Shown here one piece after another: positions 1-64,000 of a DNA stretch of 64,000 nucleotides. Position numbers and translations under genes: made by a program. The stretch covers positions 19,454,315-19,518,314 of the forward strand of contig OZ038454.1 in NCBI GenBank assembly GCA_964036195.1. The letters are read 5' to 3'. This stretch comes from Sphaerolaimus hirsutus. Its lineage: Eukaryota > Nematoda > Chromadorea > Monhysterida > Sphaerolaimidae. Under the pieces are notes generated by a model. It was given only the letters and a program-made list of their open reading frames with translations, did no database searches and was not told the DNA's origin. The stretch's first letter is position 1, and each line of letters begins with the position of its first letter.

Positions 1-159
1 AATAGCTCATGCAAAGCGTGCCGCACTAAATGATAGCGTGAACCCCTATGAACTGGGGGGGGTAAGGATTCTGTACTTACAGGACCCTACATCACCGCCC
101 TGAGCCAGAAATGCTGCGAATATGGGGGGGAGCGTGCTGAGGGAGCTATAAATCCCTCA

Positions 160-681
160 GTGTGGATCAAACAGTTAGAGGTAGCACTATATTCACTTTG
201 TATTCCAAAAAAGAAGTGGCCCTTGTGTCTGTCACTTCGCTTAAAAGGTGAACCCCTTAGGTGGTTGGCAGGGGTAGATGATGCAACTAGGGCTAATTAT
301 CAAGAGCTAAAAAGGCAATTTTTACTGACTTATGAGAACACAGAAGTGCAAATGCGGGCACGAGATGAACTTTCTCGCACAAAACAACTCAAAAGTCAAT
401 CTGTAAAGGAATTTTACCATATTTTAAGGGACATGCACGCATCTGCATTTGCACATCTGGATGAGATGACTAAAGAGCGTGATTTTCGCATACTGTTTGC
501 CAACAGTATATCCCCCCAATTGCAAATTTTTTATAGGACCCTATCGCCAGCTGAACAAAACCAACCATTTCATACTCTGCTGGAGCGCTTATCCACCTAT
601 GAAAGCCAAGTGACAGATACTTGTGCACCACTGTCATTTGAGGGTCGCCCTGTGGCCGTGTGGCCGGTTTGTGTTGAATAG
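160..681 (+). CDS. gag: Gag, capsid-like part (retrotransposon gag family)
   Basis: About 170 residues resemble the retrotransposon Gag capsid family: an early W..L motif, LKGEPLRWL, a QELKRQF segment, and SVKEFYHIL followed by an F..SISPQLQ block. This part would form the particle shell. The open frame uses a GTG at 160, which is not a likely start, so the true N-terminus is upstream or in a 5' exon; a possible acceptor (CTTACAG) lies at about 76-82. The frame stops at 679-681. The next part of Gag is in another frame from about 737. Joining CAA at 609 (donor GTGACAG) to GCA at 737 (acceptor AATCAG) is in phase. A ribosomal frameshift or a real lesion would also explain the change. Confidence 0.75.
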   Translation: MWIKQLEVALYSLCIPKKKWPLCLSLRLKGEPLRWLAGVDDATRANYQELKRQFLLTYENTEVQMRARDELSRTKQLKSQSVKEFYHILRDMHASAFAHLDEMTKERDFRILFANSISPQLQIFYRTLSPAEQNQPFHTLLERLSTYESQVTDTCAPLSFEGRPVAVWPVCVE

Positions 682-736
682 GCGGCGGTTTGAAAGGCGC
701 CCATATGGAGACCACGACAATGCCTCCACAAATCAG

Positions 737-1427
737 GCAAATGACCCCCTTAGTCAGCTGGAACGCCCGGCAGAAGTGTTGCAATCTGCGCGTACGGTCC
801 ATAAAAATGATGAAAATGAATTTGTCCCCAGGGGTGTGGACATAGCAAAAAAATTGGATGAAATTTCTGGCGAGATAAAAAAAGGCACCGAAAGGGTTGA
901 TAAATTAGAAGCCCAGTTTCGGGATGATGCCTCGGAAATGAGGCGGGCCATCTTAGAAGTAGGCCGAAAAGCGGCGGAAAATTCCACGCAGGTGCGTGGG
1001 ACAACTTTTCGCAGGGGGGGGGGAGGAAATCCAAATTTTCCAGGAAGTTCCCCAAGCCGAAACTTCCAAGGAAGTTCCCCTAATCGAAATTTTCAGAATA
1101 TGAACCCAGGTGGTCAAAATCAAAATTTAAATTCGAGCTTCACTTCAGCTCCCCCCAGTTCACCTAATTACGCCCAACAAAATTACCAAAACCAACAAAG
1201 CATGCGCGGCACCGGGTGGAACGCGCCATATCGCTCACAGGGGCCAGGTCCAAATACGGGCCAGGGTGCAGGTCCACCGCGCACATGCTATCAGTGCGGC
1301 CAAGTAGGTCACATTGCCCGTGCATGTACAGCCCCGCGCGCACAAAATAGGCAACCTGAGCGAGTGAATCATGTTTATCACTCTCTGTCAGCATTAGCCG
1401 CGGGGGTAACTTTTGAGGGTGACAAGG
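737..1427 (+). CDS. gag: Gag C-terminal part with CCHC zinc knuckle
   Basis: The frame open from 623 encodes a coiled-coil-like stretch (about 790-980, with heptads around ISGEIKKGTERVDKLEAQF), then Asn/Gln/Gly/Pro-rich repeats (NFPGSSPSRN / NFQGSSPNRN) and one nucleocapsid-type CCHC knuckle, C-x2-C-x4-H-x4-C, at about 1286-1327. The knuckle would bind genomic RNA. The frame runs without a stop into the unrecognised segment. Near 1,419-1,428 there are phase-1 GT sites that could be spliced to an acceptor at 2,510 (TTACTCAG). That intron would be 1,092 or 1,083 bp, again a multiple of three. Confidence 0.7.
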
Positions 1428-2510
1428 GTGAAGGGAACACCGTGGAACATTTGTTTTCCATTATTTCGGGGGGGTGCAAAAACTCTACAAAAATAGTATA
1501 CAGCACCAAATATGGCGCAAAGCGGCGCAAATGTTCTCATTTGGCCCTAAAGCCAAATGCTGTTGGGAATAGTGAGGAACAGGAACTAGAAAAAAATAAA
1601 AAAATAAAAAAATTGTTCCCTTCGCCCTCCAACCCACAGAGTGTGAAGCGGCCGCAGATGTCTGAAATAGGTGGCGCAATGCAGGTGGTCCCGTTGAAAT
1701 TGGACTCATTGCAGTTGGGCCCAATACGCACGGTCCCAACGGAGCGTGCAGGTGCGCAGAAAAGTGCAACCGCGGCGCCAGACGCGGTATGTGAAATTAC
1801 CTGCGGCAGCGAAAATTACTGCGCACAGGAAAATGTGAAAATAAGTGAAATTAATAAAGTAAAGGAAGGTAAATTTGTATTAGATCTATCCCTTTGCGCG
1901 AACCTGTCAACTAAAGCACAAGCAGAGAGGAATAATGACAAAGATAATGAAATTAGTCCAGTTGATAAAATTCAGTGTCGTGTTGACAAGTCCACGCAAT
2001 CGCCGGAAGGCAAAAAACGGGGATGCATCACGCCCAAAATTGTAAATATTTACGAAGTCCAAAATGAGAAAATGAATAAAAAAACAGCCAAAATAGGTGA
2101 AAGTCATGATACATTTGTGGATGGGGAAATACCAAGTCCGGGGGACTGCGCGAAAACAAGAAAATACCAGGTACATCATGGCGTTTGCGCCATAAAAAAG
2201 GGCCCACCCAAAGTAATGCTACCTGTGCGCACCGGTGATATGCGCACGCAAAAAATGCAGTCGCGGCACGGCGGCGGCGGCCGCGCGGCGCGTGAAATGA
2301 GGCGGCGGCCTAAGCAACCGCAAATGAATGGATCCACACAGCCGCCAGCTAACTTGTCTCGGGCGCGCTGCGAATACAATGGGGGGTGGAATTGCAGACA
2401 GATTTTATCTATCTCATATACCAGGTATTCTGGGCAAAGAATACCTGTGTTTCCCGCGATTGCGCTCTTATATAGCGCGCTGGGCATCTTAACTTATCAC
2501 TCTTACTCAG
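1428..2510 (+). other. Stop-free linker between zinc knuckle and exon block; probable long intron
   Basis: This kilobase is open in frame 2 but has low-complexity, Lys/Asn-rich coding potential with no recognisable domain. It ends in a good acceptor (CTTATCACTCTTACTCAG, 2493-2510). It could be a retained-intron part of the polyprotein or simply intron; I see no other feature in it. Confidence 0.45.
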
Positions 2511-5500
2511 GCTATCTTGAGAAGCATAAAATTGAAAAAAATATGGAATCAGGAAGGCCCCAGTCCCCGGACTTTTTCGAGCCGCGCCCTAATTCACCTG
2601 CAAATCCGATGCTGGATCAAATGATCCATGCAGTCGACCGCTTGTCGACTGTTGACGAAATAGTGCAGTCACTGGAAAATGCGCACCGCCCGCCACGCCT
2701 AGTGCCAGGTAAATGTACTGCTGCGTGTGAATTAAGTGGGTTTTGGAGGCGCTTAGGTAGGGCGCTGGGCCGGAAAATGTGTGGCGGAAAAGGGGTTGTT
2801 GCAAAAGTAAAGTTTTGTGGTAGCAATTTGTTCGGAAAGGAAAATGGAATAGATGCTAGTAGTATAAAAGAAATTAATAATAATAAATGTCACTTAAATC
2901 TAGGTCCTAAAATTATACATGAATTCTGGAGCGCACCTAAAAACAAGGAAAAATTCGGCGCAGGGTCCAGCGACATGGCCACGGCCTGGGACAACAGCGC
3001 GGCCGAAATACTGGCCAACCTGTTCGACGACGCCTCGCCCGAGGTGTTCGCCGAGTACCAGCGCGGGCGCGCGTTGGTCACGCCCGAGCCCGGCGTGCCC
3101 CAGCCCGAGCTCGGCATGCCCGAGCCCGACACGGACGCCGGCGGCGCCTGGAGCGGCATGTACGAACCCATGTCGCCCGACCAAACGGACGAGGCGCGTG
3201 TGTCAGTCACGCACGTGCAGACGCCCGCGGCGTCAGAGATGGCTGTGCCGGTGACGGCGGAGCCGACCACAGGGACAGGTGTGCATGGATACATGCCACA
3301 GCAGCTGTATGCGGGCGAGATGGGTAAGTACAGCGTAGCAAATAAAATTGTACGAAAACTTTCGGGGGAAGGTGAGTATTGTTGTAAGAGCGAAAGCATG
3401 ATGAAAGACAAGAAAATACATATAAAATCAAATTTTGATAAGAAATTGCATGTGAAGGCAAATTTTGATAAGAAATTGCACATGAGGGGAGAGGCTGGCA
3501 AAAAAATGCACTTTGAAAGAAATTTTGAAGTGAGAATTGATTGCAAAAAGGTGTCCCTTATACATGAACTGACTTTTACAGGGCCGGTGTCCAGCGACAT
3601 GCCGATGCCCGGGCGCACGCTCGAAGGGTATCCTACCCAGGGTACGTGCACTTCTTGTTGCGGCCCTAGCTCGACGCAAAATTCGGTTGCAAGATGTAGT
3701 GCACGTGTAGGTATTGACGTTGCGGGCACGTGCTACATCGTGGCGCCGGACGTAGGGCGACGCGTGGGGCGGCAAGCCGAGGGCGCCGCACCGGCACAGG
3801 CTGGAGGTGAGTTCCGAACGCTGCTTTATGAAAACCTTTGGCTTCATAAGGCACGTCTTGGACTCTCAGATCCAGACAGCGGCGACACGGCGCAGGCGGG
3901 GCTGGATGAGCCCGCCTCATTGGCAAAGAGGGTCAGATCGGCGCCGACAGATGCTGCGGGCATTCCCCGACTACTTCCGGGCAGGAGGAAGAGCACCAGG
4001 CCGAAGAGGGCGACCCGCCCGCCCCGCCAGTACATGTCCGCCGAGTCGGGCAGCAAGTCAATCGCAGAGAACATGCCGCTCAAGGCCAAAAGTAAGCCAT
4101 TTTGGAAGTCTGCATTTGTTTTGGACACATTTGAAAAGGTGAAATTGGCTGTTGGAAAAGTAGGGTGTCTAAATAAGGGAATTTCAGAAATAAATTACTC
4201 AAAAGTTTACGGGGAAGATTTTCCGCCACGAATGGCTTACTTTTGCGCCCATGCAAATTCTGGAAACGAGTGTTAAGGGGGCACAGATAAAGCGGCTAAA
4301 TAATTACAAAAATGCCATGAATTTACGCCCCATTGACCACAATAGACGGGCCCACGTGAATAGGACACGTTTTGCATTTCTTACCACAATCTTATCGGGG
4401 CAGATCTCTAGACGTAGCGCGGCGCGTTTTCGCGGACACGTGCATGCTATTCATGGCGCGCAGACGCGGCAATCTGCGTGCAATAGAAAACTAATAAATA
4501 AATATCCAAGTGAAATGACTCATGAAGGTTTATTGCACGTTGATCACCGGGAAATAGCGTTGGGCAAGCGCCAAAATTTAGTACACATTCTAATACTGTC
4601 AAATGAATGGCCTAAATACAATGAAATAGTTTTTACGGTGACTCACAAACGATGGAAAAGGGGGGCATACCTAGGGGGGTGCAAAATCTGCAAAAAAGAA
4701 AATACACAGCCAGTGAACATTGCTAAGTTATGTCGCGGGGGCCCACTTAGTCATTTATGGTACCCTGTGCAAATATGTTACGCAAAAATGCCCTCAAAGG
4801 GAGTGGTAAATGCGTGTGAGAGAGAAAAATGCCTATACAAGTTTATACATAGCTCGTTAGGCGAGAGATGGCGCCGGTTTTACAGGAAATTTGGCAAAAT
4901 AAATAGAAAATACAAACTATTCAAGGCGCAAAAGTGTTGTGTAGCAAAGGCGAGTTTGTTAGATGAAATAAATAAATACCGCGCATATGTAAATCCGTTA
5001 AGTGATAAAGAAAGCAAAATTGCAAAAGTAAAGTGTCATTTTTCCTACTTGAAATATGATAAAATAAAATGCAAGCTAAATGCCAGTAACCCAAAAACCC
5101 CTCCCAAAAACGCCAACTCAGAAGGTGCCTGGCTTTCCAGGCAAGCGCAAGAGCAGCGGGTCGTCGTCGACCGCCAGCAGCAGCGGCATGCGCCGCGACA
5201 CCAGCAAGAGCAGCGGCCCATCCGCGCACCCGATTTCGGACGCGATCGCCGCCGGGCTTGGCGGAGAGCCAGAAGTGATGTCGCGCCGCCTGCGAGCCGA
5301 AATGATTGCGACAGCTGCAGGTACAAGAGTGATTATTGTCGACTATCGCTACGATGTGCGTGTGGTGTTGCCATAAATGGGCACAGTGCCAAGCCGCAGG
5401 TTCTGATAAAAGAAATTATGAAAGGGAAGCTGAACCGGGGAAGTGCATGTTATCTTATGAATTGCGGGGGAGGAGAATTGAGGTCAACTAATGGGGAGAA

Positions 5501-8450
5501 AGTTTCAAACAAATGTTTGGAAAGCAATTGAAGTTTGATAAGATAAAATCATGGCCAGGGGTAAGACTTGGTGCAAAAAAGAGGAATGAAACCGGAAATG
5601 TAGGGGTTCTGTCGGCTTGGCACGTCCCATTTAGGCGACAGCCATTAATGGCAACTCGTGGGGATAGTTACCTGGGGTCTTGGTACTGTATAGTGACATT
5701 ATGGGGGTCAGGGAGCAGATTCGTGAAATTCCTTCGCTCAGGTAACTATTTTGAGGTAGGTAAAGTGCCTTTCATGAGGATAATTTTCGCTATGAATAAA
5801 ATGGGAGCAAATGATGATGGGGTTTGCTTACGGTGTCTCTTACTAACATCTGAAACAAACTCAAAGTCCCCAAAACAGCGCGCTAACCCATACATGTTTT
5901 ATGGCAATTTGTCCTGTCCAAAAAAATGTCCAAAGAAAACCGAAGTCCACGAAATGGGGCGGTCGTTCGAAGTCGGGGTCGAGAACGGCGTCCTGGCAGT
6001 GTCCGGCGAGGCACACACGCCAGCCAGATGTCTGAAAAGAAAGTATGGATATTTGGGAATGAAAACGTTCTGTCCGGGTACTTTTGAAACGGTGCCCCCT
6101 GAAACTTCAAGCACCCAAGCTCCTTTCCAATCCAAAATGGCACACACTTACAAAAAATGGCTCGCAATGACGACCGGGTGCCAGTTCAGCTGCTACTCAC
6201 CTTTTGCTCATCATTTCCAAGTAATCGGCACAAGCGGCGGTCGAGGTATACTGCACTGTCGCAAGTGTCGCAGTTTCGATCGTTTTCCAACGACGCAAGT
6301 TCTCGGTTTCAGGGCCGAGAATGATTATCAATCTATTTTGGAACCTCGCCAAAACAGCGCGGAGGTGACACTTGTGCCAAGTGTCCGGCAGGTGACCAGC
6401 CGAGAACCTGCGACGTTGGGAAACAGGTGGACTCAAAATAGCGCTGTAAATGGAAAAATGGGAGTGTTTTGGATTATTGTCTCGTTGGTAAATAGGCCCC
6501 CCATGACTTCTCACTTGACTCCTCAAAACACCGAAGAACATAAAAATTTCGGTGAAACTTTAGCGAATAGGGGCCGAGGTACACAGTTGTACTTAGGCCG
6601 GGTTTGGCCTACACACTCGTGCATACGGCCGGAAAATAATCTGCACCAATGTATATTTGTTGAAAAGGATGTCCATGAGGATCTCCTTTATGTGAAAACA
6701 GGGTGTCCAGTGAAATCTGACAGTTTTGTATGCGACTTTGCATGTGTGAGCAAAATTAGATGTTCGGGAAAGTTTTTTTTGTATTTTACATTCGGTCCCG
6801 CTGGACATCGGGAAACCCCCTGGACATCCTCTTCGCTGAGTTTCTTTCGAGTGGCTAGTGAGATGGAGATTTTCGTGAAAACAGCTTCTGCACTTACAGA
6901 CAAGTCTGCCGAGCCGTCAGAACTTGCCTCGAGCACAGGAGAAATACAGCATGAGGAGCCTATTGCTGAGGAAACTGTTGATGCCCTGGACGTGGAGCCT
7001 CCGCCCAATGAAGAAGGGCCCAGGATCAAGATGAGGGACACGCCTGGGAGGCACCCAGCTGTCCCACGGCCGATGAGCATGGCGCCACAGCGGGTCGACT
7101 CAAGTAATGTCCCGTTCAATTTGAATTACGAGATGGAATACGGACACCACCATGGTGAGTACATGACGGAAGCTGGGTCTAGGTCGGTAGAGGTGTTACC
7201 TGAGTGGAGGGGTTCAGTTGACGAAGTTAGTAAATTACAATTGTTTAAAATGACCCTTTTATCCGATCACGGGGTGTTCTTGAGGCAAAAAGTAAGTAAA
7301 ATAAGGGGTTCTCATGTAGCTAGAGGGGAAAGAAAGGGAAAGTTGTTTCGCAAAGTTTATGCTTCACGCGCAGCGGTGCGGGTCCCGCATCGACCGGTGC
7401 CAGTCACCAATTTGGTGTTCGACGCCCCGGTCCCGATTTTTCGCCATGTGGTGGGCCTCCCTCTGGAGTACTATCAAGCCACATATTTCCCATTGGCATG
7501 CATGCTGGGCGGGTGTGGCACCGACAGAATCACCTTGGCGTCGGGCGACATTGACCTGACAATCCCCCATCTGCCAGAGGAGCCGCTACCTTTCAAGGAC
7601 TTTTCCGTCAATTTTGTCAACTCAAAGCACCGGCTGTGCCACATTACTGGCGCCGATTGCTATTGGTGGGGAGTGAATTTGATGGTGGCCTCAGCCATGG
7701 GGAATGACCATTTGATTAGAGGTGAGTATCAGGAAGAAAAGCATACAACTATATGTGAGATTTGTGGGTGGATAAATAGTAGGAAGTCATTCCCAAATAT
7801 TTCAGACTTGCTGCTGCGCCCGCCCATGGTGTTGGGGCGCATTCCCATGGTGTGCACTGAGCACCAGTACTTCTTTCTGGTGAGACCGACAGACATCCTC
7901 AACAAGACGCCGGGGTCCGGCGTGATGTGCTTCACGTATTTGGACTGTGTGGAGCACTTAACCATGTGTCACACCTTGAAAATGACGCCTGTGACAGTCA
8001 CAGCGGCCGTGGAGGCGCTGAACGGTGAGTATTCAAATATGGAGTTGTCCACTGACCTAGGTAGGGAATTTGGCACTTTGCCAGATATCACCAGTGTTTT
8101 CTTTTCCTTTCCAGCTGTTCTAAAGAGTGAAATTGTACCCAAGAGTGTGTCCAAGTTGGTGTTGAGGGACAGTATTGAGAAGTGTGCCCACAACATGGCA
8201 CTGGCGTTGCGTTGGCGGGTGGCCCGCGCAATTTCCATTGCCATTTACAACAGGTATCCAGTCAGCACACACAGAATGACATTTGGGGTGAGCGTTGAGC
8301 AATTAAAGGTCATTGCCACAGAGAATAAGGTGCTGAGGGTGGTCAACTTGCCGGATGGTGACAAATTTGCCCTAAAGTCCCGGCAGATGGCATATGTGGA
8401 CCCGCTTTTGTTTGACCCGCAGTTCAAACAAAGGGCGGCGGGCCAGGAAA
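2511..8450 (+). CDS. Unrecognised multi-exon protein between gag and env of the retroelement
   Basis: Exons inferred from splice sites and phase: 2511-2708, 2964-3323, 3582-3641, 3756-3806, 3870-4091, 5141-5320, 6900-7154, 7374-7721, 7806-8024 and 8115 onward. Every junction is phase 1 (G|GT...AG|NN). An internal ATG at 2543 could start the protein. The N-terminal half is acidic and Pro-rich (VTPEPGVPQPELGMPEP), then basic and Ser-rich (KRKSSGSSSTASSSG), and looks disordered. The C-terminal half from 7,374 is hydrophobic and Cys/Trp-containing and looks globular. I recognise no family. Disordered acidic protein, then globular protein, then glycoprotein resembles the P-M-G order of mononegaviruses, but that is only an analogy. 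The exon at 5141-5320 is read in a frame different from the long unspliced ORF, which supports splicing. Confidence 0.6.
2709..8114 (+). other. Seven short phase-1 introns, all multiples of three and stop-free, plus two long ones
   Basis: Short introns: 2709-2963 (255 bp), 3324-3581 (258), 3642-3755 (114), 3807-3869 (63), 7155-7373 (219), 7722-7805 (84), 8025-8114 (90). Donors are GTAAAT, GTAAGT, GTACGT and four times GTGAGT. Acceptors include TTTTACAG, GACTCTCAG, ATATTTCAG and CTTTCCAG. All are phase 1, all are 3n long, and none has a stop in the frame of the flanking exons. Two long introns, 4092-5140 (1,049 bp) and 5321-6899 (1,579 bp), are not 3n one by one but sum to 3n. The frame changes of the unspliced ORF lie inside them. 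Both long introns look featureless apart from GC-rich patches near 5,930-6,030. Confidence 0.65.
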
Positions 8451-8488
8451 ATTTGGTTGGTTTGGCGTATGTTTTGCTTTTATTAGGT

Positions 8489-10645
8489 ATGTGGAAGGTG
8501 AGAAGTAGGGCGATCTGGTTCGTGTTACTCTTGTCATTTGTGACATGTGTAGGGGCTGAACCCCCCTTGCTGCAAGTCTGTCCCAAACCAACTGGGGCAT
8601 GGTATCTAGATTTACCCGAAATACCCACGTGTAATTTGTATAGCTCCACTTTGTTCGGCGAGTCACAGTTGTCACCAGTATATGACGTGTCTGTGACAGT
8701 GTATGCACATAGACGTCGCCCAGTTTCCGCCAACGCTACCTTTTGTCAAGCTAGAAGGCATGAAGTAACTACATGTACTAATGCCTTGTTTTCACATTAC
8801 ATCTACGAGTATCATGACAGTTATGTGCAAATGTCGATTGAGAACTGCGCTGAGATGTATCATGCAGTGTTGTCTGGTGACCTACAGTCACGAGGGATAA
8901 AACAAATAGAACCGATGGTGTGGTCAACTATGCATAGTATTGATTTGCAGTTCCCCACCTGGAACGATTGCTTCACTCAGCATGTCGACAACTTTGTGAT
9001 GACTAAAGGAACAGTATCGACATTTGACAATCAACGGCTCATTACTGATTTAGACTCTGCACCCACATGCAGCCCAGCTGCGGGGCGATGCACAAGTAGC
9101 AGGGGTGTATTATTTTGGGAACCGTCAACGCTGGCGCCTGCATCGTGTCCATTTGAGCTTGTAGGAAGTTTCCCAGGGAAAAGACAAAACGAAACAGTGA
9201 TTTTAATTCATGAACAGAGCGCTTTCACAATTAAGGGAGGTCCTGTGCACATTCAGTGCTTGGATCCGGCGGTATACCTAACTGATCAAGGTCCCTTATT
9301 GGCAATTTTACAAATAGATAACTCATCTACCGAGAGTATGTGCCAAATAATGTTTAAGAAGAAATGTGCGTCAACCATAAGAATGACTTTTGCCGAGTTT
9401 TGGAGTGAAAATTTAACACCGAATGCCGCTACGCAGCACCAATTCATTTACCAGGTACTTACGCAACAAGCGCACCAGAATTTCGAAACATTACGTCACC
9501 AAATATGTGTATTGGCGCGAAGTAATGCCTTGATGGTCAGGGCATTAGCGCACATCTCACCAGTAGCCGCGGCACGTTTGCTATTAGCTGATGAAAACAT
9601 TAATGCTGAATACACTGGTGATGTATTGTCTGTCACGGCTTGTCACCAGGTACAGCCTGACCGAATTTACATGTCACACAGGGTGAATGATACCTGTTAT
9701 GACATGATGCCCGTCCGTGTGCATGGGAAATTGTTATTTAAGATACCAGGAACACTTGATTTAGTGGAACATGCAAATCAAATTCCATGTTCTCAACTGC
9801 AGTCGCCAGTGTTCAAGACAAACAATGGGACCTATTTAGCGTTAACAGATGGTAATATGGTTAAGGTTCGCATGCATCAAATACCTGCATTCGTGAACCC
9901 GAAATTTTTGACAGATGGAATTAGATTTAATAGGACACTCATTAGGCCTGGAATGGCAATGGAAAATGCGATGATTTATGCTAATGTGCGCAGTTTGCAC
10001 ATGCGTCAAGCCGAAGCTAGGGAGAAATTAGATAGACTGATTCATTACACCAGTCTGTTTTCAATTGATAGCGCTCATACAGCCAGCATGTTGCATGGAC
10101 AGGGTCTAGAACACATGGTCACGCATGCTGGCGAGCTACTATTAAATGCGTCAGGGCGTGTCATCGACCATGAGTTTGATTTAGTGCACATGATAACTAC
10201 TAGTGCAGTGCCGAAAGCAATAAGGGGACCTATGCAACTAATTCTGAACATTCTGTGGATAATTTTTGTGACAGCCATTTTGTTGGCAATCATTTATGCA
10301 TGCGTACGCTATGAGTGGTTTAGAGCAGCAGTTATTTCTGCGTGCAAGTGGCCCTTTGTGATGATTAAGTCTTTTGCGACATGGTGTATTCATCAATACA
10401 ACATACATGTGAGGAATGCTAGGTGGAGGATGAGTCGACAAAACGATGAAAGTGCTGACAGGTTACAATTGCCGAGGCCAGATACTCTTGACTTGCCTCC
10501 AAGGCAGGCAGGAATTAGTGGAATTGCGGGAAATAGAATTCGTATACCCAGAATACGTTTAGGACCACAGTTGTTGCGCACGTTGCATGAAACACGCGCT
10601 GCAAATGACGCAGATGAGGCAGTTGATCCTCAAGTACTTGGTTCC
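8489..10645 (+). CDS. env: Envelope-like transmembrane glycoprotein
   Basis: The ATG at 8489 begins a signal peptide (hydrophobic core AIWFVLLLSFVTCVG), followed by about 580 residues of Cys-rich ectodomain with several N-x-S/T sites. A transmembrane helix follows at about 10,236-10,305 (LILNILWIIFVTAILLAIIY), then a basic cytoplasmic tail. This is the layout of a type I viral fusion glycoprotein. The pattern recalls glycoproteins captured from negative-strand RNA viruses (chuvirus-type) by other retroelements, but I cannot prove that family by eye. There is no stop before or after it: the reading frame continues from the upstream segment and into the protease. Release would need proteolysis, splicing or an internal start. 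Its place upstream of protease and RT is atypical. Confidence 0.7.
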
Positions 10646-11400
10646 ATGCGCGCACGACTTCCCAGGCAAGTGTCATTTCTAGTGTTGTTGACACTTCTGT
10701 CGTTATTCACGCCAGCACACTGCTTCCAGACAGAAGAGAGTGACTGGTTTGGATCACTAGCTAAATTTGCAGTGACGCATTGCTGGAAAATTGCAGCTTT
10801 CGCGTGCACAATGCTTGTTGTGATGGTGAGTAGGGCGTTAGACAACAAGCCAGTTCAAGCAGAGAAAATCACGCCGCCAGTGTCCGAGTGGAGTCATTTC
10901 GAAGGCAGAATGAATACCACCCTGCGGAGGGCAAGTGACCAGTGGTCATCGTCTAAGAGGGGAAGTGTCCAGCGGTCATTTTCAGAGAAAAGGAATGCCC
11001 AGTGGTCATTCTCAAAGGAAGTGAGTGACCAGTGGTCTTTAGAGGAAGCTGGTGTAGGTGTGTTTGAACCACACCCAGAGTTTAGTTTGCGTTCCAAGGC
11101 AATAAAGTGCACGGCAACTTTATTAAGTTATTTTTTCTTTACTGAAACCACGGAGCCGGTGTTAGAGCAAAACATGAATCTATGGGGAAAACTGGAGGGT
11201 GAGACATGGTTACAGAAATTGGACAGGGTGAGGGGCCTGTTACTGCAGAGAAAAGGACGTAGGAATGTGAAGAAACATAGAGTCACCAAAATCACAAGTA
11301 CTGTATGCTCTAGAGGGCGTGTCAATGAATGGCACTGGCGGATGCACATGATTTTCGCCACTACGTGCATTCATCAATTAAATTCCTTGCCAACGAGTTG
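10646..11400 (+). CDS. Second signal-anchor segment and decapeptide repeat linker
   Basis: An ATG at 10646 precedes another signal-like stretch (VSFLVLLTLLSLFTPAHCF). A second hydrophobic helix ends near 10,830 (IAAFACTMLVVMV). It could be a small membrane protein or an internal env subunit. From about 10,930 to 11,045 there are four imperfect repeats of about ten residues built on S-x-Q/R-W/R-S (DNA core AGTGACCAGTGGTC). The function is unknown. The frame continues without a stop into the protease. Confidence 0.45.
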
Positions 11401-11409
11401 TAGGCTGGC

Positions 11410-11740
11410 GTCTACTGGTACAGGGGTGGTGTTAGGTGCAAATGGCATGATAAAAGATGTCGAAGTGCATTGTATCATTGACACAGGAGCGTCCATGTCA
11501 TGCTTTAATAAACGATTAATTGACAGGCTGAAAATTCCATACAAAAGCACACAGATAACCATCACGGTGGCAGACGGAGCTGACATGGTGCCATTGGGTA
11601 CATGTGACATTCAGCTCGCTATAGACGGCACATTGTTTAATGTGCACGCATTAGTTTTGGAGGGAATCACCAGTGATATATACATTGGCTTCAAAACTTT
11701 GAAACAATGGGGCGACTTCCAAGTCACCTTTTATCGTAAC
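11410..11740 (+). CDS. pol: Retroviral-type aspartic protease domain
   Basis: The active-site motif IIDTGAS lies at 11,474-11,494 (DTGA at 11480-11491), followed by the hydrophobic flap region and a later GFKTLKQWG that fits the second conserved strand of retropepsins. The enzyme would act as a homodimer to cut the polyprotein. It sits in the same frame as env and RT. The N-terminal boundary is arbitrary because the frame is continuous. Confidence 0.8.
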
Positions 11741-12699
11741 AATGAGAATAAGAATTTGGATATGGGAGAAATTAAGTTTGTGACGGGAAAGAAAATTCGT
11801 TTTAATGTACCCAAAGAGCGGGGAGTAAATCACATCTTGCTCATGCATACTAAAGACAGAGTAAAATTGAAACCGCTTGCTGTCACGTCAGTGACAGTAT
11901 ACGCGCCTGATGTCACACAGGAATTCTTGACTATGGTGTTGAAGGATAGGAAATTAGAAAAGCATTATGTAGGAGCTCCGATTGATAGGATGATGAGAGT
12001 ACACAGGATAAAAATTTACCCCACTCTGGTTGATTTAAGTAGACAATTTGACAGCGAGCGAAAGTGTTTTATGCTTTCATGCTCAATTCCAGTCTTCAAC
12101 CCAAATAGAAGTGACATCACTGTGCCAAGTGATAGACCCTTGATTAAGGTTACTCAACTAGGCGGAGAATTGCATAGGGCACTTGGAGTGGTGCCGGAAA
12201 AGCAGATTTTGATTTCTGCACCTACCAAACCGAACAATTTGGGTGATCAGTCCACTCCAGTGTATGTGACTGGTCACACTACACTGAATGGGACACAAGT
12301 CCCAGTAATACTGACGCCACAGTATGGAGATCATTTTAGGAAACTAGTGATGACTGGGCAGGAGTGCCAGCAACGAATAGGAGAGTGGCTAGACTGTTTG
12401 CAGACAATTCATCCCGAAGCAAAATTGTCAGCAATGATATTGAATGAAAACAGTGTGAAGCAAGTTTTCCCAGAGTCAATAGCCGCTATGACCGAGGACG
12501 CAGGAGAGAAAAGGGTTTCTGAGCTGAAAAAGGCTGCAGAGGCGGCCAGAAAGGATTCACCGAATGCTGTGGCTACGGTGACAGTGCAGCCTGATCTTGA
12601 AGGAGAAAATAGACTAAACTTGCCAAACTTGGCGAAACCTATGGTGCCACAACTCAGTTTGCAGGAAAGACATGAAATCATCAAACGGGACGCAAATTT

Positions 12700-13640
12700 T
12701 AGTGACACAGTTTTGAACGAGGAACAAAAGCAGGAGTTTTTAGAGATGTTGTTGCGCTATCATGACGTTTTCGTCTTAGAGTTGGCCAACCGCAGCTCTT
12801 GCAGTGCCCTTGTGGCCGACATCCGGCTTAAGGATGAAAATCATCCTGGCTTTCAAAGTCGGCCTTATCCTATCAGTTTTTTTGAGGAAAAAATCCTAGA
12901 TCATTGGCTAGTAAGGCAAATATCCTTAGGATTAGCTGAATTTGGACTCAGTCGCTTCTCGAGCCCGGTTTTCCTGGTTCGAAAGCCGACGGCAGAGCCG
13001 GAAAAGGTGCCAACAATTAAAAACTGGCGCACAGTGTTTGACCTCAGGAAAATTAACTCGCTGACCCGTTTAGAGCAAGGGAACGTAACACCCCTTCAGC
13101 AATTGTTAGAAAAACTCCTGTTAGGAGTGGTCTGGTCCACTTTTGACGGATTATCCGCCTATGATATGATTAAATTGTCAGAGAGTAGTAAGGATTTATT
13201 CGCAATTTCGACTGCGCGTGGGGTTTTAAAATTTAATTCTTTACCACAGGGGAGCAGCTTGAGCACATCAATATTTTCTCTCGCCATGACCGTGATCTTT
13301 TGGAACAGTCGAAAAACTCTAACGTACGTAGATGACGTGTGCACGGTGTCTGACAAGGTGGAGGACCATGTGCATGACGTGGAAGATGCTTTGAAGCGTT
13401 TTGCCCGCTACAAATTCCGCATTTCGCTGAAAAAAACCGTTTTTGCGGCCAAACGCGTAAAAATGCTAGGGCAATACATCAGCAGAGAGGGTAGAGAGAT
13501 GGACAAGGAAAAGGTGGAGGCAATCTGTAAATTGCCCCCACCAAAAGACAAAACTGGTGTGCGCAGTTTCCTAGGAATGGCAAACTGGCACCGAAGCTGG
13601 ATCAAAGACTTTGCCATCCACATGAGGCACTTGAATAAGC
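12700..13640 (+). CDS. pol: Reverse transcriptase domain
   Basis: Palm and finger blocks are in order: FSSPVFLVRKP, WRTVFDLRKIN, an FDGLSAYD catalytic Asp block, LPQG at 13241-13252 and the catalytic YVDD at 13325-13336, then the GQYISREG and FLGMANWHRSWI thumb blocks typical of Ty3/Gypsy RT. It copies genomic RNA into DNA using a tRNA primer. All catalytic aspartates are present and no stop or frameshift is seen across the domain. Confidence 0.93.
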
Positions 13641-14130
13641 TTTTGACAGGAAAAGATAATCAACCCTTTGTATGGAATGATGACGCACAAGAAGAATGGC
13701 AGTGGCTGAAAGACCAGCTCATGAAGGCGCCAATTTTGGCCGCTCCAGATTACAGTAAAAGTTTTGAGCTGCGCACAGACGGCTCAAAGAAGGGCATTTC
13801 TGGAATTTTGTCGCAGAAGGCCGATGGAAATAGACACAACGTCATTGGGTATTATTCTAGAGTGCTGTCCAAACAGGAGCAGCGCATGGCCAGTTACGAT
13901 TTCGAAATGCTCGCCATTGTGTCTTCCTTAATTCACTGGCGCAGCATTATTTTTTGTTACAAAGTCGAAGTGCACACTGATTGTGCGGCAGCATGCTATT
14001 TGTTAAGAGATAAACATGCACAGAATCCCAGAGTCGCTAGGTGGTCATTAGCAATTAGTTCCTTTCCTGGGGTTAACATAAAATACACCCCGGGAAAAAC
14101 TAATCCCGCAGACGTGTTGTCCAGAGAGTT
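13640..14130 (+). CDS. pol: RNase H domain
   Basis: It follows RT directly. Catalytic residues are visible in ELRTDGSKKG (Asp codon at 13778), YDFEMLA (Glu) and EVHTDCAA (Asp), with a C-terminal NPADVLSRE block. It degrades the RNA strand of the RNA:DNA hybrid. It is continuous with RT and intact. Confidence 0.9.
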
Positions 14131-14559
14131 CTGCGCTGAAGACATTTCAAAACAACCAGAAATGGTACCAGATCCATCAGAGGAAATATTGAATGACGAC
14201 CGCATGGAGATTTGCGGAGAGGATTGCGGAGATTCTTGTGAGCTACAGCAGACTGTGAAACATCACGTGCAAAAGCACCTTTTGCAGGTGATGCAGACTA
14301 GGAGCAGAACGAAGGGCGTCACTAAAGACGCTAGTCAGGTGTCTGCGGCGCCCATGTCGACGTTAGATGTTCCAGGCAATGCTGGGGTGCAGCAAGGAGC
14401 ACCAGCACCGGCGGTGAAGGTGCCTGCACCAAATGTAGTGGTGACAAATGACCAAGGCGTCAGCCACTCACTAGTCATTCCAAACGACTATAATGTTGAT
14501 CAGACGCCAGATCAAATTGCTAGAAGTCAATTGCCCAGCCCATCGGATTATGACAAAGA

Positions 14560-15856
14560 AAATTTTTCTGACTTTTTAGAAGAAGACGGAATAGTGCAAA
14601 AGTTCCGAGACGGACAGGCGGCCGATGAATTTTGTGCCGCAATGAAGGAATTTTTAGTAGATGGAAATTTACCAGTAAGTTCTACCTTGGCCAGACGGGT
14701 GGTTCTGGCGGCACAACAGTACGTTATGGAAGATGACCTACTGTATTACTTTGATAAGCGCAAACCAGGCCTGGAACCAGCTTTGCTGCTGTATGTGCCC
14801 ACCGACATGAGGCGTTCGGTGATGGCACTGCACCATGCATCTGGCTGGGGCTCACATCAAGGTGCAGCGAGAACTTATCAGAGGCTCTTGCATTGTTTTT
14901 ATTGGCATAATGCGTACAATGATGTGGTGGATTACATTCGTAAGTGTGCAAAGTGTTTTGCTCATAAGGGGCAGACTGGACAGGTGGTGTCACCGACAGG
15001 CCAGTTACCACAAGCTGACAGGCCTTTTGATGTATTGTATTTTGACATTTCGAATGTAATGCATTACAGTGCCACATGCCAATACAAGGCTGTAGTTACA
15101 GCGATATGACCGTTTTCCAGTTATCCATTCGCTGCGCCCTTGTCAGACATGCGTACGATAACAATCGCGCAGGCACTTATGACACATGTTTTTGCATTCA
15201 CAGGTTTTCCCAGGGTATGTATTAGTGACCATGGTGCCAATTTAATGGCATTACGGGAATGTTTCAAGTTTCTGCGTGTAGGCCACAGAAATGTATTGCT
15301 GGCCAACCCACAGGCAAATAAGGTAGAGAATTGGCATCGTTTCAAAACATCACTAGGTATTATGATTACGCAATACGCTAGGAGTCATGAGAATTGGGAC
15401 GAAACATTACCAATGCTGATGCTGGCCCTTAGGACCAGTCATTCTGCAAGTATCGGCATGAGTGCTTTTGAGGTGGTGTTTGGCCACAGACCAAATTTGT
15501 TTTTTCTTCCCGATGCTTTGAGTCGACCAAGTCTTGCTTTACGGACCAATGACTCTGCCATTGGGTTCGTCAGAGAATCAATTTACCAAGCGTGGAAAAC
15601 TGCAATTAAAAATAAATTAGAATATGAACAAACTACCGCTAAACAAGTTGAGTTGGAGAAAAATAAACTGCAAGTAGGCGATGCAGTTTATGTGAGACAA
15701 GTCTTTGTGCCAAAAGTAGGGCAGACCAGTAAATTTCTGCCTAAACTTCTGGGACCACTAGTAGTCCGCCGTGTTTTAAATAGTGCAGCATATGTAGGTG
15801 CGATAGGAGAACCAGATCGCCCTGCTCAGTTGATTCCATTTAGGAGGATTTGTAAG
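14560..15856 (+). CDS. pol: Integrase, interrupted by one in-frame TGA
   Basis: An HHCC zinc-binding module (HHASGWGSH ... CAKC) lies at about 14,832-14,960. The catalytic core has the first Asp in YFDISN (about 15,041), the second Asp in CISDHGAN (about 15,224) and the Glu in NKVENWHR (about 15,322). A GPL module (KLLGPLVVRR, about 15,745) follows. A TGA at 15107-15109 lies between the first and second catalytic residues, and the same frame continues on both sides. So this copy carries a single nonsense codon, or depends on readthrough, or the base is an assembly error. After FRRICK (15,856) a GT donor could splice to 15,948, where the frame again matches. Confidence 0.88.
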
Positions 15857-15947
15857 GTTGTTGGTGACGCTGAGGCGAAGAAAAATAAGAAGATGGAGGT
15901 TTTGAATTGCATTTTTCATTCTGATAATATCCCAAAATTTTTTGCAG

Positions 15948-17959
15948 CCATTCGCGGTGCTGGCAGTCACTCAGGCGCTGCCAATCCAGGTCACTCAGGC
16001 AGGAGCCCTGGTGGGCATGGTGGAATGTCACCGGTGGCCTGCCCTGTCCAACGAGATGATAGAACTGCATCATTGCGTGCAGCAGTACGAAGTGCCGTAT
16101 TTGAAGAGGCTGTGGGTCCGCGTGCGCGGGGGAGTGCGACCATGGGCGATAGGAGTGCGGCCATTTCTGACGAGTTTTCACTCCCGCAGCACCCGCTGGC
16201 CAGTGGACAGCAAAGATGCATTTGGGGAATCGAACCTGTTGTACAAGTTACCAAGAATCAGTCTGGACCCCAGACAAACCCTGTTTGGCCAGGTGATGAA
16301 TGTGGGCGCACCGGCGCCGGGAACCAGCTCTGGCAGGCAGGAGGTGCTGATGCACCCGTGGCCGGCAGATGGGCTAGCTTCTGATGAGGTGGACAGGGAG
16401 ACTCCTCCCATTCGTCCACAGCCACTGGGAAGCACAGCAGTGGTGGGTTTTTTATGTGTACATTGTAGTATTTTCCGTTTAGATAGTAAAAGAAATGTGT
16501 TTTGTGAAGAAATTTTTTTTCAATTTCCAAGGTGTCCATATTGATTCCTAAATAAGTCACAAACTTTCAGCCTCTCAAGCCGCCGAGGCCCATGGACAAT
16601 GACCGCAGGTATGTGAAGGCATTTTCATGCCATAGGTGTGGCCAAAGGGGTCATAAACAGCATGAATGCAGAAATAATAGGTATTGTCCTAAATGTAAGG
16701 TTAACACCCATAAGGCTGGAAATTGCATATTTGGTGCCACTGAAGATCGTGAAGCTCGCTATTCACGTAGTAAAAATAATATTCAACAATTAGCCCAGGA
16801 AATTAAGACTGAAGTAATGAGTGCGGTAATTTCTCAATTAGCCCCATCTAATCAGTCATTTCCACAGAATTCTAGAGGCCATGTGCAAGCGCGCGGCCAA
16901 AAACGTCGAGGCAATGTATAAGCTTGCCTTGGACCAGGGCAATTGGAAGTCCCATGAAGTGAGCGCCTTGGTGACGGCGGGCAAAATCATCCCTGCAGAC
17001 GAGTTGCATACCACTGACTTTATGTGTGTTTAGTGTGGTTTTGTTCAGTAGTGTTTGTGGTGGTGTTTTAGATGTAACTTTGTGTTTTTTTTTGAAAGGA
17101 GCTGGAGCTGAGAAAATTTTATACCTTTTTTTCATTGAAATTTTTCTCAGTTCGGCGACGGTTACAGGCACTATGGGGTTTTTTTTTGTTTTTTTTTTTA
17201 AATTTTCTCTTTTATTTTTTTTTACCTATTTCTATACATTCCATTTTATTAAAATAAATTACATAAAATCTTAAAAACCCAAATTCAATTTTATTCTTTT
17301 ACACATATTTACACATAATTTCATATATAAAACAACTTAAAAATCATTCTACCCTAAAATTCAATCATAATGTGGGGTACACATTAATACGAAAGTATAT
17401 TGGAAGGTGTAAGTTTATTTTTTTTGTTGTGTTAGTAGTAAGTGTACGCATTTGTTAGAAATTTTATAAGTTTTCACTTTAGTCAAGCTTACACTTATGT
17501 ATCGTCTACCGCATTCCATCATTCATACCCACATAGTGTAAGGCGCCCTACCACAATAGACAATAGCTCCTGACCAATGTCCATCTACAACACCAACACA
17601 ACAACTACCATTTAGTTCCAGGAAAGCTGTTTGCTGACATTCATTGTTGACTTTGTCGCAGCGAGGAGGCATCATTGACCACAGCACTGAAGCCAGAAGA
17701 TCATCAGCCAGCTGTCGTGCGCACCAGTTTGTCAATGATTCCAGTGAGATCAGTTGCCAGAGCTTATGCACAGAGCGTTCAGACGCCGCATTTATTGGCC
17801 ACGGGCAACAGATTGTTGACAGCTGCCAGACAGACTTACATCCCAGTGCCAATGACCGAATCAGTGCCACCACCCTCAGCAATTTCGACCAGACATCCAG
17901 CAATCAAATTCAGGAGGAAAACCAACAGCAGTTTTTGGGCGGAGACCGGAGGAGAGTAG
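15948..17959 (+). CDS. Spliced 3' accessory region downstream of integrase
   Basis: Four exons with matching phases are proposed: 15948-16442 (acceptor TTTTTTGCAG), 16571-16608, 16868-17023 and 17662-17959 ending in TAG. Intron lengths are 128, 259 and 638 bp. The first exon can be joined in phase to the end of integrase at 15,856, so this may be a C-terminal extension of Pol, or a separate accessory gene. The product has many Trp/His/Arg residues, a Pro-rich middle, a helical segment (KNVEAMYKLALDQGNW) and a basic C-terminus. I recognise no family. Long overlapping open frames (to 16,384 and 16,544) come from reading through the introns. Confidence 0.5.
16571..16921 (+). CDS. Double CCHC zinc-knuckle ORF in a 3' intron
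   Basis: If the intron 16609-16867 is retained, the small exon reads on into a 110-residue basic protein starting at ATG 16592. It has two C-x2-C-x4-H-x4-C knuckles (about 16,628-16,669 and 16,685-16,726), a helical middle and a basic tail (RGQKRRGNV). It is a second nucleic-acid-binding module, separate from the Gag knuckle. In retroviruses such a knuckle belongs to nucleocapsid, so its place 3' of integrase is odd; it could have an RNA export or chaperone role. Function is inferred from the knuckles only. Confidence 0.6.
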   Translation, partial: PLKPPRPMDNDRRYVKAFSCHRCGQRGHKQHECRNNRYCPKCKVNTHKAGNCIFGATEDREARYSRSKNNIQQLAQEIKTEVMSAVISQLAPSNQSFPQNSRGHVQARGQKRRGNV

Positions 17960-18048
17960 GTGGATAGGTTGGAGCGTATTGCGTGGGACAGGTGCATGGT
18001 GATTACTTATTTAGGAATTTTTTTGTGTGCCTGCAGAGCGGCAAAGGT

Positions 18049-18060
18049 TGTATTAGGGGG
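18049..18060 (+). promoter_or_regulatory. Polypurine tract, first copy
   Basis: GTATTAGGGGG immediately precedes TGATCCC, giving a plausible plus-strand primer site followed by an LTR starting in TG. A similar tract (CTATTAGGGGG before TGATC) is at 18521-18531, so the LTR start is ambiguous between 18,061 and 18,532. Confidence 0.5.
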
Positions 18061-18679
18061 TGATCCCATTATCCCATTATCTCGTTCAGTAGTAGGTAAA
18101 GTTTGGTTAAATTAAATTTTGTAAGTTTTCAGTTACTTGTGAGGCTAATTTTGTTTTTGGTTACGTGTACTAGTGAAGGAAGTTTTAAGGACCAAGTTTG
18201 TTTAAGGCCAAATTTTGTTCTAAGGTGTCTCAAATTGTCTTTCTTGTGTACAGTCATAAAAATTCAAAATCTCCAAAAAAATATTGAAATCTCATTTTGT
18301 TTTGTCTTTGCTCATTACTTGAACATTTTGCTCAGTTTACAATTTTAATCATTCCAAATTGTTTGAAGCAGTGGTATGCTTACTCATTGTGGCGTATTTA
18401 GGAATTTTAAATGTGTACGTAGTCAAGTAAGTGGTTGTGTAGTTTAGGTGTAGTATAAGCCCTTGGTACCCATTTCTTGTGTTTAGGAGTAAATTTCCCT
18501 TCTGTGTGGAACCAGAAGTTCTATTAGGGGGTGATCTATTGTATTGCTACTGTTGCCATGGTTATTAGGTGGTGATTTATGTTGGCACGTGTCCAAGAAA
18601 GTTGTTGACGTGGGTTATGGTAATTATCAGTTCAGACAAAAATATGGGCGTGGCAAGTTATGTGTGGGCGTGTAGCCCG

Positions 18680-18687
18680 TATAAAAG
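18680..18687 (+). promoter_or_regulatory. LTR TATA box
   Basis: TATAAAAG lies about 210 bp upstream of AATAAA, the spacing expected for U3/R of an LTR. Transcription would start near 18,710 (CATTCGGGGTTCGG). Confidence 0.6.
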
Positions 18688-18892
18688 AGAGCATCTGCCA
18701 GTCATTCGGGGTTCGGAACCGGAATAGTGAAAATACATCAAGCTAGCAAAGCTAAGCTGCAGCTGAAAATAGTAGCTGAAAGTCCAAGTGACTGGATTTG
18801 AGGAACCCGTATGCTTGGCAGGTGCTGTGGAAGTTCAGTGCCGTGTGATCCAAGTATTGTGAGTGTTTGATATATTTAAGTGTTTGACCATC

Positions 18893-18898
18893 AATAAA
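18893..18898 (+). terminator. LTR polyadenylation signal
   Basis: AATAAA in CATCAATAAACTTG, downstream of the TATA box. A second AATAAA is at about 19,001-19,006. Cleavage would follow within a few tens of bases. Confidence 0.55.
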
Positions 18899-19134
18899 CT
18901 TGTGCCAAGGGGCAACGACCGGCTGCGTTTGGCTTGCAAAGTAACTCAGCAACACGACATCGAACCTGCACTTCATCACGAGCGCTCAACCAAATCACAT
19001 CAATAAACCCACATGCATAACATCGCATGTCATCGGTGAAGTCGCCGGGTATCCTTGTCATCCTCCTGAAGTTCGTCGTAGTCAGAGTGGACGTTGGAAC
19101 CTGTAAAGGTGTAAGTCCAACTTCACATAGAAAA

Positions 19135-20430
19135 TAAGTTCACCACCTGAAGGAATAAAAAAATATTTTTGAGAACATACCTTATATAAAAACTGAATCA
19201 GGTTTTCACCCTAGTTCTGCTAATAAAATTTTTTTTCGTCTGTTTAGCCACCCCCATCATAAATGGCAGACCAAAAATTCCACTTTAAACCAATTTTTTT
19301 TCCACACTTTGAAAGTTGGTTTACAAAGTCCAGTAGAGGAGGGTCTAAGGTTCAAAGTTACGTAAACAACATGACCTCCAAAATGGCAACATAAGGAAAT
19401 TTATTTGCGGTGAATTCTATGATGTCATAATGATGTCATTGGCGCTCCACACGGTGGTTGACGCTACTTTTTAGAAGTCGATTGAGTCAACTCAGAGTCA
19501 ACTGTTCTAAGTATAACTATTTTTAATTTTTTACCTGTGTTGATTAAGAAATATTGAGAAGTCGATTGATGTAGAATGAAAGAAGGGGATTTTTTGGATA
19601 CATATTGTAAATGGCTCAGAGTCAATTGAATCTTTGACCAGTTGACTCTGAGTTGACGCTAATTTTGGCGTCAACTAGCGTGTGTGGGACCATTGCAGGA
19701 ACAAAATTTTACAGAATTTTCACTTTTTCATTCCACCCAAATAAATTTACTGATGTCGCCATTTTGGAGGTCATGTTGTTTATGTAACTTTGAACCTTAG
19801 ACCCTCCTCTACTGAACTTTGTAAACCAACTTTTAAAGTGTGGAACAATTGGTTTAAAGTGAAATTTTTGTTCTGCCATTTATGATGGGGGTGGCTAAAC
19901 AAAGGATAAAATTTTAATTAGCAGAACTAGGGTGAAAACCTGATTCAGTTTTTATATAAGGTATGTTCTCAAAAATATATTTTTTTTCCTTCAGGTGGTG
20001 AACTTACTTGGGACACTTGGGTCGTTTTTTTAAAAAAACGACAACTTTATACAGTGTGGCACAAACTGTAGTGGGTCGTCGGGAGCTGCCCCACTGCCGT
20101 ATAGTAGGGGTGGGTGTTGCCAAGATACCCCTAAAATTTTAGCTTTCTACCACCCCCACAACTGGAGATACAGCCCCTTTAGTGTAGTTAATCAAGTGGG
20201 TGGTGTACTTGTTTGGGACACTGAAAACCTGGCAAAAAATTGTTGCATATAGGGCGACCCACCCTGTAGTTGGTCGCCATGCTTCCCCCCATTGGTGCAG
20301 AGTAGAGGGATGTTACAAGTATATATTCACAAAGTTTCAGCTCTATAACCCACCATAGCCCGAGATATAGCTTCCGAAATGAAATAAAAAAATGGGTGGC
20401 TTACTTGACCGGGAAGGTGTTTATTTAGGT
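19135..20430. repeat. Foldback element FB1 with long inverted arms
   Basis: Arms at about 19,140-19,395 and 19,750-20,010 are near-perfect reverse complements (e.g. GAGGGTCTAAGGTTCAAAG against CTTTGAACCTTAGACCCTC). The right side extends to CCGGGAAGGTGTTTAT near 20,430, whereas the left outer arm is truncated. It is the same family as 32,275-33,735. The loop contains an inserted MITE (19,441-19,691). No ORF of note. Confidence 0.75.
19441..19691. mobile_element. MITE family C copy 1, nested in FB1
   Basis: Terminal repeats of the GGNCCCACACACGCTAGTTGACATC type (right end GCGTCAACTAGCGTGTGTGGGACC). Flanked by ATT on both sides (19438-19440 and 19692-19694), a 3-bp target duplication as in PIF/Harbinger-like elements. 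Confidence 0.65.
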
Positions 20431-20768
20431 GCCCTGTTTGGGTCGCTGGTTATGGATAGGTTTTGTGGTCTGTTTCGGTGGAAAAACTAGAATTGTGGTG
20501 GATTTAATGTTTTAGGCGCCCTGGGGAGTAACAATTTACTTCTAATTCAGTGTGCATTTTACAGCTGAGGTGGTTGAGTTTTCATCTCCAGAAAAGTTTA
20601 GGGACTTCTGTCCGCGACGGTTTGATAATCTTTTCCCACAGGAAATGCTTGATTAAAAACTTACTTTGATGGTTTGATACTTTTCAATTGAAATGTTTAA
20701 CTTGTTTCACTGATAAAAAAAAACAGTTGAAAAATTAATTGCCATCCCTTAAACGTGTAGATTATCAA
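20431..20768. other. Intergenic or intronic stretch, nothing recognised
   Basis: AT-rich; no ORF, RNA gene or clear repeat seen. Confidence 0.5.
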
Positions 20769-20943
20769 TAGGGTTCAAACGGGACCAGTTTTTCGGACCG
20801 GGACCGGGACCAGAAATCTTCTAATGTCGGGACCGGGACTGCCTTTTTCAATTGTTGGGACCGGGACTGGCGGGTCGGGACCGGGACTGGGATTTGCCGA
20901 ACCATGTACCGGCACCGCGGCACCATGTCCCGTTTGAACCCTA
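20769..20943. mobile_element. hAT-type MITE family B, short copy
   Basis: Ends TAGGGTTCAAACGGGACC and its reverse complement. The interior is GGGACC-rich tandem repeats. Flanks ATTATCAA and GTTATCAT match at 6 of 8 positions, consistent with an old 8-bp target duplication. Longer relative at 46,970-47,853. Confidence 0.7.
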
Positions 20944-21024
20944 GTTATCATCACTGGGCGTTTTACACCTTTGATTTTTTTGCAACTCCAAAACTTTCGC
21001 TCTCCATTCTTCCATGCATCCCAG

Positions 21025-24000
21025 ATCCGAGCGCCCCTGCCGGTCACCGGGGTGCGTTGGTTCCAGGCGAAATTCGCACACAGCGCCCTGACCGCCTTCG
21101 ACGTTTTCTGCGGCGAGTACGACCAGATAAAGTGTCACGAGCCGCAGGTTGTCCTGTCCGCGGACATTTTTTCGACCATCTAGTTTTGGTATTTCAGGAC
21201 ATGCCTTTTCGATGTATTTTTTCCTAGACTATATTTTCTCTTAAAATTTGCGACATTAGACCCCACGCAGTACCAAAATTTTGAAAGTTTTTTAAGATCA
21301 GTTTTGACGCATTTCAGTTGACCGGAACAGAAGTCCGGTATGTAACTAATTGTTGATGCAGATCGAAAATGGTTGATTCTGGCAAGGACGTAGCCAGGGG
21401 GGGCGGGGGGGGGCGGCCGCCCCCCCCTTCCCGGGCCGGATCAAAAAATGTGCCAGAAATGGCACTTCCAGAAGACGATTTTGTCGACAGTTTGAAAAAT
21501 TTTTGCGCGCAAGCGCGCATTTTCCCTTCACGGCATATATTTTCGACTGACTGGTCTCCGCGGCTTCAAAGTCAGTGAAAATCGACCCAATTCCTGTCCA
21601 TGTCGCTCTATATGCCTGTAAAAAACAGACGTATACTGGTGTTTTGGCGCCAATGCCAACGCCAGTGGCGCCATGGCGTGGCGCCTACAAATGGCGCCAG
21701 CGCCATGGCGCCATTCGCCTACTGCATGGGTAAAATTTTAGGGGGGGGAGGCGCCGCCCCCCCCCGTTCGCCGGGCTCCGTATACAATCCGCCCCCCCCC
21801 CGCTCAAAAATCCTGGCTACGTCCCTGGATTCTGGTAAACCCAAATGTTTGTAAAACTATTTAAGACTGTAAGATTCATCTAAGAGATTTATTTAGTGTG
21901 TATCACTGCATACCCCCTACTATGGGCCATATTTCTGTCTCCCAATGCGTCGCACATGAGCGCGCAGGATGGGGACGCGGGCGTGCGGCCGTTCCTGCGT
22001 CCGCGCGCCGTCACCCGCACAATTCAGTCGGCCGATTTCGCCGTCAAGGCGCACTACATCACCGGGTTCGGTTCCGAACTGAAACTTACACGCTAGTTGA
22101 CATCGCAGGTTTGTGTCAACTGAATGTCAACTAAATGACAAATAAATTTTTAAAAGCGTCACAATTGAAAGGAACAATGAAGATTAAGTGTCACGGTATA
22201 AAATTAACTATGCCCTGTCACCATAGGCAAGTTGAGAACACACAAGTAACCAAAATTCAGTTGAATTTAGTTGACACTAATCTCTATGTCAACTAGTGTG
22301 TGTTAACCCAAATTCTCATTTCTGTCCAATCCCCTCCAATTTCTCCAATCTCAGTTTCTCGTCGGCGCACTCGTACATCGCTTGCGGCGGGCCCACGCGC
22401 AGCTCCGTGTACGACTTTTGGGAAATGGTGTGGCAGGAAAATGTCAGGACGATCGTCATGCTAAACACGCCCTTCGAGGAGCGCAGGGAGGGCATGATCC
22501 CCGATCATAATGTGGAGACTATTCAGGTGTGCATGATGGGGGAGAGGGGGGGGGGGTCGAATTTCGAATGTTATTTTTCTCATGTTTGGACATCGAAATC
22601 GAAGGCTTCGATTTGATAAGACCTAAATCAAAAGGTGGTGGCTGCCTAAAACAAAAGGATCTGTACCTCTGCAAGTAAGCTCTCCCTGCAAGAAGCAGCG
22701 ACCTGTAAGTAATGATGACCACTCTGCAAGTGCACCTGCTCTGCAAGGATGCACTTGAGCTAGCATTGGAAAAATGAGTGATTTTGAGAAAATTTAACCT
22801 CAGAAAATCCTCCAAAACTAAAACATAATTAAATCTGAAATAAAACCACAGGAAATCAAAGAAAATATCTATGGGAATTTTTCTCGATCTTTTTTATCAG
22901 AGCAGGAAAACCTGGAGAAAATGCAAATAAATTTATGCTTTTTTGACATTTCCTGATATTTCAAAAATATAAATCTGCCAAAAAAATTCTAATGCACTGC
23001 ACCACGTCATTTACTCTTTTCCGCTCTATGGTGAACCAGTTGCCTTAAAAATGATCAATGAAACTTTTAATTTTTTTCTCTCAAAAATCCGCCAGTTTGA
23101 ATAACTTAATCAGTTCACTATTTACCCGCAGTACTGGCCGTGCGTGGCGGGCAAAACACTACGTTTCACCCCCTGGCACATCGAGTGCGTGGGCAGCGTG
23201 CTCAAGGCCTCCTTCGACCAGCTCGTCCACGATGACAGCGACCATTTCGCCTATCGCGTCACCGAGCTGAGTTTGTCCAATTCCAACCCCATCCTGCAAA
23301 TGGGCCCTAGGAGGATAGTGCACGTTTGCGTGTTTCATTGGCCCGATGGACAGGTGGGAGGGGAGTTGGATTTCTGGCATTGATTTATTCGAATGGTCGG
23401 TGCTTTTTTCAAAGGTTTTTTAAACAACGTTATCTGGAGGCTTTTGAAAAAACAACGTTTTTTTTATAGAAAAACACCACTTTTTGAACACCCCCTTTTT
23501 TAGTAAACAACCAGGTTGTAAAAAACGTATTTTTCTGACCCGTACTTTAATAATCATGTTTTATTTCGTATAAATTCTCACACATACGCATACAAGTAGA
23601 TACCGAAGTGCGTTTCGGCGACTTCCGCATACAACGAGTCCGCGCTGATATTAGCCGACATAATGATGAAGGTGGTTCAATTTGCATTCTATGGCGGCAC
23701 TCACGCTGTATGTCAACTAAATTCGTGTCAACTAAAGTTTCGTGAATTATATGATAACTTTCCTATTTGATAAAGGGTGGTTAATTTTACGCCATGAAAC
23801 CTGATTTTCATTGTTTCTGTAAAGTGTGATTTTTTTAACAAGATTTTGTGTTATTTAGTTGACATTGAGTTGACACGAATTAGCGATGTCAACTAGCGTG
23901 CGTAAGCCCGAATATCGCGAACTGAAACAAACACATTTACCACCCCCCCCCCCCCTCCCCACAGGAACTACCCACTTCCACCTGCCCAACCGTAGTGCAC

Positions 24001-27000
24001 TGTCACGCGGGCGTCGGCCGCACCGGCGTCTACGTGGCGGCGCACACCGCCCTGCTACGGGCTCAACATCGACGCCTGTTCGACTGCAAGTACACGGTGG
24101 CCAACGTGCGCCGGCACAGGCCCAGGGCCGTTATGAACGCCTTTCAGTATGCGTATGTGAATTGTCTGGTGGCTGAGGTTGCGTTGAGGTGGGTTTGGGG
24201 TGTGGGGGGGGATGTGCATGGCACTTTACACGCTATCGCGACTGGTGCCACTCCCGTATTTCGTAGAATTACCTGTAAAATGTGAAATGTCATACAAGCG
24301 TAAAAAATATTTGACGTTTTACAGGGCATTTTACATGACTTTAGACACTGCATGACATTTATCATTTTACAGGGCATTTTACATGCCTCTCTTTTTCACT
24401 CGTATGAAATTTGCCATAGCACTTTTCATGGCATTTTCGTCATGTAGGGAATTTTCAGTGTCTGAAGGTGGCCCCTGATCTTCTATCGACCGGACACAGG
24501 CGCGGCTGGCTTCCCGATACGGTGGAGATGGTGAGCGAGCGCGTCAGTTCGCGTGCGCTGCTCGATCAAGCGTGGAACGACCTCTATGAACAATTTGATG
24601 TGTGTGTTTTCGATCACTGATGGCAAAGTGCCAAAATGTAGTTACGGTGGCAGAAGACACGATGATAGTGGTACCATTTGCCGGTCATTATTGCCATTGA
24701 TTGAACGCAAGTCGGCTAGAAAATTATATTTGCGAAAATGAGCCGGGTACCCCACAGATAAAGTACCAATTGCGATTATTGCCATCACCATCACATCCTT
24801 CAGACCGATTTCACTTGACTGAATCTCGATGTTTCAGGAAACGTGGAACGACTCTGTGCGGGTGGACAACTGGCCCGACGCGGACACGGGCGCCCCCGCG
24901 GACTGCTCGTCCAATTCGCACGAATGCACCGTGGTCGAGGTTAGGTATTCTCATAAAAATCGTTTATTCCAGTAAACTCAAATACCGTATTTCCTCGAAA
25001 TTCCCCCCTCGAAATCCCCCCTCAAAATGGTCACTATGAATTTATAAACCCTCCCTCGAAATACCCCCCCCCCAAAAAAAAAAAAAATTGTATGAGTGTA
25101 TAAGCTGCGGTTTGTCATCCGGGCAATGCAGAATACACCTGAAAACAATGACTGTATTATGTTAGAACAGTGTATATACAACCTACATACTTAAACAAGT
25201 CTATAGAGTCCGCGGTTTTTGTTTGGTAATTGGTAATTGGAGGAAATACGGTATGCGTTTAAGGCTGATTAAGCTTACTATATTCTCAAAATTTCATTCG
25301 TAAACCAGTGTTTGCAGCAAGATTTACTTCTATCTTTTAGATTTTATTTTGAAATTTTTATTTAGTAATACTGATGCGACTCAGGCGGTCCCCCATCCGA
25401 ACGTCGATTTGCTGCTCGCCAACGCCGTACTCGCCGAGGACTACGTCACCAATTTAAAAGTTGGCCAGCGTAGCAAATGGAATCATTTTTTTGCACTCGG
25501 GTGACAGAAACAAAAAATGCGGCCCTCAAATTCAGCTGGTGGAGCTGATCGACGCGCACTCCAAAATCCCGCCTCCATCAAATGAAGTCGCTCGAACCGC
25601 GCAGCCGCCCACAGCGGCGCCGTCGCTGATGCAAAAGCACGCGCCGATTTCGCACGAATTTGTCGACGCGTCGCTGATCCACTGCGGCGTCAGGGAGCAG
25701 CAATTGACCTCGGAAGTTACGGCCCCCTTTTCCTTGCCGACTGGCTTTGAGCAGCAGAGAGTGCCCGTGGGCAACTTGGAACCGGCCGCCCGCTGCGCTG
25801 ACGTCGGTGGTTGTGGTTATGAGGATGCTGTTGGCACCGGCCTCTCCCCTGCGCCGAACCAGCCCAACTACTCGAATTACGTGTGCGATGTGCCGCTGGT
25901 TTGCTTTGTTTTGATGACTGGCTTTGACTTGCTTCTCAATTGATAAAAAATTGATGTTTTTGATTAAAATCATGTTATTTTGGGGGGGGGGCTGAGCGGT
26001 GCCCCTTAAGCAAACTGCCCCCCCCTGCTCAAAAATACTGGATACACGTCCCTGACTAGAACCCCGTGAACCCAGGCACTGGATTCAATGGCATCCGGTT
26101 CCGGCAGCCGGCCATCCTACGCGAGCGCGGCGGCCACGGCGCTGCAGCGTCACGGGCCCCCAGCCGCGCAGCCGGACCTCGGTCTCGCCGTCGCCGCGGC
26201 CAGTGAGAATGACGAACAGTTCCCCCTGAGTCAACTGGCACAGGCTGGTTTGTGTCGGGGTTAGCTATTTCGGTGTTTTCTTGTTGACGTGAAGTGGGGT
26301 TTGGGTGATGTGACTTTCTTAGGGTGTTGTCGGTGTGTCGGTCGATATTTGCCAAATGGTAATTTTGGCGTGAATTTGGTGCACGCAGCTTTTACTTTTT
26401 TTTGTGTCCGTATACCTGATAATACGACTATTATTTATAAATATCTGAAAATGAGCAAACAAATGTGGCGGCGCCAACTTTCGCTTGTATCAGCCTTTCG
26501 CTGGAGTAAATACCCACAGTTCATTAATTTGCCTGCACCGTGTAATTCGCGCAGTAACCAATGAGCAACAGACTGTGCCAATTGGTGATGGGTGCGACGG
26601 TCAATTTACGCAGTTTCCCGCCGCCGCGTGGCACTCAGCTGATCAGTGTTCCGCACAACGTCGGTTTTTGCGCACTGATGTCCTTTTCCTGTTGCGTGAC
26701 TTGTTGTGGATGCGTAAAGTGCGAATGCAGAATTGTGGGCCGGTCCATCGCACTGGCAACACGGCGGTTCCTTGGCACCGGGCCAAACCGCGCCGCCGGT
26801 CGGCTTCGCGCCCTTTTCGTTCCCGCCAATGTATCCATTTTGGCTGTGCGTCCATTTTGTAGCATTATCATTTACCATAAATACATTTGTTTAATGCACA
26901 TCACACAAAAATTCCAGTGAGAGCAGTCCCTACGGCGCTGCCAATTTTGTGCCGCACGGTGCGCCACAAGTTCAGCTCAACCAGGGTCATTTGGCCAGTT

Positions 27001-27041
27001 TTGAAGGTGTGGAAGAAAATGGTGATACCAAACAGGAGTAG
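21025..27041 (+). CDS. Divergent protein tyrosine phosphatase (11 exons, 5' end missing)
   Basis: Exons: 21025-21147, 21968-22065, 22355-22526, 23132-23353, 23965-24188, 24500-24599, 24838-24939, 25385-25459, 25536-25880, 26076-26251, 26918-27041 (TAG). All phases agree at every junction. The catalytic domain is spread over exons 1-5: FCGEYDQIK, then HYITGF (pTyr-domain entry), YIACGGP.....DFWEMVWQENVRTIVML, YWPC, the WPD-loop (HWPDG), the P-loop HCHAGVGRTG with nucleophile Cys and Arg, and the Q-loop QYAYVN. The general acid, nucleophile and Gln are present, so it is probably active on phosphotyrosine. The KNRY-type recognition loop and NAS motif are not recognisable. The C-terminal 270 or so residues are Ser/Pro/Ala-rich with no domain seen. 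N-terminal exons must lie upstream, perhaps beyond the retroelement. Confidence 0.85.
21383..21827. mobile_element. hAT-type MITE family I in PTP intron
   Basis: Begins CAAGGACGTAGCCAGG and ends CCTGGCTACGTCCCTG, flanked by perfect 8-bp duplications GATTCTGG (21375-21382 and 21828-21835). The interior has C/G homopolymers and GGCGCC-rich sequence. Fragments of the same family occur near 25,980-26,055, 41,050-41,215 and 47,400-47,500. Confidence 0.8.
22085..22312. mobile_element. MITE family C-like copy in PTP intron
   Basis: TTACACGCTAGTTGACATCG at the left and TGTCAACTAGTGTGTGTTAA at the right form inverted ends of the TTGACAT family. Starts 20 bp after the donor of the exon ending at 22,065. 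The intron 22,527-23,131 downstream shows nothing. Confidence 0.55.
23705..23910. mobile_element. MITE family C-like copy in PTP intron
   Basis: CACGCTGTATGTCAACTAAATTCGTG against GATGTCAACTAGCGTGCGTAAG, the same terminal-repeat type, diverged. The rest of intron 23,354-23,964 is AT-rich with a C-run before the acceptor. Confidence 0.5.
24244..24476. mobile_element. MITE family H copy 1 (intronic)
   Basis: Starts GGTGCCACTCCCG, contains AATTACCTGTAAAATGTGAAATGTCAT and inverted GACATTT...CAGGGCATTTTAC segments, and ends GGTGGCCCCTG. Its right end is 23 bp from the next exon (24,500). Confidence 0.6.
24982..25254. mobile_element. MITE family E copy 1 (ACCGTATTTCCTCGAAATACCCC type)
   Basis: Inverted ends ATACCGTATTTCCTCGAAAT and AGGAAATACGGTAT, with C/A-rich GAAATACCCCCC motifs inside. 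Lies in the PTP intron 24,940-25,384. Confidence 0.65.
26252..26917 (+). other. PTP intron, nothing recognised
   Basis: Has several overlapping short open frames but none with convincing composition or splice context. Confidence 0.4.
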
Positions 27042-27391
27042 CCATTGAGATTTTTTCCGATTTTAGTTTTGATCAATTGTTTACACATACTCATCTTTCT
27101 GGATTTCCCAAATATTTGGTGTGGTTATGTTTTTGTTTATTTCACTGCGCCAAAATGAACAAAGCTCGTGAACTTCGCTATGTTTGACCCCCAAATGAAT
27201 TGTATTGGAAACCAACCCTTCACTGGTATCGCTTTTTTATTCTAGCTACGTATGCCAAGTGACATAAAATTTATCAAATCTTAGTTTACCTTCAACTTTA
27301 CCCACAAGCCCGCATGCGCCATCGTGTGTTGGCAACCTACCAAATCCTGTAATGGTATAACCCATTGTGCTCACCGTGTGACAGCGGTGCG
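27042..27391 (+). other. Short spacer between PTP stop and kinase start
   Basis: 350 bp separate the PTP stop codon from the first kinase ATG. No AATAAA, TATA box or CpG-rich promoter is evident. A GTGTGACAG acceptor-like site lies at 27,376-27,384, 7 bp before the ATG, so the kinase start could be preceded by a trans- or cis-spliced leader. Confidence 0.5.
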
Positions 27392-30300
27392 ATGGCGTCG
27401 CCGCTGCTGCCGCGGCTGGGCTTGGCTGGGGTGCTGGCGAGGCACCGGTCGCCGTCGCGGCACGCCGCCAGCGCCATCGGTAACTTGAGCCGCACCAGTA
27501 GTAATGCCAGCTTGCACAGGTGATTGGTGTTCTTGAGTTGTGTTTGGGATGTCTTGAGGTGCTTAAGAGGGATTGGCGGGAAATTTGGTCTATTGATATT
27601 CACCTCCGAGGTGAGAACCTGAATCTATTTTATATATGGGGAAAATAAACTCAATTTGAGAACAGTGATTACCTATAAAACTTTCTTTAAAAATCTGGTG
27701 CTCTGAAAATTGATGCCAAATCTTTGACGAATCCAGGGTTGGTGACCTTGGTTAACCTTAACTTTTTCGTTTCCACGTTTTCAGTGGACTGCCGGAAAAA
27801 CCATCAATATCCAATGCCATGCGTCTTGTATGTGCACCTAGAAACTAATTCCTTGCAGGTCACTCACAGTGAGCACCTCGCACCCGGTGGACTACAACTC
27901 TGCGTCCTGTATTCCCAAGGAAAACCTGACGCCCAGACAGAGTCTGCTCGCTTCGACCCACACGCGCAGCGCCTGCGGGTAGTTATCGTCTTCATTTTCT
28001 TCTATTTTTATAGTCATCTGGGCGTGTACTCATAGTTGTACTTTTACGCAATAAATAGGTATACTCGAGTCTCGAGTACAGAATAAATACTTTTACGCTT
28101 CCTCTGAAAACGCTCGTGTACTCCCTTTGACGTACATTTTGAAAGTACTCGAGTACAGAAAACGTTTTAGGTTTTAGGGATAGGTTTTTTCAAGGCATGA
28201 AAAGGAGAAAAAGGTGAAAAAGCTAAAAATGAGAAAATTAGCCAGTATGTGGTATTTATATAAGATCTTGTATAGCCAAAAACGCTAAAAATAGGCTGAA
28301 TTTGAAGGTGAAAATAGGCAAATAATAAAAAAATTTGTGCAAATTTTTCAAAAATACTTGCTTATAAGTTTTCCAGGGAAAAGTATTTTACTCACGTTAG
28401 TATAAGTACAAAAATCTACTTTTTATGTTTTCTGTACCCGGAGGGTGAGTAAAATAGATACTTTACGTTTATGTATATACTCGACGTACGTGATACTCTG
28501 CCCTCGCACTGATTTATGTCTCGTGTTGGAAGCGTGCCAATGATTATTAAATCATGCGATTTCCGTAAAAGTATGAAAAAAATTCATCGATGTGAATATG
28601 TTAATGAATAACATTAACAACAATCAATTTTGTCATCTTTTTATGAAACTCGGATGGGTTAACCATCGTTGGCACACTTCCAGCGGGAACCACGCGTGCA
28701 GGGTGTAAAGTAACCGGAGTATACTATGTGAAAAGTTTTGTACTTTAAACAAATCCACTTGTACTTTGTTTCGCTTTCAGTTTGGCGGGTCGCAAGCGCG
28801 GCCTGAGCTACTGCCCGGAGGCGGGGATGGCTGTGCGCAAGCAGCTGCAAGTCACGCCCACGCACGGGCGCTGCGACGAGGGCGCCACCCGCGCCAGGAA
28901 AGGCAGCGACCACACGGTGCGCGGCTCGCTGGTCAAAATGTCGCTCAGAACCAAGCAGAGGCTGTTGAGGGCGACCAGCTTCGGCACGAGCACTATTGTG
29001 AACGCGGCCAGGTTTGTCCTTGTGGTATAGGGTTGCAGACGGTACAGCGTTGCGGTTAACCTTACGGTACGGTATATTTTGTATTTTGCGGTATACGGTA
29101 CGGTACGGTACGGTAAATCTTCAATTTTGCGGCAGACTGTATGGTAGGGTAAAGTGCGGTACGCGGTACAGTACGGTAATTTTTCCAAATTTGCGGTACG
29201 GTACTGCACGGTGAATTGTCCAAATTTGCGGTACGGTACGGTTAATTTTCCAAATTTGCGATACGGTACGGTAAATTCCGCCACACTACCCGAGCACTCG
29301 TACAAGCCTCATCAAGTGTCATCTCACGTGTGGAAGTCTCCCGTTGTCCAGGCGAGCCACGATGCGCGCGCGCCAGCGGCGCAGTCCGCCCGACTGCGGC
29401 GCGCTGTCCAACGGCGAAGACGACCACTCGCCCGCCATGCTGAGCGGCAAGTCCTTCGACACTATCAACTCGATGGACTTGAAGAATTCCCCCGTGCTGG
29501 TGTGTTGGTTTTGCGCGGTTTGCTCAGACATGCTCGGATTGGTGCGACTTATTCTGTACATGGGTATCTTAAATCTATTCTATTCTTCGGAGGGATAGAT
29601 AGCTGAAGAAATTTTTGGGGTGAGGTGGTTGGGGGGGGGTGTCCGTGGGGGTTAAATATTAGGTTTTGTCAATGTGTATAAGGAGGAAAAGCAAGAAAAA
29701 TCGCCAAAAATAGTTAAGATATAGCTAAAAAAGTAGACAAGCACATTCATAGCCAAAATTAGCTGAAAATCAACAATAAACTCATGAACTAGTGATTTTT
29801 AAGGTGAAAATCTATACAAAGGATGAAACTAGCGATTTTGAGGGAGAATTTGGGTAAATTTGTCAAAAAAATTTGCCTAGAGGATAGATAGATAGCTGAG
29901 CGGTCTCCGGGATAGATAGATAGATAGCTGGGGGGGGGGTGCGGTAACCACTTTCGAGACCCCCGATTAGGGATGGAAAAAAGCGCTTTTTTTTAACGGC
30001 CCCGCTTTTTTTAAAAAAAGCGCTTTTTTCGCTTTTTTTCAAAAAATGTCGAGATGTTCTCTAAAAAGCTCCCAAATATGGTTCTGTATCAATATATACA
30101 AGTATATCAGACAAGTGGCAGTACTTGTGATTATATATAGCCATAGAATGGCTGTGTAGTCATGGGATAACATGATAAGTGGTGATTTCTGCCAAAAAAA
30201 TACTTTTTATGTTTACTCATAATGTATATCACTGTTTGTGAATGTTTCATGACTTCAAGTGAAGTTAGGCATGAAATAGTGCTTATAAATAAGGCTAAAA

Positions 30301-33300
30301 GAGAAGGCTAATACATTGAAGCTCATGTTTCCCACTGTAGAAGTATGTGGGAGCACATTACCTCAATATTATATATTACAGCAACATATGTCGGCTTATT
30401 CACCCATGGTAGCACATAGAAATGGATGTTTTGATACTAAAAATGCAACAAAACCAATGAAAGCAACCACCAATGTCAATTTGTGTGTGAAATTGCGCGC
30501 TTGCGCGCAAAAATTTTGCAAAATACCTAGTGCATAAGTACTAAATTTTTTGCCAGCGCTTTTTTTAAAAAAAAAGCGCTGGGACCCTAGCTCTTTTTTT
30601 AAAAAAAGCGGCATTTTTAAAAAAAAAGCGCTTGAAAAAAAGCGCTGGCCATCCCTACCCCCGATCATGCATATCGGTTGAAATGCATACCACCGCGGCA
30701 GCCGGGCGACGTGCACGACGCGGCCTACATGCCGACAGCGAGCTGCGCGGCGCTGATCACCAGCCCGTGCCGCATGGAGCGCTACCACCTGCAGCGCCGG
30801 CTGCTCTACCAGAAACACGAAGAGAGCGACCCCGGTGGAATGTGTCTTGCGGCTGATGAGAGCCGGACGAATGAGTCAGTGGTGAGTGGAGTGAGGATGC
30901 GAGCGGATCAGTTTTGTTATGCTGCTCGATTTTTAGTAGAAGTGAAGTGCTGAAGTACAAATAAACGTGAATAAAAAATGTGTGTTGACGCGGACATAGG
31001 TATATCCGTATATCCTTGAATAAGACCCCCTCGAATAACCCCCATCTTGAATAACTCTCGCTATGGGTGATAAATATGCAATACAAAAATACAAAAAAAT
31101 GTTAATTACGGCGCGACAACAGATAAATACATACTGTGTATGCAGTGATTTATACACAACCTTTTGCTGTTGTTGAACAGTTAAATACCTGAATTACGAG
31201 ATGACAGAATGCATTCATATTTACACTGAATTAAGTGCAAGTTACTCCTCCCTCTAATACCCCCTTGAATAACTCCCTCGTCGCAGACTGACGCGAACTC
31301 CGAATGTCCCGCGTTAGATTCAGCCGTGCCCAGGAACACCGAAAACACTGAAAGCTCTAACACAGAAAACGGTGAACCCGGCCCGCCGCCCGTCCTATCC
31401 CCATACAATTTCGCTCGATCAAACTCGACTGGCGGCGCACGCAGACCTCTGGTGCCAATCCCAGACTCTGTGAAATGCCAATGTAGAATGTCAAATGTCA
31501 AATGTCATGCAAAGTGTAAAAAAGTCATAGAAAATTATCAAACGTACGTTTGCCATTTTCTAGGGCAATTACATAACTTTTTACAGTTTTATGACATGAC
31601 ATTTTGCCAGGCATCTTACAGGGTCTGGGACTGCCCCTGGCTGCCTTCGTTGCGGCTGCGAAGCTTCGCAGATTGTCGTTGGTTAATGACGGCGGCGCGT
31701 TGCCGCTGAGCGCTCGGACGCCGAGCAGCGCGGGCAGCGCAGTCGGCACCCCTCATATTGGTGCGTCCGATAGATTCGCCTGGTGCCAGTCTCAAGCCCT
31801 GTAAAAGTGTAAAGACAGGTGTCAATTGTCATACAAGTTTGTCAATTGTCATTCAAGTTTGTCAATTGTCATTCAAGTTTGTCAATTGTCATGCCAAGTG
31901 TCAGGTAGTGTTCAGTAAAATATATTCCCTTTCTCGTCTAGATTGACATTTTACAGGACATTTGATACTTGAATTTACACTTTACAGGGCTCGGGACTGC
32001 CCCCTGGTTGTGTGTTGTTAACCTTTTCCACCAAAAGTCTTATTTTCAGGACACGGGGGGTTCGGTTCAGTTTTTATTGCGAGATACGACGGCAAGAAAG
32101 TGGCTATCAAGCAGTTGCACAATAGGAAAACAGGTAACTGTAAATATTTGCTTGAAAAATTCTACCTGTAAATAAATGATCCCCCTTTAGGCATATGATA
32201 AATTTTGTCAAATTTGAACAAAAATTGCATGTTATTTTGTTAATACAGCATATTTTCGTGAAATGAGTTGATAAATAAACACCTTCCCGGACAAGTTCAC
32301 CACCCATTTTTTTATTTCACTTCGAATGCAATATCTCCGTCCATGGGGGTGTTATAAAGCTGAAACTTTGTATATATAAAGTTGTAAGACCCCTCTACTC
32401 CCCAACAATGGGGGAGGTGCGGCGACTCACTACAGGGTGGGTCGCCCTATATGCAAATAATTTTTTGGCGTTTTTGGTGTCCCAAACAAGTTCACCACCC
32501 ACTTGATTGGCTACACTACGAGAGCCATATCTCCAGCTGTGATGGCAGTATAAAGCTGAAATTTGGGGTATGTCTTGCCAACAACCCCCTTCACGATCCA
32601 CCAGTGGGGCGGCTGCCAACGACCCACTAAAGCATGGGTCACTGTATATAAAGTTAACCATTTTCTAAAAACAGCCCAAGTGTCCCAAACAGCACAAGTT
32701 CATCACCCAACTGCATTAAAAAATTGTTGCAACAACATACCTAATATAAAAATGAATCGGGTTGGAACACTATTTCAGCCAAAAAAATTTTTTTCAGTAG
32801 GGCACCCACCCTGTCCCATAAACAGCCAACTGAAAATTTCACTTTAAACCAATTTTTTGTATCACACTTAAAAAGTTGGTTTACAAAGTTCACTAGGGGA
32901 GGGTCTAAGGTTCAAAGTTATGTAAACCACATAACCTCTAAAATGCTTCCATAAGGAAATTTACTTGGGGTGAATTCTATGATGTCAAAATGATGTCATT
33001 TCAGGAAGAAAATTTGACAAAATTTTCACTTTTTCATTCACCCCAAATAAATTTCCTTATGGAAGCATTTTAGAGGTTATGTTGTTTACATAACTTTGAA
33101 CCTTAGACCCTCCCCTAGTGAACTTTGTAAACCAACTTTTTAAGTGTGATACAAAAAATTGGTTTAAAGTGAAATTTTCAATCTGCTGTTGATGGGACAG
33201 GGTGGGTGCCCTACTGAAAAAATTTTTATGAGCAGAACTAGGGTTCATATCTGATTCAATTTTATATCAGGTATGTTCTCACAACATTTTTTATAATGCA

Positions 33301-36300
33301 GTTGGGTGGCGAACTTGTTTGGGACACTTGGGTTGTTCTTAAAAAAATTATCAAATTTATATGCAGTGACCCATGCTTTAGTGGGTCGTCGGCAGCCACC
33401 CCACTGGTGTATTGTGAGGGGGGTTGTTGGCAAGACATCCCCCAAATATCAGCTTTCTACCGCCCTCACAGCTGGAGATATAGCCTTCAAAGTGTAGCTA
33501 ATCAAGTGGGTGGTGAACTTGCTTGGGACACCAAAAACGCCACAAATTTTTTTTGCATATAGGGCAACCCACCCTGTAGTGAGTCGCCACACCTCCCCCC
33601 ATTGTTGGGGAGTAAGGGGGTCTTACAACTTAATATATACAAAGTTTCAGCCTTATAACACCCCCATGGACGGAGATATTGCATTCGAAGTGAAATAAAA
33701 AAATGGGTGGTGAACTTGTCCGGGAAGGTGTTTATAAACATGCTTGAAAATTTTGATGAAATAATTATTCCCCCTTGAATAATTTCGCCAATTGAAAAGT
33801 CCCCCACCCCCCCCCCCCCATCAAAAAAGTCTGACTACATTTTGTTTCCCCAAACTTGGAAATTATTTGATCAAATACTGTATTTATGGCGTTTTCGGTT
33901 AATTTACCAAATGCATTCAATTTCGTCCATTTGTAATCTGCGGTAGTTTGAACGGCGTGCGTGTTTTCAGCTCGCGATGGGCAAAAGTTGCAAAGCCTTC
34001 GATGCGAGTTGAACGCCTTCAGTCTGGATCACACGAACATCGTTAAAATACTAGCATTCACTTCCATGGGATCCGTCACACAGGTTGGTAATGTTCTATT
34101 TTTGGTCAGTGTCTTGTGGTATTCAGTCGTGCATAGCCGTATGCTAAAAATCTGGGAAGTCGACAAGCTAGTTTCTCAAGGAAATTTATCAGCTGTTTTC
34201 GATATCTTTCCTTTAATAAAATGAACTGGGTCATGAATACAATTTTTAATAGGTAAGAAAGTGACATTAATAGAGCACACAAAACGTGACATTAATATAA
34301 ATAAAACTAAAAAGGTATCCCAGATCTGAAATCTTGGCAAAAATGACGTAGAATGTATCACGCATAATTTTAACAACCAATTCCCCCACGCCGGTTGTGT
34401 ACGAGTACGTGGGTCGGCGCAACTTGCAACAGTGCCTCGACGACGCCAACGATGCCACCTTGAGCAGTTGCGGCGCCAAGTTGACCGTAGCCAAGCAGGT
34501 GGCCTGCGCGCTGCAGTACTGCCACGCACAGCGAGTGCTGCACTTGGATGTGAAGGCGGACAACGTACTTTTGGTGGATGGCCAGTTACAGGTGAGATGC
34601 TCGTCTGATATTTGATTGGGCCTGCGTAGTCGGCTTGTTTGTACATACCGGATGTCCTCGAACAAGCCTCCCCGCGAATTACGCCCCTAAAAATATTCCG
34701 GCGAAATGTTAAACTTCCTGAGGGTATTTCCAGGAAATAAATGAATATGGTATATTGAGAATGTGGTGGGTGGTAGATTTTCTTAGTTGCTTTTTCGTCT
34801 GGGAAAATATGGTTCCCGAACGGTGCATACTTGTGACGACTTTTGTCCCCGCGTGTGTTGATCATTTCTGAAACAGCGCTTGATGATATTTCCTCCAATT
34901 TTGACACTTTTTTCAATTTTCATCCGACGTGAGAATGGCTTCTTTCTATCATAGATTACCTTTCGCAGAGCAAACTGGCCGACTTCGGGTGTTCGCGCCG
35001 TCTGCCGGCCGATGTCGAGTATGTCACGGGCGCGAGCGATGGCACGCTCATCTTTCAGGCACCGGAACTGCTAAAACATGGCCGTGCATCCGTTAAGGCG
35101 GACGTTTATGCTTACGGTATTTTGCTGTGGCAGGTGGGTTATGCGTAAAGTGATACCCGCCTCAGCAACTGTGGACATGTAACATCTCTGACATTTGCAT
35201 GCGCACAGTCGGCATAAAACACCCTGTGAGGCTGATGATGTAGGCTTACTAGTCATGTAAATGCGATAATCATGAAGGCCTGCTAGTTATGTTTCTGTAC
35301 CCGCTAGTCATGTAACACTACCCACTAGTTATGTAACTCTACCCGATATTCATGTAACTACCGGAAAATCATGTAACCATACCACTGGTCATGTATACCT
35401 GCTAGTCATCTATGCCCCGATTGGGCCCACACACACTAGTTGACATCGCAAATTCGCGTCAACTCAGTGTCAATTGAATAAAACAAGAAGTTTGTAAAAA
35501 GCATCACACTTAACAGAAATAATGAAAACGAAGTGTCATGGTGTAAAATTAACTATGCTCTATCAGATAGATAAGTTGAAATCACAGTATCACTTACATT
35601 CAGTTGACATTTAGTTGACACGAATTCAGTTGACATCCAGTGTGTGGGGGCCCATTGAGGTGTAGATGACTAGTGGGCAGACACAGCTGGCAGCTTACAG
35701 TCAGTTAACATGACACCTTCCACCCCCCTCCCACCCTCATGGCTAACAGAGATTGCATGTTGTGTACTCTGTACTGACAAGTGGCATACAGCAAGCTCTG
35801 ACAAGTGGCATACATCAAGCTCTGACAAGTGGCATACATCAAGCTCTGACAAGTGGCATACATCAAGCTCTGACAATTGGCATACATCAAGCTCTGACAA
35901 GTAGCATACATCAAGTCATTTCATGTGCTCATTTCATCAGCTAGCCAGCCACCATCGGCAGGTGCCAGCCAGCTGCTGCCATCGCCACTTATGTCCTTGA
36001 CGAATTGCTGTCAGCCTCAGGGGGATCGGGCAGCTATCGTGTAAACCTGCTGCCACTAATCTGTCCCTAGGCATCAATGCTCAAATAACAGGCATAGATG
36101 ACTGATGGGGATACATGACTAGCGGGGTCAGGCCTATTTTGCATGTAAATCCATTATGCATCTAGACCCATTATAGACACATTTTAACTGCAGGGGTTAG
36201 AAATGGGTGGGTAACCCCACCCCAAACTGCCTTGCTATCTATCTTTGCCAGAGGCAAATTTTTGTTGTTACTTTCCCCTGAACAGCCCTCCCCCGCAAAT

Positions 36301-36869
36301 TGCTTAGCTATCTAGCTATCTGGAGCACTTTTGAGCAATTTTACAGTAATTTTCACCTAAAGTCACTAACTTTCATACTTTTTATGGATTTTCACCTTTA
36401 AATTGACTAGATCATGTATTTTATTGCATATTTTCAGCATACCAGGTATGGTTAAATGCGTGCCGGCTTTAGATGCATGATGGGTTTGATGCATAATGGC
36501 TCAGGCCGACTAGCGGATGTACATGACCAGCGGGTTTACATGACTACAGGACACTGGGTCGTGAGGCCTACTTTGGAATAGCTGGCGTTTTTTGCACCCT
36601 GTTTTATTTTAATTTCATCTTGAGGCTTTGTGTTCAAATAGTTCGTGACCGAGCCTGCAGTCTCAAATGCGAGCCCTGTGAACGCAGATAGTATTTCGAC
36701 GGGCGCCTTTTGCCGGCCTCTCGCCGCACGCGGTCGTCTGGCAAATTGTGGCGCGTCAACTCAGACCGCCGATCATTTGGGACACTGCTGATTGGCCGCA
36801 GTGGGACCCAGTCAGCGACGTGATTGCGAATGTGGCGCGCAGGTGTTGGACGCATTGCGAGATGGACAG
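27392..36869 (+). CDS. mos: Mos-like serine/threonine protein kinase, 12 exons, 3' end not certain
   Basis: Exons: 27385/27392-27519, 27859-27978, 28781-29011, 29352-29499, 30702-30881, 31287-31451, 31664-31760, 32050-32133, 33971-34083, 34352-34591, 34969-35133, 36688-36869. All intron phases agree. Residues 1 to about 355 are Ser/Arg/Pro-rich and low complexity, with no domain. The kinase domain then follows: glycine loop IGHGGFGSV formed exactly across a junction, VAIK lysine, Glu in CELNAF, HTNIVKIL, hinge VYEYV, catalytic loop HLDVKADN, DFGCS, APELL, DVYAYGILLWQ, APFAGLSPHAVVWQIVARQLRPP and VARRCW. HLD instead of HRD, DFGCS and the layout are Mos-like; Mos activates MEK-MAPK in oocyte meiosis. 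Vertebrate Mos is intronless and shorter. The last exon must supply the final helix; see 42,260. Confidence 0.82.
27979..28780 (+). repeat. Kinase intron with MITE family D copy and GTACTCGAG-type repeat
   Basis: About 28,060-28,450 carries CTCGAGTACAG/AAAACGT motifs as in the hAT-type repeat at 41,586-42,087. About 28,468-28,724 begins TATACTCGACGTACGTGATACTCTGCC and ends AAAGTAACCGGAGTATA. The latter occurs inverted inside 60,794-61,050. Confidence 0.6.
29040..29280 (+). repeat. TACGG pentamer microsatellite
   Basis: Degenerate (TACGG)n runs broken by AATTTTCCAAATTTGCGG units in a kinase intron. It generates spurious Arg/Tyr/Thr-rich ORFs on both strands. Confidence 0.85.
29600..29967. repeat. 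AT-rich intron with GATA microsatellites
   Basis: GATAGATAGATAGCTG repeats at about 29,596-29,606 and 29,882-29,928 separated by G-runs; no gene. Similar tracts occur at 36,230-36,320, 49,080-49,135, 56,520-56,900 and 58,660-58,735. Confidence 0.7.
29968..30657. mobile_element. hAT-type MITE family A copy 1
   Basis: TAGGGATGG...CCATCCCTA ends with perfect 8-bp duplications CCCCCGAT (29960-29967, 30658-30665). Subterminal AAAAAGCGC tracts and a conserved core (TGTGTGAAATTGCGCGCTTGCGCGCAAAAATTTTGCAAAATACCTAGTGC) are shared with other copies. 690 bp; its right end is 44 bp from a kinase exon. Confidence 0.85.
30882..31286. repeat. Kinase intron with degenerate family E repeat
   Basis: GTATATCCGTATATCCTTGAATAAGACCCCCTCGAATAACCCCC at about 31,005 and TAATACCCCCTTGAATAACTCCC at about 31,257 belong to the TACCGTATTT family, diverged. 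Confidence 0.5.
31452..31640. mobile_element. MITE family H copy 2, abutting an exon
   Basis: GGTGCCAATCCCAGACTCTGTGAAATG...CAGGGTCTGGGACTGCCCCTGG. Its left end coincides with the predicted donor (CTCTG|GTGCCA) of the kinase exon ending at 31,451, and its right end is 24 bp before the next exon. Confidence 0.65.
31782..32006. mobile_element. MITE family H copy 3 (intronic)
   Basis: GGTGCCAGTCTCAAGCCCTGTAAAAGTG...TTTACAGGGCTCGGGACTGCCCCC. It sits between kinase exons ending at 31,760 and starting at 32,050. It contains a tandem GTCAATTGTCATNCAAGTTT repeat (about 31,825-31,895). Confidence 0.65.
32275..33735. repeat. Foldback element FB2, near-complete palindrome of about 1.46 kb
   Basis: Outer ends AAATAAACACCTTCCCGGACAAG and CTTGTCCGGGAAGGTGTTTAT. 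Each arm is about 650-700 bp and pairs through the CACTTCGAATGCAATATCTCC, CTAAAGCATGGGTCACTG and AACCTTAGACCCTCC segments. The short loop is near 33,000. It sits in the intron between the glycine-loop exon and the next kinase exon. Terminal TA may be the target duplication. No transposase. Confidence 0.82.
33736..33970 (+). other. Kinase intron remainder
   Basis: CCCCTTGAATAATTT and C-run sequence related to family E at about 33,770-33,830; otherwise nothing. Confidence 0.4.
35423..35653. mobile_element. MITE family C copy in kinase intron
   Basis: GGGCCCACACACACTAGTTGACATCG...GACATCCAGTGTGTGGGGGCCC flanked by ATT on both sides (35420-35422, 35654-35656). Confidence 0.75.
35775..35920 (+). 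repeat. 24-bp tandem repeat, about six units
   Basis: Unit TCTGACAAGTGGCATACATCAAGC, the last units with ATT/AGT variants. No spacers, so not a CRISPR. The rest of intron 35,134-36,687 has repeated CTAGTCATGTAAC motifs at 35,240-35,410 and 36,080-36,545 and CTATCT tracts. Confidence 0.9.
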
Positions 36870-37172
36870 GTGAGTGGCGCAGGGGGTTCAACTTGTCACT
36901 TGTACGCGTTTACAAACTTTGAGCGGTATGCAGGCCCGCTTGGGGCGAAGTCTTATCGTCGTTTGACCACGCAAATGTACAAAGAGGATACGAGTTTTTG
37001 GGTCGCTTTTGATTTCAACTTTTTTACTTTTATAGTTTTTTTGTGCGACAGGGTTTTTTTACACTGGCTTTCTGCGCACGTGCACATTCTCACTTTTTGT
37101 GCTTCGAATCACTAAACGGGTACAACATTCACTGCATTTGCTCATCACTGCGCGCTTTTACTGCATCTCACA
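36870..37172 (+). other. Start of kinase 3' intron or downstream region, nothing recognised
   Basis: Begins with a strong donor (GTGAGT). Short open frames only. Confidence 0.4.
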
Positions 37173-37831
37173 TAGGGTTGGCACTTGAATTTTTTAAAAC
37201 TGATTTTAAAAAAAATCAAAGGAGGGAAACTGATTTTAATTTTAAAAAATCAAAAGGCAAAATTTCTGGTAGACTTGCACTAGGTATTTTGCATTTTTTC
37301 TCGCGCAAGCATGCAATTTCTCATACACATTACCACTGGTGGTGTTTTCATGGATTTTGGGGCAGTTTTAGTGTAAAAGCTTCCATTTATTCATGTGACC
37401 AGGTAATAATAAGCTGTGAAATGCTAGTGTAGTATATAATATCCAGCCAATGTGCTCCCACATACTTCTACAGTGTGTAACATCACTGTGAATGTATTAG
37501 CCTTCTCTTACAACGTTGTTTAAGCACTATTCCATGCTGAACTTCACTCGAAGTCACAAATGTTCAACAAAAGGCGATATACGTAATAAGTTGATGTAAA
37601 AATGGATATTTTTGAAAGAAATCACTGCTTATAATGCTATACCATGACTCCACAGTCATAATATGACCACAATGGACATGTCTGACACTTAACATACACA
37701 TATTTTTCTCTAAACCCCCATTTTGGACAATTTAAAAAAATCTGATTTTAATTTTAAAAAATCCATTTTAATTTAAAAAAATTGATAATAAAAAATCAAG
37801 GCGTTTAAAAAAATGCTTTTTTCCAACCCTT
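37173..37831. mobile_element. hAT-type MITE family A copy 2
   Basis: TAGGGTTGG...CCAACCCTT with flanks ATCTCACA and ATCTTACA (7 of 8). Inverted orientation of the conserved core relative to other copies. Confidence 0.75.
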
Positions 37832-37882
37832 ATCTTACACCATATTGCTTAACACTTACTGCCTTGTACTAACCCTCATTTG

Positions 37883-38646
37883 TAGGGCTCGAAACTCGAT
37901 TTTTTTCAAACTCGAGTTCGAGTCACAACCCCAAATTTTTTCCGGTCGAGTCGGCGAGTAGAGTCAGGCAAGCCACTGAAAAGTTGAGTCGAGTCTGGCA
38001 AAAATCTCGAGTCTCGAGTCGAGTCGGATGCATTACTTTTTGGTATGACCCTTGCAGAAATTTTTGATACTGGATTCTCTTCCAATGTTTTCACACACAC
38101 TTAATGAAGTCTAAATGCCAACAGTTCATTTAAATATCAAGATAAAGCAAAAATAGAACTTTTTATCACTCATGTTGCTACAAATAAAGTTGCAAAAATA
38201 AAATCAGCCTACAGATGGATAATTAACATCTTTTACAGCATTTTTTTGGATCAGTGCCAACATTGTGCAATGCATTTGAGGTGGTGTGTATATCATGGAT
38301 GGTGTGTGTATTTCATTATGCAGAGTTGTATGGTAACAAGAAATTTGAGTTTTAACACCATTCAATACATATGTCAAGCCAATCAACAACATATCACGCA
38401 TGTGGTATGGAAATGCGCTGGAAATTTTTTGAAAAATATGTTTAAAAGTTCATATCAAAATTGATTTTTTAGGACAGTATTCAATGGAAACCCCGACTCG
38501 AAATTTGCCAAAATTTCGAGTCGAGTCAGGCAAAAACCTCGAGTCTCGAGTTTGGGCCAAATTTTTCCGGTCGAGTCAGATGAGTCGAGTCGGTACCCTG
38601 TTTTACCCTCGAGTCACGAGTCGAGTCGAGTCGAGTTCGAGCCCTA
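37883..38646. mobile_element. hAT-type MITE family K (GACTCGAG-rich)
   Basis: TAGGGCTCGAAACTCGA...TCGAGTTCGAGCCCTA with perfect 8-bp duplications CTCATTTG (37875-37882, 38647-38654). Subterminal GAGTCGAGTCGAGTC repeats. 764 bp, no transposase. Confidence 0.85.
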
Positions 38647-38654
38647 CTCATTTG

Positions 38655-39038
38655 TCTATCCATTGAGGCATTTCGTAATTCGTGTTATCAACTATTTTTT
38701 AAACTATAGTTTTATTTTTGTATTTATCACTGTATATTTTTAAACGATAAACGTCTAGTAGTCGCAGTAAATAAACTGTCAGGCTGAGAAATACTGGCAA
38801 TGTTTGTTTAAAATGTTGACATCACTGGAAGTGCTGAGTTAGATGGGAACCGGATAGACCCCTACTCGGTGCTACGCTTAGGTAAATTTTCCGATAATTA
38901 CCTGCAATTTACGCGCGGTACGATATGGCGTGAAATAGCACGCCGAGTTTTCACATCTACTGGTGCGGTGCAGCAAACTTCACCACCAAATTTGCCATAA
39001 ATTGATGAATTTGAAGAGGTTGTATTATTATAAATAAG
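38655..39038. other. AT-rich stretch, nothing recognised
   Basis: A diverged CTACTCGGTGCTACGCTTAGG near 38,850 recalls family D ends. Confidence 0.35.
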
Positions 39039-39288
39039 TATACTCGGCGGACCGCATGCTATGCATTTTTCTGAAGGAAACACTCAATCATGACGTCATC
39101 GTCAATAAAATAAAAAGTGTTCCACACAAAAAAAACGTTTCGGGAAAAAACATTCATTCTTGCACGCGACTCCGCCTTTTTCTTTTTTGGAATATTTTTA
39201 TTTTTTGCGTACATAAGTATCACACTCACGGGTTATCGACTAAGATATAAATAATTTTGGGCGCATACTTTGCGGTCCGCCGAGTATA
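39039..39288. mobile_element. MITE family D copy (TATACTCGGCGGACCGC)
   Basis: Inverted ends TATACTCGGCGGACCGCA and TGCGGTCCGCCGAGTATA, 250 bp, with TA at both edges. Other copies: 28,468, 41,397, 44,108, 59,024 and 60,794. Confidence 0.75.
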
Positions 39289-39439
39289 CTAGCTTTTGCC
39301 TGCCGTTGTTTCTCGAATAAAGCGTTGTCGATTTTTGTGTTGTTTTAAAACAGCATTGTTTTTAAAGAAAGACGAAGAAAACGGCTACAAATCCTGCACT
39401 AAGCGATTTATTTATCCCAACCACCTGAATACCACATAA

Positions 39440-39802
39440 ATACCGTATTTGCTAGAATAATACCCGCTTGGATAATTCCTCTTGAATAATTCCCCCTCGA
39501 ATAGTTCCCCCTCGAATAGTTCCCCCTCGAATAGTTCCCCCTCGAATAGTTCCCCCTCGAATAGTTCCCCCTGTAAGACTACTCTGAAAAAAATATTTCT
39601 TCCCTTGAATAATTCCCACAAAATGGTATTTTATTGTGTGAATCGATCATATTTTGTGGAATGACTTGATAGACACATGCTTGAAAATTTTGGCGAAATA
39701 ATAACCCCTCCCCTTGAATAATTCCCCCTTGAATAGTTCCCCCACCCCCTCAAAAAAGTCTGATGAAAATATATATCCCCAATTATTCAAGCAAATACCG
39801 TA
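39440..39802. repeat. Family E copy with 15-bp tandem array
   Basis: ATACCGTATTTGCTAGAATAATACCC at the left, AAGCAAATACCGTA at the right. Inside, TCGAATAGTTCCCCC is repeated about six times (39,495-39,570). Confidence 0.7.
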
Positions 39803-39918
39803 CAACGAAAGTAACTGTCACAAACGACTGCAGCTGCAGCACTAAATTTACTTTCATCACAATAAATATTTTAAAAATATCTGTGTGAAAACAATGCTGA
39901 GATTCCACATAGGTAAAT

Positions 39919-40110
39919 CTACTCCGTTTCTGCGGCGCACGGTGCGTCCTCAGTGGGGCATCCAATTATGCTCGCTCGGGTCGTCTCGGGGCTGGGGTTT
40001 TGCGCAGCGGCCGCACCAACGTAATAGTTGAATGAGTGGATGTATAGGATCGCTCTCGTATAGTTCGCCAGCACGGTGGTGTTGCAGCTGCGAGGGTTGG
40101 TTGCGGTCGG
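39919..40110 (-). CDS. Possible terminal exon of a minus-strand gene
   Basis: On the minus strand a TTTCAG acceptor (RC, just above 40,110) opens a 63-residue frame with two N-glycosylation sequons (NTT, NYT) and four Cys, ending in TAG at 39919-39921. It lies downstream of the unknown minus-strand gene (exons to 43,880), but its phase does not match that gene's last exon directly, so an exon may be missing between. It could be unrelated or spurious. Confidence 0.3.
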   Translation of the reverse strand, partial: PTATNPRSCNTTVLANYTRAILYIHSFNYYVGAAAAQNPSPETTRASIIGCPTEDAPCAAETE

Positions 40111-41045
40111 CTGAAACACTCAGTGCACGTAAACTCCCAGTGCAAGTGAACTCCCAGTGCATGTAAACTCTCAGTGCACGTGTGCAACCCGTTTGCTGTG
40201 CGGCGCGGCCTCGACTCAGCCGCCCCCCCCTCCCGTGGGCTGCATGCATTTGTGCAGTCGCAGAATAGAATAAGATGTTAGCGATCCCCCCCTCCCCCCC
40301 GCCCGTCTATCAGTGCTTGTGAACTACTGCCAGTGCATCTATGCGCCCCCGCTGCACAATGAAAATAGCAAGGAATGATATGTACATATGTGAGCCATGA
40401 CCGGTGGCCGATGTGCCTTGTAAACTGCATTTGTAAACATTAATGTATTTATATGCAAACCAAAAATATTGATTTGCATATAAATACAAAAATCTACACT
40501 AGTCAGAAATTCTGAACTAGTAACTCGACTAGTGACCCGAACTAATGACTTGACTTTGCAACTTGAAAAAATTTGATTTGCAAAGTCGAGTCATATTTCC
40601 AACACTAGTTCACATTTGTAAATATGTTTGTATTTATATGCAAAATTTTTGGTTTGCGTATAAATACTCAAATATTTACAAATGCTAATCAGATGCTCTG
40701 AACTAATGTTGGAAATATGACTCGACTTGCAAATTTAAAAAAATTCGAGTCACAAAAATTTATGCATGCAAATCAAAAATCTCGATTTGCAAAGTCACGT
40801 CATGTTTACAAATGCATGCAACCTTGCGGGACGGGGGGGGGGGGGTAAGTTGCGCCCGCGCCGCACAGCGAACGGGTTGCACATGCACCCGTGCACTGAG
40901 AGTTTACGTGCACTGAGAGTTTACATGCACTGGGAGTTTACGTGAACTGAGAGTTTACGTGCACTGGGAGTCAACGTGCACTGGGAGTAGACCTACGTGC
41001 ACTGGGAGTCTACATGCACTGGGAGTTTACGTGCACTGAGGCACA
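40110..41045. repeat. Inverted arrays of an 18-bp CAGTGCACGTAAACTCC repeat
   Basis: About 40,118-40,185 has CAGTGCACGTAAACTCC units. About 40,885-41,040 has the reverse complement (GTGCACTGGGAGTTTAC), roughly eight units. Both flank GTGCAACCCGTTYGCTGTGCGG inverted segments. The centre (40,400-40,800) contains its own inverted ATTTGTAAACAT/ATGCAAA repeats and TGACTCGACTTTGCAA motifs. Confidence 0.75.
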
Positions 41046-41396
41046 GGCTCGCGGGGACGTATCCAGGAGTTTTGAGCGGGGGGCTGCTTGTTTACGGAGC
41101 CCGGCGAACGGGAGCCCCCCCCTAAATTTTTACCTATAGGGTGACGGAATGGCGCCACTCGTAGGTGCCATGCCCATGCCATGGCACTTTTGGCGTTGGC
41201 GCCAGCGCTATTAACGCTGTTTATGTATGTAAATATAGGTACGTACAAATACAGCGAAAAACACTGGGGCGAATTTAAAAGGATATGCGGAGATAGGGGA
41301 CAATGTAGTAATATTTCTTGTCTTTTGGAACAATTCGCGCATTTTACCGTGATTTTCAGGTCTCACCATGGATTCGTACTTTGTTGATTGCGTATG

Positions 41397-42100
41397 TATA
41401 CTTGGCGGACCGCAAAGTATGTTCAGAATCCTTCCATAATTTAATGAATAAAATCTTGTGATAAATTTCGTTATCAATTATTCTATAGTAAAAACGAAGT
41501 ATCATGACGAAAAAACTGTATAATTTTCGGTTGAGTATTCAGATGGGTATGGTAGATTTCCATACTAAGCGTGATGTCCGCCGAGCAGAGTTGTTAAAAG
41601 TACTTATCTTTTGTCAAAGTAAACGTAAACGTAAAGTATTTTTTGTTACTCACGGCTGAGAACCGAAAACGTAAAGTAAAAACTTTTTTCTTTTACACTG
41701 CGTAAAATACTTTTTGTTCTGAGAAAACGTAAAACTGAGTATTTTTTTCGCACAGATAACGTAAAAATGAGTATTATTCTCGTAGAAAATGTGAAAGTGA
41801 GTATTTTTCTCACAGAAAACGTAAAAATCAGAAATTTTGTCAATTTTTACTCTAGAATACATCAAATACGGTTTTTTTTCTCCCGATAACTATTTCTTAG
41901 GAAAATGTCCTATTTTTATCACTTTCTGTCTGTCAAAATGTCACTTTCTGTCCCGTTAAATACGTTTTCGAAAAGTACGCTAGTAAGTGCGTACCGGTAT
42001 TTTTTCGGGAGGAAACGTAAACGTATTTACACAGTACTCGAGTATCCGTTTTTATCGAGTAAACCTAAATACGTTTTAACAACTGTGCCGCCGAGTATAC
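41397..42100. mobile_element. MITE family D copy split by another MITE
   Basis: Starts TATACTTGGCGGACCGC and ends CCGCCGAGTATAC; interrupted at 41,586-42,087 by a hAT-type element. Confidence 0.7.
41586..42087. mobile_element. hAT-type MITE family G nested in family D
   Basis: CAGAGTTGTTAAAA...TTTTAACAACTGTG with perfect 8-bp duplications CCGCCGAG (41578-41585, 42088-42095). Interior AACGTAAACGTAAAGTA motifs. Relatives at 28,060-28,450 and 54,139-55,215. Confidence 0.85.
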
Positions 42101-42259
42101 TGGGGTTTGTTCCGCAAGTGGCAAAGGAGAGAGTATTTATAGTAAAAAGTAAATTGAAAAGTATTGAGTAGAGTAAAAAGTGAACTACTGATGAAGTAAC
42201 TTTCTCTTAATCTAACCGTTGAAGGTCCCTCTCTTTGGAAATGAATTCCCGGATGAGAG

Positions 42260-42419
42260 TCCTGCATCGTTGCGCCAGCAGGTCTGCTATGAATGGAGTC
42301 CCCGTTCGCCCCCAAATGTCGTATCGCAGTCTGCATTTGAGGATGAGCGCGCCACATTTGAGTTAACGATAGTGAGTTATTTTGCGTCTCTGTCGAAAGA
42401 AGTTGACGAACCGCCATAA
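42260..42419 (+). CDS. Candidate last exon of the Mos-like kinase
   Basis: A phase-2 acceptor after GATGAGAG (to 42,259) would join the kinase exon ending at 36,869 to a 53-codon frame ending TAA at 42417-42419. The product begins like the last kinase helix (PASLRQQV) and ends acidic. The acceptor has a poor pyrimidine tract and the expected Arg of the RP motif would be lost, so another exon in between or elsewhere is possible. The intron would be 5.4 kb, full of MITEs. Confidence 0.33.
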
Positions 42420-42420
42420 T

Positions 42421-42581
42421 GGCCCCACACACTAGTTGACATCGACACCAAATGTCCACTGGTTCTCATCCCAATTCAAAGCGTGCGTTTGAACGTCGTT
42501 CGTCGGCTCGTCAGCAAGTTTCGAATCGGGATCGGAACCAGTTGACATGTGGTGTCCATGTCAACTAGTGTGTGTGGGCCC
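42421..42581. mobile_element. MITE family C copy
   Basis: GGCCCCACACACTAGTTGACATCGACACC...GTCCATGTCAACTAGTGTGTGTGGGCCC flanked by AAT (42418-42420, 42582-42584). The TSD overlaps the TAA stop of the candidate exon. Confidence 0.8.
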
Positions 42582-42639
42582 AATGGTGAATTCAAAGTAG
42601 ACTCAGTGTACAGAAATGAGAGTAAATACGAAGACCGAT

Positions 42640-43440
42640 TTACAAATAAACACCTGCCCGAACTAGGGTTGGAAAAAAAACGTTTTTTTTTAACTCGATG
42701 TTTTAAAAAAAAAAAAAACGTTTTTTTTAAAAAAACAACGTTTTTTTAAAAAAAAACGTTTTTTTTTAAAAGCTCCCAGATATGACCTAGTGTCAACATA
42801 TATAGGTATATCAGACACTGGCAATACTCTGTGATGTTAAATATGACCATATAATGGCTGTGGAGCCATGGGATAGCATTATAAGTGGTGATTTGTGTCA
42901 AAAATATCCATTTTTCGTCGACATATCGTTCGTATATCGCCTTATAGTCGAATGTTCTTGACTTCAGGTAAAGTTTGGCACGGAATGGTGATCAAACAAG
43001 GTTATAAAAGGAGGTTGTTACTTTGGGAGTGAAGTTACACACTGTGGCGGTACATGGAAGCACATTACCTCAATATTATATATTACAGCAACATATGTCG
43101 GCTTATTCACCCATGGTAGCACATAGAAATGGATGTTTTGATACTAAAAATGCAACAAAACCAATGAAAACAACCACCAATGTCAATTTGTGTGTGAAAT
43201 TGCGCGCTTGCGCGCAAAAATTTTGCAAAATACCTAGTGCTTAGTACTAAAAATTTTGGCCGATGTTTTTTAAAAAAAAAACATTTCGGACGTCATGTTT
43301 TTTAAATAAAAAAAACGTTTAAAAAAAAAAAAAACGTTTAAAAAAAAACATCGGCCAACCCTAGCCCGAACAAGTCCGGCCCCCTATTTTTGTTTTCACT
43401 TCGCACGCCCTATCTCCGGTTGTGGAAGAGTTAAGGTTAA
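42640..43440. repeat. Foldback-family fragment split by a hAT-type MITE
   Basis: ACAAATAAACACCTGCCCGAAC at the left and CAAGTCCGGCCCCC...CACTTCGCACGCCCTATCTCCGG at the right match the terminus of FB2. A family A element interrupts it. Confidence 0.6.
42664..43363. mobile_element. hAT-type MITE family A copy 3
   Basis: TAGGGTTGG...CCAACCCTA with perfect 8-bp duplications GCCCGAAC (42656-42663, 43364-43371). 700 bp, more than 90% alike by eye to the copy at 44,912. Confidence 0.88.
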
Positions 43441-43624
43441 TACAGAGGTATATATGGTAGACAGTGGTGTGAATGACAATGCCAGGCAGCCCATTGCGTA
43501 GTGCACAAATGAATCTATAGCGTTGTTTTGAATGCCAATTTAATCCAACGTTTCTGGCGTCCATTGTTTTTGGTGTTTTAGGTCATTTTGTGAAATGTCA
43601 GGAAAAAACTCTGAAAACTAATTT

Positions 43625-43785
43625 TTCAGGCCTACATCCCGATCCCGAAAAAACGCCAATCCCGATCCCGAAAGGTCAATCCCGATCCCGGAATCTCAAA
43701 AGCCAATCCCGATCCCGATCCCGAAATCTCAAAAAACCAATCCCGATCCCGATCCCGAAAAGTCAATTCCGTTGTAACCCTAGCT
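43625..43785. repeat. GATCCC tandem repeat
   Basis: (CCCGAT)n-type runs with CCCGAAA spacers, similar in style to family B interiors. Ends GTTGTAACCCTAG. Confidence 0.65.
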
Positions 43786-43879
43786 GCAGCCCCTGGATAC
43801 GTCTTTGGATTTGACTGATCAGTGGTTGGGCACTTTGGTTGGTTTTGTACCTAATCGACATTTGAATGCATGTCCTCAC

Positions 43880-46800
43880 CTCGTCGCTAATATAAGTGCG
43901 CAGGGCATTGTAAAGTACTCTGTCCATTCTTTCGTTTCTATCCTTGTGAAATTGGGGAAGCAGCATACCACACCAGCGGGGAGGTGACCCCAAATTATGT
44001 GTCTGAATTTGTCGCATTCTTGCATCCAGTCTACAAGACTTTTGCTGAGCCATGGAGTTGTTTGTTGCTTGTTACAATGCGTTTGACAGAAAAAACAACA
44101 ACTGTGATATACTCGGTGGACCGCAATGTGTGTGTAGAATTCTACCATAATTTAATGATTAAATTCTTGATAAATTTCCCAATTAATTATCACATAGTAA
44201 AAACAAAATATTATGATGAAAAACTGTATAATTTTTGGTTCATTATTCAGATGGCTTGTGGTAGATTTCCATACTAAGCGTGATGTCCGCCGAGTACAAG
44301 TGAAAATTGCAAACTCCAATTTCCATCCAGCGTAAGTTTTTCCTTCCGCGGTGTTCATCTCGTCGAAAATCGTCTGCACCTTATCAGCCAGGTCCCGTGG
44401 GTTGCACGTTTTATTATCAGCTGGGCAGCGATCCATCAATATCCTTCCCTGCGCGCCCAGGTACATTTGCCATTCCGCCAATGACCCATTTATTCCCGCT
44501 ATGTCGTAACCATATTGTAGCTGTGGATCTACCTCTGTCCAAGGCTCGTTACATCTGAATGGGTTGTTTTTGTCATCGTCTTTTTGTCATAAAGGTTGTC
44601 ATCGACCAACCGTGTATGTTTGCACTTGGGATTACTGTTCTCTATATTCATTACGCAATGCACGGCCTTGCTGAGGGGATTGCCCACTAGCCAGTATATG
44701 GTAGGTTCATCCTGAAAGCGATGCGAGTAGTGTTATCAACATGGAATTTCTATGCTTCATGTGTACCGTCGACAAAAATGGTTAATGTTCAGAAAATATA
44801 ATTGAATATAATTTTGGAAATGTCTCGAAAAACCTGAAAAAAATGGTATGATCCAAAAAAAATTCTCAAGAAAAAAACAATTTAATTTCTCCTGAAAATC
44901 CTGTTGAGAACTAGGGTTGGAAAAAAAACGTTTTTTTTTAACTCGATGTTTTTTTTATAAAAAAAACGTTTTTTTTAATAAAAAAACGTTTTTTTTTAAA
45001 AGCTCCCAGATATGACCTAGTGTCAACATATATAGGTATATCAGACACTGGCAATACTCTGTGATGTTAAATATGACCATATAATGGCTGTGGAGCCATG
45101 GGATAGCATTATAAGTGGTGATTTGTGTCAAAAATATCCATTTTTTGTCGACATATCGTTCGTATATCGCATTATAGTCGAATGTTCGTGACTTCAGGTA
45201 AAGTTTGGCACGGAATGGTGATCAAACAAGGTTATAAAAGGAGGTTGTTACTTTGGGAGTGAAGTTACACACTGTGGAGGTACATGGAAGCACATTACCT
45301 CAATATTATATATTACAGCAACATATGTCGGCTTATTCACCCATGGTAGCACATAGAAATGGATGTTTTGATACTAAAATGCAACAAAACCAATGAAAAC
45401 AACCACCAATGTCAATTTGTGTGTGAAATTGCGCGCTTGCGCGCAAAAATTTTGCAAAATACCTAGTGCTTAGTACTAAAAATTTTGGCCGATGTTTTTT
45501 TAAAAAAAAAAACATTTCGGACGTCATGTTTTTTTTATTAAAAAAAACGTTTTTTAAAAAAAAAATACGTTTAAAAAAAAACATCGGCCAACCCTATTGA
45601 GAACATAAAAATATAAGATGTTTTATATTGTTTGAGCCAGGTATATTTGAAAATATATAAAAACTCCCGAGATTTTGCGAACGTTAACTGTAACTGACAT
45701 TTGGTTGATCCACCAATGGATCGTGTGAGCCTACATCAATTTCCAAACCAAGATTCCCATCGTAGCTGCGTGGATGTTTTGGGATGGAATTTCTTGCAAT
45801 CGCTTGTATCGCTCTAAATTAGGTGAGTGACCTACGAGTAATCATGTTCATCCGATTTCACAGAATGTTTCCACATTTTGTATTTTTTGTTTGCTTCCCT
45901 GTAAATTGCAAGACAATCTGGAGCATTAGTACCACCAAGGACACACCTCACAGGTCTGGCCCTCCAGCACATTGTTTGGGTGTTATGCATTCCAACATCG
46001 CCTCCATATCCAATAACAATTTTCAGCCATTCACGTGCATACCTGTACGGGTAAATCGACATAAAATGTCTACTCTCATTACGCCGCCGTTTGCGGCCAT
46101 ATTGAGTTCACTGAGAGTTCACTGACACTTGAGTTCACTGAGTTTACCGAGGAATTAACTCTGAAACATGCGAGTTTGAGAATGTGTTTTTCAGTCTAGT
46201 TAGTCTGTTTAGAGTCTGTCCAATTCGTAGCTATTTGAGAGACATTTTTCTGAGAGAGAAAGTACTTTATATGACCTTTATGTACTTTATATTTGGACTT
46301 TATATCACCTGAGTTCAAATTGGAAACTACATAAAGCACCTGAAACTTCATTTGACACCTGAAAATTGTGGAAATCTTCAAGTCTGCAGTGAAGCTTTCT
46401 AATCCACTATCATATAATCCAGTCCAGACCATTCACCATCGCTCATTACAATTTATTCACTAGGTATTTTGCAATTTTTTGCATTCAAACGCACAATTTC
46501 AAGCATATAATTAGGTTATCATTCATTTGTTTTGCGGCATTTTTAGTGTTCAATTCAATTCAATTCAATTGTTTACTCGGCGCGGACTATTCAAGTCAAA
46601 TGCAAGTAAAAATAACAACATACACCCGTCGGCTATTCTTAAGTGTGATCCTAATAGGTAAGATTTGTGACCTCGAATCTTGGCATCGTGATGCACTAAC
46701 ACAGTACTGCGTGGAAAAAAACGAGCACTTAAAAAAGAGAGACGTTTTTAAAAATACCTTACATATTTGAAATAAGGCAAACAACATTGGCAGTCACACC

Positions 46801-49800
46801 GGTTCAAAACACTAATAACTGTGACCCCGGATGGACAGCTCTTCGCGTGTTGTAGCGTCCATTTTTCATGCTATGTGTAGCAATTCCAATGAAAACAACC
46901 ACCAATGTCAATTTGTGTGTGAAATTGCGCGCTTGCGCGCAAAAAGTTTGCAAAATACCTAGTGCTTAGTAGGGTTCAAACGGGACCGCGGTCCCGGTAC
47001 ATGGTTCGGCAAAAAGTCGGGACTGGGGCGGTCCCGGTCCCGGTCCCGACACCCCAGTCCCGGTCCCGGTCCCGGTCCCGACAATTGAAAAAGCCAGTCC
47101 CGGTCCCGGTCCCGACCACCCAGTCCCGGTCCCGGTCCCGGTCCCGGAATTTTAGAGCGGTCCCGACAAGGGATGAAAAAACGTAATTTTCAATTATCTT
47201 TTCAAATTTTTTTGCCACATGGCAATTTTCTAAAGACTATGTGGGCACATATAAAAATTTTTTGCGCGCGAGCGCGCCAATACCCACCCAACGATTACGA
47301 TGTATTTTTTTGTAATGTAACAGTAGCGTTAGAAAGGTCCCCAGCATGATTCTAGTATGAAATATAGGTATATAAAGAAACCTAGATAGTAGACGTTGGT
47401 GCCTACAAATGGCGCCAGCGCCATGGCTCTATTTCTTAACTATAGAGCCAAAATTTAGGGGGGGGGGCGCCGCCCCCTCCCCCGTTTGCCGGGCTCCTAA
47501 TACAATTGAGTGAAGATGGCAATGAAATAGTGCTTGAATAATGTTATAAGAAAAGGCTAATACATTGAGCGTGGTTTTTCACACAGTGGAGGTGTGTGGA
47601 ACAACATTGGCTGAATATTACGTACCACTAAGGTTCAAACAAGACCGCGGTGCCGGTACATGGTTCGGCAAATCCCAGTCCCGGTCTCGACCCCCCAGTC
47701 CCGGTCCCGGTCCCGACAATTGAAAAAAGCCAGTCCCGGTCCCGGACCCGGTCCCGACCCCCCAGTCCCGGTCCCGGTCCCGGTCCTGACATTAGAAAAT
47801 TTCTGGTCCCGGTCCCGGTCCCGGTCCGAAAAACTGGTCCCGTTTGAACCCTAGTGCTTAGTACTAAAAATTTCGGCCGATGTTTTTTAAAAAAAAAAAC
47901 ATTTCGGATGTCATGTTTTTTAAAAAAAACAACGTTTTTTTATTTAAAAAAACGTTTAAAAAAAAACATCGGCCAACCCTACACCCGACCATCAAAACCG
48001 TTTTTTAAACCTCAGCCAAATTTTTTAGTAATAAGCACTTGTGTTTTTCATTTTTTTGCATGCAAGCGTGCAATTTCACATACACATTACCATTGATGAT
48101 GGTTTTCGTTGGTTTTGAGGCATTTTTAGTGTGGAAGCTTCCATTTGTTCATGCTATTGTGTCATAATGGGCCCACACACGCTAGTTGACATAGACACCA
48201 AATGTCAACTGGTGCCGATCCCGATTCAAAGCTTGCTGGCGAGTGGACGAACGACGTTCAAACGCAATCTTTGAATTGGGAACGGAACCAGTTGACATTT
48301 GGTGTCAATGTCAACTAGCATGTGTGGGGTCAATAAGCCGTGATATGTGAGTGTAGTATATAATATCCTGTCAATGTACCTCCATATACTTATCACTGAC
48401 CTCCGTACAGTGTGAAAAATCACTGCTAATGAATTAGCCTTCTATTGTAACATAATTTAAACACTATTCCATGGCCAACTTCACTTGAAGTCACACACGT
48501 TTGACAAAAGCCGATATACGTTTTGAGTCAACATAAAATGGGTACCTATTTTTGACAGAAATCACCACTTGACAGACCAATGATATCCCATGGCTCCACA
48601 GCCATTATGGCCCCGCACACGCTAGTTGACATCGACACCATATGTCAACTGGTGCCGATCCCGATTCAAAGCTTGCCGACAAGCGGACGAACGACGTTCA
48701 AACGCGAGCTTTGAATTGGGAATGGAACCAGTTGGCATTTGGTGTCGATGTCAACTAGCGTGTGTGGGGCCAATATGGCTATATATAACACCACACAATA
48801 CTGTCACCTGTCTGATATACCTGCATATTTTGACTCATAAACATATCTGGTAGCTTTTGAAAAAAATGGTTTTATTTAAAAACCCTGTTTTTGAAAAAAA
48901 AACATTAAAAAACCTGTTTATAAAAAAACCCAACTTTTTCGGCCATCCCTACCCTCAATGTATTGGCCATCTCTTATAACCTTATTATACTGGTCCATGC
49001 TCAAATTCACTTGAAGTCATAAACCTTTGACAGAGAGACCATCAGGGGTTTAGTGGGGGGATTGGGGGGTAACCCCCACCCAAATCCGCCAGCTATCTAT
49101 CTATCCAGAGGCTGCTCAGCTATTTATCTATCTATTTTCAAAAAAGTGGGCAATGGACAACTCATTTTACAATATCACATCACTGTAGCACACCATACCA
49201 TGTGGTGGACTTTCTTTTTCAGCACTGCTTAACAGGAACTCTAAACCTGCTCCCTCTAGTAACATACAAAAAGTTACCTGAAATAAATTTTTTCTATTAG
49301 ACTTGAAAAGTTGGTTTAGGATGCCCTCTAGGTAGGGGAGGTTTACAGTGTAAAATGGCATAAACAACCTTACCCAAAAATGCCTCACTGAAGAATTTTT
49401 GTGGGGGTAAATGCAACGTCACTCATGACATCATTACAGTATAAAATGATGTCATAAGTGATGTCGTCACATTGACCCCCATTAAAATTCCTTAGTGGGG
49501 CATTTTTGGTGTAACATCTTTTATGCAATTTTATACTTTAAACCCTCCCATAGAGGGCATCCTGAACCAACTTTTTATGTGTCTAATAAAAATTCAATCA
49601 AAATAGAATTTTTAATATCCACCTCTGGGGGGGAGCAGCAGAAAAATTCACATTCATCTAAAGAAATTTATACGCAGCAAGTGACACCTTTGGTGGGTTG
49701 CTGGAGCTCGCCTTACAGTGTACGGTATCACCTATGTCCCCCGAAATTTCAGCTGTGTCATGCCCGCGTATCTGGTCCAATCCACTGGGTGCCGGACTTG

Positions 49801-52511
49801 ACGCGGACAGCGAAAACTGCAAACATTTGTTTCGGCGACCCACATTAGGGGGTCGCCGCTCCCCCCCCCCCAATGGGTATATAGTAAAGGGGGAATGTCG
49901 CCTATATTTCCCCAAAACTACAGGTGTATATATCAGGTGTAAGTTTGTAAACGGACTACCGGACTCGATCCCAACGCAAACGCAGTTTACAAAAATATAG
50001 TTTCACTTTCTCTATCGCATGAAACAAATGGTAGTGCTACCTACCTAAAATTGATTTTTGATGTGAGACCTTGTGTGTGCACCACCAATAATGTACAAAG
50101 ACAAAAGATTCACCAACTTGTTTGGGGCTCTCGCCGGACTACATGTTTCATGGTATAAGTTGATGCAGTATCTGGGATCACGTAATTTATTGGTAAATAT
50201 TTGTGTGCATAAACCCCACATGGAAAGTTTTTTGTGTATTTTCCACTGCTCATCACAATTAAAGAAAGAAAGAAAGAATCAAAAGAAAGCACATTAGATT
50301 TATCTATCAATGTGTAATTTTTCAGCCCCCTAGCTTTACGTGCCCTAGTTGAGAGCCACCCAAAGGAAATTTGTGTGGATTAAAGTTTGTTTGCCAAGTA
50401 AGAAAATGAACAAAAGTTAACTTCCTGTGAGTTATTGTTGATGGTCATAGCGGTTTAGCGGTTTATGCCACCCTCAAGCAAAGGCAGTATTTGAAGAGTA
50501 ACCATAAATGAAAAACTTTCTGCAGGGGATAAAGATCTGTCCCTTTCATGTGGCACCATGGGTTTGATCATATGAAACATTGAAAATGCAGAAAAAGTTA
50601 TTCTTTTCATCACAGAAAAAACAGACAAAGTTGCTTGCAAGCCAGTCTGCATGCCCTCTATTGAGCTTTGCCACTTCAGTGAGCATGTGGCACTCACACA
50701 CAGGTTTGGCCTGTAACCGACTGGAACGTGTGGTTATAGGCCCCACACACGCTAGTTGACATCGACACCAAATGTCAACTGGTTCCGTTCCCAATTCAAA
50801 AATTGCGTTTGAACGTCGTTCGTCCACTCGTCAGCCAGTTTTGAATAGGGATCGGCACCAGTTGACATTTGCTGTCGATGTCAACTCACGTGTGTGAGCC
50901 CACACTGTGATGAAGAAAGTACGATTTTTTGTATTTTCAAGGTTTGGTATGATCAAACCCATGGTGCCACATGTAGGGGACAGATCCTTATCCCCTGCAT
51001 AAAGTTATTCATTTATGGTTACTCTTTCAAACATTGCTTTTTTGCTTGAAGATGGCATAAGCGGCTATACCGCTATGACCATCAACGATAATTCACAGGA
51101 AGTGAACTTTTGTTCATTTTCTTCCTGTTGAAGAAAATTATTGCGCACAATTTTTTTGGGTAGCTCTCAACTGGGCCACGTTAAAGCTAGGGGGCTGAAA
51201 ATTCATACATTGGTAGAGAAATGTATCTGCTTTCTTTTGATACCTAAATATATCGACCCCCTAGCCTGATGTCATCGTGACGAGCAGTGAAAAATACACA
51301 GGTCAGATCGATCAAACTTTCCGTCTGGGGTTTATCTGGTTGACGTAGGTAACAAAACATAAAATGATCAAGAAAATGAATAAATATACCGTATTTCCTC
51401 GAAATACCCCCCCCCCCAAAAAAAAAAAAATGGGCACTCTGAAATAATCAGCTCCCCTCGAAATCTCCCCCCCCCCAAAAAAAAAAAAAATTAGTGTAAA
51501 CAGAACGTACATGACAACAGCAGTTTGTGATCCGGGCAATGCAGAATACACGTTAAAAACAATGTCTGTATTACGTTAGAACAGGGTTTGTACTATCTAC
51601 ATACTTTTATAGGTCTATAGACACCTATACATGGGGCTTTTTGTTGCATTTTTCGACGTCTGCGTACGTCACAAACAACAAATTAGTACTTGGAGTTCAA
51701 AAAATTTCTGGTTAAATAATAAGCCCCCTCGGAATACCCCCGCGTTTAACCCCACCCCCCTCAAAATTCTGACTCTGAAACAATCACCCCTGGGCGGTAT
51801 TTCGAGGACATATTTAGGTATTACGAATTTAGGAACTTTATTTGACAAGATTTTCTAGGATTTTATTTGGTCATATCGTCTGAAATTAACCCAATTTTTG
51901 GAATGCTACTCACAAAAGCCTCAGAATGTCATTCATTTTCTTCTTCTGTGAAGTTGGTACAGTTTGCTCTCTCATCGTATATTGCCAAATGAGTCTGTAC
52001 TCGGTACTGGCGCACGCCATCAGAAGTGATTTTTCGCAAACCCCCAGTTCTGAATATGCAAACCGACCCTGCATTGATGCCAGTCTAACGAGAAATTTGC
52101 CGATCTCTCGCTGTCTCTCACTCTGGTGCTCTTGAAATGTGGACAGTCTAGGCTCCTGGTGCCATTCCCAGACCATGTAAAATGCCCTGTAAAATGTAAC
52201 ATGTCATGCAAAGTGCCAAAAGCCATGGAAAAAACCCAAGTTGCCATTTTGCAGCGCATTTTTCATGACTTCTGACACTTTGCATGACATTTTACATTCT
52301 ACAGGGCATTTTACAGGGTCTGGGACTGGCCCCTGAATCTCAGGACACGTCATCGTGTACCAGCAATCGTTTAGTATCGGCGGTCTCGGTTCATTGGATA
52401 ATGGGATGGCCGTGGTCATTGCTGCAGGCACATAACCGCAGTCGTCCAGTCGATACTGGCCATCTTTATTGTAGCATTCACGCTGAGCATTCACATCCAA
52501 TCGCCAAACAC
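43880..52511 (-). CDS. Unknown multi-exon Cys/Trp-rich gene
   Basis: Exons in transcript order (minus strand): 52511-52327, 52155-51914, 46042-45836, 45813-45699, 44711-44298, 44030-43880. Phases agree at the first four junctions (0, 2, 2, 0). The exon 44711-44298 needs a net one-base change near 44,583 (an A run) to keep its frame, so it is frameshifted or mis-assembled. Features: YNKDGQYRLDDCGY and CWYTMTCPE in the first exon, helical FLVRLASMQGRF, several Cys and Trp, and no membrane helix. The start and a signal peptide are not found; the 3' end may be at 39,919. I do not recognise the family. Several introns end at or inside MITEs. Confidence 0.55.
44108..44297. mobile_element. MITE family D copy touching an exon end
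   Basis: TATACTCGGTGGACCGC...GCGTGATGTCCGCCGAGTA. On the minus strand the predicted donor (GTACTC) of the exon ending at 44,298 is the first bases of this element. Confidence 0.7.
44912..45596. mobile_element. hAT-type MITE family A copy 4
   Basis: TAGGGTTGG...CCAACCCTA with perfect 8-bp duplications TTGAGAAC (44904-44911, 45597-45604). 685 bp. Confidence 0.88.
46043..46880. other. Intron of the unknown gene, little recognised
   Basis: Repeated GAGTTCACTGA (46,100-46,150) and CAATTCAATT (46,550-46,570) motifs; no gene seen. Confidence 0.4.
46880..47981. mobile_element. Family A fragment carrying a nested family B element
   Basis: The conserved family A core is at 46,890-46,969, then family B, then the right end (47,854-47,981) with CCAACCCTA. 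The left terminus is missing. Confidence 0.7.
46970..47853. mobile_element. hAT-type MITE family B, long copy, nested
   Basis: TAGGGTTCAAACGGGACC...GGTCCCGTTTGAACCCTA with perfect 8-bp duplications GTGCTTAG (46962-46969, 47854-47861). Two GGTCCC tandem arrays (47,025-47,165 and 47,690-47,840) and an internal second left-end copy at about 47,632. Confidence 0.85.
47982..48952. repeat. Diverged family A element with two family C insertions
   Basis: Family A core sequence in inverse orientation, ending CCATCCCTA near 48,952. Family C copies at 48,169-48,331 (flanks AAT/AAT) and 48,609-48,771 split it. Confidence 0.65.
49030..49980. repeat. Foldback-type repeat FB3
   Basis: Inverted arms about 49,270-49,410 and 49,470-49,610 (GACTTGAAAAGTTGGTTTAGGATGCCCTCTA against TAGAGGGCATCCTGAACCAACTTTTT). 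A unit related to FB1/FB2 with a C-run and GGGTCGCC segments to 49,980. Confidence 0.65.
50225..51300. repeat. Foldback-type repeat FB4 with family C insert
   Basis: Left arm 50,225-50,600 and right arm 50,930-51,300 are inverted copies (CCCCTAGCTTTACGTGCCCTAGTTGAGAG against CTCTCAACTGGGCCACGTTAAAGCTAGGGG). A family C MITE (50,739-50,901) lies in the centre. Confidence 0.75.
51386..51825. mobile_element. MITE family E copy
   Basis: ATACCGTATTTCCTCGAAATACCCCCC at the left, GGTATTTCGAGGACATATTTAGGTA at the right, with two C-run/A-run GAAATC/TCCCC modules inside. Confidence 0.65.
52156..52337. mobile_element. MITE family H copy 4 forming an intron
   Basis: CTGGTGCCATTCCCAGACCATGTAAAATGCCC...CAGGGTCTGGGACTGGCCCC. 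On the minus strand the predicted intron (52326 down to 52156, 171 bp) lies wholly inside this element, with donor CCA|GTCCC at one terminal repeat and acceptor CACCAG| at the other. The flanking exons are in phase. Confidence 0.6.
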
Positions 52512-53162
52512 CTGGTCAGACTTTTTGTACTGATCATCTTTCGGCATTTTTCTTGCGTTTTTACTGCTTAATTTTGCTTTTTGTTTTCAGAAGATATTTG
52601 CCTTCACTTTCCTCTATTTTGAGGTTTCTTTTATTTGCCCTTATCAATAGTGAGAGGCTTAAAGCTGGTGGACGCTGAACATTGCTTGCCTAATTCAAAA
52701 AAAATCTTATCAGCCATAGTCTGCTACAGTGAAGAAAAATCTAACAATAACTGCACTTAAAAGCCATTTTGAATGACGCCCTGGCGCTAATAGTTGGCTG
52801 GGTGCCAATTCTGAGTAATCATGGAGTTCGCAGTCAAATTTGGCCTTCATGGCCAGAATCAGTGGTTTATAAACACCAGCCATAAATGTATTTAAAAAAT
52901 GCTCTGAGCCGTGTCATGGCCCAGAAATAAGATACCCCATGGTGACTTGAAGAGCCCTACAAGTTGATGCGCAACATCGCTCAATACGATGATGTTTATA
53001 CAAGTTATGAATATTGTTCTGTGATTGAATCAACCGTGCCAACTATGCTGCCCGTGGGTTTACGTATCCCCACCTCTACAAGACCCCTGTTAGGCTGAGA
53101 CGGCTGACTCGTTTGAACCTTAGTCCTGATCCAACTTCCGAAAGCCCAGTCGATTGTGAAGC
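52512..53162. other. Gap between minus-strand genes, nothing recognised
   Basis: No promoter, repeat or exon could be supported. The 5' exon(s) of the unknown gene should lie here or further upstream. Confidence 0.4.
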
Positions 53163-56100
53163 TCAGTCATCTTTGCACGTTTTGCACGTGTAGGGGCAGT
53201 CGATGGCCAGGATGGTCGCCCGTCTGGCGCAGTCGCGCCAAGTCAGGCCACTGCAGTTGTCCTTGTCCGCACATTCGGGTTTTCTTGATGCTGTGCGTGG
53301 TTTTTGTGCTGGTTGCTTGGTTTTGTAAATGTGCAAATTCTTTCTTCAATAGGGTATTGTGGCTAGGGTTCAAACAAGGTGCCGATCTGAAATTCTGGGA
53401 TTTTGCAGTGCCGATTCCAATCCCGAAGAGCCAGTCCAGTTTGAACTCTGATTTGGTCACAATGTGTTGTGATTACTATTTTTTATATCAGTTCATATTT
53501 CATAAGTTGTTTTTTAAACAACTCTTTAAATTAATGCCAAAATTATTTAAAATGGTATTACCTGGCTGACTGCGTCCCCCACCACTTCTAAATATTCCGT
53601 CGATCCACGGCTGTATATTATCTGTGAAACCATTGCGCACAAATGTACATTCATTTGTAGGATGTAGGATAAAAATGTAAAGATATGTTAAAAATAAATA
53701 CCTTCTGAGCAATTGTATAACACATTCAATTTGTATACATCAGTTCTGGACAAACCAGCTATCTGGCCCACGCCATACCTACCATACCAATGGGTCTTTC
53801 GTACTTTGTTGAGGTTGTAACTGGTCAGACAACATTTCATATATTGACCTTACTTGAAATTTCTCGTTTCAATTTTGTGGACGCGCTGGCAAAAATTTAC
53901 ATAAACACTGTCAATATTTAAGTATGATCACGCGTTTTACTTGGTCATTCTGATGTCAAAAAAATGTTGCCAGTCCATGCATTTCATCCCTAATGATGTT
54001 GACCTTATCGTGCCAATGCAAATGTTCATCTGCTTTTGGTTTCAACTCGTAACCCAGGTATCCTGAATGTGGACCCCAGCTTTGATATTGTGTCTCGGCT
54101 GCAGTGTGAGAAAGTCTTTGGTGTGGTTGACTACAGCACAGTTGTCAAAACGTATTTACGTTTACTCGATGAAAACGTTTACGTTTCCTCCCGGAAAAAA
54201 TACGGGTACTCGTTCGCGTACTTTTTGAAAATTTTAATGTTAATCACATTATCCTTATGTAAAGTCGGCGGACATTTCACCCTACAAAATCGGAGAGTTA
54301 GAATTCGCTCGTGAATAGAGCGAACAACGAAACTTGTGTCCCACGCGGATGCTAGAAATTGAAAAAGAAAATCATATTAAAAGAAAAATGGACGTTTCGC
54401 TGCGTCCGTGCGTTCCACGCACTAGTGATCTACATTTTCAACGTTGCTCGTAAAGAATTTGACCGTTCAAACTACCGTTTTTGTTTTTATTTTATTTCTC
54501 ATTTGTTGGCTCCGTTCGAACAGACAAGAATTTGGCAGCCGGCCAAAATTTCGAAATCCGCTATTCATATCAATAAAATAGGCTCACAATAGCTATATAA
54601 CCATGTATATAAACAAAAATAGCGATTATGAAGGTGGAAATTAAGCGAAGCAAATTTTAACGATTTTTAGCTAACTTTGAGTTTTCACTCTCATTTGTAT
54701 AATACACAACTGGTAACTGGGATAAGGGCCAAGTTTTCATACATGACCCGATCTATTCCAATGGTTAAAATATTGCGTCACAATACCTAATGCCGTCATG
54801 CACTCTCCACTGGAGAGATTGGCGCAAATGTTTGTAGGGCGATACGTCTGCCGACTTTATGTATGTTCATCATGTACCTAAATACAATAATGTAATCAAC
54901 ATTAAAATTTTCAAAAAGTACGCGAACGAATGTTCGACCTTTTTCACCAACAAATTCACCAGTTACTGTGTTTTTGTCTTTTTTGATGCTATTTAGGTTA
55001 TTTATTTCGTCTCTATTTTTAGCTTTTCTCTCCTTTTTCTATATGCTTGATAAAGCCTATAAAAAGCCCGTTTGAGATAGGTTTACTGTACTCGCGTAAT
55101 TTCAAAAAGACGCGTACCGGTATTTTTTTCGGGAGGAAACGTAAACGTATTTACGCAGTACTAGAGTATCTGTATTCATCGAGTAAACGTAAATATGTTT
55201 TAACGACTATGGTGCGGTGTGCCAATAAATATCGATAGGATGAGACTCCATGTGAATATTAAGGTAGCTAACCATAATGCATAATGGAAAACAAATCATA
55301 ATCAGTTTGAATTATGTCGGTGTAAATGTAGGCCACTGTTACTGGATCCCATTCTCGCAAGAGATATTCTGGTATGTTACTCCAAAATACCTACATGTTG
55401 ATTTTTATTATTTCAACTAAAAGCATTATACCAAGACCCATGGGTTCAGTAAATGATGCAGCTCCATAAAAAAGAATCATTCACAAGCCAATTTTTAACT
55501 TATGTAGTGCTGAAACCATGTGTTATCCTGTCCTGTGAGAAACGAAGATTGAAAGCTCACTTTAATATATCTATCGGCGTCACCCCTTTGATGTTCGTGG
55601 TTAAGACCTAATATATGCATCAGTTCATGGAGAATCAAACCATTTCCAGGCATACCGTACATACCTGTGGTGTCGATGGAGTGAAATAATTTACATATTC
55701 ACTCAAATTGGCTCCATGGACATAGGTGTGATAGCACAGCAATCAGTTTACACGCACGCACACGCACACAAAAAATGTACGAGAAACGGCACTTTTGTAA
55801 AGCGATTTGGTAACGACTTTGCAAAAAAACTCGCGCGCAAGCGAGCAATTCACCCACAGTTGCATGAAAAAGTCTTGCTCGATGTTGACGGAAGGCGATA
55901 ACTTGATAAATTGATTTTTTTGGCAGAAATTACCACTTATAATGCTATCCGATGTGGTATGGCTACCTACCAGTCCATAACCATATTGCTATCCTAATCG
56001 TGTATTTAGCATAGCTTATGGTTCAATATGTGGCACAAATCTGTCATCATAACTCTGCTAAATCTATCGACACCAAAGTCTGAGACGTGTGAGACATTCC

Positions 56101-59100
56101 TCTGGGGTCATGGAGAAAATAAATGTGCCGTTGACGTTTTTCGTGTTTCTCGTGCTGCAACCATGCCCCGTCCCCTCCTGCGATTGGAAACTTTTTCACA
56201 AATCCGGTGTCACTTTTGCGTAGACATTTTTTTACAAGTAACAATCATGCTGCCAATGCCATTAAGCACCTAAGCTAAGCTACACTGATTTTGAGCGAGC
56301 ACTTGAGCTGATTAGAAATAATCATCCAAAAAGGAGCCGATTTGAGCCAATGAACGCTTTCAAGACACTCGCCTACTTATATAACTCACTTATATCTCAG
56401 TTTTCAACCGAAATTTCAACAATATTAAGTTATGTTAAGTTTTTTTTCACTCCCAATCAACTGCAATTGGTGAACACTTAGTGGCGCCAGGGGTCTTCTA
56501 GATTTTGACCCTCCGGGGGCTGGATAGATAGCAAATCGCTCCTCTGGAAGGATAGATAGCTGAACAAATTTCTGTTGGGGGGGGGGTTCGCGGGCGTTCA
56601 ATATGTAGGCATGGAAGGAAGAAAAGGGAGAAAAATCGCTAAAAGTAGGTGAAAAATGGGTATACAAGCACATACTACCAAAAATAGCTGAAAATAGGCA
56701 GTTAGACGCATGAACTAGTGATTTGGTGAAAATCTTTAAAAAAAAGTATGAAAAATAGCTATTTTGAGCGAAAATTGGGATCGTGTTTCTCAAAAATCGC
56801 TCCAGATAGGTAGATAGCTGGCCGATTTGCGGGTGGGGGGGTTAGAAGATAGTAGCCCAAAACTTTGCCTCCGGGATAGATAGATAGCTGGGTAATCCCC
56901 CCCCCCCCAACCCCCCCTTTCCTACCCCTGCGTGGCGCGAACCCCAACCTCAACGATCCGAGCATCATGGCACCTTCCAGTGGAGCCACCAAAAATGTAA
57001 AATTGACCCCCCCCCCCTCCCGGCTGCGTGGTCATCAGCCCACAACATAAAAATAAAATCTGCTGCTAAAGAATTATCGTGGTGGTAAACTTTAGTTAAC
57101 TTACATTGATGATGCGAAGGTGGTGTTCTGGTGCATCGCTTGAATTTGTTATTTCTTGAAAGCGGATGCAACTGTGCTCTTCGATGTAATTCATCACATG
57201 CTTTATCTGCTCGATCGTTCTGTAACTGAAGCCTCCTTCGACTATCTATAAGTGTTGCAATATATTGTTGTACACCATAGTTGTCAAAACGTATTTACGT
57301 TTACCGTATTACCTCGAAATACCTCCATGGGGATTTATTATTTCGCCAGCAAAATTTGAGGGGGGGTTTATTCGAGGTTTTTTTTATTATTTCGTCAGAA
57401 ATTTTCTTAAGGATCGTAGTAAATAGTACGCATTTGCATACCCAAAACAGGTAATAAATGTGTCCAAACAGGATATATTTGGACATAAAAAAGTAGATAG
57501 CTACACAAACTAGTCTATGTTGCACGGCACACTCAAATTTTCAGTTGCAGTTTGAACACTTTTTCAAGGGCGGAATTAAAATCGGGGGTGGAATTCAAAA
57601 ACGTGAACCACCCTCGATTTCAATTCCGCACATGAAACGTTCGAACACTTTGACGATGGCGGAATTGCCTCGAATTGTGCAGGGGCAGAATTAATTCGGA
57701 AAGGGCGGAAAGCGCAAAGCGTTTGCACAATGTCCGCACTCTTTTTATGCATGGCGGAATTGCCTCGAATTGTGCACGGGCCGAATTAATTCGGAAAGCG
57801 CAAAGCATTTGAACAATGTCCGTACTCTTTTGAGTGTGCGGTGCGCCATCTAGGCAATAAAACATTGGGACACTTTCTAGAGGGTGGAATTCAGTTTAAG
57901 TTTACACAAATATGCAACACGGTGAACTTCAATATCTTTAAAACAAGTGGATATTACTAAAAAATTTCTCAATTTATTTTTGAAGACAAAGCCTAGATCT
58001 ACCTATAAAATTTTTTTCACAAATATATTTGGCAAGATAAGTGAGATGTGTTTCTCACAACAACCTTCTCTAATGGGTGGAATTGAAAGTCAAGGGCGGA
58101 ATTGAAAGTGTCCCAATCATTTTGAAACTTGCTGCGTGGAAATGTTATGACACGCAAATCAGCAAAAAGTGTACAAATTCGTCCGGACTCCGTTCGAACG
58201 TCCAAAAAATGCCCTAAAAATCCTTTAAAAAATCATTCAAACTGCACTTGGAGTTCAGCCTTGGCGGAACTCAAAAACGTTCGAACTGCACTTGAAAATT
58301 TTGAGTGTGCGGTGTGCCTATGTGTAGCTGCAATGCAAATTAACAGTAATATGTACATTGCATACATGACGTATTTATTATGTACATGACGTACATCATT
58401 CCGCAGGGGGGGGGTATTTCGAGGGGGGTTTATTATTTCCCCAGCCCATTTTGAGGGGGGGGGGGGTTAATTCGAGGGGGGTTTATTATTTCCCCAGCCC
58501 ATTTTGAGGGGGGGGGTTAATTCGAGGGGGGGGGGTTAATTCAAGGGGGGAAATTCGAGGTAATACGGCACTTGAGTACTGCATAAACACGTTTATGTTT
58601 CCTCGTGAAAAAATACCAGTACTCTCTTAGGGATGGCTGATGGCTCAGGCCACTCAGCTATCTGTCCCGAGGCAAATTTTTTGTCTACTATCCCCTGAGC
58701 CCCAAATCGCTCAGCTATCTATTTACCCATCTGGAGCGATTTTGAGAAATTTTGCCCCAATTTTCGCTAAAATTACTGATTTTTACACCTTTTACAGCTT
58801 CTCACCTTCAAAATCATGGTTTTCAGCTATAGTCATGGTTAGGTATATACCTTTCTTTAGCCACTTTCAACCAATTTGGACTACTTTGTAACCCATTTTA
58901 GCGATTTTTCCTCCTTCTGCCCTCTATACCCTGAAAAAGCCTTTATTTTTAGATTCCGGAAGCCCCCCCCCCCCCAATTAGGATAAACACTTATACACCT
59001 CTTTCCAGAATGTTTGCGTTTCTTATACTCCTGCGACATTGCACCTCACAACGAAATCTACCATATCCCATCTGAATAAAAGAACAAATAAAAAAAATTT

Positions 59101-62100
59101 CCATCATATTTATCAAATTGCCTTTGATAAAAATAATGAAAATATTTTTATGTTTGTTCTTTTATTCAGATGTGATATGGTAGATTTCATTGTAAGGTGT
59201 AATGTCGCTGGAGTATACCGACACATGGTCAGTCCATACTCAATATGCACACACATTTACAATTTGAACATAAATAAACTTAAATACACCAGAAAAGTGC
59301 TTGGATTATGCATAATTTTTGCTTGGATTATGCCTAATTTTTGCTTGGATTATGCTGCAGTTTATGGCACAAAAAGTGAGTGGGTTTCGCATAGGGTTGG
59401 CCGATGTTTTTTTTAAACGTTTTATTTGAAAAAAACGTTGTTTTTAAAAAACACACGAGGTCCAAAACGTTTTTGTGTTTTTTAAAAATTTTGTACTACG
59501 CACTAGGTATTTTACAAAATTTTTGCGTGCAGGCGCGCAATTTCACACACAATTTGACATTGGTGATTGTTTTCATTGGTTTTGGGGCATTTTTAGTATC
59601 AAAGCAACCATTTCTATGTGCTACCATGGGTAAATAAGCTGTCATATGTTGCTGTAGTATATAATTTTCAGGTAATTTGCTTCCATGTACCTCCACCGTG
59701 TGTAACATTACTCCCAAAGTATCAAGCTCCTTTTATAACCTTGTTTGATCACTATTCCGTGCGAAACTTCACTTCAAGTCATGAGCATTTGACTATAAGA
59801 CAATATACAAACATGTTGACAAAAAATGGACATTTTTGACACAAATCGCCACTTATAATGGTATCCCATGGCTCCACAGCCATTATTTGGTCATATATAA
59901 CATCACAGAGTATTGTCACTTGTCTGATATACCTTTATATGTTGACCCAGAGCCATATCTGGGAGCTTTTTTAAAAAAACGTTGTTTTTTTAAAAAAAAC
60001 GTTGTTTTTTAAAAAAAACGTTGTGTTTTTTAAAAACGTTGGTTTTTAAAAAACGTTGTTGTTTTTTAAACATGGGGTTGAAAAAAACGTTGTTTTTTCA
60101 ATTCTAGTTTTGCATCTGAAGTGCTTCGATTATGCGCCAAAACTGCATGGATTATGCCTGATTGGAGTATGCATACTTGGATTTTGGTTTTACCCCAATA
60201 AAATCAGTTCAATTACATGATAAGGCACTGTGCCATTTATCCACATCCATGTATTCAGTAGAGCATCAGCATATATTGGCGTGTTTCTAGGAACAGCATT
60301 ATTGTCCTCCCTTTTTTGTCTGGAAAGGCTTTGTGATTCCAACATAGACCTAGGGTCCGCTGAAAAGTAGGGTCGTTGTTAGGGTTCGGACGATATATCG
60401 TATCGAATATCGAATATCGGATATCAACAATTTTTGAATATCGATATCGAATATCGACCACTTTTGAATATCGATATCAAATAACGACCATTTTTCTGAT
60501 ATATCAAAACCTGTATTGTGTCCCCAAATTAAGGTATGTTTTCACTTTGATATATTTGTGATTGATGTGATGTGTTTATATTTAATATTTTAGTTGATAA
60601 GTAAACTTTAAGTATTTACAATTTGATTTTGGTTGGAGTGCTTTCTCACATTTCTTGTATTTTGTTTGGTCTCCTACCTACCAGAAAAGGTGGATATGCT
60701 GCTTTTCTTGCAACATGATGTTGTGGGCATGGGTCAGAGCAATGGCAGTCCACACCCAGCCACAAGGTTTGATTTTGCTTGGACGACCAGTGTTTATACT
60801 CCGGTTACTTTACACCTTGTACGCGTGGTTCCCGCTGGAAGTGCGCCAATGATGGTTAACGCGTGCGAGTTTCAGAAAAAGATGACAAAATTGATTGTTG
60901 TTATAATGTTGTTCATTAATATATTCACATCGATGAATTTTTCCATATTTTTACGTAAATCGCATGATTTGAATATCATTGGCACGCTTCCAACACGAGA
61001 CATAAATCAGTGCGAGGGCAGAGTATCATGTACGCCGAGTATACCTGGTTTTTCTTCCATTTTTTCACTTTGACTGTTGTGAACCTTGTTAAAATCACCA
61101 TTTACATTTCAGTATAGAGATGATCAACCATGTTTACAACCACATGAAAATACAATATGCCACTTAAAATATGCCTTGCTGTACCAAAATCAAAATATCG
61201 AAATATCGAAAATATCAATATTGAATATCGAGGAGCATTTTTCAATATCGAATATCGATATCGAGTGTTCATATCGTATCGATATCGAATATCGAGTTTC
61301 AGAAGAAAAAAAAATCGAATATCGATATCGAAAAGTCATATCGTCCGAACCCTAGTCGTTGATACTCGTTCGGTTCCACATTTTTGGTATTTATTGGTGG
61401 CAGTTTCTCCTGAATAATTCAGTGCAGCCAAAATTTGTAAATTTTTACCAGTTCATGCTTTTTCACTTCCAAATTTTTCCTTCTCAATATGTGTCAAACC
61501 GCAGACTTGACGATGAAATTTACCATGTCCCATCTGAGAAAAATCACAATTTTTATTTTTCTCACCTCATTACATTACATTGCTTTCACTATTGGTGAAT
61601 TTGGTGCATCAAGAGATTTTATTCATCAAAATACGGTCGCATTCCTTGTATACAGTTAAGATTCGGTCCCATCGGTATACTGTATTTTGGTTTTGATTGA
61701 GGATGATGTTAATGACAATGTAGGTTTTGGATCCCGTCAAGAATTTAAGGGAGAAATCAAAAGTGCGGGAAAATGGGCAGGTAGCAACCTAGACATCTAT
61801 CTATCTATTTGCGTCGTCTAAATATTAGACATACTGAATTATTGGCATTGTACTGTATGGAACCAAAACCTATCTTATGTAGAAAAAATAGTGCGAAATT
61901 GCACTTGCCTCAGATGGGAATCGAACCCGCTCCCGCACCTTTCGTATAGAACACGAGCGCCCTAACCGTTAGGGCTAGACCACAGAGGCGGCTCGGCTCT
62001 TCACTATTAGGGACTTACATGCTGCGACGACAATGCCCTTAACAGTACCTAGTTTTTATTTTTTTATTTTAAATTTTATTCAATTTAAAAAAATAACCGG

Positions 62101-63007
62101 TTGAATGTGAGTGGATCAAGTATATTGTGCTGTTGTATATGGAATACAGCTCGAGGCATCGTGTCTGCGCTGATTCCAGTGTTATCGTCGCATTTTCCCT
62201 GTCCATCATGACCTTCGTGCATATACTGACGTACTCGCTGGCGCTAAAATGACAAGATGATTGACGTGCTCAATTCTAAAAGTGTGTAAGTTCAAAATTT
62301 AGTTCAGTCCCATTTTTTACCGTTGTCTAAAAAAAATTGATGTCACCGGCCATTTTTGAGTGCCAGGTTTTTGAATAATTATAAAAATCATTCAAGAAGT
62401 TAAAATGTCCACTTCAAATCGGAGAAGAAGTTGATATGTCTGCCCTTGCCGCGTTTTTATTTTGTAGGAAAAGTAGCAAAAAGTCGATACCGTATATTTA
62501 GCTATAAGTCCAGGCGATAGGTAAAGTAACTTTTGCACGCTTTGCAGAAAATCTGTTCTTTGCATGTTTTTACTTTTAGGAGCTGACGCCTCAATGTAGC
62601 TTACATTATGTAGGTAGGTAGTCCCCGGTTTTTTCAATGATGTAAAGAGGAGAGGATACTCACTCTGTGTCTTGTCGGAGCCACGTTTTTAGATCTGGAT
62701 GCTCTCGCAGACATCGCTTTAATGCCCTTGTCAATGGTGAGGACTTCCTTCTGCGTGCAGCACTCACGATCCGTTTGCATTGATGCATTCGTCTTCTGAA
62801 CAATGATCATGCAATTTCAAGTTGCTGGGGAATGCGAACAGTAAGTTTAAGTGCAGCTGCAACTTTGTGAGCTCGGCGAGCTTGGCGCGCAGTTGCGGGT
62901 GCAGCGCGAGGCAGCGCCGCGAGTGTCTGCTCGCAGTGCCCCGCCGCAGCGCCAGCCGCCCGCACAGCTGCAGCGATGCCCGCGCCCACAGCCCGCTCCT
63001 CTGCACT
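53163..63007 (-). CDS. Astacin-type zinc metalloprotease with C-terminal ShK domain (5' end missing)
   Basis: Exons in transcript order: 63007-62864, 62795-62664, 62243-62098, 60359-60217, 57245-57105, 56177-56072, 55664-55561, 55390-55273, 54130-54054, about 53704-53562, 53290-53163 (TGA). Phases agree except between 54,054 and 53,704, where an exon or site is unresolved. The propeptide ends with a basic site RQKR. The catalytic domain starts WINGTVPYH, has a Cys formed across the junction before the zinc site, HELMHILGLNHEHQRGDADR (three His ligands, catalytic Glu) and the Met-turn SIMHYG. The last exon encodes a six-Cys ShK domain (PECADKDNC ... CPYTCKTC). Secreted astacins with ShK tails are common in nematodes and cnidarians. 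The signal peptide exon is not found. Confidence 0.85.
54139..55215. mobile_element. Family G-like repeat in astacin intron
   Basis: CAGTTGTCAAAACGTATTTACGTTTACTCG at the left and CGAGTAAACGTAAATATGTTTTAACGACTATGG at the right are inverted ends. It begins 9 bp from an exon edge (54,130). No clear target duplication. Confidence 0.6.
55665..56071. repeat. Astacin intron with family A fragment
   Basis: ACTTTGCAAAAAAACTCGCGCGCAAGCGAGCAATTC near 55,815-55,850 is a diverged piece of the family A core; the rest is unremarkable. Confidence 0.4.
56290..57000. other. Astacin intron, GATA and G/C runs
   Basis: GATAGATAGCT repeats at 56,520-56,580 and 56,810-56,895 bordering AAAATCGCTNNAAATAGG sequence; resembles 29,596-29,930 and 58,640-58,970, so probably a dispersed repeat. 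Confidence 0.5.
57300..58570. mobile_element. Long family E element
   Basis: TTTACCGTATTACCTCGAAATACC at the left and GAAATTCGAGGTAATACGG at the right. The interior has an about 100-bp tandem duplication (GGCGGAATTGCCTCGAATTGTGCA, 57,655-57,840) and GGGGGGTTAATTCGAGG tandem units (58,405-58,550). No transposase ORF. Confidence 0.7.
59024..59217. mobile_element. MITE family D-like palindrome
   Basis: TATACTCCTGCGACATTGCACCTCACAACGAAATC against GATTTCATTGTAAGGTGTAATGTCGCTGGAGTATA. 194 bp, arms of about 80 bp. Confidence 0.75.
59392..60106. mobile_element. hAT-type MITE family A copy 5
   Basis: TAGGGTTGG left end; the right end has decayed to TCAATTCTA. Flanks GTTTCGCA and GTTTTGCA (7 of 8). 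Confidence 0.75.
60380..61354. mobile_element. hAT-type MITE family F with internal family D copy
   Basis: TAGGGTTCGGACGATAT...ATATCGTCCGAACCCTA with flanks GTCGTTGT and GTCGTTGA (7 of 8). Subterminal GATATCGAATATCGA arrays at both ends. The centre (60,794-61,050) is the family D-like sequence also found inverted at 28,468-28,724. Confidence 0.8.
61363..61905. other. Astacin intron, nothing recognised
   Basis: AT-rich with one ATCTATCTATC tract; no ORF or repeat assigned. Confidence 0.35.
61906..61989 (-). tRNA. tRNA-Arg(UCU)-like sequence, possibly a pseudogene or SINE head
   Basis: On the minus strand 84 nt fold as a cloverleaf: acceptor GCCTCTG/CTGAGGC (one T-T mismatch) with discriminator A, D-stem GTCT/GGGC, anticodon loop GTTCTAT with anticodon TCT, T-loop TTCGATT and B box GGTTCGATTCC. 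The D-loop is 14 nt because of a CCCTAA insert next to ACGG. The T-stem has only three Watson-Crick pairs and the anticodon stem four. No 3' poly-T terminator is obvious. It lies in an intron of the astacin gene. Confidence 0.5.
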
Positions 63008-63036
63008 CTACGTAGTTGTCCCGTTTTCAGCTCTTT

Positions 63037-63190
63037 TGGGATGTAGTGATGGAAAAGCGCAATGGCGCTTTTGACGCTTCGCGCCATTTTCCTGTGGCGC
63101 CACTTTGCCCTGGCGCCATTGGTGCTTGGCGTTGGGGTTCGGAAAAGCACCATGGCACTTTTGGCATCTGGCGCTAATGTCCCTCCGTTT
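63037..63190. repeat. GGCGCC-rich MITE family J fragment
   Basis: TAGTGATGGAAAAGCGC at the left (first 150 bp of the family at 63,549); the right end is missing. It starts 30 bp upstream of the first astacin exon seen. Confidence 0.55.
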
Positions 63191-63548
63191 TTACCATATC
63201 ACTATTTACGTGTGAATGAGTTTCTACCTGCGACATATCTGCCGGATCGCGGTGTTTTCCACAATCATTTTACTCCTGCACAAAGTCATTATGTGCTTCT
63301 GGTATACTTGTCGCCTCTTCCCTTGGCGAGATGAGGCTGCTCTGTCAGCAAAATTGAAAAACGCAAAACTAATTGCTAAGATTATTAACGTAAATATATT
63401 CATTCTTTCAATTTTTCACTGGTATTTTGTTGGCACGATTACACTTCTCCGGGTTTCCTGGCTGTTGCAGTGATTCGGATGAACAAAGTTGATGGGATTC
63501 ATAGTGGGACTTTCACAGGTCATTGAAAACTAAGAAAGAACCAACGGG
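63191..63548. other. Upstream of astacin exon, nothing recognised
   Basis: Short ORFs without splice context; a signal-peptide exon was looked for on the minus strand and not found. Confidence 0.35.
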
Positions 63549-63847
63549 TAGTGATGGAAAAGCGCCGTGGCGCTTGGTGCTATCTTGTTGTGGCGCCATC
63601 GGATCGGCGCTTTGCGCTATCTTGTTCTGGCGCCATGCCCATAAAAAGCGCCATCGCGATGGCGCTAGTCTTGCCCGGCGCCAGGAATGCCAAAATGCCT
63701 GCTGCCACTGGCGCTTGGCACAAAAGCAAAAAGCTGGCGCTTCTGTCGCTTGGTGCTATTTTGCTGTGGCGCCATTGGCGCTTGGCGCTGGGGTTGGGAT
63801 CGGAATAGCGCCATGGCGCCAAAGTCCTTACACTTTTTACATCACTA
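63549..63847. mobile_element. hAT-type MITE family J
   Basis: TAGTGATGGAAAAGCGCC...TTTTTACATCACTA with flanks CCAACGGG and CCAGCGGG (7 of 8). The interior is GCGCTTGGCGCC-rich. 299 bp. Confidence 0.75.
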
Positions 63848-64000
63848 CCAGCGGGATTTTCTCCAATCTTCGGTCGGGATTTGCGGTATTCTACACTGCC
63901 ATACATACTTTTGTAAAAAGAACAAAATCGATGGGAATTCGCTGTTCGGAAGCAAACGCATTGGTTTGACTTTTGCCGGGCGTCCGTTCGTTGTACCGTG

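What the first reader, a model, noticed from the sequence alone, without database searches (positions are those of the whole stretch)
2709..8114. All seven short introns of the retroelement are phase 1, 3n long and stop-free
Introns of 255, 258, 114, 63, 219, 84 and 90 bp have credible splice sites. Each starts after the first base of a codon, is a multiple of three, and reads open. By chance all seven being 3n is about 1 in 2,187, before counting stop absence and phase identity. This suggests selection for both spliced and unspliced RNA to be translated, so one locus would yield two classes of polyprotein.
Basis: partly seen in the sequence, partly recalled or inferred. Interest (0 to 1): 0.9.

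Follow-up and report, generated by a model that had tools for sequence, protein, structure and literature searches.

The report
Retroelement introns kept readable throughout
A 21-kb virus-like mobile element, probably in an animal genome, has introns that drift freely in sequence yet rarely gain a stop codon or shift the reading frame, which suggests that its unspliced RNA must be translated straight through them.

Summary
The seven segments are where stated, 3n long, phase 1 and stop-free. Five are well-supported introns. The 114-bp one is not supported alone; it and the 63-bp one are most likely one 228-bp intron (3642-3869). Two long introns were left out: 4092-5140 and 5321-6899. These are 3n+1 and 3n+2 in nearly all copies, cancel, and leave the exon between them open in two frames.

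Across 21 copies the donor and acceptor of all eight introns are kept in 20-21. In the same four copies 17 of 19 intron indels are 3n, against 4 of 28 in the 3'UTR. Twelve of 21 copies read open through about 6 kb; 16 of 16 closer copies show no nonsense codon in the shared frame. Amino acids are not conserved: position-3 rate ratio 1.01 in introns, 3.91 in exons. One close copy lacks intron 7722-7805 exactly, most simply through splicing.

Best explanation: unspliced genomic RNA is translated end to end (gag-X-env-pol) so that Pol is made, while spliced RNA makes the X-envelope protein. Closest precedent: C. elegans Cer1. No RNA data were available.

The parts
52..681 (+). gag capsid-like part (Retrotrans_gag), frame 1; gag starts upstream of the window (L009)
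   Evidence: Pfam PF03732 E=4.2e-7; upstream gag ATG and leader
614..2510 (+). gag nucleocapsid (CCHC knuckle) and a following stretch 1381-2510 that is open but shows no clear codon periodicity
   Evidence: Pfam PF00098; periodicity of 1382-2509 P=0.13 against stop-purged null
2511..2708 (+). likely first coding exon of the spliced X-envelope mRNA: acceptor ending 2510, ATG at 2543
   Evidence: ATG kept in 20 of 21 copies; acceptor AG kept in the window copy, L040-L052, L053 and L054 but not in the 5 distant copies L055-L059
2709..2963 (+). intron I1, 3n, phase 1
   Evidence: GT-AG in 21 of 21, 3n in 20 of 21
2964..3323 (+). exon E1, GC-rich, coding
   Evidence: position-3 rate ratio 3.05
3324..3581 (+). 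intron I2, 3n, phase 1
   Evidence: GT-AG in 20 of 21, 3n in 18 of 21
3582..3641 (+). exon E2
   Evidence: position-3 rate ratio 8.67
3790..3885 (+). conserved hairpin at the end of I34; candidate signal present only in unspliced RNA
   Evidence: fold z=-4.2 against 200 mononucleotide shuffles; divergence between copy groups 0.08 and 0.01 at 3810-3839 and 3840-3869 against 0.14-0.37 in the other 30-base steps of 3600-3989
3870..4091 (+). exon E3
   Evidence: position-3 rate ratio 2.81
4092..5140 (+). intron B, phase 1, 3n+1 in 20 of 21 (the window copy is the exception)
   Evidence: GT-AG in 21 of 21; lengths 1030-1066; codon-position ratio 0.97
5141..5320 (+). exon E4, open in two frames: spliced frame (constrained) and unspliced frame (merely open)
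   Evidence: both frames open in 21 of 21; fast site is position 3 of the spliced frame
5321..6899 (+). intron CD, phase 1, 3n+2 in 18 of 21, hypervariable
   Evidence: GT-AG in 21 of 21; lengths; rates
6900..7154 (+). exon E5
   Evidence: position-3 rate ratio 3.81
7155..7373 (+). intron I5, 3n, phase 1
   Evidence: 3n in 20 of 21; 111 bp in 7 of 7 sister-subfamily loci examined
7374..7721 (+). exon E6
   Evidence: position-3 rate ratio 5.79
7722..7805 (+). intron I6, 3n, phase 1; exactly absent in copy L054 and in the sister-subfamily loci examined
7806..8024 (+). exon E7
   Evidence: position-3 rate ratio 4.76
8025..8114 (+). intron I7, 3n, phase 1
   Evidence: 3n in 20 of 21; 114 bp in 7 of 7 sister-subfamily loci examined
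8115..8482 (+). exon E8, start of the stretch leading into the glycoprotein
   Evidence: position-3 rate ratio 3.19
8483..10801 (+). envelope-like glycoprotein related to Monjiviricetes (chuvirus-type) fusion proteins, lying before pol
   Evidence: PF24664 E=2.5e-15
10802..15109 (+). protease, reverse transcriptase, RNase H, integrase zinc-binding part, same frame
   Evidence: PF13650, PF00078, PF17917/PF17919, PF17921
15110..16384 (+). continuation of the pol frame after one stop in this copy (integrase core expected; no Pfam match)
16592..16918 (+). 109-aa ORF with a weak CCHC knuckle behind a CTTTCAG acceptor at 16570; possible second spliced product
   Evidence: zf-CCHC E=0.017, below the family's cut-off
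18537..19134 (+). 3' LTR, 99.67% identical to the 5' LTR (upstream of the window, L009:6074-6671); TAAG target-site duplication

Best explanation
The element is a recently inserted Ty3/Gypsy-type LTR retroelement of about 21 kb with the unusual order gag - X - envelope glycoprotein - protease - RT - integrase. It makes at least two RNAs. In spliced RNA a leader donor joins the acceptor before ATG 2543 and eight phase-1 introns are removed, giving the X-envelope protein. The unspliced genomic RNA is translated from gag through exons and introns in one frame, because pol lies downstream of the introns in that frame and can be joined to Gag only that way. Hence introns are free to change except that they may not gain a stop or a frame change. 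Shown here: constraint on openness and frame in introns, absence of amino-acid constraint there, conserved splice sites, spliced-frame constraint in exon 5141-5320, and exact absence of one intron in some copies. Inferred: that the unspliced RNA is translated in order to make Gag-Pol, the leader splice, and the identity of the spliced product.
For: Unspliced reading 2543-8482 has 0 stops in 12 of 21 copies, against 105-137 in each other frame. Read codon by codon in the homologous frame, none of 15 closer copies has a stop (1,841-1,974 codons each; codons with gaps or insertions skipped), and their reference L049 is open, so 16 of 16; 2 of 5 distant copies (L056, L057) have some. Among 10 open copies 2,477 intron changes should have given about 77 nonsense codons; none is seen, though these 10 were chosen as open. 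Intron indels are 3n in 17 of 19 events, against 4 of 28 in the 3'UTR of the same four copies, Fisher P=4e-7; both exceptions are private to the window copy. Codon-position ratio is 1.01 (0.95-1.08) in introns and 3.91 (3.20-5.31) in exons. Splice sites are kept in 20-21 of 21 at all eight introns. Intron I6 is missing to the base in L054 and in 7 of 7 sister-subfamily loci. B is 3n+1 in 20 and CD 3n+2 in 18 of 21, and exon E4 is open in both frames in 21 of 21.
Against: No RNA or protein evidence. Nine of 21 copies, including the window copy, are not open end to end. In the window copy alone the seven segments have more codon periodicity than non-coding chunks of the window (13 of 1,000 reach it) and fall within the range of coding chunks; only against a stop-purged null is the excess not significant (P=0.15). 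Introns evolve faster than exon third positions (0.68 against 0.33 changes per site) and CD far faster than the 3'UTR (0.33 against 0.045). Simple neutrality does not explain that; recombination between copies may. The whole frame from gag ATG to pol end was not checked in other copies because the genome search stayed unavailable.
Confidence: 0.8

Rival explanations
1. The segments are not introns but ordinary fast-evolving linker parts of one large coding frame.
For: They lie in an open frame and their indels are 3n. In the window copy their periodicity is within the range of coding chunks.
Against: GT and AG are kept in 20-21 of 21 copies although the interiors of I1, I2, I5, I6 and I7 are only 43-60% identical to the window's in the five distant copies. 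I6 is absent exactly at its splice sites in L054 and the sister subfamily. There is no third-position excess and no codon periodicity beyond a stop-purged null. Exon 5141-5320 is constrained in a frame reached only by removing B and CD.
Confidence: 0.07
2. Openness is selected so that genomic RNA escapes nonsense-mediated decay; Pol is made from spliced X-envelope-pol RNA rather than from a gag fusion.
For: The frame after the envelope runs on into pol in the window copy, so spliced RNA would also reach pol. The Cer1 paper names decay of stop-containing unspliced RNA as a problem (PMC10309623, passages).
Against: It still needs ribosomes to pass all introns; it gives no means of packaging Pol with Gag. 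Not separable from the best explanation with sequence alone.
Confidence: 0.12
3. Intron-encoded peptides are under diversifying selection, for example as variable surface or decoy segments.
For: Introns change faster than exon third positions; CD is far more variable than the 3'UTR.
Against: All three codon positions change at the same rate (1.01), the sequence lacks codon periodicity beyond a stop-purged null, and blocks recombine between copies, which can spread old variants.
Confidence: 0.05
4. The 3n, stop-free introns are a chance result of picking splice sites inside an open frame.
Against: Copies show the constraint independently of how the introns were picked.
Confidence: 0.01

Closest known systems
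Cer1, a C. elegans Ty3/Gypsy LTR retrotransposon with the spliced CERV mRNA (PMC10309623 and PMC3315495, passages only)
   Same: One frame without a stop between gag and pol in unspliced RNA; consensus splice sites inside it that must be skipped; a multi-exon spliced product whose exons share the polyprotein frame except one exon in another frame.
   Different: Cer1 is 8.8 kb and its extra ORF lies after pol. Here eight introns lie between gag and an envelope gene that precedes pol, and their sequence shows no amino-acid constraint. Homology to CERV was not tested.
Exitrons (PMC4484396, passages only)
   Same: Stop-free stretches with splice sites inside a coding frame, often 3n.
   Different: Exitrons are described there as having higher GC than retained introns, weaker splice sites and a prevalence of synonymous change. 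Here the introns of the window copy are lower in GC than both flanking exons (3642-3869 and 5321-6899 judged from their parts), sites are conserved, and there is no synonymous excess.
Simple retroviruses with spliced env RNA (order gag-pol-env as stated in PMC10309623, passages)
   Same: Unspliced RNA for Gag-Pol, spliced RNA for Env.
   Different: There Env is 3' of pol, so the spliced-out part is gag-pol. Here env is 5' of pol and the small introns are read through.
Retrotransposons with a captured chuvirus-type glycoprotein (e.g. Anakin in Anopheles; PMC10084718, abstract and passages)
   Same: LTR element carrying a Jingchuvirales-like glycoprotein.
   Different: The passages seen report BEL-Pao and Gypsy associations; they do not describe gag-X-env-pol order or readable introns.

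Membership tests
Ty3/Gypsy LTR retroelement | Paired LTRs with target-site duplication | tested here: met
   598-bp LTRs at 99.67% identity; TAAG duplication
Ty3/Gypsy LTR retroelement | Gypsy-type gag, protease, RT, RNase H and integrase in the order PR-RT-RH-IN | tested here: met
   Pfam matches in that order; the integrase core itself gave no Pfam match. Several named relatives among 87 RT hits are Ty3/Gypsy-type; the top hit is an RNA-directed DNA polymerase of Parastrongyloides trichosuri at 33%. No tree was built.
Env-bearing retroelement (retrovirus-like) | Recognisable viral fusion glycoprotein in the element | tested here: met
   PF24664 E=2.5e-15 at 8483-10801
Env-bearing retroelement (retrovirus-like) | env gene 3' of pol | tested here: not met
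   Glycoprotein lies between gag and protease
Env-bearing retroelement (retrovirus-like) | env expressed from spliced RNA | not testable with these tools
   Splice sites conserved; no RNA data
Exitron | Stop-free, spliced part of a coding frame | tested here: met
   By comparison of copies only; splicing itself not observed in RNA
Exitron | Protein-coding with excess of synonymous change, high GC | tested here: not met
   position-3 ratio 1.01; GC of the window's introns below both flanking exons
Cer1 lineage | Homology of the spliced protein to CERV | not tested
   No CERV sequence was fetched

The most novel reading that the evidence does not exclude
A class of 'readable introns': spliceosomal introns with no amino-acid function that are nevertheless translated in every replication cycle as disposable linkers inside one gag-X-env-pol polyprotein of up to about 5,800 codons, with one 60-codon exon read in two frames and an intron-borne hairpin that marks unspliced RNA for export or packaging.
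Probability: 0.5. Interest if true: 0.93.

Novelty: new variant of a known kind. Interest (0 to 1): 0.86.

Why it matters
It separates selection against stop codons from selection on amino acids inside introns. It shows how an element with env before pol could use splicing without losing Pol. Stop-free 3n introns are reported to be counter-selected in host genes (Jaillon et al. 2008, as cited in PMC4484396, passage); here the opposite pressure is visible, and the copies provide a natural experiment on translation of unspliced genomic RNA.

Tried and rejected
Rejected: the 114-bp intron 3642-3755 as a separate intron (acceptor in 5 of 21). An exon at 5946-6029, which I first took for real from its GC content, was dropped although AG at 5945 is kept in 19 of 21: it evolves fast with no position-3 excess, and the donor it needs at 6030 is GT in only 15 of 21. 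Reading the frame changes of the window copy as programmed frameshifts: those in B and CD are private to this copy; those in gag were not compared. The list of 'lowest divergence windows' printed is not used: it leaves out stretches that the same call scored lower, so its sorting is faulty (probably empty windows).

Led nowhere: relatives in viral contigs (none), protein search for the X-envelope region (none at E<=1e-3 among 7,989 scored), Rfam and tRNA scans of the window (none), Pfam on five X exon pieces (none). Host not identified; only a weak nematode lean from the RT search. Literature searches listed no report that I recognised of amino-acid-free readable introns in a retroelement; of the papers listed I saw titles and starts of abstracts, and of four (PMC10309623, PMC3315495, PMC10084718, PMC4484396) passages; the library holds open-licence papers only.

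Full report
What is there. The window lies in a 348-Mb genome, probably of an animal (inferred from the element and its relatives; host not identified). Its first 19 kb are most of an LTR retroelement whose 5' end lies upstream: LTRs of 598 bp at 99.67% identity bound about 21 kb, with a TAAG duplication. Pfam finds gag, a CCHC knuckle, a chuvirus-type fusion glycoprotein, protease, RT, RNase H and the integrase zinc domain in the order gag - unknown X - envelope - pro - pol. One frame, 5492-15109, runs from the X region into pol. Of 87 RT relatives several are named as Ty3/Gypsy elements; the best is from the nematode Parastrongyloides trichosuri at 33%.

The observation. The seven segments are exactly as described. 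Pooled they have 0 stops in frame and 26 and 47 in the other frames. A Markov model expects 23.3. Their base composition by codon position exceeds that of most non-coding chunks of the window (13 of 1,000 reach it) and is within the range of coding chunks, but not above a null in which only stops are purged (P=0.15). Nor are the tested open stretches of B, C and D (P=0.87). GC-rich exons, downstream exons and pol are (no simulated value as large in 1,000), and so is the glycoprotein (P=0.002).

Copies. A DNA search with 7100-8482 listed 59 matches (a lower bound). I fetched the 20 best places besides the window, each over the equivalent of about 2400-8500, and aligned all 21. Fourteen copies are close to the window copy (88-94% over the search query), L053 is at 86%, and L055-L059 are distant (76-78%). 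Seven loci of a sister subfamily (L033-L039) came with the search, of 14 such places in the table.

Intron set. GT at the start and AG at the end are kept in 21, 20, 21, 21, 21, 20, 20 and 21 of 21 for 2709-2963, 3324-3581, 3642-3869, 4092-5140, 5321-6899, 7155-7373, 7722-7805 and 8025-8114. I first proposed an exon at 5946-6029, but it evolves at 0.33 with no third-position excess, so 5321-6899 is treated as one intron.

Frame. Lengths mostly vary in steps of three: I1 243 to 297, I2 114 to 288, I5 198 to 231, each with one to three off-frame exceptions. 3n holds in 20, 18, 21, 20, 20 and 20 of 21 for I1, I2, I34, I5, I6 and I7 (the exception at I6 is L054, which lacks the intron). B is 3n+1 in 20 of 21 and CD 3n+2 in 18 of 21; their sum is 3n in 19 of 21. 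In the same four copies the 3'UTR has 28 indel events, of which 4 are 3n; introns have 19, of which 17 are 3n, both exceptions being private to the window copy (Fisher P=4e-7). Without the window copy the counts are 1 of 14 and 15 of 15. Events are distinct gap intervals; the introns were read from the 21-copy alignment and the UTR from an alignment of four. Among the window copy and its 14 close relatives, six intron gap intervals that are not 3n are each private to one copy; two more (L043, L054) are parts of larger 3n changes; 46 intervals are 3n.

Stops. Twelve of 21 copies read open from 2543 to 8482. To avoid choosing on openness, I also read each copy codon by codon in the homologous frame, skipping codons with gaps or insertions: no stop in 15 of 15 copies against reference L049, itself open, so 16 of 16; among the distant copies L055 and L059 have none, L056 three, L057 two, and reference L058 is open. 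Among ten open close copies about 77 nonsense changes are expected in 2,477 intron changes; that set was chosen as open.

No amino-acid constraint. Changes per site at codon positions 1, 2, 3 are 0.683, 0.685, 0.689 in introns (ratio 1.01, 0.95-1.08) and 0.102, 0.068, 0.332 in exons (ratio 3.91, 3.20-5.31) in the ten open close copies, leaving out 3642-3869 and 5141-5320. Exon 5141-5320 changes fastest at position 1 of the unspliced frame, which is position 3 of the frame reached by splicing (0.142 against 0.032 and 0.052); both frames are open in 21 of 21. The block-bootstrap interval for that exon is wide, so this point rests on the point estimates and on base composition.

Splicing has probably happened. 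Copy L054 lacks I6 exactly between its splice sites and keeps the others; its junction letters match the close copies and not the sister subfamily, so transfer from the latter is unlikely. L033-L039 lack I6 in 7 of 7. In the search table the remaining 7 sister places show the same abutting pieces. The simplest reading for L054 is reverse transcription of a partly spliced RNA; for the sister subfamily loss or ancestral absence cannot be told apart.

Mechanism (inference). Because pol lies behind these introns in the same frame, a stop or frame change in any intron would cut Pol off from Gag. That accounts for selection for openness without selection on residues. It also bars phase-2 introns, whose GTRAG donor would put TRA in frame; it does not by itself choose phase 1 over phase 0. 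An origin by splice sites arising inside an already open frame fits the 3n and phase pattern, but exon 5141-5320 in a second frame needs a further step. Escape from nonsense-mediated decay is a rival that sequence cannot separate.

Against and unexplained. Introns change faster than exon third positions, and CD far faster than the 3'UTR (0.33 against 0.045). Pairwise divergences of four blocks correlate at only 0.06-0.36, so recombination between copies looks extensive and may have spread old intron variants; copies are then not independent witnesses. I have no RNA data, did not check the frame from gag ATG to pol end in other copies, and did not identify the host. The window copy itself is interrupted in gag, in B and CD, and once in the integrase region.

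Comparison. Cer1 of C. elegans is the nearest precedent: no stop between gag and pol, splice sites skipped in genomic RNA, and a spliced five-exon mRNA with one exon in another frame (passages). The parallel in the odd-frame exon is striking, but homology was not tested. Exitrons share stop-free spliced segments but are described by coding features that were tested here and not met (passages).

Noticed in passing
3790-3885: Hairpin at the end of intron 3642-3869; its 60 bases 3810-3869 differ by only 1-8% between copy groups, against 14-37% in neighbouring windows; possible export or packaging signal.
   Followed up: partly
16570-16918: CTTTCAG acceptor followed by a 109-aa ORF with a weak CCHC knuckle; possible second spliced product.
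   Followed up: partly
5321-6899 and copies L040-L052, L054: Blocks of the element seem to recombine between copies; intron CD exists in several old forms among otherwise close copies.
   Followed up: partly
own genome: Other RT loci lie in open frames of up to 4,837 codons, so very large polyprotein frames may be common in this genome.
   Followed up: no
L009 and 49-101, 611-679: The gag region of this copy changes frame at three places, one of them at a run of eight G; assembly error or private change, not compared with other copies.
   Followed up: no
1381-2510: Stretch after the nucleocapsid is open for over 1.1 kb with little codon periodicity, like the introns; copies were not compared there.
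   Followed up: no
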